Shown piece by piece: positions 1 through 64,000 of a stretch of 64,000 nt of DNA. The DNA is taken from contig NZ_JAGHRE010000011.1 of the NCBI RefSeq assembly GCF_017743935.1, forward strand, positions 124,001 to 188,000. Direction: 5' to 3'. The position numbers and the translations under genes are program-made. Below the pieces are notes generated by a model. The model saw nothing but the letters and a program-made list of their open reading frames with translations. It searched no databases and had not been told where the DNA came from. The stretch is from Tropicibacter sp. R16_0 (GTDB taxonomy: Bacteria; Pseudomonadota; Alphaproteobacteria; Rhodobacterales; Rhodobacteraceae). Within the stretch, counting starts at the first letter, position 1, and every line of letters begins with the position of its first letter.

Positions 1-2
1 AA

Positions 3-977
3 TGGCTGCGCAGCCCGCTCTACCATTTGCTCAAGAACGATCTGTCCGAATACCGGGAGCGTTTGGTTGACAGCAATGAACCCAGTCAATTCCCGATCTT
101 GAACGAGCTGCGCGAGCGGGGCGCGACCGACTACTTTGCTGCTGGTGTGGTCCTGGAGGCGCGGGACGAGACCGTGCCGCTGGATCCGACCAATGCACCA
201 GAGGGGGTTCTTCTGTCGTGGACAAGCGATGGCGCAGATGGGTTTCACGACAGTGATCTCTCTGTGATCCGGGCTGCGCAGCCTTATCTGGCGTTGGCTT
301 TGAAAGCGGCGGCGAACCGACGTGTGGCTGCGGATTTGTTGCAGGTCTATCTGGGGCGCGACGCTGGACGACGTGTGTTGTCTGGGGAAATCCAGCGCGG
401 GTCTCTGCAGCAGATTGATGCGGTTTTGTGTTACTTCGACCTAAAAGACTTCACCAGTCTGACAGAGCGAACGCCAGGACCGGATCTGATTGCGATGTTG
501 AATGACTACTTTGGCCTCGCGGTCGGGGTGATCCAGGGGCACGGGGGCAACATCCTTAAGTTCATGGGTGACGGTATTCTGGCAATGTTCAATCTGCCCA
601 GCCTGAAGGAGTCGGTGACCGCAGGCCTGAATGCGGTTTCAGAACTCCGTGAAAAAATGGATGCCAAAAACATCGAACGCCAGGCCAGCGGCGAGACCAC
701 AACAGGGGTGACACTGGCGCTGCACGCGGGCGAGATCCTGTATGGCAACATCGGGGCAGAAAACCGTCTGGATTTCACGGTGATTGGCCCGGCGGTGAAC
801 CTGACGGTTCGATTGTCAGGAATGCACCGCTCTGTTGGGCAGAGTGTGATCTTGTCGGAACCAATTGTGCATGCGGCTGGCGAAACGAACCATGATCTCG
901 TTAGTCTCGGGCGCTACATGCTGCGCGGCGTGTCTGAACCTCAGGAACTCTATACGATCTACGTGAAACAAAGCTGA
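3..977 (+). CDS. Adenylate/guanylate cyclase (class III), 5' end cut by window
   Basis: The reading frame is open to the left edge, so this is the C-terminal 324 residues of a longer protein. The class III nucleotide cyclase domain fills the last two thirds. CYFDLKDFTSLTE carries the first metal-binding Asp, and FMGDGILAMF with the preceding GGNILK carries the second. DFTVIGPAVNLTVRL is the substrate-side strand with the Asn of the transition-state pair. The part before the cyclase domain (about residues 1-115) looks like a sensory region of the kind seen in Rhizobiales and Roseobacter cyclases, but I cannot name the domain. The product probably makes cAMP from ATP. The gene faces mipZ across a repeat element. 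Confidence 0.88.
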   Translation, partial: WLRSPLYHLLKNDLSEYRERLVDSNEPSQFPILNELRERGATDYFAAGVVLEARDETVPLDPTNAPEGVLLSWTSDGADGFHDSDLSVIRAAQPYLALALKAAANRRVAADLLQVYLGRDAGRRVLSGEIQRGSLQQIDAVLCYFDLKDFTSLTERTPGPDLIAMLNDYFGLAVGVIQGHGGNILKFMGDGILAMFNLPSLKESVTAGLNAVSELREKMDAKNIERQASGETTTGVTLALHAGEILYGNIGAENRLDFTVIGPAVNLTVRLSGMHRSVGQSVILSEPIVHAAGETNHDLVSLGRYMLRGVSEPQELYTIYVKQS

Positions 978-984
978 AACGCCG

Positions 985-1118
985 CACCTGCGCGACCTAT
1001 CGGTCTTGCGTCCTGCGGACGGCAGGGGGCCAGGCTCACGCGGGCAGGGCCCGCGTGAGCCTGGCCCAACGGGAGGAGGCGTTTCGTCAGAAACGTTGAC
1101 GACGGGCGGGAGTGCCCC
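985..1118 (+). repeat. Structured intergenic repeat, copy A (single module)
   Basis: This copy has, in order, a conserved lead (CCTGCGGACGGCAGGG), a perfect 18-bp stem at 1028-1045 and 1049-1066 with loop AGG, the invariant box CCCAACGGGAGGAG, a small hairpin CGTTTC-gtca-GAAACG, and the invariant box GACGACGGGCGGGAG. The lead and both boxes recur at about 47.3 and 61.7 kb, and the boxes recur in four more gaps of this window. It fills the gap between the convergent cyclase and mipZ genes. No protein-coding signal is seen in it. Confidence 0.85.
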
Positions 1119-1125
1119 GGGGTGG

Positions 1126-1935
1126 TTAGAAATCGATCTCGACGCCCGGCAGGTTGAGCGCCTTCATCATGTCGCGCAATTCCTGACGCGCCGCGATGTT
1201 CGAGATGTTGAGCTGTTTGACGCCGATGTCTTTCAGATCCAGCAAGGTCAGGCCCCGTGGGAACAGCTCGCGGAAAATGACCCGTTCGGAAAAACCCGGT
1301 GCGATACGGAACCCGATGCGGTTCGACAGCATCTCGATCGCGCGTTGCATCTTTTCCTTGTTGACCATGCGCTGCGTACCAACGCGATTGCGCACAACCA
1401 CCCAGTCGATGGGTTTGAGGCCGGCTTGAGCCCGCAGTTGCCGCGCATTCCAGACCATTTCGGAATAGACCGACGGACCCAGGATCTTTTCGCCTTGGGG
1501 GTCGATCCGCGCCAGTAGGTCAAAGTCGACAAAGCTGTCGTTGAGCGGGGTGATCAGCGTATCCGCGAGCGAATGGGCCACCTGGCTCAAACGCGTGTGC
1601 GAACCGGGGCAGTCAATCAGGATGAAATCGCTGTCTGCTTCCAGCCGCGACACCGCAGCCGACAGGCGATGGTCATAGATGTTCTCGCCCGGTTTCAGTG
1701 AGGCCGGGTCAATTTCGGGGAGGTCATGCGTGTGCGGCGTCGGCAATTCGAGCCCCGCTTTGCTTAGAAAGCTGGTGCGGTTTTCCGAATAGCGGCCCAG
1801 GCTGCGTTGGCGCAGGTCCAGGTCCAGCGTGTTGACCTTGAACCCCATCCGCGCCAGCGCGGTTGCCACATGCATCGAGACGGTGGATTTGCCCGCGCCG
1901 CCCTTTTCGTTTCCGACGACAATGATATGCGCCAT
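1126..1935 (-). CDS. mipZ: Division plane positioning ATPase MipZ
   Basis: ParA/MinD-type P-loop ATPase of 269 residues that places the division site in alphaproteobacteria by forming a gradient from the chromosome origin and blocking FtsZ assembly. The start MAHIIVVGNEKGGAGKST carries the deviant Walker A (KGGAGKST). LIDCPG matches Walker B, and DLDLRQRSLGRY follows the first strand as in Caulobacter MipZ, which is of similar size (about 274 residues). A longer frame adds nine residues, but the ATG at 1935 directly before the P-loop strand fits the family. It is transcribed alone, towards repeat copy A. Confidence 0.93.
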   Translation of the reverse strand: MAHIIVVGNEKGGAGKSTVSMHVATALARMGFKVNTLDLDLRQRSLGRYSENRTSFLSKAGLELPTPHTHDLPEIDPASLKPGENIYDHRLSAAVSRLEADSDFILIDCPGSHTRLSQVAHSLADTLITPLNDSFVDFDLLARIDPQGEKILGPSVYSEMVWNARQLRAQAGLKPIDWVVVRNRVGTQRMVNKEKMQRAIEMLSNRIGFRIAPGFSERVIFRELFPRGLTLLDLKDIGVKQLNISNIAARQELRDMMKALNLPGVEIDF

Positions 1936-2071
1936 CTGCCCCAAGTCCTTTGTTCCGCCCAAGCCGTCTTGCGCGATTTGTCGCCACTATATGTTGAGAC
2001 GCACACCATGAAAAGTGTTCTTGGGTGTCCCCTGCTCAATCTATGGGAGGATCGAGCAGGCGTTTGCGGCG

Positions 2072-4174
2072 TCAGCCTTTGCGCGGTCTGCGAGGCGCTG
2101 CGTCTCCACCCTTGTTGGGGTTGTAGCGCTTGGATGCATCCAGGGCGCGTGCCTTGTTCTTCTTGCTGTTGGGCTTGCCTTTGGGTGGCGGCGGGCCTTT
2201 GGGTTTGCCGCCACGGGGTTTGTCTGACGGCTTGCCCGCATAGGGTTTGCCAGCAGGTTTGGGGCCGCGTTTCTTGGCCGGTTCTGCCTTGAACTCGGGG
2301 CGTGGACCATCCTGTTTGGCGCGCTTGTGCGGCGCGCTGTCTTTGCCTGCTCCGGGCTTGGGCTTCTTCTTGCGCGGCTCGGGTGTGTCGTTCCAGTCAA
2401 TCGGTGGGGTCGAGCGCGCGGGCTTGTCGCCTTTGGGGTGGCGCGGCTTGCGCTCGCCGTCTTCTTTCTTGAACCGGGGCTTGCTGTCCTCGTCACGTCC
2501 CTTGCGATAGGGGCGGTCGCCCCGATCCCCACGGTCGCCACGATCCGGGCGCGGTTTACCCTTGAACTTGGGGCGCGGCGTGAACGTCAACTCCGGTGCG
2601 GCATCCAGCTGTTTCAGCGCGGCACCTGGCTCAAGTTCGGTCTTGCCACCCAGATTGGTCAGGAACCCCTTGAGCGCCTCTTCCTTGATCTCGAAATAGG
2701 TCTCGCTCTGCTGCACCCGGATCGCGCCGATGTCGTCGCGGGTCAGGTCGCCCGCCTTGCAAATCATCGGCAGGTAGCGGCGCGGCTCAGCCCCCACATC
2801 ATGCCCGCCGGTGATCGAGAACCAGACGCTGGGGCCAAAGGCCTCGCGCGGTTGCTTGGCCTGCTTGGGCTTCTCGGCGTCGAAGGGGATCAGCTCTTCG
2901 GGGGCTGAATGGCGGGTGTGGTAGAGGCGCAGGTAAGCGGCGGCGATCTGTTCGGCGCTGAACTGTTCGGTCAGCTGAGCCACAATCGGCTGTTCGCTGT
3001 CGGTGACGGCGTCGGACCAGGCGGGGTCGGCCAGCATACGCTCGGTATCGCGGGCCTTGACCTCATCCGCCGAAGGCGCAGTACAAAGCTCGGCGGTCAG
3101 TTTGGCAAAGCGCAGAATGCGCTGCGCCTTGGAGCACGCCTTGGGGGGCACGATCAGCGCGCTGACGCCCTTGCGCCCGGCACGGCCGGTGCGGCCCGAA
3201 CGGTGCAGCAGTGTTTCGTGGTTGTTGGGCAGTTCGGCGTGAATCACCAGATCCAGACCGGGCAGGTCGATGCCGCGCGCGGCGACATCGGTCGCGACGC
3301 AAACCCGTGCACGGCCATCGCGCATGGATTGCAGCGCGTTCGTGCGTTCCGATTGCGTTAGCTCGCCCGAGAGCGCCACCACCGGGAAGCCCCGGTTCGA
3401 CAGGCGCGCGGTCAGGCGGGCGACCATGGCGCGGGTGTTGGCAAAGATGATGGCGTTGGGGGCCTCATAGTACCGCAGCACGTTGATGATTGCGTTTTCC
3501 GCATCCTGCGGGGCCACGGCCATCATGCGATATTCAATATCGGCGTGCTGCTGGGTTTCGGCCACGGTGGTCACGCGCTCGGCGTTGCGCTGATAATTCT
3601 CGGCCAGCTTGGCAATGCCGCGCGGCACGGTTGCAGAGAACAGCAATGTGCGGCGCTCTTCGGGGCATTCGCCCAAGATGAATTCCAGGTCCTCGGCAAA
3701 GCCCAGGTCCAGCATCTCGTCCGCCTCGTCCAGAACGACGCCGCGCACCTGGCTCAGGTCGATGGACCCGCGCATGATGTGATCGCGCAGGCGGCCCGGT
3801 GTGGCGACAACGATATGCGCGCCGCGGGCTAGCGCGCGGCGTTCGTCGCGCATGTCCATGCCGCCCACACAGGACGCCAGATAGGCACCGGCGCCGCGAT
3901 AGAGCCAACCCAGCTCGCGCTTCACCTGCAAGGCCAGCTCGCGCGTTGGCGCGATGATCAGAGCCAGTGGTGCTGCAGCTTGGTCAAATGCCTCGCCGTC
4001 GTCCAGCAAAGTGGGGCCAAGCGCCAGGCCAAAGCCCACAGTCTTGCCCGAGCCGGTCTGGGCAGACACCAGCAGATCGCGCTCATAGAGTTCAGGCTGC
4101 GTCACGGCCTCCTGCACTTGGGTCAGGGTTTCGTAACCACGCTCTTTCAGCGCATCGGCAAGAACTTGTTTCAC
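2072..4174 (-). CDS. DEAD-box ATP-dependent RNA helicase with long basic tail
   Basis: RNA helicase of 700 residues starting with GTG. All core motifs are present: AQTGSGKT (I), APTREL (Ia), TPGR (Ib), DEAD within DEADEMLDLGF (II), SAT (III), then ATDVAARGIDLPGLD (V) and HRSGRTGRAG (VI). A short RNA-binding fold of the DbpA/CsdA type follows at about residues 440-530 (SITGGHDVGAEPR to EIKEEALKGF). The last 160 residues are a low-complexity tail rich in Lys, Arg, Gly and Pro. The family unwinds RNA during ribosome assembly or mRNA decay. DeaD/CsdA-like is the nearest call, and no symbol is given because roseobacters carry several paralogues. Confidence 0.9.
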   Translation of the reverse strand: MKQVLADALKERGYETLTQVQEAVTQPELYERDLLVSAQTGSGKTVGFGLALGPTLLDDGEAFDQAAAPLALIIAPTRELALQVKRELGWLYRGAGAYLASCVGGMDMRDERRALARGAHIVVATPGRLRDHIMRGSIDLSQVRGVVLDEADEMLDLGFAEDLEFILGECPEERRTLLFSATVPRGIAKLAENYQRNAERVTTVAETQQHADIEYRMMAVAPQDAENAIINVLRYYEAPNAIIFANTRAMVARLTARLSNRGFPVVALSGELTQSERTNALQSMRDGRARVCVATDVAARGIDLPGLDLVIHAELPNNHETLLHRSGRTGRAGRKGVSALIVPPKACSKAQRILRFAKLTAELCTAPSADEVKARDTERMLADPAWSDAVTDSEQPIVAQLTEQFSAEQIAAAYLRLYHTRHSAPEELIPFDAEKPKQAKQPREAFGPSVWFSITGGHDVGAEPRRYLPMICKAGDLTRDDIGAIRVQQSETYFEIKEEALKGFLTNLGGKTELEPGAALKQLDAAPELTFTPRPKFKGKPRPDRGDRGDRGDRPYRKGRDEDSKPRFKKEDGERKPRHPKGDKPARSTPPIDWNDTPEPRKKKPKPGAGKDSAPHKRAKQDGPRPEFKAEPAKKRGPKPAGKPYAGKPSDKPRGGKPKGPPPPKGKPNSKKNKARALDASKRYNPNKGGDAAPRRPRKG

Positions 4175-4221
4175 TGGGGCGGCTTTCTCGCGGGCAGATC
4201 CCGCGCGGAGGGGAGGGAATG

Positions 4222-4254
4222 AAAAAAGGCTGCCTTAGGCAAAAGGCAGCCTTT
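4222..4254 (-). terminator. Rho-independent terminator of rplS-rpmE
   Basis: Read on the minus strand, AAAGGCTGCC and GGCAGCCTTT form a 10-bp stem around a 10-nt loop, followed at once by a run of six T. It sits 25 bases after the rpmE stop and before the helicase start, so it separates the two transcripts. Confidence 0.85.
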
Positions 4255-4279
4255 GGGGTCAAGTGAGGGTCGAGATGGC

Positions 4280-4501
4280 TTAGAAGCCCAGACCTTCGTA
4301 TTTCTTCTTGAACTTGGACACGCGGCCACCGGCGTCCATCAGGCGGGTGTTGCCGCCGGTCCAGGCCGGGTGAACCGAGGGGTCGATGTCCAGAGCCAGC
4401 TGGTCGCCTTCGGCGCCCCAGGTGGATTTCATCTGAACCACGGTGCCATCGGTCATTTTGACGTTGATGATGTGGTAATCGGGATGTGTATCTTTTTTCA
4501 T
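4280..4501 (-). CDS. rpmE: 50S ribosomal protein L31, cysteine-free form
   Basis: Large-subunit protein L31 of 73 residues, beginning [19 protein letters not shown] and ending KKKYEGLGF. The zinc-ribbon cysteines of the C+ type L31 are absent; there is no Cys in the protein at all, so it needs no zinc. The start follows TAAGGAT, and the gene lies 11 bases after rplS, with which it is cotranscribed to the terminator at 4222-4254. Confidence 0.93.
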
Positions 4502-4512
4502 GCGACCGATCC

Positions 4513-4896
4513 TTACGCCTGAGCGCCCGACTTGGGCTTGTAGTTGGAATCTTCTGCGATACGTGCGGACTTACCACGGCGCGAACGCAGGTAGTACAGC
4601 TTGGCGCGACGGACGCGGCCACGGCGGACAACGGTGATGCTGTCGATGTTGGTCGAGTGCAGCGGGAACACACGCTCCACGCCTTCGCCGAACGAGATTT
4701 TGCGAACGGTGAACGAACCGGCAATGCCCGAACCGTTTTTGCGGCTGATGCAGACGCCTTCGTAGTTCTGGACGCGCGAACGCGAGCCTTCGGTCACTTT
4801 ATAGCCGACGCGGATGGTGTCACCGGCTTTGAAATCGGGGATGTCTTTCCCCAGGGCGGCAACTTGTTCCGCCTCGAGTTGTGCGATCAGGTCCAT
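4513..4896 (-). CDS. rplS: 50S ribosomal protein L19
   Basis: L19 of 127 residues, located at the 30S-50S interface. The start [11 protein letters not shown] follows AGGAGA, so the frame extension upstream is not used. [10 protein letters not shown] and the basic core [14 protein letters not shown] are typical. In most proteobacteria rplS directly follows trmD. Here more than 1.2 kb with a DUF1508 gene and a degenerate stretch lies between them, so rplS probably has its own promoter in 4900-5100. Confidence 0.95.
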
Positions 4897-5129
4897 CGCA
4901 GGTCTCCTAAATTGCTCGTGGTTGGTCCACGAAGATTGTGCGTAACCCAAGAACTCCAGGTCTTCCTCGGGTCCGCATGATGCGCCCGCCGGAGGATAAG
5001 GTCAGTCATTTCCGTCATCTGAGGGATGCGCCTTGTGCAGAAACCGAAGAAGGTTTCAAAGGATATGCAACGCCCAAAACAGCCCGATTCCGCAAAAGCG
5101 ATTCCAGACTTGCCGTGCCTTAGGGGATT

Positions 5130-5614
5130 TTGCGGGTGGGATCAAGAGAAACAGCGATTTTCGAGGTAACGAACACCCGCCCGGGGCGAACGTTTACATT
5201 CACGGTAGAGCGTACAGTGTTCGCTAACAGCCTCTGGGGGCGATTGACCAGGGAAGATCGACAAGATTTTCTGTTTTTCATAGCCGTATTGGGCTGCACC
5301 GTTCTTGGTACGTAGAGATCTGGCAAAACCTTGGCGTCGGGGTGCCACATTCGTCCACAGTTGAAACCAGCGGGAATGATAAACCGTTCACGATTAGCGT
5401 AGCCGAAGACGGAACACTCGCCAGGGTCGCGTCCAAGACAAACGATTTCACTTGTATTGGAAACGATGCCCGTCACACGGCAGCCGCAGCAACAAGCTGC
5501 CAAGTGAGCATGACCCTCGATCTGTTGGGGGTCGATGTGAAGAAATCTGAACTGCAAATGCCGCAGAGCAAGGTGACCGGCTTCAACAATTGGCGGGTTG
5601 ATCCCGAAAGCTGA
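5130..5614 (+). pseudogene. Possible frameshifted remnant of an unknown gene
   Basis: Two plus-strand frames in different phases read like protein. Positions 5130-5315 give about 60 residues with alternating hydrophobic and polar strands (ETAIFEVTNTRPGRTFTF) and a hydrophobic end. Positions 5342-5614 give 90 residues (PFTISVAEDGTLARV onward). One frameshift near 5300 would join them into one protein of about 160 residues. I recognise no family. A competing minus-strand frame (5120-5653) is rich in Cys and Arg and looks like a shadow. The whole call is weak. Confidence 0.25.
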
Positions 5615-5671
5615 GGGCCTTTGACATAGCGAATGCCAAGCGACGACCCGCACTGACGGCTGAGAAACACT

Positions 5672-5695
5672 GAACCGGGCTATACGGCCCGGTTC
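5672..5695 (-). terminator. Probable terminator of the DUF1508 gene
   Basis: A 9-bp perfect stem, GAACCGGGC and GCCCGGTTC around loop TATACG, lies 25 bases past the DUF1508 stop. On the minus strand it is followed by GTGTTTCTC, a weak T-rich tail. Confidence 0.55.
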
Positions 5696-5720
5696 GGTCT
5701 AGTCGACCATTAGTCTCGGA

Positions 5721-6053
5721 TCAGGTCAGATCTTCAACGCGTGCGTCCGGGGCGTTGTTCTTGACCGATTCAATGCCGCCGTCACGGCCCGAGGCACTAG
5801 CGTAGCTTTGGGATGTTCCGATTACCTGACCGTTGGTGGCCTTAAGGTTGAACATATGCTTGCCCGAGGCGGTTTCCTTGCGCTCATAGCGCGCATCCTC
5901 GGTGGAGTTCTTGCGCACGGACTCGATGCCGTTTTCGGCGCTGGCGCGCTGTTTGTACCCTTCGCTTGCCAGAATGTTCTCGCCGTTGCCTGCTTTCAGG
6001 CGAAAACGAAACTCGTCTGCGTTGTCCTTGTAAAGTTCGAATTTCCCAGCCAC
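5721..6053 (-). CDS. DUF1508 (YegP-type) protein, two tandem repeats
   Basis: Small protein of 110 residues made of two copies of the DUF1508 unit. The first runs from FELYKDNADEFRFRLKAGNG to GIESVRKN and the second from RYERKETASGKHMFNLKATNG to GIESVKNN. Each unit is a beta-strand hairpin with the signature (F/M)xFxLKAxNGxxIxxSxxYxS. The molecular role of the family is unknown; members are often stress-induced. The gene lies alone between trmD and rplS, in the same direction, with a terminator after it. Confidence 0.9.
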   Translation of the reverse strand: MAGKFELYKDNADEFRFRLKAGNGENILASEGYKQRASAENGIESVRKNSTEDARYERKETASGKHMFNLKATNGQVIGTSQSYASASGRDGGIESVKNNAPDARVEDLT

Positions 6054-6135
6054 GGCTCAAGTCCTTGTTTCCAAAAAATATGACACGCGAACTAAAGCAC
6101 GACTTGAACCATGCGGCAATGGCGCAGTGTTTGGC

Positions 6136-6945
6136 TCATTCCTTCTTGGGGTCTTGCCGTTCCAGATGTGCCTGCCAGAGATCGGGGCGGCGGTCTTGGG
6201 TGATGTCCTCGCTCATCTGGCGGCGCCAGTCCGCGATCTTGCCATGGTGACCTGACATCAGCACATCGGGAATTGGGCGTCCCTTCCATTCAGCGGGACG
6301 GGTGTATTGCGGGTGTTCGAGAAGCCCGGAGGAAAAGCTCTCTTCCTCGGTCGAAGCCTGATTGCCCAGAACGCCGGGGATCAGGCGTACGGTGGCGTCG
6401 ATGAGGGCTTGCGCCGCAATCTCACCGCCGGTCATGACGAAATCCCCAAGCGAGACCTCTTGGATGCCATAGTGCTCGAGCACACGTTCGTCGACGCCTT
6501 CGAAGCGTCCGCACAACAGGGTGACCCCGTCGGCGCGTGCGAGGTTGCGCATCATCGACTGATCCATGCGTTTGCCACGAGGCGAGAGGTAGAGAATAGG
6601 CCAATTGCCGCGAACCCCCTCCATCGCGTGTTCGATGGCATTGCCCAGAACATCGGCCCGCAGCACCATTCCTGCGCCGCCGCCCGCAGGCGTGTCATCA
6701 ACATTTCGGTGCTTGCCGATACCGAATTGGCGCAGGTCGGTGGTTTCCAACTGCCACAGACCCTCTTGCAGCGCCTTGCCGGTCAGGCTTTCGCCCAAGA
6801 CACCGGGAAAGGCGCTCGGAAAGAGGGTCAGGATTTTTGCTTTCCACACACCATGCAGGTCCGGCGTCGCCGTCATCAGCTCGCGTGGCTTAAAGGTGGG
6901 GCGGATCGCCTTGCGGCCATGGGATTTGTTGGGGGCGTCGGTCAT
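6136..6945 (-). CDS. trmD: tRNA (guanine-N1-)-methyltransferase TrmD
   Basis: SPOUT-family enzyme of 269 residues that makes m1G37 in tRNAs with a G at position 36, preventing +1 frameshifting. The core begins at about residue 33 (WKAKILTLFPSAFPG). LYLSPRGKRMDQ, LLCGRFEGVDERV and the trefoil-knot segment SLGDFVMTGGEIAAQ are the SAM-binding elements. EESFSSGLLEHPQYTRP is the usual C-terminal tRNA-contact region. The start is uncertain: the ATG at 6945 gives a 32-residue extension, and an internal ATG at 6876 is the alternative. It is cotranscribed with rimM. Confidence 0.94.
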   Translation of the reverse strand: MTDAPNKSHGRKAIRPTFKPRELMTATPDLHGVWKAKILTLFPSAFPGVLGESLTGKALQEGLWQLETTDLRQFGIGKHRNVDDTPAGGGAGMVLRADVLGNAIEHAMEGVRGNWPILYLSPRGKRMDQSMMRNLARADGVTLLCGRFEGVDERVLEHYGIQEVSLGDFVMTGGEIAAQALIDATVRLIPGVLGNQASTEEESFSSGLLEHPQYTRPAEWKGRPIPDVLMSGHHGKIADWRRQMSEDITQDRRPDLWQAHLERQDPKKE

Positions 6946-7075
6946 GGGGCTGTCATACGGGACTAAAGCGGGCCGGGGAAGACTGCGGTGTTCAACTGAA
7001 TGCCTGCGGCACGTTCGATTGGCGCCTACGGCGCGAGGACGAGGCGTTGGGTCGCGCTCCGGAAGGAATATCGGA

Positions 7076-7594
7076 TCAGAGGAGACCTTCGGGCGGGTCC
7101 ACGATAATGCGGCCGGTGGCGAGATCAACGGTAGGGACGGCGGCCAGCGTGAATGGCAGAAGTGCCGTGCCCTTGATCCCCGGCCCTTCGATCTCCAGCA
7201 GGTCCGAGGCGCCGTGGTTTTGCACCGATTTCACGCGACCCAATTGGGTGCCGCCTGTGTCGAAGACCGCAAGACCCATCAAATCGGCGTGGTAATACTC
7301 ATCATCGGGCAACGAGGGGAGCTGATCGCGATGGGCAAAGAGGCGGGTGCCGCGCAGGGCATCGCCATCTTCTTTGGTTTCCACATCGCCCAAGTGGGCC
7401 GCAAAACCGTTCTTGATCGCGCGTGTCAGCAGGATGGTGAAGCTCTTGGTGCCGGTTTCATCGGTCAGCGGCGAATAAAGCTCGATGTCTTCGGGGACCG
7501 CGCAATAGGATTTGATGCGTACTTCGCCACGCACCCCGTAAGAGCCGGCGATGGCGCCGACGCAGACCAGGTCGTTGTCATTGGTATCGGTCAT
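7076..7594 (-). CDS. rimM: Ribosome maturation factor RimM
   Basis: Assembly factor of 172 residues for the 30S head. It binds S19 and acts together with S16, whose gene is close upstream. The N-terminal beta-barrel starts [21 protein letters not shown]. The C-terminal PRC barrel includes [13 protein letters not shown] and [14 protein letters not shown]. The gene starts 6 bases after bluB, in an unusual rpsP-bluB-rimM-trmD order. Confidence 0.94.
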
Positions 7595-7600
7595 GGGACC

Positions 7601-8236
7601 TCAGCGGGTTTCGATGGGCAGTTGTGCGTGACGCTGTTCCCAGCCTTCGCTCTGCAATTCGGGTGTATCAGATATCTGTTCCGGCCAGCCAATGCAAAAA
7701 TAGCCGATCAACTGCCAGGCAGGATCAGCATTCAAATCCAGGGCCAACTGCTTGGGGTCGAGCACCGAGACCCAGCCCAGACCCAGCCCTTCGGCGCGCA
7801 GGCGCAACCAGAAAAGGGTGGTGGCAGCAACGACCGAGTAACGGCGCATTTCAGGCATGGTGCGCGCACCCAGGCCGTGGCCTTTGGATGTTGCGTCGTC
7901 ACAGTAGATTGCCAGGTGCACCGGGGCCTCTTGCATGCCCGAAAGCTTGAGCTTGCTGTAGTTTTCGGCCTGGTCGCCAGAATAACCCGACAGGGCCTCG
8001 GCGTTGGCGGTGCGGAAATTCTCCAAAGCGGCGCCGCGAACGGCCTCACTTTTTATGCGCAGGATGCGCCAGGGTTCCGACAGCCCCACCGAAGGGGCCA
8101 TGGAAAAGGCGTCGAGGCAACGCGCCAGCGTCGCCTCGTCCACCGGATCGGTGCGAAACCGGCGCACGTCGCGTCGGAGCCGCATCAACAGGTCAAGCTG
8201 CGTGCGAAAATCGTCTGTGAAAGGCTGATCCTGCAC
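7601..8236 (-). CDS. bluB: 5,6-dimethylbenzimidazole synthase BluB
   Basis: Flavin-destroying member of the nitroreductase fold, 211 residues, that converts FMNH2 plus O2 to dimethylbenzimidazole, the lower ligand of vitamin B12. The BluB pattern is clear: RRDVRRFRTDP with the key Asp near the start, MAPSVGLSEPWR, the segment GYSGDQAENYSKLKL, EAPVHLAIYCD, and GLGWVSVL with the conserved Ser. Ordinary nitroreductases lack this combination. It sits between rpsP (14-base gap) and rimM (6-base gap), so it is transcribed with ribosome-assembly genes. cobC and cobD occur at 37-39 kb. Confidence 0.9.
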   Translation of the reverse strand: MQDQPFTDDFRTQLDLLMRLRRDVRRFRTDPVDEATLARCLDAFSMAPSVGLSEPWRILRIKSEAVRGAALENFRTANAEALSGYSGDQAENYSKLKLSGMQEAPVHLAIYCDDATSKGHGLGARTMPEMRRYSVVAATTLFWLRLRAEGLGLGWVSVLDPKQLALDLNADPAWQLIGYFCIGWPEQISDTPELQSEGWEQRHAQLPIETR

Positions 8237-8250
8237 GCAGATGATCCCTA

Positions 8251-8610
8251 TTATTCAGTCGCTTCGGCGGCTTCTGCTGCCTTGGCGGCTTTCTCTTCTG
8301 CGCGCTCCTGGGCTTTCTTGCCGGGGGCGCCTTTCTTGGGGTTGCTGCGCTCGGCTTTTTCGCGGACGCCAGCAGCTTCGAGCATACGAGCGATACGGTC
8401 GGTGGGCTGGGCGCCCTGGTCCAGCCAGTACTGAACGCGCTCCATGTTCATTTTCACGCGCTCTTCGCTGTCTTTGGGCAGCAGCGGGTTGTAGGTGCCC
8501 AGCTTTTCGATGAAGCGGCCGTCGCGCGGCATGCGGCTGTCAGCAGCCACGATGCGGTAGAAGGGACGCTTTTTCGAGCCGCCGCGGGCGAGACGAATTT
8601 TCATAGCCAT
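8251..8610 (-). CDS. rpsP: 30S ribosomal protein S16
   Basis: S16 of 119 residues: [19 protein letters not shown], then [22 protein letters not shown] and [16 protein letters not shown] charged Ala/Glu/Lys-rich tail of about 30 residues after residue 88 is common in Rhodobacterales. The start follows AGGAGATAAACCC. It is the first ribosomal gene of the rimM-trmD transcript. Confidence 0.95.
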
Positions 8611-8651
8611 GGGTTTATCTCCTTTAGATGGCGTAAGCAGGCAGGCGCCTG

Positions 8652-8948
8652 TTATTCTTGGTGTTTCTTGTGGTGTCGGATGACTTCCTGAATGATGAAA
8701 TTCAGGAAAGCCTTGGCGAAATCAGGGTCCAGATCGGCCTTTTTCGCCAGGTCTTCGAGCCGCTCGATCTGCGCCGCTTCGCGGGCCGGATCGGACGGGG
8801 GAAGGTCGTGCGTTGCTTTCAGTTGCCCAACCGCCTGGGTGTGCTTGAAGCGCTCGCCCAGAGTATAGACGAGGATCGCATCGAGGCGGTCGATGCTGTC
8901 GCGGTGGTCTTTCAGCAGCTCGGCTGCGCGGGTCACGGGATCAGTCAA
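8652..8948 (-). CDS. Chorismate mutase, AroQ class
   Basis: All-helical chorismate mutase of 98 residues that rearranges chorismate to prephenate for Phe and Tyr synthesis. The AroQ pattern is visible: [23 protein letters not shown] (split here by the usual Arg and Asp positions), then [17 protein letters not shown], and a last helix with [15 protein letters not shown]. The best start is TTG at 8948, preceded by AAAGGAT at the right distance. It overlaps the upstream acetyltransferase gene by 8 bases, which suggests translational coupling. rpsP follows after 41 bases containing the palindrome CAGGCGCCTG. Confidence 0.85.
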
Positions 8949-9543
8949 GTGCCCATCCTTTCGGTTTGAACAGCGGATCGGCGTAGTGGCCAATTTCCAT
9001 CTCGATGCCATGTGCCAGCTGCGAGCCATCGAGCTGTGCAGGCGAGGGGTGGCGATAGACCGCGTCGTTGCCGTCGATGGTCTGCGCGCTCTTGTCTTTG
9101 ACCGCGCCCAAACGTTCGGCCAGGCGAATCGAGTCCAGGTTTTTCGGGTCGATGTAGCTGACTGCGCCGTCCCAGCCGAGCTGAGTGTAGAAATAGCGGC
9201 GCGCGGCATCGACCGCCTCAAGCGCATAGCCCTTGCCAGCGGCATCGGGCCAGATCACCCAGGCCAGTTCCTGCTCCGGCCATTTGGCGGGCTTCCAGCC
9301 GCCGGCCATGCCATAGGTCTCGTCCGTTGCCTTGTCATGGATCATCCACATGCCATAGCCGCGGATCTGCCAATGGCCGATTTCGGCGGCATAGAGCATC
9401 CACGATTCATAAGCGTTCAGCGGCCCGCCCATGAAGCGGGCGCGGTAGCTGGTGAACGTCGCCTTGAAGTCCGGATAGTCATCCGGTTCCGGGCCACGCA
9501 GGATCAGGCGTTTTGTTTCCAAGGTGGGAATCGAAACGGTCAT
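8941..9543 (-). CDS. GNAT N-acetyltransferase, third of a tandem trio
   Basis: RimJ/RimL-type acetyltransferase of 200 residues. ETKRLILRGPEPDDY is the N-terminal strand. IGHWQIRGYGMWMI and the acetyl-CoA loop AAGKGYALEAVDAARRY are the core. The last third (SYIDPKNLDSIRLAERLGA) is the usual C-terminal motif B. It carries about 30 extra residues at its C-terminus compared with its two upstream neighbours. It overlaps both flanking genes. The substrate is unknown; it could be a ribosomal protein N-terminus or a small amine. Confidence 0.88.
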   Translation of the reverse strand: MTVSIPTLETKRLILRGPEPDDYPDFKATFTSYRARFMGGPLNAYESWMLYAAEIGHWQIRGYGMWMIHDKATDETYGMAGGWKPAKWPEQELAWVIWPDAAGKGYALEAVDAARRYFYTQLGWDGAVSYIDPKNLDSIRLAERLGAVKDKSAQTIDGNDAVYRHPSPAQLDGSQLAHGIEMEIGHYADPLFKPKGWALD

Positions 9544-10067
9544 TGATCGCCTCCAACCTTTGGGTGGCGCCAGACCTGGCACGTTTTGCCCAACAATTCG
9601 CCCTCGCGCTCGTATGTGGCACCCAGACGGGTGGCCAGCGCCATGGACCGGTCGTTGGCATGGGCGATGTAGCTGATGACGCCATCCAGGCCCTGGTTGC
9701 GCGCGGCAAAGTCGCGGGCGGCATGAGCAGCCTCAAACGCGAACCCTTTGCCTTCGGCCTCGTCCATCACGGTCCATCCCAGTTCGGGCTCGTCCCAACC
9801 GGGGGCAAAGATCATGCCGGTCCAACCAACAAAGGCGTTTGTTGCCTTGTCGGTCAGATGCCAGAGGCCAAAGCCGTTCAGCGTCCAGTGGCCGAGGCGC
9901 CGGACCAGTGATTCCCAGGTTTCCGCAGCCGTTTTGGGGCCACCCACCATATGGCTGCGCGAGGTTTCAAAGAACGCAGTCATACGCGGCAGATCGTCTG
10001 CGTGCGGGGCGCGCAGGATCAGGCGGTCGGTTTCTACCGTGGGGATGTTCGGGTCCAGCGCGGTCAT
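9540..10067 (-). CDS. GNAT N-acetyltransferase, second of a tandem trio
   Basis: RimJ/RimL-type acetyltransferase of 175 residues, clearly a paralogue of its neighbours. It shares VETDRLILRAP, LGHWTLNGFGLW, PELGWTVMDEAEGKGFAFE and SYIAHANDRSMALATRLGA. The acetyl-CoA binding loop is EGKGFA. It begins within the last four bases of the upstream gene and its stop overlaps the next start, so the trio is translated as one unit. Confidence 0.88.
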   Translation of the reverse strand: MTALDPNIPTVETDRLILRAPHADDLPRMTAFFETSRSHMVGGPKTAAETWESLVRRLGHWTLNGFGLWHLTDKATNAFVGWTGMIFAPGWDEPELGWTVMDEAEGKGFAFEAAHAARDFAARNQGLDGVISYIAHANDRSMALATRLGATYEREGELLGKTCQVWRHPKVGGDQ

Positions 10068-10606
10068 GCGTAGGCCTCCACCCCACCAGAGGCGAGATCA
10101 TCAGACGATGGGTGACGCCAGATTTCCAACGCGCCGTGCCGCTCGTGCTCGTAGATGCCTTCGTATGAGGCGCCCATGCGTTTGGCGACATTGCGCGAGC
10201 CGTGGTTTTCAGGGGCGACAAGGCTGATTGCAGTTTTCCAACCCAGCTTGTCATAGGCGTATTCGCGCGATGCCAGCGCAGCCTCGGTCGCGTATCCTTT
10301 GCCTTCGAACCCGTTCATCAGGTCCCAGCCCAATTCGGGCTCGGGCCAGCCGTGGGGAAACCAAGGGCCGATAATGCCGGCAAGTTCGCCTGTTGCGGTT
10401 TCTTCGACCGCCCAACGGCCGAAACCACGCAGCTGCCAGTGGCCCAGTTCGGTGGCCAGCGCGCGCCAGCTTTGTTCGGCCGTCATCGGGCCACCCACAA
10501 ATTTCGACCGTTCCGACGCAAAGAACGCCGCAAAGCTCGCGAAATCGCGGGCTTCCATCGGGCGCAGCGTCAGGCGCGGGGTCGATATGGTGGGGATCTG
10601 GATCAC
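10064..10606 (-). CDS. GNAT N-acetyltransferase, first of a tandem trio
   Basis: RimJ/RimL-type acetyltransferase of 180 residues: STPRLTLRPMEARDFASF, LGHWQLRGFGRWAV, PELGWDLMNGFEGKGYATE and ENHGSRNVAKRMGA. It starts one base after the ffh stop codon, so it is very probably cotranscribed with ffh. The three copies are more alike in the core than in their C-terminal ends, which fits tandem duplication followed by divergence. Confidence 0.88.
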   Translation of the reverse strand: MIQIPTISTPRLTLRPMEARDFASFAAFFASERSKFVGGPMTAEQSWRALATELGHWQLRGFGRWAVEETATGELAGIIGPWFPHGWPEPELGWDLMNGFEGKGYATEAALASREYAYDKLGWKTAISLVAPENHGSRNVAKRMGASYEGIYEHERHGALEIWRHPSSDDLASGGVEAYA

Positions 10607-10607
10607 G

Positions 10608-12122
10608 TTATTTCTTCTTGCCGAAACCGCTCAGGCCTGGAGGCAGGCCCATGCCACCGCCCAGACCGGGCAGACCGCCGGGCATGCCGCCCTTTCCACC
10701 CATGGCCTTGGCCGCTGCTTCGAGCGCTTTGGGGTCCATGCCTTGGGCCATTTGTTCGGGCGAGGGGCCGCCTTTGCCGAACATGCCTTTCATGGCCTGT
10801 TTCAGCATTCCGCCTTTGCCCATCTTGCCCATCTTTTTCATCATGTCCGACATCTGCCGGTGCATTTTGAGAAGTTTGTTGAGGTCGGACACCTCCATGC
10901 CTGCACCTGCCGCGATGCGTTTCTTGCGGCTGGCTTGCAAGAGGGCCGGATTGGCGCGCTCTTTCTTAGTCATGGATTGGATCAGGGCGATCTGGCGTTT
11001 GAGGATCTTGTCGTCAAAACCGGCTTCTTCGACCTGTTTGGCCATTTTGCCCATGCCGGGCATCATGCCCATCATGCCCTGCATGCCGCCCATCTGGATC
11101 ATCTGTTCAAGCTGCATTTTCAGGTCATTCATATTGAAATGACCCTTCATCATGCGCTTCATCATCTTTTCGGCCTGTTCGGCCTCGATGGTTTCCTGCG
11201 CTTTCTCGACCAGGGCCACGATGTCGCCCATGCCCAGGATGCGGCCTGCGATGCGGTCGGGCTCGAAGGTCTCGAGCGCGTCCATTTTCTCGCCCAGGCC
11301 GACAAAGCGGATGGGTTTGCCGGTGACCGCGCGCATCGACAGCGCGGCACCGCCGCGGCCGTCGCCGTCCATCCGGGTCAGGACTACGCCCGAGATGCCG
11401 ATTTTGGCGTCGAACTCTTCGGCGACTTCAACCGCGACCTGACCTGTCAGGCCATCGACCACCAGCAGCGTCTCGCGGGGGCTGACGACGTCGCGAACAT
11501 CCTCGACCTCTTGCATCAGCACTTCGTCGATCTGCAGACGGCCGGCGGTGTCGAGCATGTAGACGTCATAGCCGCCCAGAGCGGCTTGTTGCTTGGCGCG
11601 TTTGGCGATGTCGACGGGTTTCTGGCCGGGCACGATGGGCAGGGTGTCGACGCCGATCTGGGCGCCCAGCACCTTGAGCTGGTCCATCGCCGCAGGGCGG
11701 TAGACGTCGAGCGAGGCCATGAGGATCTTTTTGCCCTCTTTTTCCTTGAGCCGCTTGGCGAGCTTACCGGTGGTGGTGGTCTTACCGCCACCCTGCAGGC
11801 CGACCATCAGGATCGGTGCGGGCGGGTTGTCGATCTTGAGCTTGCCGGGATCTTCTTCGCCGCGCAGGGTATCGACCAGCGCGTCATGCACGATCTTGAC
11901 GACCTGCTGACCTGGGGTGACCGACTTGGTCACGGCCTGACCGGTGGCCTGATCCTGAACGCGCTTGATGAAGTCGCGGGCGACGGGCAGTGAAACGTCC
12001 GCCTCAAGCAGGGCGACGCGGACCTCGCGCAGAGCGGTTTTGACGTCCTCTTCGGAGAGAGCACCTTGTTTGGTGAGACGATCAAAGACGCCAGAGAGGC
12101 GTTCGGATAGATTTTCAAACAT
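10608..12122 (-). CDS. ffh: Signal recognition particle protein Ffh (SRP54)
   Basis: SRP GTPase of 504 residues that binds signal sequences and 4.5S RNA and targets membrane proteins through FtsY. The N domain begins MFENLSERLSGVFDRL. In the G domain, GLQGGGKTTTTGKLA is the P-loop, DTAGRLQIDE is G3 and TRMDGDGRGGAAL is the G4/G5 region. The M domain (from about residue 320) is Met- and Gly-rich, with GMQGMMGMMPGMGKM and the RNA-binding SKKKRIAAGAG-like helix. It heads the operon running left into the acetyltransferase and ribosomal genes. Confidence 0.96.
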   Translation of the reverse strand: MFENLSERLSGVFDRLTKQGALSEEDVKTALREVRVALLEADVSLPVARDFIKRVQDQATGQAVTKSVTPGQQVVKIVHDALVDTLRGEEDPGKLKIDNPPAPILMVGLQGGGKTTTTGKLAKRLKEKEGKKILMASLDVYRPAAMDQLKVLGAQIGVDTLPIVPGQKPVDIAKRAKQQAALGGYDVYMLDTAGRLQIDEVLMQEVEDVRDVVSPRETLLVVDGLTGQVAVEVAEEFDAKIGISGVVLTRMDGDGRGGAALSMRAVTGKPIRFVGLGEKMDALETFEPDRIAGRILGMGDIVALVEKAQETIEAEQAEKMMKRMMKGHFNMNDLKMQLEQMIQMGGMQGMMGMMPGMGKMAKQVEEAGFDDKILKRQIALIQSMTKKERANPALLQASRKKRIAAGAGMEVSDLNKLLKMHRQMSDMMKKMGKMGKGGMLKQAMKGMFGKGGPSPEQMAQGMDPKALEAAAKAMGGKGGMPGGLPGLGGGMGLPPGLSGFGKKK

Positions 12123-12429
12123 AACGCGTCATGGCTCCTTTGCCGGTTCTTGCAGGTGCCCCCAACTTAGGAGGCGGCGGGGTCGTTTCCAATTGCCCCT
12201 TGTGGCGCAGGGCCGATCAGGGCGAGCCATACAAGTTTACCCCCACGGGCGTAACACGCTGGTGGGGGGCGATCCCTGAACGACTCATGGGACCGGAAGG
12301 CACAATGCTCCCGGGTGTTTGGGCGGGAGGTATGCGGAAAGTGGCAGAGAGTCAAGGACGGCCGTTTGGTCCCCCAGCGATAGGGCGGTGAGCTTTTGGA
12401 CGTCGCATTGGATAAGACCGCTTGCCATA
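12123..12429. other. Gap between ffh and the Zur-box operon
   Basis: About 300 bases that should hold the ffh promoter at the left end. No protein family is recognisable. The stretch 12283-12335 contains ACCGGAAGG and several short G/C-rich inverted repeats, but it lacks the GGAAGGNAGCAG core of bacterial SRP RNA. I see no identifiable RNA gene. Confidence 0.4.
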
Positions 12430-12449
12430 TGTAATGATATAACATTGCA
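12430..12449. promoter_or_regulatory. Putative Zur (zinc uptake regulator) box
   Basis: TGTAATGATATAACATTGCA is a 20-bp imperfect palindrome (16 of 20 positions symmetric) that matches the proteobacterial Zur consensus of the form GTAATGTTATAACATTAC. It ends 68 bases before the DUF1826 start. Under zinc excess Zur would repress the DUF1826-adh operon; under zinc starvation it would be expressed. Confidence 0.75.
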
Positions 12450-12517
12450 CAGTAATCTACTGTCCGGAACCTTTCGTGTTCTAGGACGCGTTTCCAAACG
12501 ACGGTTGGGGTGCAGAC

Positions 12518-13171
12518 ATGATGTTGGTGCGGGGGATCGAGAGCGACGCCGAGCGCAGCGTCAGGATTGCCACCTCTCCCGAAGGGTTGGTTGCGATTCA
12601 GAATCCAAGCTGTGCTGCCGCCATTTGGCACCGTGAGCCTTTGGCAAGCTTCCAGGAGTGGATCGATCATGTCCCCGCGCACAAGTTGCCTATGACGCGC
12701 AGCATTCTGCAGCCCGGTGCGGTTCGACGCGCGTTGTACGAGCTGTGTCAGGCCTCGGGTTTGCCGGAGTGTGAACACCGCAATCTATTGGTGGATGATG
12801 TGTCTGCCTTGGCCGCGATGTTTTCCGAGTTGACGCATGCCGAATACCTGAGGCTGCGCCTGGATTTGGTGACCACCAACGCCTGCCGCAAGTTCCACGT
12901 CGATGCTGTCACCACCCGACTTGTGTGCACCTATCGCGGCACCGGTACGCAACATGGGGTCTCGGATGACGGGGATGACCCCGAACGCATTCTTACTGTT
13001 GGCACAGGCTCCCCCATCTTGTTGCGCGGCACGCTGTCGCCAGAGGTGCCCAGATCCGGGCTCTTGCACCGAGCGCCGCCGATCGAGGGGACGGGAGAAA
13101 CCCGTTTGGTGCTGGTTCTGGATCCGGTCACCGCACTGGGTGCCTCAGCTCAACCGCATACGATTCACTAG
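12518..13171 (+). CDS. DUF1826 protein, probable zinc-starvation response
   Basis: Protein of 217 residues of the DUF1826 family. The signature is the central block [18 protein letters not shown] followed by [12 protein letters not shown]. Its conserved Cys, His and Asp could bind metal. The biochemical role of the family is unknown. From memory, members cluster with COG0523 metal-chaperone genes and are predicted Zur targets in many proteobacteria. Here a Zur-like palindrome stands upstream, and a dehydrogenase with an altered zinc site follows 26 bases downstream behind a strong ribosome site (AGGGAGGA). No COG0523 gene is in this window. Confidence 0.85.
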
Positions 13172-13197
13172 AAACCCCAGAATTCAGGGAGGAACAA

Positions 13198-14361
13198 ATG
13201 AAAACACGCGCCGCAATTGCATGGGCCCCGAACCAACCGCTCGAGATCGAAGAGATCGATCTTGAGGGTCCCAAGGATGGAGAGGTTCTTGTCCGCATTG
13301 TGACCACCAGCCTGTGCCACACCGATGTGTTCACCCTGTCAGGCGAAGATCCCGAAGGGTTGTTTCCCTGCATCCTGGGGCACGAAGGCTGCGGCATCGT
13401 CGAAGAGGTTGGCAAGGGCGTCACCTCGGTCAAGCCGGGCGATCACGTGATCCCGCTCTACGTGCCCGAAGACCCGGATTGTCCTTATATCAAGTCCGGT
13501 AAGACCAACCTGTGCCAGACGATCCGCGCCACACAGGGCGCCGGGCTGATGCCAGATGGTACGTCGCGGTTCTCGTACAAGGGCAAGCAGATCTTGCACT
13601 ACATGGGCACCAGCACATTCAGCGAATACACAGTCCTTCCTGAGATTTCGGTTGCCAAGATCTCGAAAGATGCGCCTTTGTCGAAGGCGTCGGTCATGGG
13701 GTGTGCCGTTCCCACGGGGATTGGCGCAGTGCGCAACACCGCAAATGTCGAAGCCGGTGCAACCGTGGCCGTCTTTGGTTTGGGCGCGGTTGGTATGGCG
13801 GTGATTCAGGGTGCGGTCCTGCGCGGGGCATCCCGGATCATCGGGGTGGATGTGAACCCCAACAAGTTCCCGCTTGCCCAATCGCTGGGTGCCACCGAAT
13901 GCGTCAACCCCAACGATCATTCTGCGCCGATACATGATGTGCTGATCGAAATGACCAACGGTGGCCTGGATTATACGTTTGAAGCCGTTGGAAACGTCGG
14001 CCTGATGCGCTCGGCGCTTGAGGCCTGCCATAAGGGGTGGGGCGAATGCACCGTGATCGGCGTTGCGGGCGCGGGGCAAGAGATTTCGACCCGCCCGTTC
14101 CAGCTGGTGACGGGGCGCGTGTGGCGCGGCACCGCCTTTGGCGGCGTTCTGGGACGGAGCCAGCTGCCGGGCATGGTGGATGAATGGATGAACGGGGACT
14201 TCAGCGTTGATCCCTATATCACCCACAACATGCATCACGATCAGATCAACACGGCCTTCGACCTGTTGCACCGGGGGGAGTCGATCCGCTCGGTCATCCA
14301 CTTCCAGCCCGAGGAGACGATGACGGTGAATTCACTGCCAGGGCAGATTGTTACCAAGTGA
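13198..14361 (+). CDS. S-(hydroxymethyl)glutathione dehydrogenase-like class III ADH, altered structural zinc site
   Basis: Class III alcohol dehydrogenase of 387 residues, expected to oxidise S-hydroxymethylglutathione (formaldehyde adduct) with NAD. The catalytic zinc ligands are kept: Cys40 (LCHTD), His62 (GHEGCG) and Cys169 (MGCAVPTG). The Rossmann motif GLGAVG and the family block [20 protein letters not shown] are intact. The structural zinc lobe normally reads C-x2-C-x2-C-x7-C (as in E. coli FrmA). Here it is Asp92, Cys95, Ile98 and Cys106, so two of four ligands are missing. The tail is about 17 residues longer than FrmA. It is cotranscribed with DUF1826 behind a putative Zur box, which suggests a zinc-sparing paralogue. 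Confidence 0.9.
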
Positions 14362-14379
14362 TCTGTTACCAGTAAGTTG

Positions 14380-14414
14380 GACGCGTCGGCCCCGGCAGGC
14401 GCGTCTTTCCTTTT
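14380..14414 (+). terminator. Probable terminator after the DUF1826-adh operon
   Basis: GACGCG and CGCGTC pair across a G/C-rich inner hairpin (GGCCCCGG region) and are followed by TTTCCTTTT. It lies 19 bases after the adh stop and just before the convergent HxlR gene end. Confidence 0.6.
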
Positions 14415-14418
14415 GGTC

Positions 14419-14796
14419 TTAGCCCGCGTTCTCTTTGTCGTAATGCATGCGGCGTTCGCGGACCTCATCCATCTGTTCATGCGACCAGAAAACCAGGGGT
14501 TTCAACATCTCAAGCAGGCTGCGGCCCAAGGGGGTCAGGGCGTAGGACACCGCGACCGGCGGGCCGGGGTCGACGGTGCGGGTGAGGTATCCGTCGCGTT
14601 GCAATCCACGCAGGTTTTCGGTCAGCACGCTTTGCGTGACATCCCCGATACAGCGTTTCAGATCGCCAAAGCGCTTCGGTTCATCCTCAAGCGCGAGGAT
14701 GATGATCATCCGCCATTTGCCCGTCACGTTGGACAGGACAGACCGGATTGAACAGTTCGAGGCTTCGGCTTTGCTGGCGACACCAATAGGTAGCAT
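14419..14796 (-). CDS. HxlR-family winged-helix regulator
   Basis: Regulator of about 125 residues. The HxlR core is plain: CSIRSVLSNVTGKWRMIIILAL, KRFGDLKRCIGDVTQSVLTENLR, the wing LQRDGYLTRTV and YALTPLGRSLLEML. The invariant Cys near the N-terminus is present, as in redox- or aldehyde-sensing members. The start is uncertain: ATG at 14796 gives the usual family length, but ATGs at 14835 and 14889 are in frame, the last inside an inverted repeat. It is divergent from the SnoaL-like gene, its likely target. Confidence 0.86.
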   Translation of the reverse strand: MLPIGVASKAEASNCSIRSVLSNVTGKWRMIIILALEDEPKRFGDLKRCIGDVTQSVLTENLRGLQRDGYLTRTVDPGPPVAVSYALTPLGRSLLEMLKPLVFWSHEQMDEVRERRMHYDKENAG

Positions 14797-14872
14797 ATCA
14801 GGTTCTGGTAGTGGTTTGATACTTGTATTTAGCATAGGGGCAAGCGGGTCGAAACACAACAGAAGGCCCCTA

Positions 14873-14894
14873 CAGGTATGGTTAAGCATACCTG
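14873..14894. promoter_or_regulatory. Inverted repeat between HxlR and SnoaL-like genes
   Basis: CAGGTATG and CATACCTG form a perfect 8-bp inverted repeat with a 6-base spacer. A second, shorter one (TGGTA and TACCA, 14922-14940) follows 28 bases later. Both lie in the divergent gap and are good candidates for HxlR operators. Confidence 0.5.
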
Positions 14895-14975
14895 GTTTGT
14901 TGAGGGTACGTAATTGCGATATGGTAGTGAGTTGATACCACGTATTAAGAGGATACGAATCGAAAGGATCACATC

Positions 14976-15740
14976 ATGTCCCCCAAAGAGCTTGTTCTTG
15001 CACTGTTCACCGCGGCCTTCGCAGATCACGAGCCAGAGACCGCGCGCCAATTGGTGACGCCCGATTACATCCAGCATAACCCGCAGGTGCCCACAGGGGC
15101 CGAGGGGCTGGTGGGGTTGATCCCTTTGGTGGAGCAGTCGGGAATGACCGTCACCACTCATCGCGTCATCACCGAAGGCGATCTGGTGGTGCTGCACAAC
15201 ACCTTTGACGGGGCCGACGCCTTTGGCGCGCCCACGTTGGCCGCGTTCGACGTGTTCCGGGTCGAGGATGGCAAAGTTGCCGAGCACTGGGACAACCTGC
15301 AGCCCGTGCCCGAAACGACCATGTCGGGGCGCGGCATGACCGATGGGCCGACCGAGATTACCGATCTGGACAAGACCGAGGAAAACAAGGCGCTGGTGTT
15401 GGGCTTTGTGCGCGACGTCCTGGGTGGGGCCGCACCTGAAAAGGCGCCGATGTATTCCGAGGTCTACATGCAGCACAACCCGAACCTGGCCGATGGCATC
15501 GACGGGCTGATCGCGGGGACCAAGGCCTGGGCCGATCAGGGCTTTGTCATCACCAAGTTCGACCCGCAGATCGTGGTGGCCGAGGGGAACTTTGTCTTTG
15601 TGGCCTCGGACGCAACGGTCAGCGGCAAGCCTTGGGCGTTCTTTGATTTGTGGCGCGTCGAGGACGGCAAGATTGTCGAGCATTGGGATGTTGTATCCCC
15701 GACGCCAGAAGAGATGGCGCATGGCAACGGCAAGTTCTGA
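14976..15740 (+). CDS. Tandem SnoaL-like (NTF2-fold) protein
   Basis: Protein of 254 residues with two SnoaL-like domains. Each has the family sequence LVxxxFxxxFxxHxPExA..YIQHNPxVxxGxxGL near its start and FDVFRVEDGKVAEHWDNLQP or FDLWRVEDGKIVEHWDVVSP near its end. The duplication is clear from these paired blocks. Such proteins are predicted cyclases, isomerases or ligand binders, and a substrate cannot be assigned. The gene is divergent from an HxlR regulator, suggesting an inducible detoxification or catabolic step. The ribosome site GAAAGGA precedes the ATG. Confidence 0.85.
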   Translation: MSPKELVLALFTAAFADHEPETARQLVTPDYIQHNPQVPTGAEGLVGLIPLVEQSGMTVTTHRVITEGDLVVLHNTFDGADAFGAPTLAAFDVFRVEDGKVAEHWDNLQPVPETTMSGRGMTDGPTEITDLDKTEENKALVLGFVRDVLGGAAPEKAPMYSEVYMQHNPNLADGIDGLIAGTKAWADQGFVITKFDPQIVVAEGNFVFVASDATVSGKPWAFFDLWRVEDGKIVEHWDVVSPTPEEMAHGNGKF

Positions 15741-15842
15741 TGGTTTTGATGGCGGGGTTTGTGCCCCGCCATCCCCTGCAGGCTTGCAGCTTTTGGTTGT
15801 GCGACTTAGTGCTGGAACACCAAAAACCAGGCGGGATGTTCC

Positions 15843-16379
15843 ATGAAGGGTATGATTGCGATTTTGGCCATGGTGCTGAGCGCGGATGCGGCCTTGGCGT
15901 CGGACCGCGAAGCCTTGATCGCGCAGATCGAGGCAGGTGGGCAGAATGAACACGAAGATCGACGCCACGCAGTTGAGGTCAACGAATGTCAACTCACGAC
16001 CTATTTCTGGAAGAAGGTCGAGGGCGAAGGGTGGGTACTCTGGACTTCGTTCAAAATTCCTATGTTGTTGGTGGATCTAGCTGAATCTAAAACAGAGGAC
16101 GGGTTTCGACATTTCTTTGCCGCTAACGGTGAGATGCCGATTGCAGTCATCAATCTCAAGGCCAAGGATGGAACGGACTTTCCCCATGAAAAATCTGTGC
16201 TGCGCAAACCGAAAGGAGAGTTTGTTCCTTCCCAACGCAATGGCGGAGATACGCACTTCATCGAACGTCAGACGGATGTGATTATCATGCACGTCGGACC
16301 GGATGTGATCGAAAAAGCCGAGATGTTCACCAAGGGATACATCCGCTATGTGCAGGAGTACTGCGCGTTTATCGGTTGA
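15843..16379 (+). CDS. Exported protein of unknown function
   Basis: Protein of 178 residues with a signal peptide (MKGMIAILAMVLSADAALAS, cleavage probably after ALA). The mature part has mixed strands and helices, including HAVEVNECQLTTYFWK and a C-terminal helix with a Cys. I recognise no domain. It is likely periplasmic. GC is lower in the middle of the gene. It stands between the SnoaL-like gene and a TetR gene in the same direction, without obvious operon spacing. Confidence 0.65.
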   Translation: MKGMIAILAMVLSADAALASDREALIAQIEAGGQNEHEDRRHAVEVNECQLTTYFWKKVEGEGWVLWTSFKIPMLLVDLAESKTEDGFRHFFAANGEMPIAVINLKAKDGTDFPHEKSVLRKPKGEFVPSQRNGGDTHFIERQTDVIIMHVGPDVIEKAEMFTKGYIRYVQEYCAFIG

Positions 16380-16456
16380 CCTTGGATACTGGTCACCTGT
16401 CTTGAACCGCCCTTGCGATAAGCATACTGAATAGGATGATCAATCCGGGGGCATCC

Positions 16457-17056
16457 ATGGGCAAGATGGAAGCAAAGCGTGAGGCCAAGCGGCGCGCCAT
16501 TCTGGCGGCGGCGCGAGATGAATTTCTGTCGGTCGGATTTGAAGCCGCCAACATGGACCGCATCGCCGCGGCGGCTCAGGTCACCAAGCAGACCGTCTAT
16601 CGCTATTTCCCGTCCAAGATCGACGTGTTCGAGGCCACGCTCCAACTGATCGGCCAATCCAGCGGGGCTGATTTCCTGCACCATCTCGAGGGGGAGGAGC
16701 CCTGGCGCGCCTTGGTTCAATTTGCCGAAGGGTTCATGCGCTGGCATTTGGAGGAAGAGCCGCTGCGCGTGTTCCGCCTGTTGGTTGCGGAATGTGCACG
16801 ATCACCCGAGGTTGTGAGTACGTTTTTCACTGCCGCGCCGGACCAGACAGACGCGGCCTTGGCAACCTTCTTTATCCAGCGGCTGGGTGTGGCAGAGCCA
16901 GAGGCACACATGAGCCTTTTGACCTCGATGCTTTTGGCACATCGCGATGATGCTTTGTTGGGGCGGGGGCGGCCGGACGATCCCGAGATTGCCCGGCACG
17001 CCGAGATGGCAGTTCGCATGGTATTGGCAGATTTGGGCTTCCTCGAAACCAGTTGA
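16457..17056 (+). CDS. TetR/AcrR-family regulator
   Basis: Regulator of 199 residues. The N-terminal helix-turn-helix is canonical: AKRRAILAAARDEFLSVGF, then MDRIAAAAQVTKQTVYRYFPSK. The C-terminal ligand domain resembles the AefR-like/TetR_C type. The ATG at 16457 is chosen because GGGGG lies 7-11 bases before it; an in-frame ATG at 16436 has a poorly placed site. Its stop is five bases from the convergent EamA exporter gene, a possible but unproven target. Confidence 0.88.
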   Translation: MGKMEAKREAKRRAILAAARDEFLSVGFEAANMDRIAAAAQVTKQTVYRYFPSKIDVFEATLQLIGQSSGADFLHHLEGEEPWRALVQFAEGFMRWHLEEEPLRVFRLLVAECARSPEVVSTFFTAAPDQTDAALATFFIQRLGVAEPEAHMSLLTSMLLAHRDDALLGRGRPDDPEIARHAEMAVRMVLADLGFLETS

Positions 17057-17061
17057 CGGTT

Positions 17062-17946
17062 CTAGCCGTCAGCTTTGGCCAGGTGCAACGTGTAAGCTGC
17101 GATGGTGATCAGGATGACGGCCCCACCTGCAAGGCTCGCAACCGCGGGCACTTCGGTAAAGAAGACATAGGCCCAGATCGGTGCCAGAACGGTTTCCAAC
17201 ATCAGGGTCATCGAAACCTCGGTCGCGGTTGCATACCGGGTGGCGACCATGGACAGCACGCGGCCAAAGGGGGCGGTGAGCAGACCCATGGCGCCCATGA
17301 TAAGCCAGGTTTCCATGCTGAACTGAGAGGGTTCGGTGACAAAGAACATGGTCCCGGCGAGCAGGAAGCCCCCAGTCCCGACAGCGCCCATGCGGCTGAC
17401 ATCCGGGAACTTGCGCAAGAGCGTCATCATCAGCGCCAGGCAGGACACCGCAAAGACCGCAAGCAGGTCGCCGAACCAAGTGCCGGACCCGGTGGAGCCC
17501 GAAACGACGATGGCAATGCCGACAATGACACCCGCGATAGCCAGCAGGGTCTGTTTCGAGGCGACCTCGCGCAGGAACAGCCAGCTGAAGATCGCGGCAA
17601 TGGCCGGTGTGGCACTGAGGATCAGGAAGGTGTTGGCGATCGAGGTGTTCTTGATGGCAAATACCAGCCCACTTGCGCTGCCCAACATCAACAGGCCCGC
17701 AATCAGAAGCGGCCAGCCGCTGTCGCGCAGAACCTGTATGACGCCGCGCTTGTCGCTGAGTTGAATGACCGTGGCCATGGAAATCGCGGTGAAGAGGCCA
17801 AACAGGAACGAAGTTTCGAGCTCATCGACGCCGGAAAACCGGATGAACACAGGATCAAGGCTCATCAGGGCGGCGCCAGTCAAGGCGATGCCAATGCCCT
17901 TGAGGCGGAGGGCGTGCGGGGGTCTGGAGTGAGAGGTGTCCGTCAT
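17062..17946 (-). CDS. EamA/DMT-family transporter
   Basis: Inner-membrane exporter of 294 residues with ten predicted transmembrane helices arranged as two EamA repeats. The first begins at about residue 16 (GIGIALTGAALMSLDPVFIRF) and the second near residue 160. FLILSATPAIAAIFSWLFLREV and MLETVLAPIWAYVFFTEVP are the paired helix-end signatures. Family members export amino acids, nucleosides or drugs; the substrate cannot be read here. Confidence 0.87.
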   Translation of the reverse strand: MTDTSHSRPPHALRLKGIGIALTGAALMSLDPVFIRFSGVDELETSFLFGLFTAISMATVIQLSDKRGVIQVLRDSGWPLLIAGLLMLGSASGLVFAIKNTSIANTFLILSATPAIAAIFSWLFLREVASKQTLLAIAGVIVGIAIVVSGSTGSGTWFGDLLAVFAVSCLALMMTLLRKFPDVSRMGAVGTGGFLLAGTMFFVTEPSQFSMETWLIMGAMGLLTAPFGRVLSMVATRYATATEVSMTLMLETVLAPIWAYVFFTEVPAVASLAGGAVILITIAAYTLHLAKADG

Positions 17947-18122
17947 CGGGTGTGTCTTTCAGTGATGCTCTGCGAGGTCATAATCATACTAATCGGTGTG
18001 ATTTCAGATCTGTCGGGGCGAGTCAAGAAAATCATACGATTGGGTATGATTTTGATGGATTGCCTTTTGCAGGCTGCGTGGTAGGCGGTTGGGACTGACC
18101 TTTGACACGGGAGCCAAGACCC

Positions 18123-18650
18123 ATGGACGCCTCATCCGCTTTTCAGGACACTCTTCCACTCAGCTCGGACGCGCTGCTCGAGCGACTGGACGATTGGGGG
18201 CTGGGCTATCGGCTGCACTCTCACGTTCCACTGCGCACGGTCGAAGATGCGATGGCGGTTGAGGATCAGTTCGCGGTGACCGGAGAGGCAGCGTTGCGGG
18301 TCAAGAACCTGTACCTGCGAGACCGCAAAAAGCGGAACTACCTGGTGACGCTTGAACAAAGCCGCGAGATTGATCTGAAAGCGCTGGGCGCGGAGCTGGG
18401 GGTGGGCAACCTGTCATTCGGATCGGCGGATCGGTTGTTGCAAAACCTTGGCATCCGTCCTGGCGCAGTAAGCCCGTTGGCGATGATCAACGGGGTCGAA
18501 AACGGGGTGACGTTTTTCATGGACGCAGCCGCGCAAGAGGCTGACGTCATCAACATGCACCCGCTGGTCAACGACCGCACGGTGGTCATGGCGCGAGCCG
18601 ATGTAATGGCGTTTTTCGACCGGATCGGGTGCGAGGTGAATTGGATTTGA
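18123..18650 (+). CDS. YbaK/ProX-type aminoacyl-tRNA deacylase
   Basis: Deacylase of 175 residues of the YbaK/PrdX fold, closest to the PrdX branch that clears mischarged tRNA (Ala-tRNAPro). The block HVPLRTVEDAMAV is followed by RVKNLYLRDRKKRNYLVTL with the catalytic-type Lys, SFGSADRLLQNLGIRPGAVSPLA and a C-terminal HPLVNDRTV. The ATG at 18123 is preferred over a TTG seven codons upstream. It is a stand-alone gene. Confidence 0.88.
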   Translation: MDASSAFQDTLPLSSDALLERLDDWGLGYRLHSHVPLRTVEDAMAVEDQFAVTGEAALRVKNLYLRDRKKRNYLVTLEQSREIDLKALGAELGVGNLSFGSADRLLQNLGIRPGAVSPLAMINGVENGVTFFMDAAAQEADVINMHPLVNDRTVVMARADVMAFFDRIGCEVNWI

Positions 18651-18991
18651 AGCGGGCAGGCGGAGCCTGATGGGCAATTGGACGCACTAGGTCGGTCGCC
18701 CCAGGCTGTGTGGTGTTGTTTCGACCTCGGTTTCGCTTCAGGCCCTTGGTCTGAGCTTTGGCGATGACCGCTGCATTCATCCGCGAGATGTTCCCAATAA
18801 ACGAGCGCAACATGTCCGTGATATGGATCGCAAAGGGTCGTGACACTGTCGGTATGGCGGCTAGGGTTGCATGGTTGGGGAATTGATCTCTACAGCCTGA
18901 ATTGAAACGGCTTCTTGAACACAATCGTCGCCCGCAATGCATATTGCAGGCGACCACATTGGTGTTTCATTGTGGGCATTCAGCCCGTGCT
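18651..18991. other. Gap between ybaK-like and azoR genes; hairpin, no gene
   Basis: No gene is supported. A near-perfect hairpin at 18927-18954 (GTCGCCCGCAAT and ATTGCAGGCGAC) lies past the azoR stop and may end that transcript, though no clear T-run follows. This is the only convergent gap over 100 bases in the window without a copy of the structured repeat. Confidence 0.45.
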
Positions 18992-19573
18992 TCACGCAGC
19001 CAGTTTTGCGACTGCGTCTTTAGCGGCTTGCAGGGCAGTTTCGGGGTCGGTGGACATGCCTTCGGCGGCGACGAATTCCACGTCGGACAGGCCGATGAAG
19101 CTCATGATCTGGCGGATGTACCCCGAGAGGTGATCAACTGGCGAGCCAAGCGGCACGCCGCCTGTGGCCACGGCCACAATGACCCGTTTGCCGTTCAGCA
19201 GGCCTTGGGGGCCTTCGGCGGTGTATTGGAACGTAAGGCCGGCGCGGGCGATCAGGTCGACCCAGACCTTGAAGCTGGCCGGGGCGCCAAAGTTGTACAT
19301 GGGCAGGCCGATGACAATGGTGTCGGCATCCTTGATCTCGGCCACCAGTTGATCCGACAGCGACAGAAGATCTTGCTGCTCGGCGCTGCGCGCGTCGGCG
19401 GGGGTGAAGTTTGCGTTGACCCATTCCTCAGTAATAAGGGGCAACGGGGTGGCCAGATCGCGGCGGATGATGCGGGCGGGCGAGATCTGTTTTACGATCT
19501 GGTCGGTCAGCTCGCGGGTGGTCGAGCCCTGGCGGCGGGCTGACGTGTCGATGTGCAGAACAGTGGAGGTCAT
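18992..19573 (-). CDS. azoR: FMN-dependent NADH-azoreductase
   Basis: Flavodoxin-fold quinone/azo reductase of 193 residues. TSTVLHIDTSARRQGSTTREL carries the FMN phosphate-binding start (split by its Ser/Arg residues). GLPMYNFGAPASFKVWVDLIARAG is the central FMN signature, and VAVATGGVPLG the second flavin contact. The ATG at 19573 follows AGGA. The enzyme reduces quinones and azo compounds by two electrons. It is divergent from a LysR regulator, which probably controls it. Confidence 0.92.
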   Translation of the reverse strand: MTSTVLHIDTSARRQGSTTRELTDQIVKQISPARIIRRDLATPLPLITEEWVNANFTPADARSAEQQDLLSLSDQLVAEIKDADTIVIGLPMYNFGAPASFKVWVDLIARAGLTFQYTAEGPQGLLNGKRVIVAVATGGVPLGSPVDHLSGYIRQIMSFIGLSDVEFVAAEGMSTDPETALQAAKDAVAKLAA

Positions 19574-19625
19574 GAGCGATTGTCCTTGAAGGCGGTTGCG
19601 GGAACTGTTCCATTGGACATAGCTG

Positions 19626-19643
19626 TTGCAAAATTGAACGCAA
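19626..19643. promoter_or_regulatory. Possible LysR operator between azoR and lysR
   Basis: TTGC and GCAA form a short inverted repeat with a 10-base A/T-rich spacer, in the middle of the 134-base divergent gap. It fits the loose shape of LysR-type binding sites but is weak evidence. Confidence 0.3.
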
Positions 19644-19707
19644 TTGCCATAGTCGAACAAGTTTTGTTTGTTTTTGCACATTGGCGAGCGGTGTCGGGAG
19701 AGGTGTC

Positions 19708-20586
19708 ATGGACAATTGGGATGAGGTGCGTACGGCGTTTCAGGTGGCGCGGATGGGCACCGTCAGTGGCGCGGCCGAAGTGTTGGGCGTCCACCATGCA
19801 ACTGTGATCCGTCACATCGACTCGATCGAGGCGCGGTTGGGGATCAAGCTGTTTCAGCGCCATGCGCGTGGCTATACGCCAACCGAGGCAGGGTCCGATT
19901 TGTTGCGGGTGGCGCAGGCGACCGAGGATCAATTCAATCAGTTGGTCGGGCGCCTCAAGGGGCAGGGTGACGATGTCTCGGGCGAATTGGTGGTGACGTC
20001 ACTGGCTGCGGTTGGACCACTCTTGGTGCCCGAACTGGCTGCGTTTCAGCAGATGCACCCCGGTCTGGTTGTACGGTATCTGACGGGTGATCGGGTGTTT
20101 CGTCTGGAATACGGCGAGGCGCATGTGGCCATTCGCGCTGGGGCGGCGCCGGATCAGCCGGACAATGTGGTACAGCCGTTTGTGTCGGACACCATGGGGC
20201 TCTATGCCAGCCCGTCTTATGTCGAGCGTCATGGGTTGCCATCAGGTGTCGATGATTTCGATGGTCATGTGTTTGTGGGGCATGACGATGAAAACAGCCG
20301 CGCGCCCTTTTATCGCTGGCTGCGCAATCACGTGTCCGAGGATCAGATCGCCTTTCGTTGTACCGACATCTTCTCGGGCCACGCTGCCATTCGGGCCGGA
20401 GCGGGTATCGGGTTCATGTCGCGGTGGGTCGCCTCGCAGCAGCCCGATCTGGTGCAAGTGACCGAACCGATGCCCGAGTGGTCGGGCAAACTGTGGCTCG
20501 TGACCCATGTGGATCTGCATCGCACCACCAAGGTGCAAGCGTTCCTGAAGTTTCTGAAAGAGCGATCCAAGTCGTGGGAAATCTGA
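19708..20586 (+). CDS. LysR-family regulator, divergent from azoR
   Basis: Regulator of 292 residues. The helix-turn-helix is near the N-terminus (MGTVSGAAEVLGVHHATVIRH, with IDSIEARLGIKLFQRHARGY). The substrate-binding domain follows from about residue 90. HHATV replaces the usual S-x-S-x-S recognition pattern, as in one LysR subgroup. The ATG at 19708 follows GGGAGAGG. The next gene, an exporter, overlaps its stop codon. Confidence 0.9.
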   Translation: MDNWDEVRTAFQVARMGTVSGAAEVLGVHHATVIRHIDSIEARLGIKLFQRHARGYTPTEAGSDLLRVAQATEDQFNQLVGRLKGQGDDVSGELVVTSLAAVGPLLVPELAAFQQMHPGLVVRYLTGDRVFRLEYGEAHVAIRAGAAPDQPDNVVQPFVSDTMGLYASPSYVERHGLPSGVDDFDGHVFVGHDDENSRAPFYRWLRNHVSEDQIAFRCTDIFSGHAAIRAGAGIGFMSRWVASQQPDLVQVTEPMPEWSGKLWLVTHVDLHRTTKVQAFLKFLKERSKSWEI

Positions 20587-21497
20587 CATTTGCGATGCGC
20601 GGGCACCTCGCGATGCTGTGTTTTTCGGCTTTGGTCGCGGGCAGCTTTTCGCTAGGCGGTCTGGTCGCAAATGAGATTGCACCGACAGCCCTGAACGCGG
20701 TGCGATTTGTCATCGCGGCGGTGGTAATCGGTGTGGCGGCCTTGGCCACAACCGGTCTGCCGCGCTCAGCGGCGCAAGCGCCCTGGCGGTACCTGGTGTT
20801 GGGTGGGCTCTTTGCCACCTATTTCGTGTTGATGTTCGAGGGGCTCAAGACCGCGCCGCCGGTGAGTGCGGCGGCGGTGTTTACGCTGACCCCTGTGATG
20901 GCAGCGGTGGCGGGTTGGGTACTGTTGCGGCAGGTGACCACGCCCTGGATGGCGCTGGCCTTGGCAGTCGGCGGGGCCGGGGCCCTGTGGGTTATCTTTC
21001 GCGCTGATCTGGCGGCCTTGCGCGCGTTCGAGATCGGGCAGGGAGAGATCATCTATTTCTGGGGCTGTGCTGCGCATGCGATCTATACCCCGATGGTGCG
21101 GAAGTTGAACCGGGGCGAGCCCGCGGTGGTTTTTACGTTTGGCATGCTGGTGGCGGGGGGCGTTCTGCTTTGGATTTATGGCTGGGCGGACATTCGCGCC
21201 ACCGATTGGGGCAACTTGCGGCCCATCGTCTGGGTCACGATCTTCTACGTTGCAATCTTCGCCAGTGCGGCGACCTTTGTGTTGTTGCAGTTTGCGACTC
21301 TGCATCTGCCTGCGGCCAAAGTCATGGCCTATACCTATCTGACACCCAGTTGGGTCATCGTGTGGGAGATTGTACTAGGCCACGGTGCGCCGTCAGGGCT
21401 GGTTTTGATTGGGGTGGCGTTGACTGTGGTGGCGCTGTGGATGTTGCTGGACGTTGGGCAGTCGCGGACGTCCGGGTCGATACAAAAAGGGGATTGA
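20574..21497 (+). CDS. EamA/DMT-family transporter
   Basis: Exporter of 307 residues with two EamA repeats and ten predicted helices. LCFSALVAGSFSLGGLVANEIAPTAL opens the first (helix 1, residues about 15-35), and VFTLTPVMAAVAGWVLLRQ closes it. The second ends VMAYTYLTPSWVIVWEIVLG. The GTG at 20574 overlaps the lysR stop by 13 bases; an ATG at 20595 is the alternative. Overlap with lysR and a 2-base gap to the following acetyltransferase indicate one transcript. Confidence 0.86.
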   Translation: MGNLTFAMRGHLAMLCFSALVAGSFSLGGLVANEIAPTALNAVRFVIAAVVIGVAALATTGLPRSAAQAPWRYLVLGGLFATYFVLMFEGLKTAPPVSAAAVFTLTPVMAAVAGWVLLRQVTTPWMALALAVGGAGALWVIFRADLAALRAFEIGQGEIIYFWGCAAHAIYTPMVRKLNRGEPAVVFTFGMLVAGGVLLWIYGWADIRATDWGNLRPIVWVTIFYVAIFASAATFVLLQFATLHLPAAKVMAYTYLTPSWVIVWEIVLGHGAPSGLVLIGVALTVVALWMLLDVGQSRTSGSIQKGD

Positions 21498-21499
21498 GG

Positions 21500-21955
21500 A
21501 TGGGTGACACGCCTTTGGTTCGGGTAGCGAGGCCAGAGGAGGCGTCCAAGGTTGCACAGTTGGTGGCGTCCCTTCTGTCCGAGCTGGATGGGCAGCCCGT
21601 GGACCCTTCTCTTATCGCAGCGAGTGCAGAGAGCGTGCTGGCTTTGCCGACGGTAACGGCTTTTTTGGCGTTTTTCAGAGAGGAGCCGATCGGCGTGCTG
21701 GTTCTCAACGAATGCGCGGCAATCTACGCGGGTGGCGCGTTTGGCGAAATCTCAGAGCTTTATGTCAATCCCGAGTGGCGCTCTTCTGGTGTGGCGAAGC
21801 AGTTGGTTCTGGCCGCGCAAACCTTTGCGAAAGAGCGTGGCTGGAAACGGCTGGAGGTCGGAGCGCCGCCGCAACCCGAATGGGCGCGGTCATTGGCGTT
21901 CTATCGTCGTGAAGGGTTCGAAGAGGTCGGCCCACGGTTGCGGTGCATTTTGTGA
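21500..21955 (+). CDS. GNAT-family N-acetyltransferase
   Basis: Acetyltransferase of 151 residues. The GNAT core includes ISELYVNPEWRSSGVAKQLV, with the acetyl-CoA loop R-S-S-G-V-A in place of the usual Q/R-x-x-G-x-G/A, then AFYRREGFEEVGPRL. The ATG at 21500 follows GGGGATTGAGG and lies two bases after the exporter stop. The substrate is unknown; the pairing with an exporter suggests a common small molecule. Confidence 0.85.
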   Translation: MGDTPLVRVARPEEASKVAQLVASLLSELDGQPVDPSLIAASAESVLALPTVTAFLAFFREEPIGVLVLNECAAIYAGGAFGEISELYVNPEWRSSGVAKQLVLAAQTFAKERGWKRLEVGAPPQPEWARSLAFYRREGFEEVGPRLRCIL

Positions 21956-21984
21956 TCCGGACTTGATCGGACCAAAGCTATCGT

Positions 21985-22190
21985 CCTGCGGTGCCGCGCC
22001 TCGCGCCAGCGAGGCGCCCGGCCCAACGCCGTGAGGGCCCCGCAGGGCATGAAACGGGGGCGGGAGAGCTATGAGTTTTATGGGTGCTTTTCGGCATAGG
22101 CGGGGGGCTCCCGCCCGTCGTCACTTTTTCTGATGAAAAACCTCCTCCCGTTGGGCCGAGCGCCGGGCTCTGCCCGGCGCGGTCGCTTTT
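21985..22190. repeat. Structured intergenic repeat, copy B (two modules)
   Basis: The left module has a 9-bp stem GCGCCTCGC and GCGAGGCGC (21996-22017) followed by CCCGGCCCAACG and a degenerate box ending GGGCGGGAG. The right module is in reverse orientation: CTCCCGCCCGTCGTC, small hairpin TTTTTC and GAAAAA, CCTCCCGTTGGGCC, and stem GCGCCGGGC-tct-GCCCGGCGC (22160-22180). It lies between a plus-strand acetyltransferase gene and a convergent ArsR gene. Confidence 0.78.
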
Positions 22191-22233
22191 GTGAAACGCC
22201 GTTGCATCAAATCTGGTCAGGGATATGAGCGCT

Positions 22234-22575
22234 TCAGGTCCGAGGCGTGTCTTGGTCTGACAGCTCTTCTTCGAGAAACCGTTCGAAGGCATCCAGGTTG
22301 ACCGGTTCGAATTGACCGAACCCCTGCATCCAGACACTGGCAGCGCGCATCGCATCCGGCTCTAGCTTGCACCATTTCACGCGCCCCCGCTTTTCTTGGG
22401 CAATCAGCCCGGCGCGGGTCAGGATGGTCAGGTGTTTTGAGATGGCGGCAAGCGACATTTCAAAAGGTTCGGCCACATCCGTCACGGCCATATCATCCTC
22501 GAGCAGCATCGACAGGATCGCGCGGCGGGTGGGATCGGCAAGGGCGGCAAAGACGGTGTCGAGTTGGTCGGTCAT
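22234..22575 (-). CDS. ArsR-family winged-helix regulator
   Basis: Regulator of 113 residues. The ArsR core is LDTVFAALADPTRRAILSML, MAVTDVAEPFEMSLAAISKHL and LTRAGLIAQEKRGRVKWCKL. The metal-binding CxCxxC of ArsR/SmtB sensors is absent, so it belongs to the metal-independent branch often paired with SRPBCC (AHSA1) proteins, though none is adjacent here. Confidence 0.88.
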   Translation of the reverse strand: MTDQLDTVFAALADPTRRAILSMLLEDDMAVTDVAEPFEMSLAAISKHLTILTRAGLIAQEKRGRVKWCKLEPDAMRAASVWMQGFGQFEPVNLDAFERFLEEELSDQDTPRT

Positions 22576-22614
22576 GCCTTGGTCATAGCCCGAGTTGCCC
22601 TGCCCGGAAAGGGC

Positions 22615-22824
22615 TCAGAGCATCGGATGACGGGTTGTCTGTGATGGCCATTGCAACTCGAGCAGCGCTTGCTGGGTCAATGTCAGCCCGGCATCGCGGG
22701 CGAACCTGTCGTCCCGAGGCAACGGGCCAGTGGCCGTGTTTGCCCTTGGGCGCAGCCATGTGAGGGCGTTGTGCCAAAAATGATCAGTTTGTTCAGTGGG
22801 CCGGATCAGGTCGATTGCGGTCAT
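22615..22824 (-). CDS. Small protein of unknown function
   Basis: Open frame of 69 residues with a plausible ribosome site (AGGTG) before the ATG at 22824. It is rich in Trp, Thr and Leu (WHNALTWLRPRANTATG, LTLTQQALLELQWP). I recognise no family. It is divergent from the LysR gene, across a gap that holds a perfect inverted repeat, so it may be the regulator's target. It could also be spurious. Confidence 0.45.
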   Translation of the reverse strand: MTAIDLIRPTEQTDHFWHNALTWLRPRANTATGPLPRDDRFARDAGLTLTQQALLELQWPSQTTRHPML

Positions 22825-22901
22825 GTCACACCTATGTTCTTTTCTTTGTTGATGATATGGGGGTGATATCGCATCCTCACAATTTCAATTGCTTGACATC
22901 T

Positions 22902-22922
22902 TATGTGCAAAAAATGCACATA
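22902..22922. promoter_or_regulatory. Perfect inverted repeat, probable LysR operator
   Basis: TATGTGCA and TGCACATA flank AAAAA, giving a perfect 8-5-8 palindrome just before the lysR start. A TTGACA at 22893-22898 overlaps it from the left. The palindrome contains an in-frame ATG (22914), which argues that translation starts at 22929 instead. Confidence 0.6.
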
Positions 22923-22928
22923 TCGGAT

Positions 22929-23828
22929 ATGTCCCGCCCTTTGCCCCCTTTGAACGCTCTGCGCGCCTTTGAAGCCGCCGGACGGCACGAGAACTTCAGT
23001 CGTGCGGCACAAGAGCTGAACGTCAGCCACTCGGCCATCAGCCGCCATGTGCGCGGGCTGGAGCATCGCCTTGGCGTTGCCCTGTTCAGGGACCTGCCGC
23101 GCGGGTTGGAGCTGACGGCCGAGGGACGCAACTACTTGTCACGGGTGACTGTGGCGCTTGATCTGATCTCGGACGCGACCGAGGATCTGGGCGAGGCGCC
23201 CGAAGGCCGGATCACGGTCAGCAGCGAGCCGCTCTTTGCGCTCAAGGTGCTGATGCCGCGGTTGAAACGTTTCTATGCGGCCTTTCCGGATGTCGAGGTG
23301 CACGTCGAGGCGACCAATGCACTGGCGGATGTGGATCGATATGAGGCGGACATTGCCTTGCGGTTCGCGTTTCGAGGCGTGTTGGATGCGCCGTCCGATC
23401 TGATCAGCGACACACCGCTGCATGTCTATGCCGCGCCGGATCTGCGACCCCAAGGGTGGCGAGACCCAAGCGAAGTGCTGCAATACCGTCGGTTCAAAGA
23501 TCGGGGGATGGACATCTGGGACCGTTGGGGCCAGTTGGCGGGTTTGGCGCCGGGTGAGGTGCCCGATCCGCGGAAACATCTGGAAACCGAACTGGCGTTC
23601 GAGGCGGCAGTGCAGGGGCTGGGTGTTTACCTGGGTGCTGGTGATTGTGTGGCCGAAGAGGTTGCAGCAGGGCGGTTGGTCCGCTGTTTTGATGTGGGCT
23701 TCCGCGACGGGGCAATGCGGTTGGTGCAAAGTACACGGGCGCGGCGACACAAAGCGGCGCGGGCGTTTCGGGAGTGGCTGCTGGAGGAGACAGCCGACCT
23801 TAGGGGGTGGACCTGTTCCGGCTGGTGA
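22929..23828 (+). CDS. LysR-family regulator (GcvA-like)
   Basis: Regulator of 299 residues of the GcvA-like branch. The helix-turn-helix runs from PPLNALRAFEAAGRHENFSRA through LNVSHSAISRHVRGLEHRLG, and the substrate domain starts at about residue 90 (GRITVSSEPLFALKVLMPRL). It is divergent from a small open frame. GcvA-like regulators control glycine cleavage, beta-lactamase or unrelated genes, so no target can be fixed. Confidence 0.9.
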   Translation: MSRPLPPLNALRAFEAAGRHENFSRAAQELNVSHSAISRHVRGLEHRLGVALFRDLPRGLELTAEGRNYLSRVTVALDLISDATEDLGEAPEGRITVSSEPLFALKVLMPRLKRFYAAFPDVEVHVEATNALADVDRYEADIALRFAFRGVLDAPSDLISDTPLHVYAAPDLRPQGWRDPSEVLQYRRFKDRGMDIWDRWGQLAGLAPGEVPDPRKHLETELAFEAAVQGLGVYLGAGDCVAEEVAAGRLVRCFDVGFRDGAMRLVQSTRARRHKAARAFREWLLEETADLRGWTCSGW

Positions 23829-24012
23829 TCCTTTCGGCATTCTTTGAAAAGTGGCGAAAAGACCAAGATTTTGGAAGTTAGACAACATCCGGTACACAAT
23901 TGGAGCACTCATCTGCGTTGCAGTCATAACGCGTCGCCGAGCCGCACAACCCAAAACTGTTTGTGAAACAAAACACGGAGCGTCTAACCTTCTCTCGAAA
24001 GGAAGCAAGGTG

Positions 24013-25554
24013 ATGAAAAGAACACTCGCTGTCATCGCATCGCTGCTTTGCAGTTCGGTTGCCGCTGAAACATACGACATCGTGATCGCAAACGGACGTG
24101 TCATTGATCCGGAAACCAAGTTGGATGCTGTGCGGAACGTCGGCATCATTGGCGAAGAAATCGCGGCGGTCAGCGAATTTCCTTTGGACGGAAATATGAC
24201 CATAGATGCGACCGGCCAGGTCGTGGCACCTGGCTTTGTTGACTTGCATGCGCATGGTCAAAACATCGGGGACTATCGGATGTTGGCCGTGCAGGGTGTA
24301 ACGACGGCCTTGGAGCTGGAATCTGGCGTGCTGCCCATCGCAGCTTGGTACAAGGATCAGGCAGAAAAGAACTTGCCAATCAACTATGGCGCGTCCGCCG
24401 CGTGGACCTATGGGCGGATTGCCGCATTCCTTGGTGAAGGACCTGTTGCCACGGTCGAGTATTTTCAGGACGCGCAATCCGAGGACACTTGGAAGTCCGA
24501 AATCGCGGTTGGTACGCTAAAAGACAAAATTCTGTCCCTTGTTGAGCAGGGCCTAATAGAAGGCGCTTTGGGAATTGGTATCAATGCGGGGTATGCCCCC
24601 GGATACGGGCAGAAGGAGTATTTCGCGCTGGCAAAAATGGCGGCTGAGTACGGGGTCGCCACGTATACCCACGTTCGCTATGCCTCGAATTTGGAACCTC
24701 AAGGGTCGTTCGAAGCTATCAAGGAACTTATTGCCAATGCGGCTCTGACGGGCGCGCACATGCATATTTGCCATATCAATTCGTCATCCCTTTCCGACAT
24801 CGAAGCAACACTTGATCTGGTCGAGCGCGCTCAAGCCCAAGGGATAAATGTGACTGCTGAGGCGTATCCCTATGGTGCAGCAAACACCGTGGTTGGCGCG
24901 GCGATGTTCTCAGGCGACGGCTGGCGCGAGCGAATGAACTCGACCGCTCAAAACTTCCAGTTGGGATCCGACAGGATGACGGAAGAAGAGTTGGCGGACT
25001 ATCAGGAAAATGCGCCGGGCACATTCATCACATGGCACTTTCTGGATGAAGCCGACCCGGATGCTTTGGCAATTCTGGACAAGTCCATCACGCACCCTGC
25101 CGTCATGATCGCGTCCGACGCGGTGTTTTGGTCCTATTTCGATGAGAACGGAATGGTCTTGAACTATGAAGGGGAAGAATGGCCTCTGCCTGATCGTGTT
25201 TTCAGCCATCCACGGTCGGCTGGCGCAAACGCGAAAATTCTTCGTTCTTATGTGCGCGAGCGCGGCTTGCTGTCCATGTCCGAGGCAATACGCAAAATGT
25301 CTTTGATGCCAGCTCAAACGCTTGAAGAGTTCGTTCCACAAATGCGCAAAAAGGGCCGTCTGCAAGTTGGCATGGACGCGGACGTAGTGGTTTTTGATCC
25401 TTTGACCGTCACGGACAGAGCGACGTTTGAAAACGCAAACCAGTCAGCAACAGGTGTACGGACCGTTCTGGTGAACGGGACGCCTGTTGTGCTGGATTCG
25501 GAACTTGTTCTTGATGCCGCGCCGGGAAAGGCAATTCGCCGTTCCGTGAAATGA
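24013..25554 (+). CDS. Exported amidohydrolase (D-aminoacylase/dihydroorotase-like)
   Basis: Metal-dependent hydrolase of 513 residues with a signal peptide (MKRTLAVIASLLCSSVAAE, cleavage likely after VAA), hence periplasmic. The amidohydrolase fold is complete. The beta-sandwich lead YDIVIANGRVIDP is followed by GFVDLHAHG with the HxH pair, then THVRYASN and HICHINSSS with two His ligands, and SDAVFW with the catalytic Asp. Close relatives hydrolyse N-acyl-D-amino acids or similar amides. The coding sequence is visibly less G/C-rich than its neighbours (about 50% in a line I counted) and uses AGA, GGA and TTG codons freely, which suggests later acquisition. It is a single gene. Confidence 0.85.
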   Translation: MKRTLAVIASLLCSSVAAETYDIVIANGRVIDPETKLDAVRNVGIIGEEIAAVSEFPLDGNMTIDATGQVVAPGFVDLHAHGQNIGDYRMLAVQGVTTALELESGVLPIAAWYKDQAEKNLPINYGASAAWTYGRIAAFLGEGPVATVEYFQDAQSEDTWKSEIAVGTLKDKILSLVEQGLIEGALGIGINAGYAPGYGQKEYFALAKMAAEYGVATYTHVRYASNLEPQGSFEAIKELIANAALTGAHMHICHINSSSLSDIEATLDLVERAQAQGINVTAEAYPYGAANTVVGAAMFSGDGWRERMNSTAQNFQLGSDRMTEEELADYQENAPGTFITWHFLDEADPDALAILDKSITHPAVMIASDAVFWSYFDENGMVLNYEGEEWPLPDRVFSHPRSAGANAKILRSYVRERGLLSMSEAIRKMSLMPAQTLEEFVPQMRKKGRLQVGMDADVVVFDPLTVTDRATFENANQSATGVRTVLVNGTPVVLDSELVLDAAPGKAIRRSVK

Positions 25555-25944
25555 ATGACATAACTATGGACTTAAAGCGACCGTTCGTTGGACCTGAAGG
25601 TGCACAATTCAGCACTGGAATTTAACATCAGGGATCGTTTTGTCCTGACTGCAAGTATAGGGCGTGTGGTGGCGCCTAACGGGCCACAATGCCCGGGCCG
25701 CAGATTGCGGGCTTCATGTCGAGCTTGGTTGCAGAAATCGTTAATCAACCTTTTGGTTGAATATGGGAATCCGGGGATTTCAGGAGGTTTTGCGACCAGA
25801 GTTGTGTTCCGGGGGACTCCAGGCATCTTCTTTTTTGGTTACAAAACAGCATCTTACATGTATTTCAACTGCGGCATAACTGTCGTTGACTCTGAGCCCC
25901 CTGAGCCTTAGCACCACACCCAAGACAACGTGAGGGGTTCACCC
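25555..25944. other. Leader region before the F0 operon
   Basis: 390 bases without a supported gene. It must carry the atp promoter and a leader. TTAATCAACCTTTTGGTTGAATAT (positions 25741-25764) can form a short hairpin around CAACC and GGTTG. No riboswitch pattern is recognised. Confidence 0.4.
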
Positions 25945-26286
25945 GTGACCGAAGAGGACCAAAAGCAGCGCCTGTCGCAGCTGGAGGCGCGGATCGCGAC
26001 GGTGAAAAAGGCGCAAGAGCCGGCCGAGCGTGTGGATCGGGGCTTTTCCCATGGCGAGCTTGCCTGGCGAATGGTCATCGAAATGACGGCCGGCATCGGG
26101 ATCGGCTTTGGCATTGGGTACGGGTTGGATTACCTGTTCGGGACGATCCCGATATTCCTGGTGTTGTTTACACTGTTGGGCCTTGCCGCCGGCATCAAGA
26201 CGATGATGCGCAGCGCGAAAGAGGTTCAGGACAAGGCATTGGCCGCCGAACAAGATACCGGCGCCGAGAAGAACGAGAGGGACTAG
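25945..26286 (+). CDS. atpI: ATP synthase subunit I (AtpI)
   Basis: Small membrane protein of 113 residues that helps assemble the c-ring. A charged N-terminal coiled coil (LSQLEARIATVKKAQE) is followed by two transmembrane segments, IEMTAGIGIGFGIGYGLDYL and IFLVLFTLLGLAAGIKTM, and a charged tail. It starts with GTG after TGAGGGG. It is first gene of the alphaproteobacterial F0 operon. Confidence 0.92.
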   Translation: MTEEDQKQRLSQLEARIATVKKAQEPAERVDRGFSHGELAWRMVIEMTAGIGIGFGIGYGLDYLFGTIPIFLVLFTLLGLAAGIKTMMRSAKEVQDKALAAEQDTGAEKNERD

Positions 26287-26289
26287 ATC

Positions 26290-27045
26290 GTGGCAAGCGA
26301 TACGACCGCAGAAGGCAGCAGCCTGGTTTTCCATCCGATGGATCAATTCATCGTCAAGCCGCTGTTTGGCGACGGCGCGGTTGGTATGTTCACCATCACC
26401 AACGTGACCCTGTGGCTGGCTCTGGCCATCGTCGCCGTCATCGCCCTGCTGGTTCTGCCGACCTCCAAGCGTGCCATCGTCCCCGGCCGCGGCCAGTCGA
26501 TCGCGGAACTGACCTATGGCTTCATCTACAAGATGGTCGAAGACGTCTGCGGTAAGGACGGCATCAAGTTCTTCCCCTACATCATGACGCTCTTCATGTT
26601 CATCGTCAGCGCCAACTTCCTGGGCCTGCTGCCGATGTCCTTCACCACCACATCGCATTTTGCCGTGACCGCCGTACTCGCTCTGGCCGTGTTCCTGACC
26701 GTGACCGTTCTGGGTTTCGTCATTAACGGTGCCGGTTTCCTGGGCCTGTTCTGGGTGTCGAGCGCGCCTCTGGCGCTGCGCCCCATCCTGGCCGTGATCG
26801 AGCTGATCTCGTACTTTGTACGCCCCGTCAGCCACTCTATCCGTCTTGCTGGTAACGTTATGGCCGGTCACGCGGTGATCAAGGTGTTTGCAGGCTTCGC
26901 CGCAATCACAGTGATCTCGCCGGTATCCGTTCTGGCAATCACGGCCATGTACGGCCTGGAAATCCTCGTGGCCTTCATCCAGGCCTACGTGTTCACAATT
27001 CTGACCTGTGTGTATCTGAAAGATGCGCTGCATCCGTCGCACTAA
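26290..27045 (+). CDS. atpB: ATP synthase F0 subunit a
   Basis: Proton-channel subunit of 251 residues with five to six transmembrane helices. The essential Arg lies in the helix [18 protein letters not shown], and [17 protein letters not shown] is the last helix. It starts with GTG after GAGAGGG, four bases from the atpI stop. Confidence 0.96.
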
Positions 27046-27093
27046 GGTTCTGAACCCCCAAAATCGAAACTTCCAATCGTAAGGAGAATTCTC

Positions 27094-27318
27094 ATGGAAG
27101 GCGATCTCGCACACATCGGCGCAGGCCTGGCAGCAATCGGTTCCGGCGCAGCCGCAATCGGTGTTGGTAACGTGGCTGGCAACTTCCTGGCCGGCGCTCT
27201 GCGCAACCCTTCGGCCGCCGCATCGCAAACCGCGACCCTGTTCATCGGTATCGCGTTCGCAGAAGCTCTGGGCATCTTCGCATTCCTGGTCGCTCTGCTG
27301 CTGATGTTCGCCGTCTAA
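27094..27318 (+). CDS. atpE: ATP synthase F0 subunit c
   Basis: Rotor-ring proteolipid of 74 residues: two hydrophobic helices, the first glycine/alanine-rich ([20 protein letters not shown]) and the second carrying the proton-binding Glu in [11 protein letters not shown]. The polar loop RNPSAA is present. The ribosome site AAGGAGAA is strong, in line with the high c-subunit stoichiometry. Confidence 0.96.
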
Positions 27319-27404
27319 GACCTTCGGGAACCGACATCCTTACGGTTGGGCAGTTCGACACGCTCGCACTGCCCAATGTAAGCTAAGTTTCCAAGGAGAC
27401 CGAC

Positions 27405-27950
27405 ATGGCAACTGAGACCAAAGACATCGTCAGCGCCTGCGTCGACTCGTACGGCAGCGCGGTCGGTATGCCCCAGCTCTGCGGAGAGTGGATGGGCAAC
27501 CAGATCTTCTGGCTCGTCATTACGCTGGTCGTGATCTTTCTGATCCTGTCGCGTGTGGCTCTGCCGCGCATCGGTGCCATCCTGGCCGAACGTCAGGGCA
27601 CCATCACAAACGACATTGCCGCCGCCGAGGACTTGAAGGCCAAAGCGGTTGAAGCGGAAGAAGCCTACAACAAGGCTCTGGCCGATGCCCGTGCGCAAGC
27701 ACAGGCCATCGCAGCCGAGGCACGCGCCGAAATCCAGGCAGATCTGGATGCAGCGATTGCCAAGGCAGACGCCGAGATTGCCGCCAAGGCAGCTGAATCG
27801 GAAGCGGCAATTGCCGAGATCCGTGCCGGTGCCCTGGACAGCATTCAGGCTGTTGCCAAAGACACCGCAGGTGAGATCGTGACCGCCCTGGGTGGTCAGG
27901 CAGATGAGGCCGGTATCGCTGGTGCGGTCGACGCCCGGATGAAAGGATAA
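27405..27950 (+). CDS. atpF': ATP synthase F0 subunit b' (AtpF')
   Basis: Stator subunit of 181 residues. It has a short N-terminal lead, one membrane helix ([20 protein letters not shown]) and a long Ala/Glu-rich coiled coil. The split into b' and b genes is typical of photosynthetic lineages and their alphaproteobacterial relatives. The gene is sometimes called atpG or atpX. Confidence 0.92.
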
Positions 27951-27955
27951 GAGCC

Positions 27956-28516
27956 ATGCGTAACACTCTCGCCCTTATCCTGACAGCAGGCGTTGCAAGC
28001 CCCGCGCTTGCCGCAAGCGGTCCGTTCTTTTCGCTGGGCAACACCGACTTTGTGGTGACGCTGGGCTTCCTGGTGTTCATCGGGGTGCTGTTCTACTTCA
28101 AGGTGCCCGGCATGATCGGCGGTGCGCTGGACAATCGCGCTCAGGGCATCCAGTCCGAGCTTGATGAAGCCCGTGCATTGCGTGATGAAGCCCAAGCCCT
28201 GCTGGCCTCGTATGAGCGCAAGCAGAAAGAGGTTCAGGACCAGGCTGCCGCTATTGTGGCCGCTGCAAAAGAAGACGCCGCTCTGGCAGCAGAGCAGGCC
28301 AAAGCCGATCTGGAAGTATCGATTGCACGCCGTCTGGCCGCTGCTCAGGACCAGATTGCATCGGCTGAGGCTTCGGCTGTCAAAGAGGTTCGCGACCAGG
28401 CCATCGCCATCGCCGTTTCGGCGGCAAACGAGGTGATCGCCAAGCAGATGACTGCAGCGCAAGGCAATAAGCTGATCGACGCGGCCATCGCTGAAGTGGA
28501 CGCAAAACTGCACTAA
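27956..28516 (+). CDS. atpF: ATP synthase F0 subunit b
   Basis: Stator subunit of 186 residues. The N-terminus looks like a signal sequence ([18 protein letters not shown]) and is followed by one membrane helix ([19 protein letters not shown]) and a coiled coil starting at [16 protein letters not shown]. It begins five bases after atpF' and ends the operon before a strong terminator. Confidence 0.93.
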
Positions 28517-28542
28517 GCTGATCGCGACAAACGATTTGAAAG

Positions 28543-28570
28543 AACCCGGCTGGTGAGGCCGGGTTTTTTT
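28543..28570 (+). terminator. Rho-independent terminator of the F0 operon
   Basis: AACCCGGC and GCCGGGTT form an 8-bp stem around TGGTGAG, and the stem runs into seven consecutive T. It lies 27 bases after the atpF stop. Confidence 0.9.
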
Positions 28571-28594
28571 GTGGCTTGAGAGGCTGGTACATTG

Positions 28595-28792
28595 GAGGAG
28601 CTCCCGCCCGTCGTTGATGCCCCTAACGGGACATCGCCTCCCGTTGGGCCGGGCCTCGCTGCGCTCGGCGGTTGTTTGTTTTGGCGGAGCGACTGCCCCA
28701 AACGGACCCGCGCCGGGCTTTGCCCGGCGCTCGGCCCAAGGCCGTTAGCGGTGCTGGCGCAGCCAGGATCGCTCGGGTGCGGGAGTGCCCCC
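28595..28792. repeat. Structured intergenic repeat, copy C (two inverted modules)
   Basis: The left module is reversed: CTCCCGCCCGTCGTT, small hairpin GATGCCCC and GGGACATC, then CCTCCCGTTGGGCC. The right module runs forward: stem GCGCCGGGC-ttt-GCCCGGCGC, CGGCCCAAGG, and GCGGGAGTGCCCCC at the end. The ends are inverted (GGAGCTCCCGC against GCGGGAGTGCC). The element lies directly after the atp terminator and before the convergent GntR gene end. Confidence 0.78.
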
Positions 28793-28818
28793 GTGTCTAG
28801 CGCGTGCGAGGAGAGGTG

Positions 28819-29589
28819 TTAGCCCTGACCGGTTTCGTGTTCCAGCCGTTGTCGCGCGATGGCCTCGTTGCGTTCGGCGATCTGCTGGTCGGACAGGCAC
28901 TGTTTTACGAAACTCAGATGCGCTTCAACCGCAGCCTTGGCGCCGATGGGATCGCGGGCCTGCAGAGCATCGTTGATGGCGCGGTGCTGATCCAGGATCG
29001 AGGCGCGGGTGTGTTGCTGGTGGAACATGATCCGCCGGTTGTAGAACACGCCAGCCCGCAACAGATCGAACATCGACCGCATCATATGGAGCATCACGAC
29101 ATTGTGGCTCGCCTCAAGGATGGCCATGTGGAACTCGGCGTCCAGTCGCGCCTCTTCGTCCGAACCAGGAGAGCCATGGGCCACGACCATCTTGTCAAAG
29201 ATCGCTTGTATCACCTTGAGGTCGCTGTCCGACCCCAGCCTTGCCGCCCGCTCTGCCGCCAGACTTTCAATGTCGCGCCGGAATGAGAGGTAGTCGAACA
29301 TGGCCTCGTCATGGGCGCCAAAGAGCCGCGTCAAAGCGGGGGAAAATGCGTTGCCCAGGACCTCGGCCACAAAGACGCCCGAACCAGCCTTGGCGGTGAG
29401 CAATCCCTGCTCTTGCAGCTCGGCAATGGCGTCACGCAGGGACGGGCGCGAAACTCCCAACCTGTCGGCCAGTTCGCGCTCTGACGGTAGACGTTCGCCC
29501 GGGCGCAGGATTCCGCGGAGGATCAGCAGTTCGATCTGACGCACCACCGAGGTCGACAGTTTCTCGGGCTGGACTTTCTGAAAGGGCAT
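28819..29589 (-). CDS. FadR-type GntR regulator (FCD domain)
   Basis: Regulator of 256 residues. The winged helix is LSTSVVRQIELLILRGILRPG, LPSERELADRLGVSRPSLRDAI and LQEQGLLTAKAGSGVFV. The FCD ligand domain follows from about residue 90, with Asp and His residues (DAEFHMAILEASHN, DQHRAI) that usually bind a metal and an organic acid. It is close to the LldR/PdhR subgroup. The ATG at 29589 follows GAAGG; a TTG nine codons upstream is less likely. It is divergent from an aminotransferase that shares its operator motif. Confidence 0.9.
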   Translation of the reverse strand: MPFQKVQPEKLSTSVVRQIELLILRGILRPGERLPSERELADRLGVSRPSLRDAIAELQEQGLLTAKAGSGVFVAEVLGNAFSPALTRLFGAHDEAMFDYLSFRRDIESLAAERAARLGSDSDLKVIQAIFDKMVVAHGSPGSDEEARLDAEFHMAILEASHNVVMLHMMRSMFDLLRAGVFYNRRIMFHQQHTRASILDQHRAINDALQARDPIGAKAAVEAHLSFVKQCLSDQQIAERNEAIARQRLEHETGQG

Positions 29590-29609
29590 GACCGGGCCTT
29601 CGTTCAAAT

Positions 29610-29628
29610 TGGTCAAAACATATGACCA
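29610..29628. promoter_or_regulatory. GntR operator candidate, regulator side
   Basis: TGGTCA and TGACCA form a perfect 6-bp inverted repeat with a 7-base spacer, matching the TGGTNNNNNACCA-like shape of FadR/PdhR operators. It lies 20 bases before the regulator start. The same GTCA-N7-TGAC core recurs at 29697-29711. Confidence 0.65.
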
Positions 29629-29696
29629 CGGCTGCAGCGTGGCTGCAAGCGGGGAAAGGTCAGAGAGGCTGACTGATCACAATTGCTGTAACAAAG

Positions 29697-29711
29697 GTCA
29701 GCATATTTGAC
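29697..29711. promoter_or_regulatory. GntR operator candidate, aminotransferase side
   Basis: GTCA-gcatatt-TGAC has the same core and 7-base spacing as the site at 29610-29628. It lies 51 bases before the aminotransferase start, so one regulator probably controls both divergent genes. Confidence 0.55.
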
Positions 29712-29762
29712 TTAACCCGATGTCCGCCTAGGCTGGCCCGCAGTTTTGGAGGAGAGAGACAG

Positions 29763-30980
29763 ATGAAGTTAGAGGAGATGTTCGCGACCCGCGCCGACCG
29801 GCTCAAGGCCTCGGAAATCCGCGAGTTGCTGAAACTGCTGGATCAGCCCGACATCATCTCATTTGCAGGCGGAATCCCGGACCCGGCGCTGTTCCCGGCC
29901 GAAGCGTTTCAAGCGGCCTATACCAGGGCCCTGGACGCGCAGCATCAAGCCAAGGCGCTGCAGTATTCGGTGAGCGAGGGATATCTGCCATTGCGGGAAT
30001 GGCTGGCGGATCACATGGCGAGCATCGGAGTGCCTTGCGACGTGGACAACATCCTGATCACATCCGGTTCACAGCAGGCGTTGGATTACTTGGGCAAGCT
30101 GATGCTGTCGCCGGGGGACACGGCACTGGTCAATTGGCCCACGTATCTGGGAGCCTTGGCGGCGTTCAACGCGTACGAGCCGCGATTTGATCGGTTGGAT
30201 CTGGGCGTCAATCATGACGTGTCCGACTATGCCGAACGAGCAGAAGCGGCTGGTGGACGGGTCAAGTTTGCCTATCTCTCAGCAGATTTCTCGAACCCAA
30301 CGGGCGAGACGGTGGATGCAGCAGGGCGCGTTCGTCTGCTGGACATGGCCGACACGCTGGATTGTGCGATCATCGAGGACGGAGCCTATCAGGCATTGCG
30401 TTACGACGGTCAGGCGATCAAGCCGATCCTGGCGATGGAACTTGATCAGAAAGGCGATCTGGAGGCCTGTCGGACGATTTATTGCGGGTCGTTCTCCAAG
30501 ACCCTCTCGCCGGGGCTGCGTGTGGGCTGGATCGTGGCCGCCAAGCCGGTGATCGCGAAGCTGGTGCTGATGAAACAGGCGGCGGATCTGCATTCGCCGA
30601 CCATCAACCAGATGGCCATTCATGGTGTGGCCGAGGCTTGTTTTTACGAGCACGTAAGCAATCTACGCGCAGCCTATAGCGCGCGCCGGGATGCGATGCT
30701 GGCCGCTTTGGCCGATCACATGCCTGAAGGCGTTGAATGGACAAGGCCCGAGGGGGGCATGTTTGTCTGGATCACCCTGCCCAAGGGCATGGACGGGGCC
30801 ACACTGTTGGACCGTGCGGTCCGAGAGGAGCGGGTGGCGTTTGTCCCAGGTGGCGCATTCTTTGCCGATGGATCAGGGACCAACACGATCCGGCTGAGTT
30901 TTTCCAACTCGGATAAGACGGCGATTGATGAAGGCGTGGCCAGATTGGGTGCGGTTCTGCGGCGGAGTCTGTCTGACTAA
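29763..30980 (+). CDS. PLP-dependent aminotransferase, class I (2-aminoadipate type)
   Basis: Fold-type I aminotransferase of 405 residues. ISFAGGIPDPALFP and SEGYLPLREWLADHM match the LysN/2-aminoadipate aminotransferase group. ITSGSQQALDYLGKLML binds the cofactor phosphate, ADFSNPTGETV holds the Asn-Pro, and GSFSKTLSPGLRVGW holds the Schiff-base Lys and phosphate-binding Arg. SFSNSD near the end is the substrate carboxylate Arg region. The natural substrate is not evident. It is controlled, by inference, by the divergent GntR regulator. Confidence 0.88.
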   Translation: MKLEEMFATRADRLKASEIRELLKLLDQPDIISFAGGIPDPALFPAEAFQAAYTRALDAQHQAKALQYSVSEGYLPLREWLADHMASIGVPCDVDNILITSGSQQALDYLGKLMLSPGDTALVNWPTYLGALAAFNAYEPRFDRLDLGVNHDVSDYAERAEAAGGRVKFAYLSADFSNPTGETVDAAGRVRLLDMADTLDCAIIEDGAYQALRYDGQAIKPILAMELDQKGDLEACRTIYCGSFSKTLSPGLRVGWIVAAKPVIAKLVLMKQAADLHSPTINQMAIHGVAEACFYEHVSNLRAAYSARRDAMLAALADHMPEGVEWTRPEGGMFVWITLPKGMDGATLLDRAVREERVAFVPGGAFFADGSGTNTIRLSFSNSDKTAIDEGVARLGAVLRRSLSD

Positions 30981-31014
30981 GGAATTGTTAACCATTCCTG
31001 CCGAGGGTGGCGGC

Positions 31015-31566
31015 ATGATCCGGTTCCTTGCCTTTGCCACCCTTTGGCTGGCTGCCGCCTGCGCCCCGCCCGAGGCGGGGTTCACCGCAGGTGAGCCGGT
31101 TCAGAGGTTGAGCGTCGGCGGCTATTCCGTCGAGGTTCAGATCAACGACAACGTGGTCAAGGCGCGGCGACGTGTGTCGGACCTGCACAATGCGGATGCC
31201 TATTACGTGGCGCTTGAGCAGATGATGGGCAAGCTGTCGGGCTGTCCCATCGCCAAGGTGTACCGGGTCAGCCGCTTTGTGACTTGGGGCGTCAAGGGGT
31301 GCAATCCGGCACAAGCGAAAGCGTTCATTGCGCAAGCGGACAAAATTGTTGCTGAGATCGCGGATGCGGGCCAGACGCCTCAATATGACTGTCGCGAATG
31401 GAATTCGGTCACGGCTTCCAGCGGGGCCGAGGTTTGGACAGACGTCACCTGCACGCCCTATGGCGGGACAACGGGGCAAAGTTTGCCCAAATTGGAATGC
31501 AGGCAGCGAACTTGGATCACGGCTTCGGGTGAGACGCGGACGGATATGACCTGCGACCCACAGTAG
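31015..31566 (+). CDS. Putative lipoprotein of unknown function
   Basis: Protein of 183 residues with a short hydrophobic signal ending LAAACAPPE; Cys16 would be lipidated, though the lipobox is not ideal. The mature part has several Cys (GCPIAKVYR, KGCNPAQA, YDCREW, TCTPYG, ECRQR, TCDP), which suggests disulfide bonds in the periplasm. I recognise no domain. An upstream in-frame extension exists but lacks a signal. It lies between the aminotransferase and smc. Confidence 0.65.
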   Translation: MIRFLAFATLWLAAACAPPEAGFTAGEPVQRLSVGGYSVEVQINDNVVKARRRVSDLHNADAYYVALEQMMGKLSGCPIAKVYRVSRFVTWGVKGCNPAQAKAFIAQADKIVAEIADAGQTPQYDCREWNSVTASSGAEVWTDVTCTPYGGTTGQSLPKLECRQRTWITASGETRTDMTCDPQ

Positions 31567-31679
31567 CAATATCTTGTGGATAACCTGAGGCGTCAGTCTA
31601 GATAAGGTGGCGTCAGCGTTGACAGGTCGCCAATGGCTGCGCAGGCTGGGTGAGACAAGGAATCACAAGGGCCCGCCAT

Positions 31680-34600
31680 TTGCGCTTTTCCAAACTCCGA
31701 CTGACCGGCTTCAAAAGCTTTGTTGATCCGACCGATCTGATCATCGCGGACGGGTTGACCGGTGTTGTGGGGCCAAACGGCTGCGGCAAGTCCAACCTGC
31801 TGGAAGCGCTCAGGTGGGTGATGGGCGAAAACCGTCCCAAGGCGATGCGCGGTGGCGGGATGGAAGATGTGATTTTTGCAGGCGCCGCGACCCGGCCTGC
31901 ACGCAACTTTGCCGAAGTATCTTTGCTGATGGACAACTCGGAACGGTTGGCGCCGTCTGGGTTTAATGACAGCGATCAGTTGGAGATCATTCGCCGCATC
32001 ACGCGGGATGTGGGCAGCGCTTACAAAACCAACGGCAAGGATGTGCGCGCGCGCGATGTACAGATGCTCTTTGCCGATGCCTCGACCGGGGCGCATTCGC
32101 CTGCGTTGGTGCGCCAGGGGCAGATTTCCGAGCTGATCAACGCCAAGCCCAAAGCACGGCGGCGTATTCTGGAAGAAGCGGCGGGGATCTCTGGCCTGTA
32201 TCAACGTCGGCATGAGGCCGAGTTGAAACTGAAGGGGGCTGAAACCAACCTGACCCGCGTCGATGACGTGCTGGAGCAATTGGCGGCGCAGCTGAGCCAG
32301 TTGGCCCGGCAGGCGCGTCAGGCGGCACGCTATCGTGAGATTGGCACGCTCTTGCGGCAGGCCGAGGGAATGCTGCTCTATCGTCGTTGGAAAGAGGCGG
32401 ACGAGGCGCGGTTGAGCGCCGAAGAGGTGCTGCGTGGTCGCACGACAGAGGCAGGTCAGGCCGAGGGCATGGCCCGTCAGGCGGCCAAGGCACGTGGCGC
32501 CGCCGAAGAGGCCCTTCCGCCGCTGCGCGAGGAAGAGGCGATTGCGGCGGCGATTCTGCAGCGGATGCAGGTGCAGCGCGATGCGCTCAGCGACCAGGAA
32601 ACCCGCGCGCGGCAAACGATCGAAACGCTTACAGCTCGGATCAACCAGCTGGGTCAGGACATTGAGCGCGAGACGGGTCTGAACCGCGATGCTGGCGATA
32701 CGATCGAGCGGCTGGAATGGGAAGCGCGCGAGTTGGCCAAGGCCAGCGAAGGTCAGGCCGACAAGCTGGCGGAGGCGGCCGAGGTTGCGCGTGAGGCGGC
32801 ATCAGTCCTGCAAGAGCGTGAGGATCACCTGTCGCAGATGACCGAGGACGTTGCCCGCCTGGCCGCGAGGCACCAATCGGCGCAGCGTCTGGTGGATGAC
32901 AGCCGCAAGACGTTGGATCGGTCCGAGGGCGAAGAGGCCCGAGCTCGCGATGCGGTGAGTGAAGCGGAGCGGGCCTTGGAGCAGGCCGTGGATGCCTATG
33001 GCGAGGCGCTGGACGCCGAAGAAGAGGCCAGCGAGGCGGCAGAGGCCGCCGAAGAGGCGCTGGCCGCAGCAGATGAGCTGCGCAATGACACGCAAGCTCG
33101 CGAGTCTGAGGCCCGAGCGCAACGATCAGAAGCCGAGGGTGAAGTGGGCGCGATCCGGGCTGAGACCACGGCGCTGGCCAAACTTGTGGCGCGGGATACG
33201 GCAGAGGGCGGGCAGGTGATGGACCTGCTGCGTGTGGCGCCGGGCTATGAAAAAGCCCTGGGGGCGGCACTTTCGGATGACCTGCGCGCACCTCTGGCCG
33301 AGGATGACGGCCCATCGGGCTGGGTGGATGTCCCTGGGTACGATGCGGACCAGTCTTTGCCCGAGGGGGCAGAACCGTTGGCGTTGCATGTGTCGGGGCC
33401 GGACCGGCTGAGCCGTCGGATCGCGCAGATCGGGATTGTGAGCGGCGATGACGGTGGGCGGCTGCAAGCGGCGCTGAAACCAGGACAGCGGCTGGTCTCG
33501 CGCGAAGGGGATCTGTGGCGCTGGGACGGCTTCCGCGCCTGGGCCGAGGATGCGCCAAGTGCGGCGGCGATGCGGTTGGAACAGCTCAACCGTTTGGAAG
33601 CTTTGAAGCAAGAGCTGGAGCGCGTGAGTGCCCAGGCTGACGGGGCACGCGCCGCGCATGAGGCACTGTCGCAGCAGTTGGCGGACGTGACGGAGGCAGA
33701 TCGTCGTGCGCGTGAGGCGCGTCGGGCCGCCGATCAGCGCGTGGCCGAAGCGGCGCGGGCGCTGTCCAAATCCGAAGCCGATCGCAATCTGGCGCAGGGG
33801 CGGCTCGAGACGTTGGGGCTGGCCGTTGACCGGCACAAAGAAGACGCGATGGCTGCGCGGGTGCAGATGCGCGAGGCAGAAAAGGCCTTATCCGAACTGG
33901 GCGATCTGGATACCGCGCGCCAGCAGGTCGAGGACATCAAGCAAACGGTTGAGGCCGCGCGGATCACCATGCTGACGCATCGGTCGGCCCATGACGAGAT
34001 GCGGCGCGAGGGCGACGCACGCACCAAGCGTTCGCAAGAGGTGACCAAGGACATCAGCGGCTGGCGCCATCGCCTTGAGACAGCTGAAAAGCGGATTGCC
34101 GAACTGGTTGAGCGTAAGGCGACATCTGAAGAAGATCTGGCCGAGGCAATGTCTGTGCCCGGAGAGATTGCCGAGGCGCGCGAGGAATTGGCAGAACAAT
34201 CCGAAGCAGCCGAAGAGCGCCGCAAGGGCGCGGCCGATGCTCTGGCCGTGGGCGAGGCGACCCACCGCGAGGCGATGCTTGCCGAGCGTGAAGCAGAGCG
34301 GTTGGCGTCCGAGGCGCGTGAAGCGCGGGCGGCGGCCGAAGCGCGAGCCGAGGCTGCACGCGAAACGGTGGTAGCAGCGGCCGAACGGATTGCAGAGGAT
34401 CAGCAGCTGACGCCGAACCAGCTGCTCAATGATTTGGACGTTGACCCGGACAAGATGCCCAATGCGGAAACGCTGGAGGCCGAGGTCAATCGGCACAAGC
34501 GGCAGCGCGATGCCATGGGCGCGGTGAACCTGCGCGCCGAGGAAGACGCGCGCGAGGTGCAGGAAGAGCATGACACGCTGGCGGCGGAAAAGGCGGACCT

Positions 34601-35135
34601 GGAAGAGGCAATCAAGACCCTGCGCAACGGTATTGCCAGCCTGAATCGCGAGGGGCGCGAGCGGCTGTTGACGGCGTTCGAGCAGGTCAATTCCAACTTT
34701 GCCATGCTGTTCAAACATCTGTTTGGCGGTGGCGAGGCCAATCTGGTGATGGTCGAAAGCGAGGATCCGCTGGATGCGGGGTTGGAGATCATGTGTCAGC
34801 CACCGGGCAAGAAGCTGTCGACATTGTCTCTGTTGTCTGGGGGCGAGCAGACGCTGACGGCGATGGCGTTGATCTTTGCGGTGTTTCTGGCCAATCCGGC
34901 GCCGATCTGTGTGCTGGACGAGGTCGACGCACCGCTAGATGATGCCAACGTCACGCGCTTTTGTGACTTGCTGGACGAGATGTGCCGACAGACGGATACG
35001 CGGTTCCTGATCATCACCCACCACGCGGTGACGATGGCGCGGATGGACCGGCTGTTCGGGGTGACCATGCAAGAGCAGGGTGTGAGCCAATTGGTCTCGG
35101 TTGATCTCAAGAAAGCGGAATCTCTGGTCGCTTGA
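31680..35135 (+). CDS. smc: Chromosome segregation protein SMC
   Basis: Condensin ATPase of 1151 residues that compacts and segregates chromosomes, normally with ScpA and ScpB (not in this window). The head begins RFSKLRLTGFKSFVDP. GVVGPNGCGKSNLLEALRW is Walker A. Two long coiled coils flank a hinge at about residues 510-640. SLLSGGEQTLTAMALIF is the ABC signature and CVLDEVDAPLDDANV is Walker B. The TTG at 31680 is chosen because it yields the family N-terminus; a GTG ten codons upstream is in frame. The upstream AAGG fits the TTG. Confidence 0.96.
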   Translation: MRFSKLRLTGFKSFVDPTDLIIADGLTGVVGPNGCGKSNLLEALRWVMGENRPKAMRGGGMEDVIFAGAATRPARNFAEVSLLMDNSERLAPSGFNDSDQLEIIRRITRDVGSAYKTNGKDVRARDVQMLFADASTGAHSPALVRQGQISELINAKPKARRRILEEAAGISGLYQRRHEAELKLKGAETNLTRVDDVLEQLAAQLSQLARQARQAARYREIGTLLRQAEGMLLYRRWKEADEARLSAEEVLRGRTTEAGQAEGMARQAAKARGAAEEALPPLREEEAIAAAILQRMQVQRDALSDQETRARQTIETLTARINQLGQDIERETGLNRDAGDTIERLEWEARELAKASEGQADKLAEAAEVAREAASVLQEREDHLSQMTEDVARLAARHQSAQRLVDDSRKTLDRSEGEEARARDAVSEAERALEQAVDAYGEALDAEEEASEAAEAAEEALAAADELRNDTQARESEARAQRSEAEGEVGAIRAETTALAKLVARDTAEGGQVMDLLRVAPGYEKALGAALSDDLRAPLAEDDGPSGWVDVPGYDADQSLPEGAEPLALHVSGPDRLSRRIAQIGIVSGDDGGRLQAALKPGQRLVSREGDLWRWDGFRAWAEDAPSAAAMRLEQLNRLEALKQELERVSAQADGARAAHEALSQQLADVTEADRRAREARRAADQRVAEAARALSKSEADRNLAQGRLETLGLAVDRHKEDAMAARVQMREAEKALSELGDLDTARQQVEDIKQTVEAARITMLTHRSAHDEMRREGDARTKRSQEVTKDISGWRHRLETAEKRIAELVERKATSEEDLAEAMSVPGEIAEAREELAEQSEAAEERRKGAADALAVGEATHREAMLAEREAERLASEAREARAAAEARAEAARETVVAAAERIAEDQQLTPNQLLNDLDVDPDKMPNAETLEAEVNRHKRQRDAMGAVNLRAEEDAREVQEEHDTLAAEKADLEEAIKTLRNGIASLNREGRERLLTAFEQVNSNFAMLFKHLFGGGEANLVMVESEDPLDAGLEIMCQPPGKKLSTLSLLSGGEQTLTAMALIFAVFLANPAPICVLDEVDAPLDDANVTRFCDLLDEMCRQTDTRFLIITHHAVTMARMDRLFGVTMQEQGVSQLVSVDLKKAESLVA

Positions 35136-35181
35136 TCACGCATTGGTAGAAAATCAAGAGATTCTCTGATACCCTACCAAT

Positions 35182-35559
35182 ATGCGCGCTGTTTATGCCT
35201 TTGTTATCATCGTCTTGGCGAGCCCGGCCTTCGCAGACGAATTGGCGTTGTGGCGCATTGGGGCCTCGCGTTTCGGAACCGATTTTGCAACCGACGGCAG
35301 TACAGTGTCCGGATTGCAACAGATGCACTACGAGCCGGAAGAGGGTGGCCTGAGCGGCGGCGAGCTTGCGGACCGCTTCGGCGAAGGCGTGTCCGTTGGG
35401 AGCAACGTCAAACTGCATTGGAAGGGCCACATCTGTGTGAACCTGCGCAGCCAGCCGGGTGAATGTGACGTTCAGATCGATAAGGACGAGGTCAAACTGG
35501 TGCGACGTCAGAAGGCAGGACGTCTGCCGTTGATCTTCGAGTTTGGCATCCGACCTTGA
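35182..35559 (+). CDS. Small exported protein of unknown function
   Basis: Protein of 125 residues with a signal peptide (MRAVYAFVIIVLASPAFAD, cleavage after AFA). The mature part is about 106 residues with two Cys (HICVNL, GECDVQ) that could form a disulfide. No domain is recognised. It starts 46 bases after smc, next to a second small exported protein. Confidence 0.65.
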   Translation: MRAVYAFVIIVLASPAFADELALWRIGASRFGTDFATDGSTVSGLQQMHYEPEEGGLSGGELADRFGEGVSVGSNVKLHWKGHICVNLRSQPGECDVQIDKDEVKLVRRQKAGRLPLIFEFGIRP

Positions 35560-35614
35560 TGCCTTCACTGCAACGTGATTCCCAAAACGACGACGGTCGC
35601 GGCAAGATCGGGCT

Positions 35615-35980
35615 ATGCGATATCTGTTGATCTTTCTTCTGGCGTCCGGGTCTGTATCTGCGGCGGAGTGGTCCTTGCGCGATGGGGACATCCCTTTGAC
35701 GAGGGCCGAGGTGCAGGCGCTTGAGGGGCGCGTATTGACGTTCTACGACGATGGCCAATCCCGGTATTCGGCAGGAGGCGCCTATTCCTATACCTACTCG
35801 GTCGAGAACGGGGGTGGGACGGCTTTTGGAACCTTCGAGGTGGCCAACGACGGCAGCGTCTGTACGGAATTTCGTAACGGGTTTCATCGCTGTGATCTGT
35901 TTGTTCACAGCAATGGTCGGTTAGTGCTGATCAACGAAAAGGGCGAACGCTATCCGGTGCGGCCTGACGTCGCGCAATGA
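35615..35980 (+). CDS. Small exported protein of unknown function
   Basis: Protein of 121 residues with a signal peptide (MRYLLIFLLASGSVSAAEW, cleavage after VSA). The mature part is strand-rich (GRVLTFYDDGQSRYS, YSYTYSVENGGGTAFG, FEVANDGSVCTEF, RCDLFVHSNGRLVLI), suggesting a small beta-barrel or sandwich with one disulfide. I recognise no named family. Copy D of the repeat follows. Confidence 0.65.
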   Translation: MRYLLIFLLASGSVSAAEWSLRDGDIPLTRAEVQALEGRVLTFYDDGQSRYSAGGAYSYTYSVENGGGTAFGTFEVANDGSVCTEFRNGFHRCDLFVHSNGRLVLINEKGERYPVRPDVAQ

Positions 35981-35994
35981 GATTTGGCGGCTCA

Positions 35995-36231
35995 AGGGGG
36001 GCTCCCGCGCCCGAGCAAACCTGACTACGTCAGCTTCGCTAACGGACTTGGGCCGGGCGCCGGGCAAAGCCCGGCGCGGTCCCGTCTGTGGAGGACGTTT
36101 GGTGAAAAACATCCGTTGACCATGACGCGGCGCTGGTCGCAACTGGATGCCAACCGCCGAGCGAAGCGAGGCCCGGCCCAACGGGAGGAGGTGTTTCTTC
36201 AGAAACACTGACGACGGGCGGGAGTGCTCCC
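35995..36231. repeat. Structured intergenic repeat, copy D (two inverted modules)
   Basis: The left module starts GGGGGGCTCCCGCGCCCGAG and carries stem GCGCCGGGC-aaa-GCCCGGCGC (36057-36077). The right module carries CCAACCGCCGAGCG, AGGCCCGGCCCAACGGGAGG, small hairpin GTGTTTC-ttca-GAAACAC and GACGACGGGCGGGAGTGCTC. The outer ends are inverted copies of each other. The left and right parts match those of copy E in the same order. It lies between convergent genes. Confidence 0.82.
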
Positions 36232-36251
36232 TTTGCCGGTCAAAACAGCCG

Positions 36252-37415
36252 TCAGAGGCGTCCCAGCAACGCCGGGGTCGGCCAGGCGTCAGCGGGCAAC
36301 CCAAGGCGAGCCTGCTCGGCCTGCACAGCGGCGCGTGTGCCTGCGCCCAAAATGCCGTCGACCTTGCCCACGTCGTGCCCGCGTGCCTGTAGTTTGCGTT
36401 GCAGTTGCTTCATCTGCGCGCCATCCAGCCCCTGATCCGGGTTGCCGGCGTCATAGATCTGCGCGCCCTCGAGCCGGGTCGCGAAATAGGCTGCCGTCAA
36501 AACGTAGACAAAGCTCTGGTTCCATTCGAAATAGACGTCGAAATTGGGATAAGCGAGGAAGGCCGGTCCCTTGTGGCCCTGTGGCAGGATCAGCGAGGCG
36601 GGCAGATTGGCGAGCGACCCGGCGCGCGGCTGAACGCCCATGGCCTGCCAGTCCGACACCGAACGGGGCTTGCCGGGGCCGCTCAGCGACCAGTCCATGT
36701 TGGCAGGCACCGTCACCTCTTGCAGCCAGGGCTGACCTGCGGCCCAACCCAAGTGCGACAGCATCTTGCCGCCCGAGGTCAGCGCGTCGGGGGCCGAGGT
36801 TTTCAGCGAAACGGTGCCGTCCCCGTCCGCGTCTACGCCATTTTCCAGGATGTCGCGGGGCAGCATCTGCACCATGCCAATCTCGCCGGCCCAGGCACCG
36901 GTGGTGCGGGCCGGGTCGAAATCGCCCTGTGCATAGAGTTCCAGCGCGGCAAAGATTTGTGGCCGGAACAGCTCAGGTCTGCGACAGTCGTGGGCCAGAG
37001 TGACCAACGCGTTGCGGGTGTTGAAATCGCCCTGGAACGAGCCGTAGTCGGTTTCGAACGCCCAAAAGGCCAATATAACTCCGCGTGATATGCCGTACTG
37101 CGCCTCGATCCGGTCAAAGACCGCGTTGTATTTCTTGGCCATGGCGCGGCCCCGATCGATCCGGTTCTGCGAGATCAGACGGCGGGAAAACTCGATGAAG
37201 GGCTTTTGAAATACGCCCTGTGCCCGGTCGGCGCGCAGAACCTTTTGATCCTGGCTCACGCCCTGAAAGAAACGATCCGCCGTGGCAGCGTCATAGCCTT
37301 GCGCGACAGCTTCGGATTTAAGGCCTGAGACAAAGCTGCTGAATGACCCGCCGCATTGGGCAAAGGCCGCGCCTGGAAACAAGATGAGGGCGGCGAGAAT
37401 GGAGGAAATTTTCAT
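36252..37415 (-). CDS. Lytic murein transglycosylase (SLT_2 plus peptidoglycan-binding domain)
   Basis: MltB-type enzyme of 387 residues that cleaves peptidoglycan glycan strands to anhydro-muropeptides. A signal peptide (ILAALILFPGAAFAQ) leads to the SLT_2 domain, with the catalytic Glu in FWAFETDYGSFQGDFNTRNA and GAWAGEIGMVQMLP. The last 60 residues (MKQLQRKLQARGHDVGKVDG to the end) form a PG_binding_1 domain. The ATG at 37415 is preferred over an upstream TTG. The product is periplasmic and may be soluble, since no lipobox is seen. Confidence 0.9.
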   Translation of the reverse strand: MKISSILAALILFPGAAFAQCGGSFSSFVSGLKSEAVAQGYDAATADRFFQGVSQDQKVLRADRAQGVFQKPFIEFSRRLISQNRIDRGRAMAKKYNAVFDRIEAQYGISRGVILAFWAFETDYGSFQGDFNTRNALVTLAHDCRRPELFRPQIFAALELYAQGDFDPARTTGAWAGEIGMVQMLPRDILENGVDADGDGTVSLKTSAPDALTSGGKMLSHLGWAAGQPWLQEVTVPANMDWSLSGPGKPRSVSDWQAMGVQPRAGSLANLPASLILPQGHKGPAFLAYPNFDVYFEWNQSFVYVLTAAYFATRLEGAQIYDAGNPDQGLDGAQMKQLQRKLQARGHDVGKVDGILGAGTRAAVQAEQARLGLPADAWPTPALLGRL

Positions 37416-37445
37416 GAAATCTAATCGGTCCAATGTTCGTTTGAT

Positions 37446-38363
37446 TTAGAGTATCAGCATCACCACGAGACAGGCAATCACCAGTCCCAGGCACAGCGCC
37501 CAGACCTGCCAGAGCATGTTGACCGCGCGTTCAATCTCGCGCGCACCGATGTCTTCACGCGCGCCCTCGTTGACCCAGGCGAGGTGGCGGACCTGGCCGT
37601 GATAGCTGCGCGGGCCAGCCAAGGCCACGTTCAGTGCGCGGGCCATGGCGGCCTCGGGCCAGCCGGCGTTGGGCGAGATGTGGCGTTGGGCGTCTTCGAT
37701 GATCTCGCGCCCCTTGGACCATTGGTTCGACAGCACCACGATCAGCAACCCGGTCAAACGGGCGGGGATCAGGTTCAGCAGGTCGTCGAACCGGGCCGAA
37801 GCCCAGCCATATTGCAGAAAACGCTCGTTGCGGTAACCCACCATGCTGTCGGCAGTGTTGATCACCTTGTACATCAAAAGCCCGGGCAACCCAGCGACCA
37901 GGAACCAGAAGGCGGGTGCAACCACCCCGTCGCTTAGGTTTTCGGACGCGCTTTCGATGGCCGAGCGGGCCACTTGCGGGCCGGTCATCTCACCGGTGTC
38001 GCGGCTGACAATGCGCGAGACCATGTGACGGGCATCGGTGAGCGACAGGCGCAGCGCGTCAGCCACGTCTTGTACATGAGTAACGAGTGATTTCTGAGCC
38101 AGCAGAATGGCACAAACCAGGATTTCGACGACCGGGCCAAAGGCCGAGAGCAGAGCGCCCAGACCCCAGGCACCAAGTGTAAGCATAACAACAGAGGCCA
38201 AGCCTTTGAGCTGCCGATTGTCACCCGTGTTCAACCGCTTTTCGAGAAATCCCACGCAGTCGCCCATCAGAACGGCGGGATGGCGAATGCGGGACCAGAG
38301 CCAATCGGGCTCTCCCAGAGCTGCATCCAGCAACATGGCCGAGGCAAGGACAAAGGGCGTCAT
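37446..38363 (-). CDS. cobD: Adenosylcobinamide-phosphate synthase CobD (CbiB)
   Basis: Membrane enzyme of 305 residues that attaches aminopropanol phosphate to adenosylcobyric acid in B12 synthesis. [24 protein letters not shown] is the N-terminal signature, and [22 protein letters not shown] and [22 protein letters not shown] are core motifs. Four or five membrane helices are seen. It overlaps the cobC stop by four bases, so the two are cotranscribed. Confidence 0.95.
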
Positions 38364-39325
38364 AGGGCGCGCTCCAACTGCTCCCAGCGGTCCACGGGCG
38401 GCAGGCCGAGGCGCAGGAAGGTTTCAGAGTAGGGGAAGATGCGGCTCCAGATGTGATGCTCGGCCAGCCGGTCTTGCCAGGCCTTGGCATTTTCGACGCG
38501 GTAGAGGCGGAACAGTGACGTCCCACCGGCAAGCTTTGCACCTTTTTCCGTCATCAGATTGTCCAGACGGTCGGCATCACAGGCGAGTTGGATACGCGTG
38601 GCCTCGGCCCATGTCTGATCCTGCAGCGCTTGGGTGCCAACACGCAAAGCTGGGCCGGACACCGCCCAAGGGCCGGTCATGTCGTTCAGCCGCGCAATGA
38701 TCTCGGGGCGGGCAATTGCAAAACCAAGGCGCAATCCAGCAAGGCCCCAGAACTTGCCAAAGCTCTTGAGGATCACCGTATTGGGGTCTTCGGCCAATTG
38801 GATCAGGCTGGCCTCGGGCGTGACGTCGCAAAAGCTTTCGTCGATCACGGTTAGGTCGTGGCCTGTGGCGTCGTCTTTTGTCCAGAGCCGCCCGTCGGGG
38901 TTGTTGGGGTGAACCAGAACCCGGGCTTGGGCCGGAGCGTGATCGGTCACCTGCCAGCCTTGCGCCGAGAAGGCAGCGGCGTGTTCGTTGTATGTGGGCG
39001 GTGTGATCTCGACCTGTGCAGGTGCGGCCAACATCGGCAAGCGCGCGATCAGGGCCGAGGCACCGGGTGCGGGCAGAATCGCGGCTCCATCAGGCACATT
39101 CCAAAAGGCGCGGGCGGCGTCGACCAATCGCTCGAACGCGTCATGATCGGGAAGGGCGGCCCAATCCTGCGCGGTCAGCCCCTCGACCGGGTAGGGCGTG
39201 GGGTTGATGCCGGTGGACAGATCAACCCAATCCTGCGCGGTGCCGCCGAACTGTGCGCGCGCCGCCGCAAGGCCGCCGCCGTGATCGCGTTTGGCACGCG
39301 GGTCGATGTCGATAGGTTCTGCCAT
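38360..39325 (-). CDS. cobC: Cobalamin biosynthesis aminotransferase-fold protein CobC
   Basis: PLP enzyme of 321 residues, the likely threonine-phosphate decarboxylase that supplies (R)-1-amino-2-propanol phosphate to Cob[27 protein letters not shown] and [18 protein letters not shown] (Schiff-base Lys) are typical. The ATG at 39325 matches the family start MAEP; an upstream extension is not needed. It is the first gene of a two-gene operon with cobD. bluB at 7.6 kb makes the lower ligand of the same cofactor. Confidence 0.92.
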
Positions 39326-39506
39326 GCCACGGGTCCGATTTTGCGGTATGATAGGTTGGATTCGGTTCAAGCGGAAACTCGCCACAAACACAAGCGATGC
39401 GCATATTCCTTCAGTCGCACCGTATTGTGTTAAGAGTTTGTTAAGGGAAAAGAAAGATCACGGTTGGAAAGGGGAGAAGCACAGAATCTGAAAAAGAACG
39501 TGCTCA

Positions 39507-39878
39507 ATGTCTGCTATGAATGTTCTGATTGTTGAAGGCAATCCAGATCTTGGATTGCTCTGGAAGCGCCATCTTGAACGGCAAGGTGCCGAGGTGACCT
39601 TGGTCAACTCGCAGGAAGAGGCGATTCTGGCGCTCTACGGGACAGATTTCGAGATCATCGTGCTGGATCTGGTTCTGGATGGGGGCAGTGCCTTGGCTGT
39701 GGCCGATTTTGCCAGCTATCGGCGCCCTGATGCGCGGGTGATCTTTGTCACCAACACCAGCTTCTTCTCGGACGGATCGATCTTTGCCCACAGCCCAAAC
39801 GCTTGCGCCTATGTGCAAAGCGGAACGCCGCCAGAGGATCTGGCGGCGATGGTCGAGCATTACGCGGCGGTTCGTTAA
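39507..39878 (+). CDS. Single-domain response regulator with degenerate active site
   Basis: CheY-like receiver of 123 residues with no output domain. The phosphoacceptor Asp54 (IIVLDLVLDGG) and Thr82 (IFVTN) are present. The acidic pair that binds magnesium reads Glu10-Gly11 instead of Glu/Asp-Asp, and the conserved Lys of the YLxKP motif is Ser105 (YVQSG). This suggests altered or absent phosphorylation. No kinase gene is near. Its stop overlaps the convergent glutathione transferase gene by four bases. Confidence 0.85.
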   Translation: MSAMNVLIVEGNPDLGLLWKRHLERQGAEVTLVNSQEEAILALYGTDFEIIVLDLVLDGGSALAVADFASYRRPDARVIFVTNTSFFSDGSIFAHSPNACAYVQSGTPPEDLAAMVEHYAAVR

Positions 39879-40849
39879 CCGCGCCCGTGTGCCTCGAGAT
39901 AGTCGATAACGGGATTGATCGGCACGATTCGATGTGGGTTCACACTGTCGTGGCTGTAGTGATAGTGGCGCACGATGTGCTGCATGTTCACCGTGTCAGC
40001 CACGCCGGGCCATTGATACAGCTCGCGGGTGTAGGCCCAGAGGCTGGGGTAGTCGATGATCCGCTTGCGGTTGCACTTGAAATGCAGGTGATAGACGGGG
40101 TCGAAACGGATCAAGGTGGTAAAGAGGCGCCAGTCGGCTTCGGTCAGTTTATCACCCATCAGATAGCGATTGCCGGTCAGGCGTTCTTCGAGCCAATCCA
40201 ACGTGTCAAAGAGCGGATGAACGGCCGCATCATAAGCCGCTTGAGTGGTGGCAAAGCCGGACTTGTAGACGCCATTGTTGAGTGTGTCATAGATGCGGGC
40301 GTTCACCTCTTCGATGGCGTCGCGCATCGGCTCGGGCCAAAAATCGTCAGTGTTGCCGGTCAGCCCGTCGAAGGCTGAGTTGAACATGCGAATGATCTCT
40401 GAACTTTCGTTGGACACGATGGTCTCGCGTTCCTTGTCCCAGAGGATCGGCACGGTCACGCGGCCGGAATAGGTGGGGTCGGCTTTGGTATAGACCTGAT
40501 GCGCATGGCTCAGTCCATAAAGGTCATCGCCGGTGGCGCCGTGATCGTCTGCCTCAAAGCTCCACCCTTGATCCATCATGTCGGGGTGCACGGCCGAGAC
40601 GGTGATGTGATCGCTCAGGCCCTTGAGCTGGCGAAAGATCAGCGTGCGGTGCGCCCAGGGGCAGGCATAGCTGACATAGAGGTGATAGCGCCCGGTCTCA
40701 GCCGCGAAACCGCCGGTGCCTGATGGCCCCGGGGCGCCGTCGGCAGTGATCCAGTTGCGGAATTGCGCAGCGCTGCGTTTGAATGCGCCGTCGTGGGATT
40801 TGGTGTCATACCACTGGTCGTGCCAGGTGCCGTCGATGAGCAGGCCCAT
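39875..40849 (-). CDS. Glutathionyl-hydroquinone reductase (Xi-class GST, YqjG/ECM4 type)
   Basis: Enzyme of 324 residues that reduces glutathionyl-hydroquinones. The catalytic Cys lies in LYVSYACPWAHRTLIFRQLKG (residue in CPWAH), and VPILWDKERETIVSNESSEIIRMFN binds glutathione. The C-terminal helical part includes RYLMGDKLTEADWRLFTTL and the two aromatic positions of Xi enzymes. The ATG at 40849 follows GGAGATCACAC. It is divergent from the small gene at 41070. Confidence 0.93.
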   Translation of the reverse strand: MGLLIDGTWHDQWYDTKSHDGAFKRSAAQFRNWITADGAPGPSGTGGFAAETGRYHLYVSYACPWAHRTLIFRQLKGLSDHITVSAVHPDMMDQGWSFEADDHGATGDDLYGLSHAHQVYTKADPTYSGRVTVPILWDKERETIVSNESSEIIRMFNSAFDGLTGNTDDFWPEPMRDAIEEVNARIYDTLNNGVYKSGFATTQAAYDAAVHPLFDTLDWLEERLTGNRYLMGDKLTEADWRLFTTLIRFDPVYHLHFKCNRKRIIDYPSLWAYTRELYQWPGVADTVNMQHIVRHYHYSHDSVNPHRIVPINPVIDYLEAHGRG

Positions 40850-41069
40850 GTGTGATCTCCGATCTGTGTCTGGGTTCAACTTAATGCCAAGGGTTGGGAC
40901 CGCACATGGTCAGGGGCGCGCACGATCTCTGCGTGGCTGCACAATGGGTCCGCGAGGGAATTGAGGATTTGGCGCAACGCCTTAAGTGGATTCAGATAGT
41001 CATGAAAACTTATCTTGATTTTAAGACCATCTCGGTGAGGCTAGTGTTTGTTCGTCTGGAGGGAACGGC

Positions 41070-41423
41070 ATGAGCACTTATGTGTCGAAAGAAATCAGCG
41101 ACGGGTTGAATGCAGCCCGGATTGCCAGCCTGAAAAAGGCCAGCCGCTTGCGCGTCGAGATGGGGCAGGAGTATTTCAAGGTCCTGCGCCTGTGGAAGGA
41201 TGGCTTTGCGGTTGAGGCCGAAACGACGCCTCGGTTGCGCGGGTTGGTCGATTTGTATGATGGGGCGAACCACCTCTATCAATGTCTGATCATCGCATCT
41301 GAGGACGAGGCAGGCGAAATGCGATATGAGTTCAAGCGCAATACGGTGGCCGCAGACAAAGCTCCGCTGGATTTCTACCGCGAGCCGGATGCGCCGATTG
41401 CCCTATTGGGAAAGGACGGCTGA
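41070..41423 (+). CDS. Conserved hypothetical protein
   Basis: Cytoplasmic protein of 117 residues with a strong ribosome site (GGAGGGA). RIASLKKASRLRVEMGQEYFKVLRLWKDGF is a helix followed by strands, then GLVDLYDGANHLYQCLIIAS and MRYEFKRNT. The pattern resembles a small roseobacter-specific family. I cannot assign a role. Copy E of the repeat follows. Confidence 0.7.
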   Translation: MSTYVSKEISDGLNAARIASLKKASRLRVEMGQEYFKVLRLWKDGFAVEAETTPRLRGLVDLYDGANHLYQCLIIASEDEAGEMRYEFKRNTVAADKAPLDFYREPDAPIALLGKDG

Positions 41424-41442
41424 TCGTAGGCATGGTTGGGCA

Positions 41443-41660
41443 GGGGGTGCTCCCGCGCCCGAGCAGACCTGACTGCGTCAGCCCCGCGAGCGGCCTTGGG
41501 CGGGGCGCCTCGCTTGTCGCTCGTCGCGGTACCGCTTGAGGCAGGCGTTCCATCTTTGATCGAATCGGGGTGTACAGTGCGCCAACCGCCGAGCGCAGCG
41601 AGGCCCGGCCCAACGGGAGGAGGGCATCTTTGATGCCTGATCGACGGGCGGGAGCATCCC
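41443..41660. repeat. Structured intergenic repeat, copy E (two inverted modules)
   Basis: The order of parts is as in copy D. The left module reads GGGGGTGCTCCCGCGCCCGAG with stem GGCGGGGCGCCTCG nearby. The right module has CCAACCGCCGAGCGCAGC, CCCAACGGGAGGAG, small hairpin GGCATC-ttt-GATGCC and CGACGGGCGGGAGCATCCC. The GGCATC stem differs completely in sequence from that of copy D but still pairs. It lies between convergent genes. Confidence 0.8.
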
Positions 41661-41664
41661 TGAG

Positions 41665-42198
41665 TCAGGGGCGAATTTCTACCGAAGTGCCGATGGGGGT
41701 TACGGACCAGAGCTCTGCCATCTGAGCGTTGCTAATGGCAATGCAGCCTGCGGTCCAGTCGCCCGGTAGCGCAATGCCGACAATCCCATTGGGCTGGCCG
41801 TGGATGAAGATGTCGCTGCCGGGGTCTACGCCGTCAGCCTTGGCCCGCGCGATGTCTTGCGGCCTGGGATAGTTCAGGCCAAGGGACAGATGAAAAGCGC
41901 TGTTGGGGTTGCGGCGATCGATAACAAAGTGACCCAAGGGCGTCTTGCCGTCGCCTTCCTGTACCTTGTCTCCTTTTGGCGCGAACCCGAGCGCCACCGG
42001 AACTTGCATGACCACCTGGCCATCGGACATGGCGGTCAGACGCCGCTCCGACTTCTCGATCAAGATGTGATCGATCCGATCAACATCCAATGCCATGGGC
42101 GGAGGTGCTGGACGCGGCGCAAAGCGGTCCCACAGCATCACACTGGCGCTGGTCATCAAAACCAGCGCCAGAATGGACCAGAGGATCCGCCCCAGCAT
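41665..42198 (-). CDS. L,D-transpeptidase (YkuD domain)
   Basis: Protein of 177 residues with an N-terminal membrane anchor (WSILALVLMTSASVMLWD). The YkuD domain shows GDGKTPLGHFVID and the catalytic segment IFIHGQPNG with DWTAGCIAIS carrying His and Cys. Family members form 3-3 peptidoglycan crosslinks or attach lipoproteins. It starts two bases after the patB stop, so both are on one transcript. Confidence 0.9.
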   Translation of the reverse strand: MLGRILWSILALVLMTSASVMLWDRFAPRPAPPPMALDVDRIDHILIEKSERRLTAMSDGQVVMQVPVALGFAPKGDKVQEGDGKTPLGHFVIDRRNPNSAFHLSLGLNYPRPQDIARAKADGVDPGSDIFIHGQPNGIVGIALPGDWTAGCIAISNAQMAELWSVTPIGTSVEIRP

Positions 42199-42200
42199 TG

Positions 42201-43370
42201 CTACTGCAAATCACCAAATGCGCGGGTCAGGCGGGCGCAGGCCTCTTCGATGCGCGAGCGCTGGGTCCCGAGGTTGAACCGCAGGAAGCTTTCGCCACCC
42301 AGGCCAAAGGTGGTGCCATGGTTGGCGGCAATCTGAGCGTCTTGCTCGACGCGGTTGGTGAACTCCTCGCGCGGCATACCAGTGTCGGTAAAGTCGATCC
42401 ATGCCAGGTAGGTGGATTCGAGCTTCATCGAGGATAGGCCCGGGATATCCTCAATGGCCGCGTCAAAAATCTGCCGGTTCTGGTCCAGATAGGCCACCTG
42501 TGCATCCACCCATTCAGCCCCTTCTGGCGAATAGGCCGCAGCTGTTGCGAACTGACCGACCGAGTTTGGCGCAAGGCTGAGCGCGGCCATGCGGGCCGCA
42601 AAGCGGGCGCGCAGATCGGGGTCGGGGATGATCACCTGGCCCGTGTGCAGGCCGGCGATGTTGAAGGTCTTGGATGGTGCCGTCAGCATCAGCAACCGGT
42701 CGGTGATCGACGGGTCGGCGTTTTGCATGGCGATATGTTTGTGCCCTGCATAGACCAGATCATGGTGGATCTCGTCCGACAACAGCAGCAGATCATGGCG
42801 CTTGGCGAAATCGGCAACGCCTTGCAGCTCTTCCTGCGTCCAGACCCGACCGCCAGGGTTATGGGGCGAGCAGAGGATGACCATCTTTTCCGAACCGGTC
42901 ATCATTGCGTCGTACGCTGCGAAATCCATCTCGTACCGGCCATCGTTGTTGACCAGCGGGCATTCTACCACGGTGCGACCCGATGCGCGGATCACCTTGG
43001 CAAAGGCGTGATACACTGGCGTAAACAGGACAATTCCGTCGCCCGGCGCCGTAAACGTGTCCAGGCACATGCCGACACCATTCACCAGCCCGGTGGTGGT
43101 AAAGATCGCATCCTGCTCGATGCTCCAGCCGTGGCGATTTTCCATCCACCATTGGATTGCACCTTTGTAATGTGCATCCAGGTTGGTATAACCCAGAACG
43201 CCGTCTGCGACCTCGTGGATCTTGCGGCGCACCACTTCGGGGGCTTGGAAATCGGTGTCGGCCACCCACATCGACAGGCCCGTATCCGCGGGAACGCCAT
43301 AGAGCGGTTCCATCATATCCCACTTGGCGCAGTGGGTGCCGCGGCGGTCAATCAGGTCGTCGAAATTCAT
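42201..43370 (-). CDS. patB: Cystathionine beta-lyase, MalY/PatB family
   Basis: PLP enzyme of 389 residues that cleaves C-S bonds of cystathionine or related thioethers. The MalY/PatB signature MWVADTDFQAPEVV is followed by LGYTNLD, CSPHNPGGRVWT, the Schiff-base Lys in TAPSKTFNIAGL and FLRFNLGTQRSRIEEA with the carboxylate-binding Arg. Such enzymes can also release methanethiol from sulfur compounds, relevant in marine bacteria. The start follows AGGAGAGG. Confidence 0.88.
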   Translation of the reverse strand: MNFDDLIDRRGTHCAKWDMMEPLYGVPADTGLSMWVADTDFQAPEVVRRKIHEVADGVLGYTNLDAHYKGAIQWWMENRHGWSIEQDAIFTTTGLVNGVGMCLDTFTAPGDGIVLFTPVYHAFAKVIRASGRTVVECPLVNNDGRYEMDFAAYDAMMTGSEKMVILCSPHNPGGRVWTQEELQGVADFAKRHDLLLLSDEIHHDLVYAGHKHIAMQNADPSITDRLLMLTAPSKTFNIAGLHTGQVIIPDPDLRARFAARMAALSLAPNSVGQFATAAAYSPEGAEWVDAQVAYLDQNRQIFDAAIEDIPGLSSMKLESTYLAWIDFTDTGMPREEFTNRVEQDAQIAANHGTTFGLGGESFLRFNLGTQRSRIEEACARLTRAFGDLQ

Positions 43371-43468
43371 GAGCCTCTCCTGTCATATGCGCCGGGCAGG
43401 CTAGCGGGAAATCCACGGGGCGCAAGGGGGGCGTTGCGGAGACGCCTACTATGCCCTAAATCACCGGC

Positions 43469-43987
43469 ATGAAACGTAGCATTCTGATCCATCCCGACCC
43501 GCGCTTGAAAAAGCTGTGCGATCCTGTGGCCGATATTTCGGACGATTTGCGCAAGCTGGCCGATGACATGCTTGAGACGATGTATGACGCGCCGGGCATT
43601 GGTCTGGCCGCGCCGCAGATCGGCGTGCTGAACCGGTTGATCGTGCTGGACTGCGTCAAGGAAGAGGGCGAGACACCCCGCCCGCTGGTGATGTTCAACC
43701 CCGAAATCGTGTCATCGTCGGACGATCTGAACGTCTATGAAGAGGGGTGTTTGTCGATCCCCGATCAATACGCCGAAGTGACCCGTCCGCGCGAGGTTGA
43801 GGTTGCCTGGATGGACCAGAACGGCAACGCGCAATCAGAAGTTTTCGATGGTCTTTGGGCCACGTGCGTGCAGCATGAGATCGATCACCTGGATGGCAAG
43901 CTCTTCATCGACTACCTCAAGCCGCTCAAACGGCAGATGATCACGCGCAAGATGCAAAAGCTCAAGCGTGAGCGGGCGCGCGCCTGA
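43469..43987 (+). CDS. def: Peptide deformylase, active copy 1
   Basis: Fe-dependent deformylase of 172 residues that removes the formyl group from nascent N-terminal Met. All three motifs are intact: GIGLAAPQIG (I), EEGCLSIP with the metal Cys (II) and QHEIDHLDG with the catalytic Glu and two His (III). No ribosome site is obvious before the ATG, so translation may be leaderless or weak. It is first of three tandem copies and the operon ends with fmt, the enzyme that adds the formyl group. Confidence 0.95.
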   Translation: MKRSILIHPDPRLKKLCDPVADISDDLRKLADDMLETMYDAPGIGLAAPQIGVLNRLIVLDCVKEEGETPRPLVMFNPEIVSSSDDLNVYEEGCLSIPDQYAEVTRPREVEVAWMDQNGNAQSEVFDGLWATCVQHEIDHLDGKLFIDYLKPLKRQMITRKMQKLKRERARA

Positions 43988-44482
43988 ATGGCGGTGCGGC
44001 CGATCCTGACCTGGCCCGACGACCGGCTTGCGACGCAATGTGCGCCGGTGACGGAACCAGAGGACGCGCTGATCGCAGATATGTTCGACACGATGTACGC
44101 AGCAAACGGCCGAGGCTTGGCCGCGCCGCAAATCGGTGTGCTCAAGCGCGTGTTCGTGATGGATTGCGGTTGGAAAGAGGGCGAGCCGACCCCTTTGGCG
44201 ATGATCAACCCCTTCATCATGGCGGCCGAGAGGACAGAGGTGATCGGGGCCGAGGGTTGCCTGTCGATCCCGGGCATCATGGTCACCGTTTCGCGCCCCA
44301 AAGCTGTCACTGTGCAATGGACGGCACCCGAGGGCGACATTCACATGGCCGATTTCGACGGGTTCGAGGCGCGCTGCATCCTGCACGAGTTTGACCATCT
44401 GAACGGGATGGTCACCTTTGACCGTCTTGACGAGATTGCCCGCCGCACGGCCGAGGCGCATTACAAGGAAATGAACGCATGA
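43988..44482 (+). CDS. Peptide deformylase, copy 2, motifs intact
   Basis: Deformylase of 164 residues starting directly after the first copy. Motif I GRGLAAPQIG, motif II AEGCLSIPG and motif III LHEFDHLNG are intact, so it should be active. It differs clearly from copy 1 elsewhere (SPNLPGM-type loops are absent). Its stop overlaps copy 3 by four bases. It may prefer different nascent chains or metals; the sequence does not say. Confidence 0.92.
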   Translation: MAVRPILTWPDDRLATQCAPVTEPEDALIADMFDTMYAANGRGLAAPQIGVLKRVFVMDCGWKEGEPTPLAMINPFIMAAERTEVIGAEGCLSIPGIMVTVSRPKAVTVQWTAPEGDIHMADFDGFEARCILHEFDHLNGMVTFDRLDEIARRTAEAHYKEMNA

Positions 44483-44976
44483 CTGTCCGCAAATGCCTGC
44501 CGTGGCCCGACAAGCGCCTGCGCACCAAGGCCGAGCCGGTGAGCGAGATCACCGATGAGATACGCGAGATCTGGACCGACATGATCGACACGATGGAGGC
44601 AATGCCGGGCGTTGGCCTCGCGGGCAACCAGATCGGTGTGATGCTACGGTTGGCTGTTGTCGATGGTTCGGCCGAACGGGGTCGGGCTGTGCGCATGGCC
44701 AACCCCGAGATCCTGCACTCTTCGATCGAGCTGCGCGAACATGACGAGGCCAGCCCGAACCTGCCTGGTATGTCAGCCAAGATCAAACGCCCGCGTGCGG
44801 TTACGGTGCGGTTTCTTAATGAGGACGGCGCGGTGGATCGGCGTGATTTCGTGGGGATCGAGGCCACAAGTGTGCAGCATCAGATCGACCATCTGAACGG
44901 CAAGATGTATTTCGACCGCCTCAGCAAGGTCAAACGCGATATGCTGCTGCGCAAGGCAAAGAAACAGAACGGCTGA
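44479..44976 (+). CDS. Deformylase-like protein, copy 3, catalytic residues lost
   Basis: Protein of 165 residues with the deformylase fold. Motif I is kept in altered form ([10 protein letters not shown]). In motif II the metal-binding Cys is Ser92 (EASPNLPG in place of EGCLSIPG). In motif III the catalytic Glu is Gln135 (QHQIDHLNG). Both His remain. Loss of the metal Cys and the general acid/base predicts no deformylase activity. The frame is open and overlaps its neighbour, and codon use matches the other copies, so it is maintained rather than decaying. Confidence 0.9.
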
Positions 44977-45002
44977 GGCCCAAGTCCGAGCAGGGGAACG
45001 CG

Positions 45003-45908
45003 ATGCGCATCATCTTCATGGGAACGCCCGAGTTTTCGGTACCGGTGCTGGATGCTCTGGTCGAAGCCGGGCATGAGATCGCCGCAGTCTATTGCCAACC
45101 GCCGCGCCCGGCGGGGCGCGGCAAGAAAGAGCGCCCCACGCCAGTGCATGCACGTGCGGTGGAGCTGGGGTTGGATGTGCGCCATCCGGTCTCCCTGAAA
45201 GGGACGGATGAGCAGGCGGCTTTTTCTGACTTGAGTGCGGACATTGCGGTGGTTGTGGCTTATGGCCTGATCCTGCCGCAAGCAGTGCTGGACGCGCCTG
45301 CCAAGGGATGTCTGAACATTCACGCCAGCCTTTTGCCGCGTTGGCGCGGTGCGGCGCCCATTCATCGCGCGATCATGGCAGGTGATGCTGAAACCGGCGT
45401 GTGCATCATGCAGATGGAAGCGGGATTGGACACCGGGCCCGTGCTGCTGCGCGTGGCCACGCCGATTGGCGGCGAAGAGACGACCGCGCAGTTGCACGAC
45501 CGTCTGTCAGGGATTGGCGCGCAGGCGATTGTCGATGCTTTGAAACAACTGCCCGGTTTGACGCCCGAGGTGCAACCCGAGGAGGGTGTGACCTATGCGC
45601 AAAAGATCGACAAGGCCGAGGCGCGGGTCGATTGGAGCAAACCTGCGATCGAGGTCGATCGACAAATTCGCGGACTGTCGCCGTTCCCCGGCGCCTGGAC
45701 CGAGATTGAAGGGCAGCGGGTTAAACTGCTGGCCTCACGGCTGGCCGATGGTTCGGGCGCTGCGGGTATGGTGTTGGACGATGGGCTGACTGTGGCCTGT
45801 GGCGAGGGGGCCGTGTCCCTGTTGCGCTTGCAACGGGCGGGCAAGGGTGCGCAGGATAGGGAAGTTTTTCTGCGCGGTATGCCGGTGGCCAAGGGTGCGC
45901 AACTCTGA
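45003..45908 (+). CDS. fmt: Methionyl-tRNA formyltransferase
   Basis: Enzyme of 301 residues that formylates initiator Met-tRNA from 10-formyl-tetrahydrofolate. [18 protein letters not shown] is the start, [36 protein letters not shown] carries the catalytic Asn, His and the SLLPRWRG loop, and GLDTGPVLL the Asp. The C-terminal domain (from about residue 205) begins [24 protein letters not shown] precedes the ATG. It completes the def-def-def-fmt operon. Confidence 0.96.
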
Positions 45909-45921
45909 AAAGGATGACGCG

Positions 45922-46158
45922 ATGTTCATGACGCTGATGGGGACCGTGGTGATCGCCGGGATCGTCGGTTATGCATCCGAGCGCACGGGCTGGACCCGCA
46001 ATGGCATCCTGCAGTCTATGATCATCTGCATCGGTGGCGCGTTTCTGTTCTATTTCATCCGCATCATGTTCGGGATCGGTTTTGCCTCTCCGGGTATGAA
46101 TGCCATCGTGTCGAGCATCGGGGCGTTGATCATCGTTCCGTTCCATTGGAGGCGCTGA
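45922..46158 (+). CDS. Small membrane protein
   Basis: Protein of 78 residues with two or three hydrophobic segments: GTVVIAGIVGYASERTG, SMIICIGGAFLFYFIRIMFG and AIVSSIGALIIV. It resembles GlsB/YeaQ/YmgE (transglycosylase-associated) membrane proteins, though the family glycine pattern is not complete. It follows fmt by 13 bases and is followed by a second small membrane protein after one base. Confidence 0.75.
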   Translation: MFMTLMGTVVIAGIVGYASERTGWTRNGILQSMIICIGGAFLFYFIRIMFGIGFASPGMNAIVSSIGALIIVPFHWRR

Positions 46159-46159
46159 C

Positions 46160-46399
46160 ATGACGGTTGTTGCGCTTATCGTGATCGGGGCGGCGGCCGG
46201 GTTTCTGGCCACGCGGCTTATGCGGATCGAGGCCGACATTCCCACCACCATGTTCATCGGCATAATCGGCGCGCTTGTCGGCAGCTTTGTCCTGCGTTTT
46301 CTGTCAAGCGTGATGGGAATCCTCTCGGGCTTTGTCGGTGCCGTGCTTGGCGCGCTGTTGGTGATCTGGATCTGGAAAACCTATTTTCACAAGCGTTGA
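46160..46399 (+). CDS. GlsB/YeaQ/YmgE-type small membrane protein
   Basis: Protein of 79 residues. VALIVIGAAAGFLATRLMR, TTMFIGIIGALVGSFVLRFL and GILSGFVGAVLGALLVIWIWK form the three glycine-rich helices of the family. Family members are stress-linked, with no established reaction. It is probably cotranscribed with fmt and the preceding small gene. Confidence 0.85.
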   Translation: MTVVALIVIGAAAGFLATRLMRIEADIPTTMFIGIIGALVGSFVLRFLSSVMGILSGFVGAVLGALLVIWIWKTYFHKR

Positions 46400-46469
46400 C
46401 AGGGGCTTGACCTGAAAGAGCTTTGATCGCCAACTGCCCGAAACCGAGTTTCAGGGTGGAGGGTGCGAC

Positions 46470-47303
46470 ATGATCACAAACGCAACGATACAGGATCTGG
46501 AGGCAGGCGATGTGGCCCTGATGGGCGTGCCGCTGGATCTACATAGTTCATTCTTGCAAGGCCCGGCCTTTGCCCCAAACCGCATTCGCGAGGCGCTTCA
46601 CTCTGGTGCGGCGAACCTGACGGCTGAGGATGGCACCGATTTGGGGGCAACCGATAGGGTCAAGGACACGGGCGATCTGGACGTGTTCGAACAACGCGGC
46701 CCCGAACCGATTGCTGCAATCGAGACCGGCGCGGGCGCGCGCATCGACACAGACGCACGGCTTCTGTCTCTGGGTGGGGACCACTCGGTGGCCTATCCAC
46801 TGATCAAGGCACATGCCGACCGGTACGAGGGGTTGAACGTTTTGCACATCGATGCCCATCCTGATCTTTATGATCAACAGGACATTGGTCCGCTGGGGCA
46901 TGGCTGCCCGTTTGCGCGGGTGATGGAGACAGGCAAGATCAAACGTCTGATGCAGGTTGGGATCCGGACGATGAACGCTCATCAACGGGAACAAGCAGAC
47001 CGCTTTGGGGTTGAGGTCGTGGACATGCGCAACTGGCACAGCGATCTGACGCCAGAGTTTGACGGGCCTGTGTATCTGTCACTCGATCTGGACGGGCTGG
47101 ATCCGGCTTTTGCGCCGGGAGTGTCACATCACGAACCGGGGGGCCTCAGCACGCGTGACGTCATCGACCTGATCGCGCGGTTCCAAGGGCAGCTGATCGG
47201 GGCGGATATCGTCGAATTGAATCCGCATCGCGATCCTTATGGCATCACGGCCATGGTGGCTGCGAAAATGGTCAAGGAAATCGGCGCACGGCTTTTACGC
47301 TGA
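46470..47303 (+). CDS. Arginase/agmatinase-family ureohydrolase
   Basis: Manganese-dependent hydrolase of 277 residues. The metal ligands are visible: GGDHS, IDAHPDLYD and SLDLDGLDPAFAPG. The family hydrolyses guanidino compounds such as arginine, agmatine or formiminoglutamate; short members of this kind are poorly defined and no substrate can be assigned. GTGGAGGG precedes the ATG. Copy F of the repeat follows. Confidence 0.88.
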   Translation: MITNATIQDLEAGDVALMGVPLDLHSSFLQGPAFAPNRIREALHSGAANLTAEDGTDLGATDRVKDTGDLDVFEQRGPEPIAAIETGAGARIDTDARLLSLGGDHSVAYPLIKAHADRYEGLNVLHIDAHPDLYDQQDIGPLGHGCPFARVMETGKIKRLMQVGIRTMNAHQREQADRFGVEVVDMRNWHSDLTPEFDGPVYLSLDLDGLDPAFAPGVSHHEPGGLSTRDVIDLIARFQGQLIGADIVELNPHRDPYGITAMVAAKMVKEIGARLLR

Positions 47304-47309
47304 GGGTGC

Positions 47310-47444
47310 CACCTGCGCGGCCTAACGGCCTTGCGTCCTGCGGACGGCAGGGGGCCAGGCTCACGCGGGCAAAGCCCGCGTGAGCCTGGCCCAACGGGAG
47401 GAGATGTTTCGCAAGAAACCTCGACGACGGGCGGGAGTGCCCCC
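47310..47444 (+). repeat. Structured intergenic repeat, copy F (single module)
   Basis: Almost identical in layout and sequence to copy A: the lead CTTGCGTCCTGCGGACGG, a perfect 18-bp stem at 47353-47370 and 47374-47391 with loop AAA instead of AGG, CCCAACGGGAGGAG, small hairpin GTTTC-gcaa-GAAAC, and GACGACGGGCGGGAGTGCCC. It fills the gap between the ureohydrolase and the convergent TRIC-like gene and ends at that gene's stop codon. Confidence 0.85.
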
Positions 47445-48073
47445 TAGTCGCGGTCTCGTGGTGGGCGGCTTTTATAGACTGGCAGGCGCCAGCCAAACAG
47501 CAAAGAACCGGCGCGGAGACCCCAGCAGGAAAAAGCGGCCAGTCCGAGAGTGGTGAGTTGTGGCAGGTCTTGCGCATGGGCTACTAGTGCGACGCAGGAT
47601 CCGATCAGCGCGCAGGTGACGTAAAGCTCGCCCTGCTTCAGAACAAGCGGGATTTCGTTGCAGACCACATCGCGCATCAGCCCGCCCAGACAGCCGGTCG
47701 TCATGCCCATCAAAACCACAATCACCGGAGGTTTGCCCAAAGTCAGCGCAACGCCCGTCCCTGCAGCGACGGCGATGGCCAACGCAAAACTATCCAGCCA
47801 GATCAACCAGTTGTATCGGCTCTCCATCAGATGTGCAGTGAAGAACACCAGCAGCGCTGCCGAGGCCGCGATTACGATATAGGTGGGCTCACCAACCCAG
47901 AACACCGGATGCCGATCCAGCAAAAGGTCACGGACCGTGCCACCACCCACCGCGGTCAGACAGGCCACAAAAGCAAATCCCACCAGATCCAGCTGCGCCC
48001 GGCTGGCCACCAGCGCCCCGGTCAGGGCAAAGACCAGGACCGAGGCATAGTCCAGCAGGGCAAGGGAGTTCAC
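47444..48073 (-). CDS. TRIC-like membrane protein (UPF0126/YicG family)
   Basis: Membrane protein of 209 residues with seven helices in two homologous halves. Each half carries the signature, [12 protein letters not shown] in the first and [11 protein letters not shown] in the second. The family includes prokaryotic TRIC-type cation channels and the glycine transporter YicG type. It overlaps rnhA by four bases. Its stop lies at the edge of repeat copy F. Confidence 0.88.
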
Positions 48074-48537
48074 GCCTTGGCTTTCTTGGGTTTGAAGGGC
48101 GCCATGCCCGCGCGCGCCAGCTCATCCGCCCGTTCGTTCTCGGGGTGGCCTGCGTGGCCTTTGACCCATTCCCAGGTCACATCATGGCGCTGTTGCGCAG
48201 CATCGATGCGTTGCCATAAGTCGACGTTTTTCACGGGCTTCTTCGAGGCGGTCTTCCAACCGTTTTTCTTCCAGCCAAAGATCCATCCGGTGACACCATT
48301 TTTGACATAGGCGCTGTCGGTGACGACGGTGATCTTCGATGGCCGCTCCAGCGCTTCAAGCGCGTTGATTGCGGCCAGCAACTCCATGCGGTTGTTGGTG
48401 GTTTCGCCTTCGCCGCCTTTCAGCTCGCGTTCCTTGACAACCGTCTCACCATCCATCGCACGCAGCAGCGCACCCCAGCCGCCTGGGCCGGGGTTGCCCG
48501 AGCATGCGCCATCGGTATAGGCAAAAAGTTCAGGCAT
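48070..48537 (-). CDS. rnhA: Ribonuclease HI
   Basis: Enzyme of 155 residues that cuts RNA in RNA-DNA hybrids. The DEDD residues are seen: Asp in [16 protein letters not shown], Glu in [10 protein letters not shown], Asp in VVTDSAYV, and Asp in NERADELAR. The motif [15 protein letters not shown] is complete. The gene overlaps the upstream methyltransferase by eight bases. Confidence 0.95.
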
Positions 48538-49123
48538 GTGCAGTCACCGTGATCCAATCAGATGCCGTGCCGTCCAACCCGACGCCGTTGCCAAGGCGAT
48601 GGGTATCAATGACAAACCCGGCCTCAGTCAAGAGCTGTTCCAGCTCGGTTTGTGTGTAGTAGGTGTAAAGGCGCCCGATCTTGTCGCGCGCTTCACCCGT
48701 TCCCAGTTTGAGGCCGATGTGAAACCGCCCGCCGGGTTTGAGGGCGGAATGCAAGGCGCTCAGGTGCCGGGGCATGTCGGCGCGCGGGGCGTGGAGCAGG
48801 CTGAAATTGGCCCAGATCCCATCATAGACTGCCTCGCCCGCGATCTCATCGAACGTTGCTTGCCAAGCGGTCACGCCGGGATGTTTGTCCGCCATTTCGA
48901 CCATGGACGCCGAGGCATCGGTTGCGTCAACGGTCAGTCCTGCGGCTGCCATCACGGCGGCCGAGGCGCCGGGACCGCAGCCCAGATCCAGCACCCGCCC
49001 GCCTTGGGCGCAGGTTTCAATGAACTGTGCCAATAGCGTATCGGCCTGGTTCACATCATCGGTGCGCTCGGCGTATTCGCCTGCTTTTGCGTCATAGACG
49101 CGTATGGTTTCGGGATCGCTCAC
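48530..49123 (-). CDS. SAM-dependent methyltransferase (class I)
   Basis: Methyltransferase of 197 residues. [19 protein letters not shown] is motif [15 protein letters not shown] motif II, and [15 protein letters not shown] the post-I region; [15 protein letters not shown] is a common C-terminal element. The GTG at 49123 overlaps the stop of the preceding gene in GTGA, so the two are coupled. The substrate is unknown. Confidence 0.88.
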
Positions 49124-49572
49124 AGCAGCACTCCGACAGCAAGGCAGGCCACGACGATCGTGGTCAGCAGGATGCGCAAGGACATCCACCAGGCAGGGGT
49201 CACGCCCCAACGGGAGAATGCACCGTCCAAGAGCAGCAGTCCCAAAAAACCAAAGATAAGGTTGGTGCCCGCACCGACGGGGCCACCGCCTGTCATGAAG
49301 AACGCCCAGAGCGCAGGGATCACGGACAGGGCGTAACCGGTGGCGGCCTGCGCGCCTTCGGCCTTGGTGGCAAAGCCCCACAGAACGCCGGACATGAAGC
49401 TCAGGATGATCGCGCCATAGAAAACCTGGATGTATGGCCCAACAAAGCGTGGACCAAGTGCCGAAACACCCCAGTTCTGCAAGGCCGGGCTGAGATAGGT
49501 CAGGGCGCCCCAAACAAATGGGATCAGACCGGCGAGGCCCAGGATCAGCGGTGCGGCTGGAATACGTGTCAT
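49120..49572 (-). CDS. DUF3429 membrane protein
   Basis: Protein of 150 residues with five hydrophobic segments, beginning IPAAPLILGLAGLIPFVWGA, with YGAIILSFMSGVLWGFA as the conserved central block. This fits DUF3429, a small membrane family of unknown function. It starts 89 bases after ispH and overlaps the methyltransferase gene. Confidence 0.85.
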   Translation of the reverse strand: MTRIPAAPLILGLAGLIPFVWGALTYLSPALQNWGVSALGPRFVGPYIQVFYGAIILSFMSGVLWGFATKAEGAQAATGYALSVIPALWAFFMTGGGPVGAGTNLIFGFLGLLLLDGAFSRWGVTPAWWMSLRILLTTIVVACLAVGVLL

Positions 49573-49661
49573 GTGCACACCAATGTCCGTTGGGCCGCGT
49601 GGGTCATGCGGGATTTGGTCAGAAAAAGCAGCTGAAGTGTCAATTCGGCGCTCCCTTCAGA

Positions 49662-50606
49662 TTACGTCCGCAGAACGCGGGGTACTTTGAATTCGACGTT
49701 TTCAACGGCAGTTTCGACCGTTTCGACCGTCACATCAAACCTGTCGCGGAAAGCCGCGATTACCTCGTTCACAAGCAGTTCGGGCGCCGAGGCACCGGCA
49801 GTAATCCCGACCGAAGTGATCCCCTCTAGTGCGCGCCAATCGATATTCTCGGCGCGCATGACAAGTTGGGCATAGTTGCAACCTGCTTTTGATCCGACCT
49901 CGACCAGGCGGCGCGAGTTTGACGAGTTAGGCGCACCGACGACAAGCATGGCATCCACCTTGGGGGCGATGGCCTTGACCGCCTCTTGTCGGTTGGTGGT
50001 GGCGTAGCAGATGTCTTCCTTGTGGGGCCCAACGATCTTGGGGAAACGCGCCTGCAATGCTGCGACGATGTCTTTGGTGTCGTCGACGCTGAGGGTGGTC
50101 TGGGTCACATAGGCGATGCTTTCGGGGTCACGGACCGGCACGGTGGCGACGTCATCCACGGTTTCAACCAACAGAACCTCGCCCTCGGGCAGTTGCCCCA
50201 TGGTGCCGATGGTTTCGGGATGACCCTTGTGGCCGATCATGATCATCTGCAGGCCAGCGTCCGAGTGGCGCTGTGCCTCGACATGTACCTTGCTGACCAG
50301 CGGGCAGGTGGCGTCGACATAGACCATGTTGCGGCGCGTGGCTTCGGCGGGGACGGATTTTGCTACGCCGTGCGCGGAAAAGATCACCGGGCGGTCGTCA
50401 GGGCAGTCGTCCAATTCTTCGACAAAGACGGCGCCTTGATCTCGCAGGCCATCGACCACGAATTTGTTGTGTACGATTTCATGGCGGACATAGACCGGGG
50501 CGCCCCATTTTTCGAGCGCCATTTCCACGATCTTGATGGCGCGATCGACTCCGGCACAAAAACCGCGCGGCGCGGCCAGATACAAAGTGAGGGGCTGTTT
50601 GGTCAT
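49662..50606 (-). CDS. ispH: 4-hydroxy-3-methylbut-2-enyl diphosphate reductase
   Basis: Iron-sulfur enzyme of 314 residues that makes IPP and DMAPP in the last step of the MEP isoprenoid pathway. Three cluster Cys are visible: [12 protein letters not shown] near the start, [11 protein letters not shown] in the middle, and [28 protein letters not shown] and [15 protein letters not shown] are family motifs. GGAG stands before the ATG. Confidence 0.96.
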
Positions 50607-50784
50607 GTTGGCGTCTCCTTGCGGGCGACAGGTAAGGCTTTGCTGAGGTCAGGTCCAGTGCGGGATGTTGTCACGAATCTGACATGGGGGCCTTGTATCA
50701 GAAGGGCATAGAGTGACCTGGGTATAGATCAGCAAACTTGCGAGGCCTTTTGAGGCCATGTGGGTGAGCGATGCATAGATTTGA
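50607..50784. other. ispH upstream region
   Basis: The left part of a 273-base gap. It should hold the ispH promoter. TGTCA and TGACA (50669-50684) form a short inverted repeat with a 6-base spacer that could be a regulator site. No gene is seen. Confidence 0.4.
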
Positions 50785-50816
50785 AAAGACCCCGATCCGC
50801 AGGGATCGGGGTCTTT
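50785..50816 (-). terminator. Terminator downstream of the NYN gene
   Basis: AAAGACCCCGATCC and GGATCGGGGTCTTT form a perfect 14-bp stem with a 4-base loop. On the minus strand it ends GGTCTTTTC, and on the plus strand GGTCTTTATT. It lies 64 bases past the NYN gene stop, so it most likely ends that transcript. Confidence 0.75.
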
Positions 50817-50879
50817 ATTCTAATGTCGCTTGCAGGCGACGTCCGGCCTGTCCAAGCCCCAAATGCGAGAAGCCGTGTC

Positions 50880-51455
50880 TTATTGACCGGCTGCTGCCGC
50901 CACGCTGCGGGGTTCCATCGGCATTTCGCGCGGCGGGCGTCCGATTACATCGCGCAACTCTTCAAGCTCGATGAAGTTGTCAGCTTGGCGACGCAGTTCG
51001 TCCGAGATCATCGGCGGCTGGCTGCGGATGGTCGACACGACAGACACGCGCACGCCCTGGCGCTGCAGGCTGGCCACCAGCGGACGGAAGTCGCCGTCGC
51101 CAGAAAACAGCACGATGTGGTCGACACGGGGCGCAAGTTCCATGGCGTCGACCGTCAGTTCGATGTCCATGTTTCCCTTGACCTTACGGCGGCCCATGCT
51201 GTCGGTGTATTCCTTCGCAGGCTTCGTCACCATGGTGAAGCCGTTGTAGTGGAGCCAATCAACGAGGGGGCGGATTGGCGAGTATTCGTCATTTTCCAGG
51301 AGCGCTGTGTAGTAAAAAGCACGAAGCATCTTGCCGCGGCGCATGAACTCTTGGCGCAGCAGTTTGTAGTCGATATCGAAGCCCAGTGCTTTGGCGGCGG
51401 CGTAAAGATTCGAACCGTCGATGAACAGCGCTAGCCGTTCGTCCTTGTAAAACAT
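50880..51455 (-). CDS. NYN-domain protein (LabA/DUF88 family)
   Basis: PIN-like nuclease-fold protein of 191 residues. The acidic residues of the NYN site are seen: LFIDGSNLY, VKGNMDIELTVDAM and VLFSGDGDFRPLV. Members are predicted metal-dependent RNases. The tail after residue 165 is disordered. The start follows GGAAGGA. It is divergent from folK. Confidence 0.9.
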   Translation of the reverse strand: MFYKDERLALFIDGSNLYAAAKALGFDIDYKLLRQEFMRRGKMLRAFYYTALLENDEYSPIRPLVDWLHYNGFTMVTKPAKEYTDSMGRRKVKGNMDIELTVDAMELAPRVDHIVLFSGDGDFRPLVASLQRQGVRVSVVSTIRSQPPMISDELRRQADNFIELEELRDVIGRPPREMPMEPRSVAAAAGQ

Positions 51456-51585
51456 AAATATGTCCTTCCGGTATAATCCATTCGCCTGTTGTCCGTGAGT
51501 GAGTGCTTAAATCGGCGAAATGGTGCCATTAACTTAGGAGAATTCGCGTGTTCCGCAAGTATGATATCTTTATCTGCAGGGGTCA

Positions 51586-52158
51586 ATGTTGACACAATCT
51601 CGGTCAAAAGCGGTTATTGCGTTGGGCGGAAACCTACCTTTTCAAGGGGGCGACCCCATGGTGACCTTGCGGCAGGCGGTGGATCGTGCCGCAGAAACTG
51701 GATTGGTGATTCGCGAAATCAGCCGATTTTACCGCACTCCCTGTTTCCCGCCGGGGGCTGGCCCGGACTATGTCAACGCGGCGATTCGCGTCGAAACCGA
51801 ATTGTCTCCGGCCCGACTTTTGCAGCTGTTGCATGACGTCGAACATGAGTTTGGTCGCGCACGCGCGCAACGGTGGGGGATGCGGACGCTGGATTTGGAC
51901 ATTCTGCTGTTCGATGACCTCGTGCTGCCAAATCTGGAGGTATTCGAACGATGGCACGGCCTGCCGCTCGAGGAGCAAGTCCGCGCGACGCCCGAGCAAC
52001 TGATCCTGCCACATCCGCGTTTGCAGGATCGGGCTTTTGCGTTGATCCCCGCACGCGATGTCGCGCCACATTGGCCCCATCCGGTGAGTGGCAAGACTGT
52101 CGAGCAAATGTGTGCGGAATTGCCTGAAGAAGCCGTTGTCGAAGTAGAGGCGCTGTGA
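51586..52158 (+). CDS. folK: 2-amino-4-hydroxy-6-hydroxymethyldihydropteridine pyrophosphokinase
   Basis: HPPK of 190 residues, transferring pyrophosphate from ATP to the pterin in folate synthesis. IALGGNLPF is the start motif, [19 protein letters not shown] and [29 protein letters not shown] hold the ATP- and metal-binding residues (Asp pair DLD), and [15 protein letters not shown] the C-terminal motif. The ribosome site is weak (GGGG). It opens a plus-strand housekeeping run. Confidence 0.93.
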
Positions 52159-52184
52159 GGCGCGGGCGCTGTGTCGATTCCCGC

Positions 52185-52213
52185 TTGTCAAGCAGGGGAT
52201 TCGCGCTTACATA
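52185..52213 (+). promoter_or_regulatory. Candidate promoter of rpoZ
   Basis: TTGTCA (52185-52190) and TACATA (52208-52213) are separated by 17 bases, close to the housekeeping sigma consensus. The rpoZ start is 40 bases downstream of the -10 box. Confidence 0.45.
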
Positions 52214-52252
52214 CACCCCTTCTGGACAAGGTTTCACTTTGGAGATTGCCCA

Positions 52253-52606
52253 ATGGCCCGCGTGACGGTTGAAGACTGCGTAGACAAGGTACCGAACCGG
52301 TTTGAGCTGGTTATGCTTGCCGCACATCGTGCGCGCGAGATTTCTGCGGGTGCGCCGATCACCGTGGACCGCGACAACGACAAGAACCCTGTTGTGTCGC
52401 TGCGCGAAATTGCTGACGAAACCCAAAGCGCTGCAGACCTGCGCGAGCGCCTGATCGAAAGCAACCAGTCGCAGATCGAGGTGGACGAGCCTGAAGAAGA
52501 CCAGATGGCGCTTCTGATGGGTGCGGATTCCGACAAGCCGGCCGAGGACGACATGTCCGAAGAAAAGCTGCTGCGTGCATTGATGGAAGCACAAGGCCAA
52601 GGCTAA
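52253..52606 (+). CDS. rpoZ: DNA-directed RNA polymerase omega subunit
   Basis: Omega subunit of 117 residues that assists RNA polymerase assembly. [30 protein letters not shown] (read across its helices) and [13 protein letters not shown] are typical. The acidic C-terminal tail, [15 protein letters not shown] onward, is the alphaproteobacterial form. It is followed by the (p)ppGpp synthetase gene, the classic rpoZ-spoT order. Confidence 0.95.
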
Positions 52607-52633
52607 ACCGCCGCGAAAGGATGCGGACCGGAC

Positions 52634-54766
52634 ATGATTGCAGCCGAAGATCTGATTGCGCTGGTCCGCAACTACAATCCTAAAACGAATGCCGAACGCC
52701 TCACCGATGCCTATGACTTCGGCGCGGAGATGCACGAAGGGCAGTTCCGCCATTCCGGCGAACCCTACTTTACGCACCCTGTCGCCGTTGCCGCCATATT
52801 GACCGAGCAACGGCTGGACGATGCGACCATCATCACAGCGCTGCTGCACGACACGATCGAGGACACCAAGGCGTCTTATGGCGAGGTGGCGAAACGCTAT
52901 GGCGACGAAGTGGCGATGCTTGTGGATGGTGTCACCAAGCTGACCAACCTACAGCTGTCGAGCCGTGAAACCAAACAGGCCGAAAACTTTCGCAAGCTGT
53001 TCATGGCCATGTCCAAGGACCTGCGGGTCATCCTGGTCAAACTGGCTGACCGTCTGCACAACATGCGCACGATCAAGGCGATGCGCCCGGAAAAGCAGGT
53101 GGTCAAAGCGCGCGAAACCATGGACATCTATGCGCCGCTTGCTGGCCGCATGGGCATGCAATGGATGCGTGAAGAGCTTGAGGATCTGGCATTCCGGGTT
53201 CTGAACCCTGAAGGGCGTCAATCGATCATCCGCCGCTTTATCACCTTGCAGCGCGAAACTGGTGACGTGATCCACCGCATCACCGGCGACATGCGCTTCG
53301 AGCTGGAGAAGGCCGGTATCGAGGCCGAGGTGTTTGGCCGCGCCAAGAAACCCTATTCGATCTGGCGCAAGATGCAGGAGAAAGAGCAGGGGTTCTCGCG
53401 TCTGTCCGACATCTACGGGTTCCGGATCATCACGCAATCCGAAGAAGACTGCTATCGCACATTGGGGGCGATCCATCAGCGATGGCGCGCGGTGCCGGGG
53501 CGGTTCAAGGATTACATCAGCCAGCCCAAGTCGAACGGCTATCGCTCGATCCACACCACGGTGTCGGGGCGCGATGGCAAACGGGTCGAAGTGCAGATCC
53601 GAACCCGCCAGATGCACGATGTGGCCGAAACAGGCGTTGCGGCGCATTGGTCGTATAGGGACGGCGTGCGCACCCAGAACCCCTTTGCCGTGGATCCGGC
53701 CAAGTGGATTGCAAATCTGACCGAGCAGTTTGACAGCGAAGAAGATCACGAAGATTTCCTCGAGGCCGTCAAACTTGAGATGTATTCGGACCAGGTGTTC
53801 TGCTTCTCGCCCAAGGGTGACGTGGTCAAGCTGCCGCGCGGGGCAACGCCGCTGGATTATGCTTATGCCATCCATACGCGGATCGGCCACGCCTGTGTGG
53901 GCGCCAAGGTCGACGGCATTCGCGTGCCGCTGTGGACGCGCCTCAAGAACGGGCAATCGGTCGAAATCATCACCGCCGAAGGTCAAACACCGCAGGTAAC
54001 CTGGCTCGATATTGCTGTCACCGGCAAGGCCCGCACCGCCATCCGCCGCGCGCTGCGCGAGGTGGATCGTGAGCGGTTCATCAAACTGGGTCAAGAACTT
54101 GCACGCTCGGCCTTTGAGCATGTGCAGCGCAAGGCGACCGATAAGGCTTTGGATACGGCCGCCAAGAACCTGCGCCTGAAAAATCGGGACGAGCTGTTGG
54201 CCCGCCTTGGTAGTGCCGAATTGACCGCCCATGACGTGGTGCAGTCGGTCTATCCCGAACTGGCCCCGGATGAGGGCGACGCCATCCCGTTGCGCCGCGC
54301 CGTGATCGGTCTGGAACCGGGCCAGAGCTTTGAGCGCGCGCCGTGCTGTCAGCCGCTGCCGGGTGAGCGCATTTTGGGCATCACATATCGTGGCAAGGGC
54401 GTTGTCGTGCATTCCATCGATTGCGACCGTCTAAGCGAGTTCGAGGATCAGACCGAACGCTGGGTCGACCTTCACTGGCATGCCGGGACACACCCTGCCG
54501 TTTATGGCACGACGCTTGATTTGACGATTGGCAATGACGCCGGTGTCCTGGGACGGATTTGCACATTGATTGGCGAGAAAAAGGCCAATATCTCGAACCT
54601 GGAAATCGTGGACAGGAAACCGGACTTTTACCGATTGATGGTCAACGCAGAGCTGCGGGATGTTGAACAACTGCATTCTTTGATGTTGATGCTCGAAGCG
54701 GAAAGTGACGTGGCCGCTGTTGAACGGTATCGCGAGAAAAACCCGGGGAAATCCGGGTCCAGCTAA
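52634..54766 (+). CDS. Bifunctional (p)ppGpp synthetase/hydrolase Rsh
   Basis: RelA/SpoT homologue of 710 residues, the single long alarmone enzyme of most alphaproteobacteria. The N-terminal HD hydrolase is intact (FTHPVAVAAIL, ALLHDTIEDT). The synthetase domain runs at about residues 240-370 (RAKKPYSIWRKM, DIYGFRIITQ, YRSIHTTV). A TGS domain follows (VFCFSPKGDVVKLPRGATPLDYAYAIH) and then a C-terminal ACT domain. Both activities are predicted. It could be called relA, spoT or rsh. Confidence 0.95.
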   Translation: MIAAEDLIALVRNYNPKTNAERLTDAYDFGAEMHEGQFRHSGEPYFTHPVAVAAILTEQRLDDATIITALLHDTIEDTKASYGEVAKRYGDEVAMLVDGVTKLTNLQLSSRETKQAENFRKLFMAMSKDLRVILVKLADRLHNMRTIKAMRPEKQVVKARETMDIYAPLAGRMGMQWMREELEDLAFRVLNPEGRQSIIRRFITLQRETGDVIHRITGDMRFELEKAGIEAEVFGRAKKPYSIWRKMQEKEQGFSRLSDIYGFRIITQSEEDCYRTLGAIHQRWRAVPGRFKDYISQPKSNGYRSIHTTVSGRDGKRVEVQIRTRQMHDVAETGVAAHWSYRDGVRTQNPFAVDPAKWIANLTEQFDSEEDHEDFLEAVKLEMYSDQVFCFSPKGDVVKLPRGATPLDYAYAIHTRIGHACVGAKVDGIRVPLWTRLKNGQSVEIITAEGQTPQVTWLDIAVTGKARTAIRRALREVDRERFIKLGQELARSAFEHVQRKATDKALDTAAKNLRLKNRDELLARLGSAELTAHDVVQSVYPELAPDEGDAIPLRRAVIGLEPGQSFERAPCCQPLPGERILGITYRGKGVVVHSIDCDRLSEFEDQTERWVDLHWHAGTHPAVYGTTLDLTIGNDAGVLGRICTLIGEKKANISNLEIVDRKPDFYRLMVNAELRDVEQLHSLMLMLEAESDVAAVERYREKNPGKSGSS

Positions 54767-54796
54767 AGCCGATTTGGCACGGAAAGGAACACGCGG

Positions 54797-55453
54797 GTGG
54801 TATTCAAACGCCGAGATCGACGCACGCCAGTGCAGATCGCCTCGGAATTCGTGTATCCACGTGGCGGTTGGACCCGGGCCTTTCATTACGTCAAGCACCG
54901 CGTGCGCCGACTGCCGGATTCGCCGGAACGTATCGCCCGTGGGATCGGGGCAGGGGTGTTTGCCGCTTTTACCCCGTTTTATGGGGTCCATTTTTTTATT
55001 GCCGCGTTTGGCGCTCGGTTGATCAACGGCAACATTTTGGCCGCGCTCAGCGGGACGTTTTTTGGCAATCCGCTGACCTATGTGCCCATCGGCGTCATCT
55101 GCCTGCAGTCGGGACATTTCCTGTTGGGGACCGAGTTTGACGAGGGCGACAAACGCAGCTTTCTGGGCAAGTTCGCGGATGCGGCGGGGGATCTCAAGGA
55201 CAACACCATCGCGCTGTTCACAAGTCGCGAGGCGGATTGGCACGATTTGGGCGTCTTCTATGACGAGGTGTTTTATCCCTACATGATCGGCGGGATCATT
55301 CCGGGGTTGGTGGCCGCGGCCATCTGCTATTACCTCAGCGTGCCGGTCATCCGGGCCTATCAGCAAAGGCGGCGGGCCAAGATCAAGGCCAAGTTCGACG
55401 CCATCCGCAAAAAAGCCGAAGCCGAGGCTGACCCGCTGTCCAAAGCGGACTAG
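54797..55453 (+). CDS. DUF2062 membrane protein
   Basis: Protein of 218 residues with the DUF2062 signature SPERIARGIGAGVFAAFTPFYG (helix, then turn) and FFGNPLTYVPIGVICLQSGHFLLG, plus a third membrane helix near residue 170 and a basic C-terminal helix. The function is not established. The start is GTG after AAAGGA. Confidence 0.88.
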   Translation: MVFKRRDRRTPVQIASEFVYPRGGWTRAFHYVKHRVRRLPDSPERIARGIGAGVFAAFTPFYGVHFFIAAFGARLINGNILAALSGTFFGNPLTYVPIGVICLQSGHFLLGTEFDEGDKRSFLGKFADAAGDLKDNTIALFTSREADWHDLGVFYDEVFYPYMIGGIIPGLVAAAICYYLSVPVIRAYQQRRRAKIKAKFDAIRKKAEAEADPLSKAD

Positions 55454-55486
55454 GCTCTGGCCGAATTGAACAAGAGGAAGCGAAGC

Positions 55487-56233
55487 ATGTCGGGCAACAA
55501 ACTACGCCTTGGTGTGAACATCGACCACGTCGCCACAGTGCGCAATGCACGGGGTGGGGCCTATCCTGATCCGCTGCGTGCGGCGAAACTGGCCGAAGAG
55601 GCCGGCGCTGATGGCATCACAGCGCATCTGCGCGAAGATCGTCGTCATATCTCGGACGCCGACATTGACGGGCTGATGGAGGTTCTGTCAGTTCCATTGA
55701 ATTTCGAGATGGCCGCGACCGAAGAGATGCAAAAAATTGCGCTGCGTCACAAACCTCATGCGGTGTGCATAGTCCCGGAAAAGCGCGAAGAGCGCACCAC
55801 CGAAGGCGGGCTGGAAGTCGCGCGCGAGGAAAATCGCCTGGCGCACTACATCGCGCCTCTGCGCGAGGCGGGCTGCCGGGTGTCGATCTTTATCGCCGCC
55901 GACCGTGCCCAGATCGAAGCGGCGCACCGGATCGGCGCAGAAGTGATCGAGCTTCACACGGGCGCCTATTGTGACGCCCACGCCGAGGGGCGCTTTGAAG
56001 AGCGCGACCGCGAACTGGAAAGCCTGCGCGAGATGTCGGCCTTTGCCAAGTCACTGGGGTTGGAAGTGCATGCAGGCCACGGGCTGACCTATGAGACGGT
56101 CAAGCCGATTGCGGCGTTTCCCGAGGTGATGGAGCTCAATATCGGCCATTTCCTGATTGGCGAAGCCATTTTTCGGGGAATGACACCCGCGATACATGAA
56201 ATGCGCCGCTTGATGGATGAGGCGCGCGCATGA
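55487..56233 (+). CDS. pdxJ: Pyridoxine 5'-phosphate synthase
   Basis: TIM-barrel enzyme of 248 residues that condenses deoxyxylulose phosphate with aminoacetone phosphate. LRLGVNIDHVATVRNARG is the start, ADGITAHLREDRRHI the phosphate-binding loop, and EVHAGHGLTYE and ELNIGHFLIG the C-terminal motifs with His. The ATG at 55487 follows AAGAGGAAG. It overlaps the LysE gene by four bases. Confidence 0.95.
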   Translation: MSGNKLRLGVNIDHVATVRNARGGAYPDPLRAAKLAEEAGADGITAHLREDRRHISDADIDGLMEVLSVPLNFEMAATEEMQKIALRHKPHAVCIVPEKREERTTEGGLEVAREENRLAHYIAPLREAGCRVSIFIAADRAQIEAAHRIGAEVIELHTGAYCDAHAEGRFEERDRELESLREMSAFAKSLGLEVHAGHGLTYETVKPIAAFPEVMELNIGHFLIGEAIFRGMTPAIHEMRRLMDEARA

Positions 56234-56853
56234 TCACGCCGGGGTTCGTCGCGATCTGGATTGCCTGGTTGCTGGCGGGCGGCTCGCCCGGCCCTGCAAC
56301 CATGGGCATTGCCGGAACCGCGATGACCGAAGGCCGCCGGGCTGGTTTGGCCTTTGCGCTTGGCATCTGCGCGGGATCGGCGGCTTGGGGTATCGCGGCA
56401 GCGCTTGGGTTGTCGGCGATCATGCTGGCCAATGTCTGGGTGTTCGAGGTGATCCGCTACATCGGTGTTGCCTACCTGGGTTGGTTGGCAATCAAGGCGT
56501 TGCTGCGGGCATTGCGTTCAGACGAGGTTGCACTTGGCAATCCGGTGAAAGGCTCGCTTGGCACGATCTTTGCCAAGGGCGCGGCGATCCACTTGACCAA
56601 CCCCAAGGCGATCCTGAGCTGGGGTTCGATCTATGCCATCGTAGCCCCCAATGACGCGAGCCTCGCCATGCTTCTGGGGTATTTCGGCATGTTGTATGCG
56701 GGATCGCTGCTGATCTTCATTGGCTATGCCTTTCTGTTCTCCTCCGCGCGCATGGTCAGCGGCTATCGTCGCGCACGGCGCTGGTTTGATCTGGCCTTCG
56801 CCGGTTTCTTTGGGGTGGCGAGCTACAAAATCCTGACGGTCCGGTTGTCATGA
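56230..56853 (+). CDS. LysE/RhtB-family exporter
   Basis: Membrane protein of 207 residues with five or six helices. [21 protein letters not shown] is the LysE-family N-terminal helix with the conserved PGP, and [16 protein letters not shown] the next. [21 protein letters not shown] is the middle signature. It exports amino acids or related compounds. It overlaps pdxJ and acpS by four bases each, so it is part of a tightly packed operon. Confidence 0.88.
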
Positions 56854-57269
56854 TCCTGGGCATCGGCACAGATCTGGCAAACATCGAACGCATCCAGGGC
56901 ACACTGGATAGGTTCGGCGATCGTTTTCGCAATCGTGTGTTCACGGACATCGAACAGCGCAAGGCTGAACGGCGCCATGACACCGCCGGAACCTATGCCA
57001 AACGCTGGGCCGCGAAAGAGGCGTGCTCCAAGGCGCTTGGGACCGGTTTGCGTATGGGGATCGCTTGGAAAGACATGGCCGTTACCAATTTGCGCACCGG
57101 GCAACCGGTGATGCATGTGACCGGTTGGGCCGCCGAGCGATTGAAAGAGATGACACCCGAGGGGCACGAGGCCATCATTCACGTGACTTTGACCGACGAT
57201 CATCCTTGGGCACAGGCCTTTGTGGTGATCGAGGCGCGGCCCCTAGCCGATGCCCCGCGCGAACCTTGA
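56850..57269 (+). CDS. acpS: Holo-[acyl-carrier-protein] synthase
   Basis: Phosphopantetheinyl transferase of 139 residues that activates acyl carrier protein. [14 protein letters not shown] holds the first metal Asp, [18 protein letters not shown] the Glu and Lys, and the C-terminal [18 protein letters not shown] the last strands. In alphaproteobacteria the order pdxJ, acpS, lepB, rnc, era is common, as here. Confidence 0.95.
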
Positions 57270-57335
57270 CTTACCCCGACCCCACCCGCATGTAGCCCCA
57301 AACACTTTATTGGATCGATTGGATCGGAGAACCGA

Positions 57336-58151
57336 ATGGCCACCAAAGCCAAATCAGGAAACGCCATCTTGGAGACGATCAAAACCGTCGTCTATGCCCT
57401 GCTGATTGCTGGTGTCTTTCGCACGCTGTTTTTTCAACCGTTCTGGATCCCGTCGGGGTCGATGAAGGAAACGCTGCTGATCGGTGATTTCCTGTTCGTG
57501 AACAAGATGGCCTATGGCTATTCCTATGCGTCTTGCCCCAGCCTGATCGTCGATGCCGAAGATATCTGTGGCTGGGCCAAAGGTGACAACACGCGCATTT
57601 GGGGTGGTGAGCCAGAGCGTGGAGATGTTGTGGTGTTCCGCCACCCGGTGTCAGGGCGCGATTACATCAAGCGCTTGATCGGTCTGCCGGGTGACAAGGT
57701 CCAGATCAAGGACGGGTTGCTGTATCTCAACGGCACGGCGGTCAAGGTTGAAGACGACGGCGTGTTCGAAGAGGTCTATGCCGAGCAAGGCCCGCAACGC
57801 CTGCGCCCGCGCTGTGAAAACGGACCCGTCGGTGAGGGCGGTATCTGCCAGAAATCGCGCCAGATCGAAACGCTGCCCAATGGGACCAGTCACGCGATCC
57901 TGAATATCGGCAACCAGGCATCGGACCACACCGGCATCTACACTGTACCCGAGGGCCATTACTTCTTCATGGGTGACAACCGCGACAACTCCAGCGACAG
58001 CCGCTTGCCGCAGTCGGCGGGTGGTGTGGGCTTTGTGCCATATGAAAACCTGATCGGTCGTGCAGATCGCATCATGTTCTCGTCCGCTGGTCGGTCGATG
58101 TTGTTCTTCTGGACCTGGCGGGGTGATCGCTTCTTCAAGGGGGTCGAGTGA
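57336..58151 (+). CDS. lepB: Signal peptidase I
   Basis: Membrane serine protease of 271 residues that cleaves signal peptides. A membrane helix ([20 protein letters not shown]) leads to the catalytic Ser in [17 protein letters not shown] and Lys in [30 protein letters not shown] and [10 protein letters not shown] are the conserved later boxes. The long insertion around residues 150-190 (two Cys) is common in Rhodobacterales. Confidence 0.95.
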
Positions 58152-58831
58152 AGCTCTCAGTCGAAATGAAGGCGTTCCAGGAGCGGATCGGGTATGAGTT
58201 TGCCCGGCCCGAGCTGTTGGTGCGCGCACTGACCCACGGCTCGATCTCGTCGCCCACGCGGGGTGACAACCAACGGTTGGAGTTTCTGGGTGATCGCGTG
58301 CTGGGCCTGGTGATGGCCACCGCCCTGCTGGATCACGATAAGAAAGCAACCGAGGGCCAGTTGGCGCCGCGCTTCAACGCTTTGGTGCGCAAAGAGGCCT
58401 GCGCCGATGTCGCGCGTGAGATTGATCTGGGTGTGGTGCTGAAACTTGGCCGGTCCGAGATGATGTCTGGTGGCCGCCGAAAGCAGGCCCTGCTGGGCGA
58501 CGCGATGGAGGCTGTGATCGCTGCCGTTTACAAGGATGGTGGCTTTGATGCCGCGCAGGCGATGATTCTGCGCCTTTGGGGCAATCGGATCACCACGGTC
58601 GAGGCAGACGCGCGCGATGCCAAAACCTCGCTTCAGGAGTGGGCGCAGGCACGGGGCCAGAAACCGCCGGTGTATGAGCAGGTGTCGCGATCAGGCCCGG
58701 ATCATGCGCCGGTCTTTACCATCGTGGCGCGTTTGCAGGACGGGACCGAGGCCAAGGCCACCGCAGGGGCCAAGCGGCAGGCGGAACAAGCCGCCGCCAA
58801 GGCGCTGCTTGAGGCTGTGACCAAGGCGTGA
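58148..58831 (+). CDS. rnc: Ribonuclease III
   Basis: Double-strand RNA endonuclease of 227 residues. [17 protein letters not shown] holds the catalytic Glu and Asp, [19 protein letters not shown] the second acidic set, and a dsRNA-binding domain lies after residue 155 ([14 protein letters not shown], ending [15 protein letters not shown]). It begins with GTG overlapping the lepB stop by four bases. Confidence 0.95.
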
Positions 58832-58909
58832 GCCACAAAGGTTTGCAGGCTCTGGCCCTTTCGGTGAAACTCGGTTAGATACCGCACCTTCGAAAAAATG
58901 AGGTTGTCC

Positions 58910-59818
58910 ATGACCACACGTGCCGGATTTGTCGCTCTGATCGGTGAACCCAACGCGGGCAAGTCCACGTTGCTCAACCGCATGGTCGGCGCAAAAGTGT
59001 CGATCGTGACCCACAAGGTGCAAACCACCCGCGCCCGCATTCGCGGCGTGGCGATGGAGGGCGACAGCCAGCTGGTGTTTGTCGATACACCTGGCCTATT
59101 TCAGCCGCGTCGGCGCTTGGACCGTGCCATGGTCGCAGCCGCCTGGGGTGGGGCCGCGGACGCAGATGTCATCGTCCTGATGGTCGAGGCGCATCGCGGC
59201 ATCACCGAAGGTGTAGAGCGTATCCTGGAGGGTCTGGAAGAGATCGGGCAGGGGCGTATCGTGGCACTGGCGATCAACAAGATAGACAAGGTGCAGTCCG
59301 AGGTTCTGCTGGGCCTGACCCGGGACTTGAACGAGCGGTACGGATTCGCAGAAACCTTCATGATTTCGGCTGAGCGTGGCCATGGTGTGGACGATCTGCG
59401 CAGTTGGCTGGCGGGTAAACTGCCGGAAAGCCCATGGCTGTATCCCGAGGATCAGATCGCGGACCTGCCGATGCGCATGATTGCGGCCGAGATGACGCGT
59501 GAAAAGCTGACCCTGCGCCTGCATCAGGAACTGCCCTATCAGTTGACGGTTGAGACCGAGAATTGGGAAGAGCGCAAGGACGGCTCTGCCAAGATCGATC
59601 AGGTGATCTATGTCGTGCGCGACGGCCACAAGGGCATCGTGCTGGGCAAGCGGGGCGAGACCATCAAGGCAGTGAGCCAAGCCGCGCGGGCCGAGTTGGA
59701 AGAGTTCCTTGATCGCAAGATTCACCTGTTCCTGCAGGTCAAGGTGCGGCCCAACTGGCTGGACGAGGCCGAACGCTATTCCGAGATGGGTCTTGATTTC
59801 AAAGACGGAAACGCATGA
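58910..59818 (+). CDS. era: GTPase Era
   Basis: Ribosome-assembly GTPase of 302 residues. GEPNAGKSTLLNRM is the P-loop, VQTTRARIRGVA switch I, DTPGLF G3 and NKIDKV G4. The C-terminal KH domain includes VIYVVRDGHKGIVLGKRGE. It binds the 3' end of 16S rRNA. The ATG at 58910 follows GAGG; an ATG four codons upstream is less favoured. Confidence 0.95.
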   Translation: MTTRAGFVALIGEPNAGKSTLLNRMVGAKVSIVTHKVQTTRARIRGVAMEGDSQLVFVDTPGLFQPRRRLDRAMVAAAWGGAADADVIVLMVEAHRGITEGVERILEGLEEIGQGRIVALAINKIDKVQSEVLLGLTRDLNERYGFAETFMISAERGHGVDDLRSWLAGKLPESPWLYPEDQIADLPMRMIAAEMTREKLTLRLHQELPYQLTVETENWEERKDGSAKIDQVIYVVRDGHKGIVLGKRGETIKAVSQAARAELEEFLDRKIHLFLQVKVRPNWLDEAERYSEMGLDFKDGNA

Positions 59819-60144
59819 CCCGGCTGACGGCCGAGTTTTGGGTTCAGGCCTATCTGGCGCGGCTCAGGTTTCAGGAGATTCCCGCCTTTGTCGTGGCCCA
59901 TGGGGATGACACCGCCGGTGCTGTTCTGGTCAAGCTGAACACGCTGGACGGGCAGGCCGCGGCCTATCAAAGAGAATACAACCTGATGACGGGCGAACGA
60001 GCCTGGTCTGAACTCGCATCAGGTGCCGAGATGGATGTAGACGCCGCCATTCATCGCCAATGCGGGTTTGACCCGGATCTGTGGGTGATCGAGGTCGAAG
60101 ACCGCCAGGGACGGCATCTGCTGGGGGACGAGGGGCTGGAATAG
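59815..60144 (+). CDS. DUF1491 protein
   Basis: Protein of 109 residues of the alphaproteobacterial DUF1491 family. EFWVQAYLARLRFQEIPAFV, GDDTAGAVLVKLN and HRQCGFDPDLWVIEVEDR are the conserved parts. Function is unknown. It overlaps era by four bases, so it is translated with it. Confidence 0.88.
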   Translation: MTRLTAEFWVQAYLARLRFQEIPAFVVAHGDDTAGAVLVKLNTLDGQAAAYQREYNLMTGERAWSELASGAEMDVDAAIHRQCGFDPDLWVIEVEDRQGRHLLGDEGLE

Positions 60145-60149
60145 CTGCC

Positions 60150-60455
60150 TCACCAGTTCCCTGTTTTGGTGACGATGTCATGGCCAGTCGCAGTCGGTGC
60201 CCCACCTGCGAACTCTCTGACTTTGCCTGCAAACTCCTTGAAATAGGGCTGGGATTGCACGTGAGCCAAGGTTTCAGCACTGTCCCAGCGACCCCAATGA
60301 ATGCGCGTTTCCTTGTCATCGGCGACCGCAACTTGGTACGAAAAGCGGCCGCCCAATTCTTTGTCTGCATCCAATGCCGAAACAAAGGCGTCGACGGCGT
60401 TTTGCCAGTCGGTTTCGTCGCCGCAATAGGCATATGTGATTGTGATTGCGCGCAT
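60150..60455 (-). CDS. ABM-like (antibiotic biosynthesis monooxygenase-type) small protein
   Basis: Protein of 101 residues with a ferredoxin-like alpha/beta pattern: RAITITYAYCGDETDWQNAV, a middle strand FSYQVAVADD, then HWGRWDSAETLAHVQSQPYFKEFAGKV, the usual dimerising helix region. It is probably an ABM-domain protein; the reaction is unknown. The start follows AAGGAGTG, and a 6-bp inverted repeat lies at 60469-60486. Confidence 0.75.
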   Translation of the reverse strand: MRAITITYAYCGDETDWQNAVDAFVSALDADKELGGRFSYQVAVADDKETRIHWGRWDSAETLAHVQSQPYFKEFAGKVREFAGGAPTATGHDIVTKTGNW

Positions 60456-60468
60456 GGCATCACTCCTT

Positions 60469-60486
60469 TTTAACTACATGGTTAAA
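60469..60486. promoter_or_regulatory. Inverted repeat upstream of the ABM-like gene
   Basis: TTTAAC and GTTAAA form a perfect 6-bp inverted repeat with a 6-base spacer, 13 bases before the ABM-like start. It overlaps the expected core promoter of this gene and could be a repressor site. Confidence 0.4.
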
Positions 60487-60576
60487 TAAAGGTGCTGGCG
60501 GGCGAGGAGTCAAGTGGGCTTGCAGCGTCTCGCGGCTTGCGTTCTGTTAGCCTTGGGTGTTTTGAGGGGCCGTTTC

Positions 60577-61302
60577 TTGGACTGGCGTGATCATGGAATT
60601 TTGCTGACCGTCAGGCGTCACGGAGAAACGTCGGCGATCATCGACGTGTTCACCGAAGGGCACGGGCGTCATGCAGGTGTTGTGCGTGGTGGCACCAGCC
60701 GCAAGGTTGCTCCGATCCTGCAGCCCGGTGCGCAGCTCGACCTGCTGTGGCGTGCGCGGCTTGAGGAACACTTGGGCGGCTATCAGGTCGAACCCCTGCG
60801 CAGCCGGGCAGCGGTGGCGCTGTCGGGGCGGTTGCCGCTGTCGGGGTTGAACGCGGTGACAAGCCTTTTGGCCTTTGCCTTACCCGAACGAGAGCCGCAT
60901 TCGGGCCTGTACCGTCGGTCAGAGCAGCTCTTGGATTTGCTGGGGCAGGACGAGATCTGGCCACTGGCGTATTTGCAGTGGGAAATGGCCTTGCTGGATG
61001 AACTGGGGTTCGGGATGGATCTGTCGGTCTGTGCAGTGACCGGGTCGGATCAGGATCTGGCTTACGTTTCACCCAAATCTGGGCGCGCCGTCTCGCGCGC
61101 GGGGGCAGGAGAGTGGGTCGACCGGTTGCTGGACCTGCCTCCGGTGATGTTGGGCCAGGGAGGCGCCTCGGATGACGAGGTCGCTCGGGCGTTGCGCACC
61201 ACCGGGTATTTTCTGGAACATCGATTGGCACCCGCCTTGGGGCCGCGTCCCCTGCCAGAAGCGCGCGGACGGTTCGTTGACGCCTTCACTCGGCGGCTGT
61301 GA
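60577..61302 (+). CDS. recO: DNA repair protein RecO
   Basis: Recombination mediator of 241 residues that helps load RecA with RecR. The OB-fold start is [35 protein letters not shown] (strands and loops), with GGTSRK and [16 protein letters not shown] following. The C-terminal helical part has [19 protein letters not shown]. The zinc-finger cysteines of some RecO proteins are not present. The TTG at 60577, after AGGGG, gives the family start. Its end overlaps the convergent lipoprotein gene by 17 bases. Confidence 0.92.
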
Positions 61303-61675
61303 ATACCATTTCGTTGCCCGCATCATTGCGCAAAATCAGGGTACGGCCGGAAACCTCAGACTGGGTCATCGACAGAAGTGCCGCGAAATAGGTGCCTTCT
61401 TCGACGAGGTGAGGACATTCCACGGTGTCAGCACCAAATGCTTTGAGTTCGAACCAGGGATAGGGAGCATCAAGGGCGGCACGATAGACGTTGCACGGTG
61501 CTTGCCCTGCAATCTTTCCGGTTTCTGGGAACGTCAGGGTAATGGGGACAGAGAAGCGGTTCGTGTCGATGCTCCGCAATTCCCAGGTCACACCCGCAGC
61601 GCCATAGGCGGCTACAGTTTCATCCGAGCTGCATTGCAGCATGGTGAGAAAGGGAAGGACGAGCAAAGTTCGCAT
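61286..61675 (-). CDS. META-domain-like lipoprotein
   Basis: Protein of 129 residues with a lipoprotein-like signal ([19 protein letters not shown]). The mature part resembles a META/HslJ domain: [31 protein letters not shown] and [19 protein letters not shown]. HslJ-type proteins are linked to stress tolerance. It overlaps recO at the 3' end by 17 bases. Confidence 0.78.
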
Positions 61676-61732
61676 GACAACTCTCCGGACGCGTTGCGCC
61701 TTTGGTAGATGAGATGCCCGGTGTTCTGCAAT

Positions 61733-61873
61733 GGGGGAGTGCTCCCGCCCGTCGTCAATGCCCCTGACGGGACATCTCCTCCCGTTGGGCCAGGCTCATG
61801 TGGGCTTTGCCCACATGAGCCTGGCCCCCCTGCCGTCCGCAGGACGCAAGGCCAAAGGCCGCGCAGGTTGTGG
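61733..61873 (-). repeat. Structured intergenic repeat, copy G (single module, reversed)
   Basis: Reverse orientation of the type seen in copies A and F. On the plus strand it reads CTCCCGCCCGTCGTC, small hairpin ATGCCCC and GGGACAT, CTCCTCCCGTTGGGCC, the 18-bp stem (61788-61805 and 61809-61826, loop TTT), then CCTGCCGTCCGCAGGACGCA. The big stem differs from A and F at two base pairs, both changed on both arms (C-G to T-A), so pairing is preserved. Confidence 0.85.
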
Positions 61874-61904
61874 TCGCGGATGGTCGGAGGAACCGGAGTG
61901 CCGG

Positions 61905-61936
61905 AAAAGAAAAGGCCCGGTGTTTGAAACCGGGCC
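61905..61936 (-). terminator. Rho-independent terminator of mcd
   Basis: GGCCCGGT and ACCGGGCC form an 8-bp stem with loop GTTTGAA. Read on the minus strand the stem is followed by TTTTCTTTT. It lies 32 bases after the mcd stop. Confidence 0.82.
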
Positions 61937-61967
61937 CAGTCGAGGAATGTTCTGACGTTGAAGTCTG

Positions 61968-63659
61968 TTAGCCAAGCAGGCGGCGGGCGATGACCTGCGC
62001 CTGGATTTCTGCGGCTCCTTCAAAGATGTTCAGGATACGCGCGTCACACAGAACGCGAGAGATCTTGTATTCGAGCGCAAAGCCGTTGCCGCCGTGGATC
62101 TGCAGCCCATTGTCTGCCGCTGCCCAAGCCACGCGGGCGCCCAGCAGTTTCGCCATCCCGGCCTCCAGATCGCAGCGTCGGTCGTGGTCTTTTTCCCAAG
62201 CCGAGAAATAGGTCAACTGACGCGCCACCATGATCTCGACCGCCATCATCGCCAGCTTGCCTGACACACGGGGGAAGTTGATCAGCGCCTTGCCGAACTG
62301 TTTGCGATCCTGTGCATATTGCATCGCGATATCCAGCGCGCATTGTGCCACGCCGATGGCGCGGGCAGCAGTCTGGATGCGGGCCGACTCGAACGTTTGC
62401 ATCAGCTGTTTGAAGCCTTTGCCCTCTTCGCCGCCCAACAGGTTCTCGCCCTTGACCTGGAACCCGTCAAAGCCCAGCTCGTATTCCTTCATGCCGCGAT
62501 AGCCCAGAACCTCGATCTCGCCGCCGGTCATGCCGGGGGTCGGGAAGGGGTTTTCGTCCGTTCCGGGTGTCTTTTCCGCCAGGAACATCGACAGACCACG
62601 GTGGTCGGTGGTGTTCGGATCGGTGCGCGCCAGCAGGGTCATTACATGAGTACGCGCAGCATGGGTGATCCAAGTCTTGTTGCCGGTGACCTCATAATCG
62701 CCCTCGGCGTTTTTGACCGCACGGGTGCGCAGCGAGCCCAGGTCAGATCCGGTGTTGGGTTCGGTGAAGACAGCGGTGGGCAGGATTTCTGCGCTGGCAA
62801 TCTTGGGCAGCCAGTTTGCTTTCTGCTCTTCGGTACCGCCGGCCATGATCAGCTCGGCGGCGATCTCTGAGCGGGTACCGAGCGAGCCCACGCCGATGTA
62901 GCCGCGCGAGAGTTCTTCAGAGACTACACACATCGACGCCTTGGACAGCCCAAAGCCACCGAACTCTTCGGGGATGGTCAGGCCAAAGACGCCCATCTCG
63001 GCCAGTTCGTTGATGATCTCGAGCGGGATCAGCTCATCCTTGAGGTGCCATTCGTGCGCGTCCGGCTCGACCCTTTCCTGCGCATAGCGGCGGAACTGGT
63101 CACGGATCATCTCCAGCTCTTCGTCCAGGCCGGACGCCCCGAACATGGTCGAGCCTGCTTGTTCTTCCATCAGCTCAACAAGGCGCGAACGGGCAGCCTG
63201 GCTGTTGGCAGAGGACATCAGCGATTGCACTTCAGCGCATTGGAAACCTGACAGCGCATCCCAACCCAGCCCCATGTCCTGCAGGCGCACGACCTCGGTC
63301 TGGTTCATGGGGATGCCGCCTGCGATCTGGTGCAGATACTCACCAAACGCGATCTGGTGGAGCAGCTGCTCCATCTCGCCAAAGTTGCCGTCGGCGTGCA
63401 GCGCTTCGGCCCAACGCTGCATTTGTTGCAGTGAATTCTGGTAGGTTGCCAACCACGCCAGGCCATGTGCGGCGGTTTGATTGGCCTCGATCAGCGCACC
63501 CGAGATCTTGCCATCGGTGCTTACCATATCGCGAACCGAAGCACGGGCGGCGTCGAACACGGCGTTGACCGGGGCAATCGCCGCGCCGGTCAGCGTCAGA
63601 AGGTCGGGCAAAATCACGGGGTTCGTCATCGTCGTCATATCCTGTCCGTCATGGGCCAT
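61968..63659 (-). CDS. mcd: (2S)-methylsuccinyl-CoA dehydrogenase
   Basis: Acyl-CoA dehydrogenase of 563 residues, about 170 longer at the N-terminus than ordinary members. That extension (LPDLLTLTGAAIAPVNAVFD, LIEANQTAAHGLAWLATYQN, LLHQIAFGEYLHQIAGGIPM) matches what is known of Mcd in Rhodobacter, which oxidises methylsuccinyl-CoA to mesaconyl-CoA in the ethylmalonyl-CoA pathway of acetate assimilation. The FAD core includes TEPNTGSDLGSLRTRA and GVAQCALDIAMQYAQDRKQFG, with the catalytic-base Glu in NIFEGAAEIQ. The start follows AAAGGATG. The pathway partners (ccr, mch, ecm) are not in the window. Confidence 0.9.
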   Translation of the reverse strand: MAHDGQDMTTMTNPVILPDLLTLTGAAIAPVNAVFDAARASVRDMVSTDGKISGALIEANQTAAHGLAWLATYQNSLQQMQRWAEALHADGNFGEMEQLLHQIAFGEYLHQIAGGIPMNQTEVVRLQDMGLGWDALSGFQCAEVQSLMSSANSQAARSRLVELMEEQAGSTMFGASGLDEELEMIRDQFRRYAQERVEPDAHEWHLKDELIPLEIINELAEMGVFGLTIPEEFGGFGLSKASMCVVSEELSRGYIGVGSLGTRSEIAAELIMAGGTEEQKANWLPKIASAEILPTAVFTEPNTGSDLGSLRTRAVKNAEGDYEVTGNKTWITHAARTHVMTLLARTDPNTTDHRGLSMFLAEKTPGTDENPFPTPGMTGGEIEVLGYRGMKEYELGFDGFQVKGENLLGGEEGKGFKQLMQTFESARIQTAARAIGVAQCALDIAMQYAQDRKQFGKALINFPRVSGKLAMMAVEIMVARQLTYFSAWEKDHDRRCDLEAGMAKLLGARVAWAAADNGLQIHGGNGFALEYKISRVLCDARILNIFEGAAEIQAQVIARRLLG

Positions 63660-63694
63660 GAATCACATCCTTTGTTCTTGGCTTGGTCATATCA

Positions 63695-63776
63695 TTTTGC
63701 ACGTGCAGCGCAACATAAATACGCGAAAACGCTGCGTATGGTTCATTTATTGCGTATTGATTTTTGCAGTGCAGCG
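63695..63776. promoter_or_regulatory. Paired direct repeats in the mcd/TauE divergent gap
   Basis: TTTTGCACGTGCAGCG (63695-63710) recurs as TTTTGCAGTGCAGCG (63762-63776), differing by one base. Between them ATACGC and GCGTAT (63719-63739) form an inverted repeat. The TTTGCA cores recall sites of short-chain acyl-CoA-responsive regulators (the PccR/RamB type) known from related bacteria; that link is inferred. Confidence 0.45.
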
Positions 63777-63802
63777 ACTGATCAGAGTGATATGGGTGGG
63801 AT

Positions 63803-64000
63803 ATGATGACCCTGTTTTCGATCCTCAGCCCGATGGAATGGGCCCTGGCCTTTGGTGTGCTGTTCATTGCGGGATTGATCAAGGGCATGGTGGGCTTTGC
63901 CATGCCAATGGTCTCCATCTCGGGTTTGAGCTTGGTTTTGCCGCCCGATTGGGCTCTGGCTGGGCTGATTATTCCAACGCTCGTGACCAACGGGATGCAG
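63803..64000 (+). CDS. TauE/SafE-family exporter, 3' end cut by window
   Basis: The first 66 residues of a membrane protein: EWALAFGVLFIAGLIKGMVGF is helix 1 with the TauE/SafE pattern (AGLxKGxxGF), then PMVSISGLSLVLPPDWALAG. The frame is open to the right edge. Family members export sulfite, sulfoacetate or other organic anions. It is divergent from mcd, with shared regulatory repeats in the gap. Confidence 0.82.
   Translation, partial: MMTLFSILSPMEWALAFGVLFIAGLIKGMVGFAMPMVSISGLSLVLPPDWALAGLIIPTLVTNGMQ

Follow-up and report, generated by a model that had tools for sequence, protein, structure and literature searches.

A class III alcohol dehydrogenase paralogue with a remodelled structural-zinc lobe beside a predicted Zur box: a candidate zinc-sparing isozyme

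Zinc economy and the structural lobe of alcohol dehydrogenases

Nine families of Zur-linked enzyme paralogues—PyrC, HemB, DksA, HisI, Cam, CysRS, ThrRS, AmiA and QueD—were described by Haas 2009 (PMC2770081). No alcohol dehydrogenase (ADH) is among the nine, and the word ‘dehydrogenase’ is absent from the main text of that paper. C-minus ribosomal proteins, according to a review, drop zinc altogether and so free a large ribosomal pool (PMC6103462). The relevant passage of the review names alcohol dehydrogenase as an example of the zinc-free, Zur-regulated paralogues, with no lobe of the kind considered below and no ADH class specified, and its table places adhA of Corynebacterium and adhP of Neisseria meningitidis in Zur regulons. 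Paracoccus denitrificans supplies the sites against which we compare our own. Promoter sites shifted by purified Zur in EMSA include GTAATGTAATAACAT and GTAACGATATAACAT, the sites lie 2-50 bp from the start codon, and COG0523 and Ni/dipeptide ABC genes are among those that carry Zur motifs (PMC5387054). Tables 1-5 of this 2017 zinc RNA-seq study list no alcohol dehydrogenase, for a strain that may lack the ADH form described here. Among the titles and abstract openings of the literature matches listed, none describes a class III ADH that combines Zur control with a changed lobe.

The four residues of the structural-zinc lobe vary among ADHs. Lobes of the D-C-C-C and E-C-C-C types exist, and in some archaeal enzymes the structural zinc is coordinated by an Asp or Glu in first position; the D-S-M-D and S-S-Y-C lobes belong to xylitol dehydrogenases that are described as without structural zinc (PMC9895041). 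When structural Cys of human ADHs, those of class III among them, were replaced with Ala, the enzyme was not expressed or had little activity, according to earlier work cited there. In a fission-yeast enzyme, C97D and C103D keep 57% and 65% of kcat/Km, respectively, and some Ser and Asp mutants are active (PMC9895041).

The gene, its lobe and its clade

The window, which is the whole 64,000-nucleotide stretch of DNA analysed, contains a DUF1826 gene followed on the same strand, after a gap of 26 bp, by an ADH gene (Table 1). The ADH contains Pfam domains PF00107 and PF08240 and scores 638.3 bits against NCBIfam TIGR02818 (S-(hydroxymethyl)glutathione dehydrogenase/class III ADH), for which the curated cut-off is 543.95. 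By score it is a member of TIGR02818; by its residues it is not a canonical two-zinc ADH. The sequence-only reading had described, at 13462-13518, a class III ADH whose lobe is Asp92, Cys95, Ile98 and Cys106, encoded by GAC, TGT, ATC and TGC, and in which the catalytic ligands Cys40, His62 and Cys169 remain. Direct reading of the codons bears this out in full, and the lobe codons fall inside that interval. It had also held that half of the structural site is lost. Two of the four Cys are indeed replaced, but only the change from Cys98 to Ile removes a ligand outright, because Asp or Glu at the first position ligates in some archaeal ADHs (PMC9895041). We refer to the form as ‘D-C-I-C’, and to four-Cys enzymes as ‘canonical’. 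Elsewhere in the window, at 8941-10606 on the minus strand, three adjacent similar ORFs, acetyltransferase-like on sequence reading, lie in a row as if by tandem triplication.

Table 1. Features of the predicted DUF1826–ADH operon, in window coordinates
Feature	Position	Strand	Details
Zur box GTAATGATATAACAT	12431..12445	+	72 bp before DUF1826 start codon; 23.5 of max 24.5 bits
DUF1826 protein, 217 aa, first gene of presumed operon	12518..13171	+	PF08856, E 8.9e-52
Ribosome-binding-site-like AGGGAGGA ahead of ADH start	13186..13193	+	sequence reading
Class III alcohol dehydrogenase/S-(hydroxymethyl)glutathione dehydrogenase paralogue, D-C-I-C type	13198..14361	+	387 aa; TIGR02818, PF00107, PF08240
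Cys40 (TGC), catalytic zinc ligand	13315..13317	+	present in 131/131 aligned
His62 (CAC)-Glu63 (GAA), catalytic zinc site	13381..13386	+	present in 131/131 aligned
Remodelled structural lobe D92-P93-D-C95-P96-Y-I98-K99-S-G-K-T-N-L-C106	13471..13515	+	codons and alignment columns
Cys169 (TGT, catalytic ligand), then clade-specific Ala170 and Pro172	13702..13713	+	alignment
Clade-specific C-terminal extension, residues 370-387	14305..14358	+	alignment

Relatives were gathered in a scan of one genome per species, covering 84,980 species, with six peptide patterns, one of which is the lobe itself (EDPDCPYI) and introduces an ascertainment bias. The best 80 of 158 relatives (~80-98% identity) were kept and, with the window copy and one further genome match, form a set of 82 sequences at ~80-100% identity. 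Among the relatives is a 95% identical copy in Pelagimonas phthalicica DSM 26923. All 82 have the D-C-I-C lobe, and all of 49 canonical comparators, none more than 68% identical to the window ADH, have C-C-C-C. Whole-protein searches, which are free of the lobe-pattern bias, covered 394 genomes from the same family and 385 from the class. They yielded 12 distinct matches at 82-100% identity (11 from the family, 1 more from the class), and 12/12 are D-C-I-C. Genomes with such a match number 11/394 in the family and 2/385 in the class, the window's own genome being counted in both. Below 82% there is a gap: the next matches are at 68% identity or less, and those that were read are C-C-C-C. Plasmid records at 80-90% identity number nine, and the three that were read are all D-C-I-C; a scan of viral contigs for relatives of the ADH found none.

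Codon use among the 82 copies varies synonymously: GAC 42 and GAT 40 for Asp92; ATC 71, ATT 6 and ATA 5 for Ile98; and TGC 67 and TGT 15 for Cys95, with the same counts for Cys106. That the lobe might reflect ordinary drift, or an assembly artefact, in a single ADH copy is vanishingly improbable. Nothing beyond the single window speaks for it, and it is ruled out by conservation in 82/82 sequences from Alphaproteobacteria and Halomonadaceae together with this synonymous variation.

The catalytic site is intact. Cys40, His62, Glu63 and Cys169 are kept in all 131 sequences, the 82 D-C-I-C and the 49 canonical. Aligned to the human class III enzyme, the residues that we take to bind S-hydroxymethylglutathione are, in window numbering, T42, D51, E53, Q107, R110, K279 and R364. 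Five of these (T42, D51, E53, R110 and K279) occur in 82/82 D-C-I-C copies, R364 in 81 with one gap, and Q107 in 78/82, retention that argues that the reaction is probably unchanged. An AlphaFold2 model built from 29 sequences of the group had a mean pLDDT of 42.6, too poor for use.

Around the lobe, and elsewhere, the group differs consistently from canonical enzymes. Pro93 is present in 82/82 D-C-I-C copies, and R or G stands there in 49/49 canonical ones; Pro96 is present in 80/82 versus 1/49, and a basic residue at position 99 in 71/82 versus 11/49. Position 94 is variable (N 41, D 28, E 12, S 1), and Glu91 is invariant in both sets (82/82 and 49/49). Ala170 and Pro172, found in all 82, replace the Gly and Thr of all 49. 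Further marks of the group are Ser38, Ala197, Met200, His347 and the C-terminal extension, in which tail positions 374, 381 and 382 are gaps in 49/49 canonical copies, most of them 368-371 aa long. The two remaining structural Cys, Cys95 and Cys106, have not been lost within the group, but their fixation says little, because 212 of the 387 columns are invariant in the D-C-I-C set.

These columns bear on whether the protein might instead be extra enzyme, induced through Zur and still binding two zinc ions, with Asp92, Cys95 and Cys106—aided by water or Glu91—holding a weaker structural zinc. All four residues are invariant in the 82, acidic ligation has the archaeal precedent, the fission-yeast C97D and C103D enzymes keep much of their activity, and Haas 2009 offered the supply of extra enzyme to explain why HisI, CysRS and ThrRS have paralogues with intact zinc ligands (PMC2770081). 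Against this, the third ligand position is Ile in 82/82, Pro93 and Pro96 rework the zinc-binding turn, and position 94 is not fixed; nor is Glu91 a new ligand, because every canonical copy shares it. We think this reading unlikely, though not negligible. A three-ligand site could form from Asp92, Cys95 and Cys106, but loss of stable zinc binding by the lobe strikes us as appreciably the better bet.

A canonical four-Cys copy lacking a Zur-like box, the presence of which was a check proposed from the sequence alone, is encoded in the same genome. It lies at C32:141538-142653, is 62% identical to the window ADH, and has the lobe CRECEYC...C; the best Zur-matrix site in the 5 kb upstream of it scores 6.1 bits, versus 23.5 for the window box. 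A canonical partner occurs in 9/10 other D-C-I-C genomes, the exception, G229, having no canonical copy at E 1e-90. Three other genomes searched from the genus carry the canonical copy only.

A quick tree was made from 62 D-C-I-C and 49 canonical rows, with lobe and tail columns removed and SH-aLRT support in place of bootstraps; to keep it small, 20 of the 82 D-C-I-C sequences were omitted. The 62 fall on one side of a single branch (SH-aLRT 100, stem length 0.52), Halomonadaceae rows appear at three places among the Alphaproteobacteria within the clade, and the host genome's canonical copy groups elsewhere, with the canonical copies of its relatives. Taken together, these placements make the D-C-I-C group an old, separate lineage that appears to move between genomes. 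The tree rules out that the window ADH arose by recent duplication of the host's canonical gene. Two rows within the clade are titled as other phyla (Planctomycetota and Chloroflexota bins), and close copies L059, L063 and L072 come from contigs titled Phycisphaeraceae and Anaerolineae. Over the tree columns, L063 does not differ from L175, whose genome belongs to the same class as the window, and because of this identity we consider mis-binned contigs likelier than transfer between phyla.

Zur-like sites and gene neighbourhoods

The upstream Zur box reported from the window alone is present. It was scored with a matrix made from five published P. denitrificans Zur sites, and in sequence comparison it matches the EMSA-tested Paracoccus sites and is a predicted Zur-binding site; at 72 bp it is farther from the start codon than the 2-50 bp of those sites. 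The pattern GTNAYRNNATAACAT has four perfect matches in the 5.24 Mb genome, the window box among them. With one mismatch allowed, 17 matches occur, versus 7 for a reversed control pattern, and a permissive search of the window for 13-base palindromes returned 28 hits versus 23.4 expected, which is not above chance. Only close matches are therefore meaningful.

Of the other three perfect boxes, one is found at a COG0523-DUF1826 pair and one at an ABC transporter operon (ATPase PF00005), and the third separates a DUF6525 gene from a divergent HTH-cupin gene. At the ABC operon the box falls inside the longest form of the preceding ORF, whose start is uncertain; from its sequence we read this ORF, ahead of the ATPase gene, as a putative solute-binding protein. 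A one-mismatch box sits in the gap between zur and the likely start of znuA. The COG0523-DUF1826 pair, at L143:3735-5679 (G000:C1 near 109734), is a second Zur-boxed pair in the host genome, here with COG0523 first and then another DUF1826 gene. The box beside DUF6525 is at L142:3545-4496 (G000:C1 near 47852), and its divergent neighbour is an HTH-cupin regulator. DUF6525 also adjoins DUF1826 on Paracoccus versutus pTAV3, and because of this neighbour and the perfect box it may be an unrecognised protein of the Zur regulon.

Across the relatives, boxes of at least 16 bits occur up to 5 kb upstream in 50/82 D-C-I-C loci (shuffle expectation 1.75) versus 0/19 canonical loci, and within 300 bp in 26/82 (shuffle expectation 0.35) versus 0/19. 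At a looser cut of 14 bits over 5 kb, the counts are 58/82 and 1/19. The canonical control, for boxes and for context alike, is a subset of the 49 comparators, namely the 19 for which flanks of up to 5 kb were retrieved, and 10/19 come from genomes that also carry a D-C-I-C copy. In many loci, including those of Leisingera, Paracoccus, Celeribacter and Halomonas, the box is ~40-80 bp before the start of the ADH gene itself; on a stretch of Sagittula plasmid the pattern is nowhere matched perfectly. Zur control of the DUF1826–ADH pair, as predicted from these sites, is well supported at the level of sequence.

The proposed check of whether the D-C-I-C form tracks with DUF1826 and Zur boxes also had a positive outcome: it tracks with these, and with COG0523 and zinc transporters, across lineages. 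COG0523 is present in 37, DUF1826 in 47, ABC-3 permease in 9 and ZnuA in 8 of the 82 loci, and also found are ThrRS (18), HisI (12), Fur (11), CysRS (9), FolE (9) and gamma carbonic anhydrase (4); each of these ten is absent from the 19 canonical loci. HisI, gamma carbonic anhydrase, CysRS and ThrRS are Haas 2009 families (PMC2770081). At least one of COG0523, DUF1826, ABC-3 and ZnuA accompanies 61/82 D-C-I-C genes versus 0/19 canonical genes (Fisher p 8e-10, indicative only). The 82 loci include near-identical records, such as L063 and L175, and records from shared sampling campaigns, and the Fisher p overstates their independence. Since flanks end at contig ends in some loci, the counts of genes and boxes are lower bounds. 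In the retrieved sequence, 71/82 loci show a zinc gene, a box scoring 16 bits or more, or both, and 11/82 show neither.

DUF1826 is directly upstream of the ADH gene in 24/82. In the family sample of 394 genomes, it occurs in 10/11 D-C-I-C genomes versus 60/383 others (Fisher p 1.7e-7), a value that is again only indicative as the genomes are not independent. The one D-C-I-C genome without DUF1826 is G182; in a matching public contig (L042), a 23.5-bit box precedes the ADH gene by 215 bp. On P. versutus pTAV3, the D-C-I-C ADH gene lies between COG0523/DUF1826 and aztABCD. On a Gluconobacter sphaericus plasmid it is clustered with a Fur-family gene, DUF1826, FolE, HisI, ZigA and carbonate dehydratase. 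In five Acetobacteraceae loci (L106, L108-L110 and L139), copies of FolE and HisI form part of a compact zinc-starvation cluster.

A divergent regulator of the GlxA/AraC type (DJ-1/PfpI plus HTH) stands beside the ADH gene in 24/82 loci (L073, L075, L077-L085, L087-L089, L091-L096, L098, L099, L101 and L103), often with a Zur-like box in the gap that the two genes share. It is possibly a second input, for example of a formaldehyde signal.

Might the lobe change serve some other role, in oligomerization, partner binding or substrate, the gene merely hitch-hiking in zinc-homeostasis islands that move together? The clade-specific changes beside catalytic Cys169 (Ala170 and Pro172), at Ser38 and in the C-terminal tail could be taken so, as could the GlxA/AraC-type neighbour and the scarcity of S-formylglutathione hydrolase, which is nearby in 3/82 D-C-I-C loci versus 12/19 canonical ones. 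But hitch-hiking predicts neither boxes immediately before the ADH gene itself, of which the 26 within 300 bp are examples, nor the recurrence of the box–ADH pairing in several different gene orders, and for this reason we rate it as very unlikely.

A zinc-sparing isozyme among known systems

We favour, with some confidence, the interpretation that Zur represses the D-C-I-C ADH gene and that the enzyme is a zinc-sparing isozyme of glutathione-dependent formaldehyde dehydrogenase, in which the catalytic zinc is kept and the structural zinc is dropped or weakened. When zinc is plentiful, Zn-Zur bound to the window box would silence the DUF1826–ADH operon, and the canonical two-zinc enzyme would carry out the reaction. 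When zinc is short, Zur would release the box, and the D-C-I-C isozyme would be made, replacing or supplementing the canonical copy. With its catalytic zinc site and glutathione-substrate residues retained, it is expected to be active. The lobe would be freed of tetra-Cys zinc by the changes of Cys98 to hydrophobic Ile and of Cys92 to Asp. Some compensation must be supposed, because the structural Cys to Ala changes in human class III ADH were reportedly crippling (PMC9895041), and the loop is probably held by Pro93 and Pro96, in many copies together with a basic residue at 99. Detoxification would then continue at about half the zinc per subunit. One zinc per D-C-I-C subunit is what we infer, rather than read off, because Asp can ligate structural zinc elsewhere. 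In a more speculative version, which we judge rather improbable, the lobe is proline-stiffened and Ile-plugged, and the enzyme receives its remaining zinc from the neighbouring COG0523/DUF1826 system, as a dedicated metallochaperone client.

If the interpretation as a zinc-sparing isozyme is true, class III ADH, which detoxifies formaldehyde and nitrosothiols, joins the set of enzymes exchanged by bacteria that run short of zinc, and a half-step economy is shown, in which structural zinc is given up and catalytic zinc is kept. A natural clade that seemingly manages this loss in a class III scaffold makes the question of the zinc-less lobe directly testable, and a candidate client is offered for the poorly understood COG0523 and DUF1826 proteins.

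With FrmA and human ADH5 (TIGR02818), the D-C-I-C ADH shares its family score, catalytic Cys40, His62, Glu63 and Cys169, and the residues that we presume to bind substrate. It is unlike them in its lobe, in Pro93/Pro96 and Ala170/Pro172, in its C-terminal extension, and in a Zur-type neighbourhood in place of S-formylglutathione hydrolase. Corynebacterium adhA and Neisseria meningitidis adhP resemble it as ADHs in a Zur regulon (PMC6103462). In C. diphtheriae, however, Zur with zinc switches adhA on, which is the reverse of the regulation proposed here (PMC6711530). The yeast xylitol dehydrogenases (D-S-M-D and S-S-Y-C) likewise combine catalytic zinc with an altered lobe and a bulky residue at position 3, and the D-S-M-D enzyme shares the Asp at position 1; they are polyol dehydrogenases, and the account of them mentions no regulation by zinc starvation in its pertinent sections (PMC9895041).

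The analogy initially drawn was to the C-minus ribosomal proteins. It holds for the Zur-controlled swap of a zinc-binding form, but the D-C-I-C ADH keeps one zinc site, and the PyrC, HemB and DksA paralogues of Haas 2009 are closer analogues. Like the paralogues of that study, the D-C-I-C ADH has a Zur box, clusters with COG0523 and DUF1826, and is a second copy beside a canonical enzyme; as in PyrC, HemB and DksA, its zinc ligands are changed (PMC2770081). It differs in belonging to another enzyme family, and in losing ligands of the structural site only, with the catalytic site kept. It differs, too, in distribution: by record titles among the best 80 of 158 relatives, D-C-I-C ADHs are mostly alphaproteobacterial, whereas the paralogue survey of Haas 2009 concerned gamma- and betaproteobacteria (PMC2770081).
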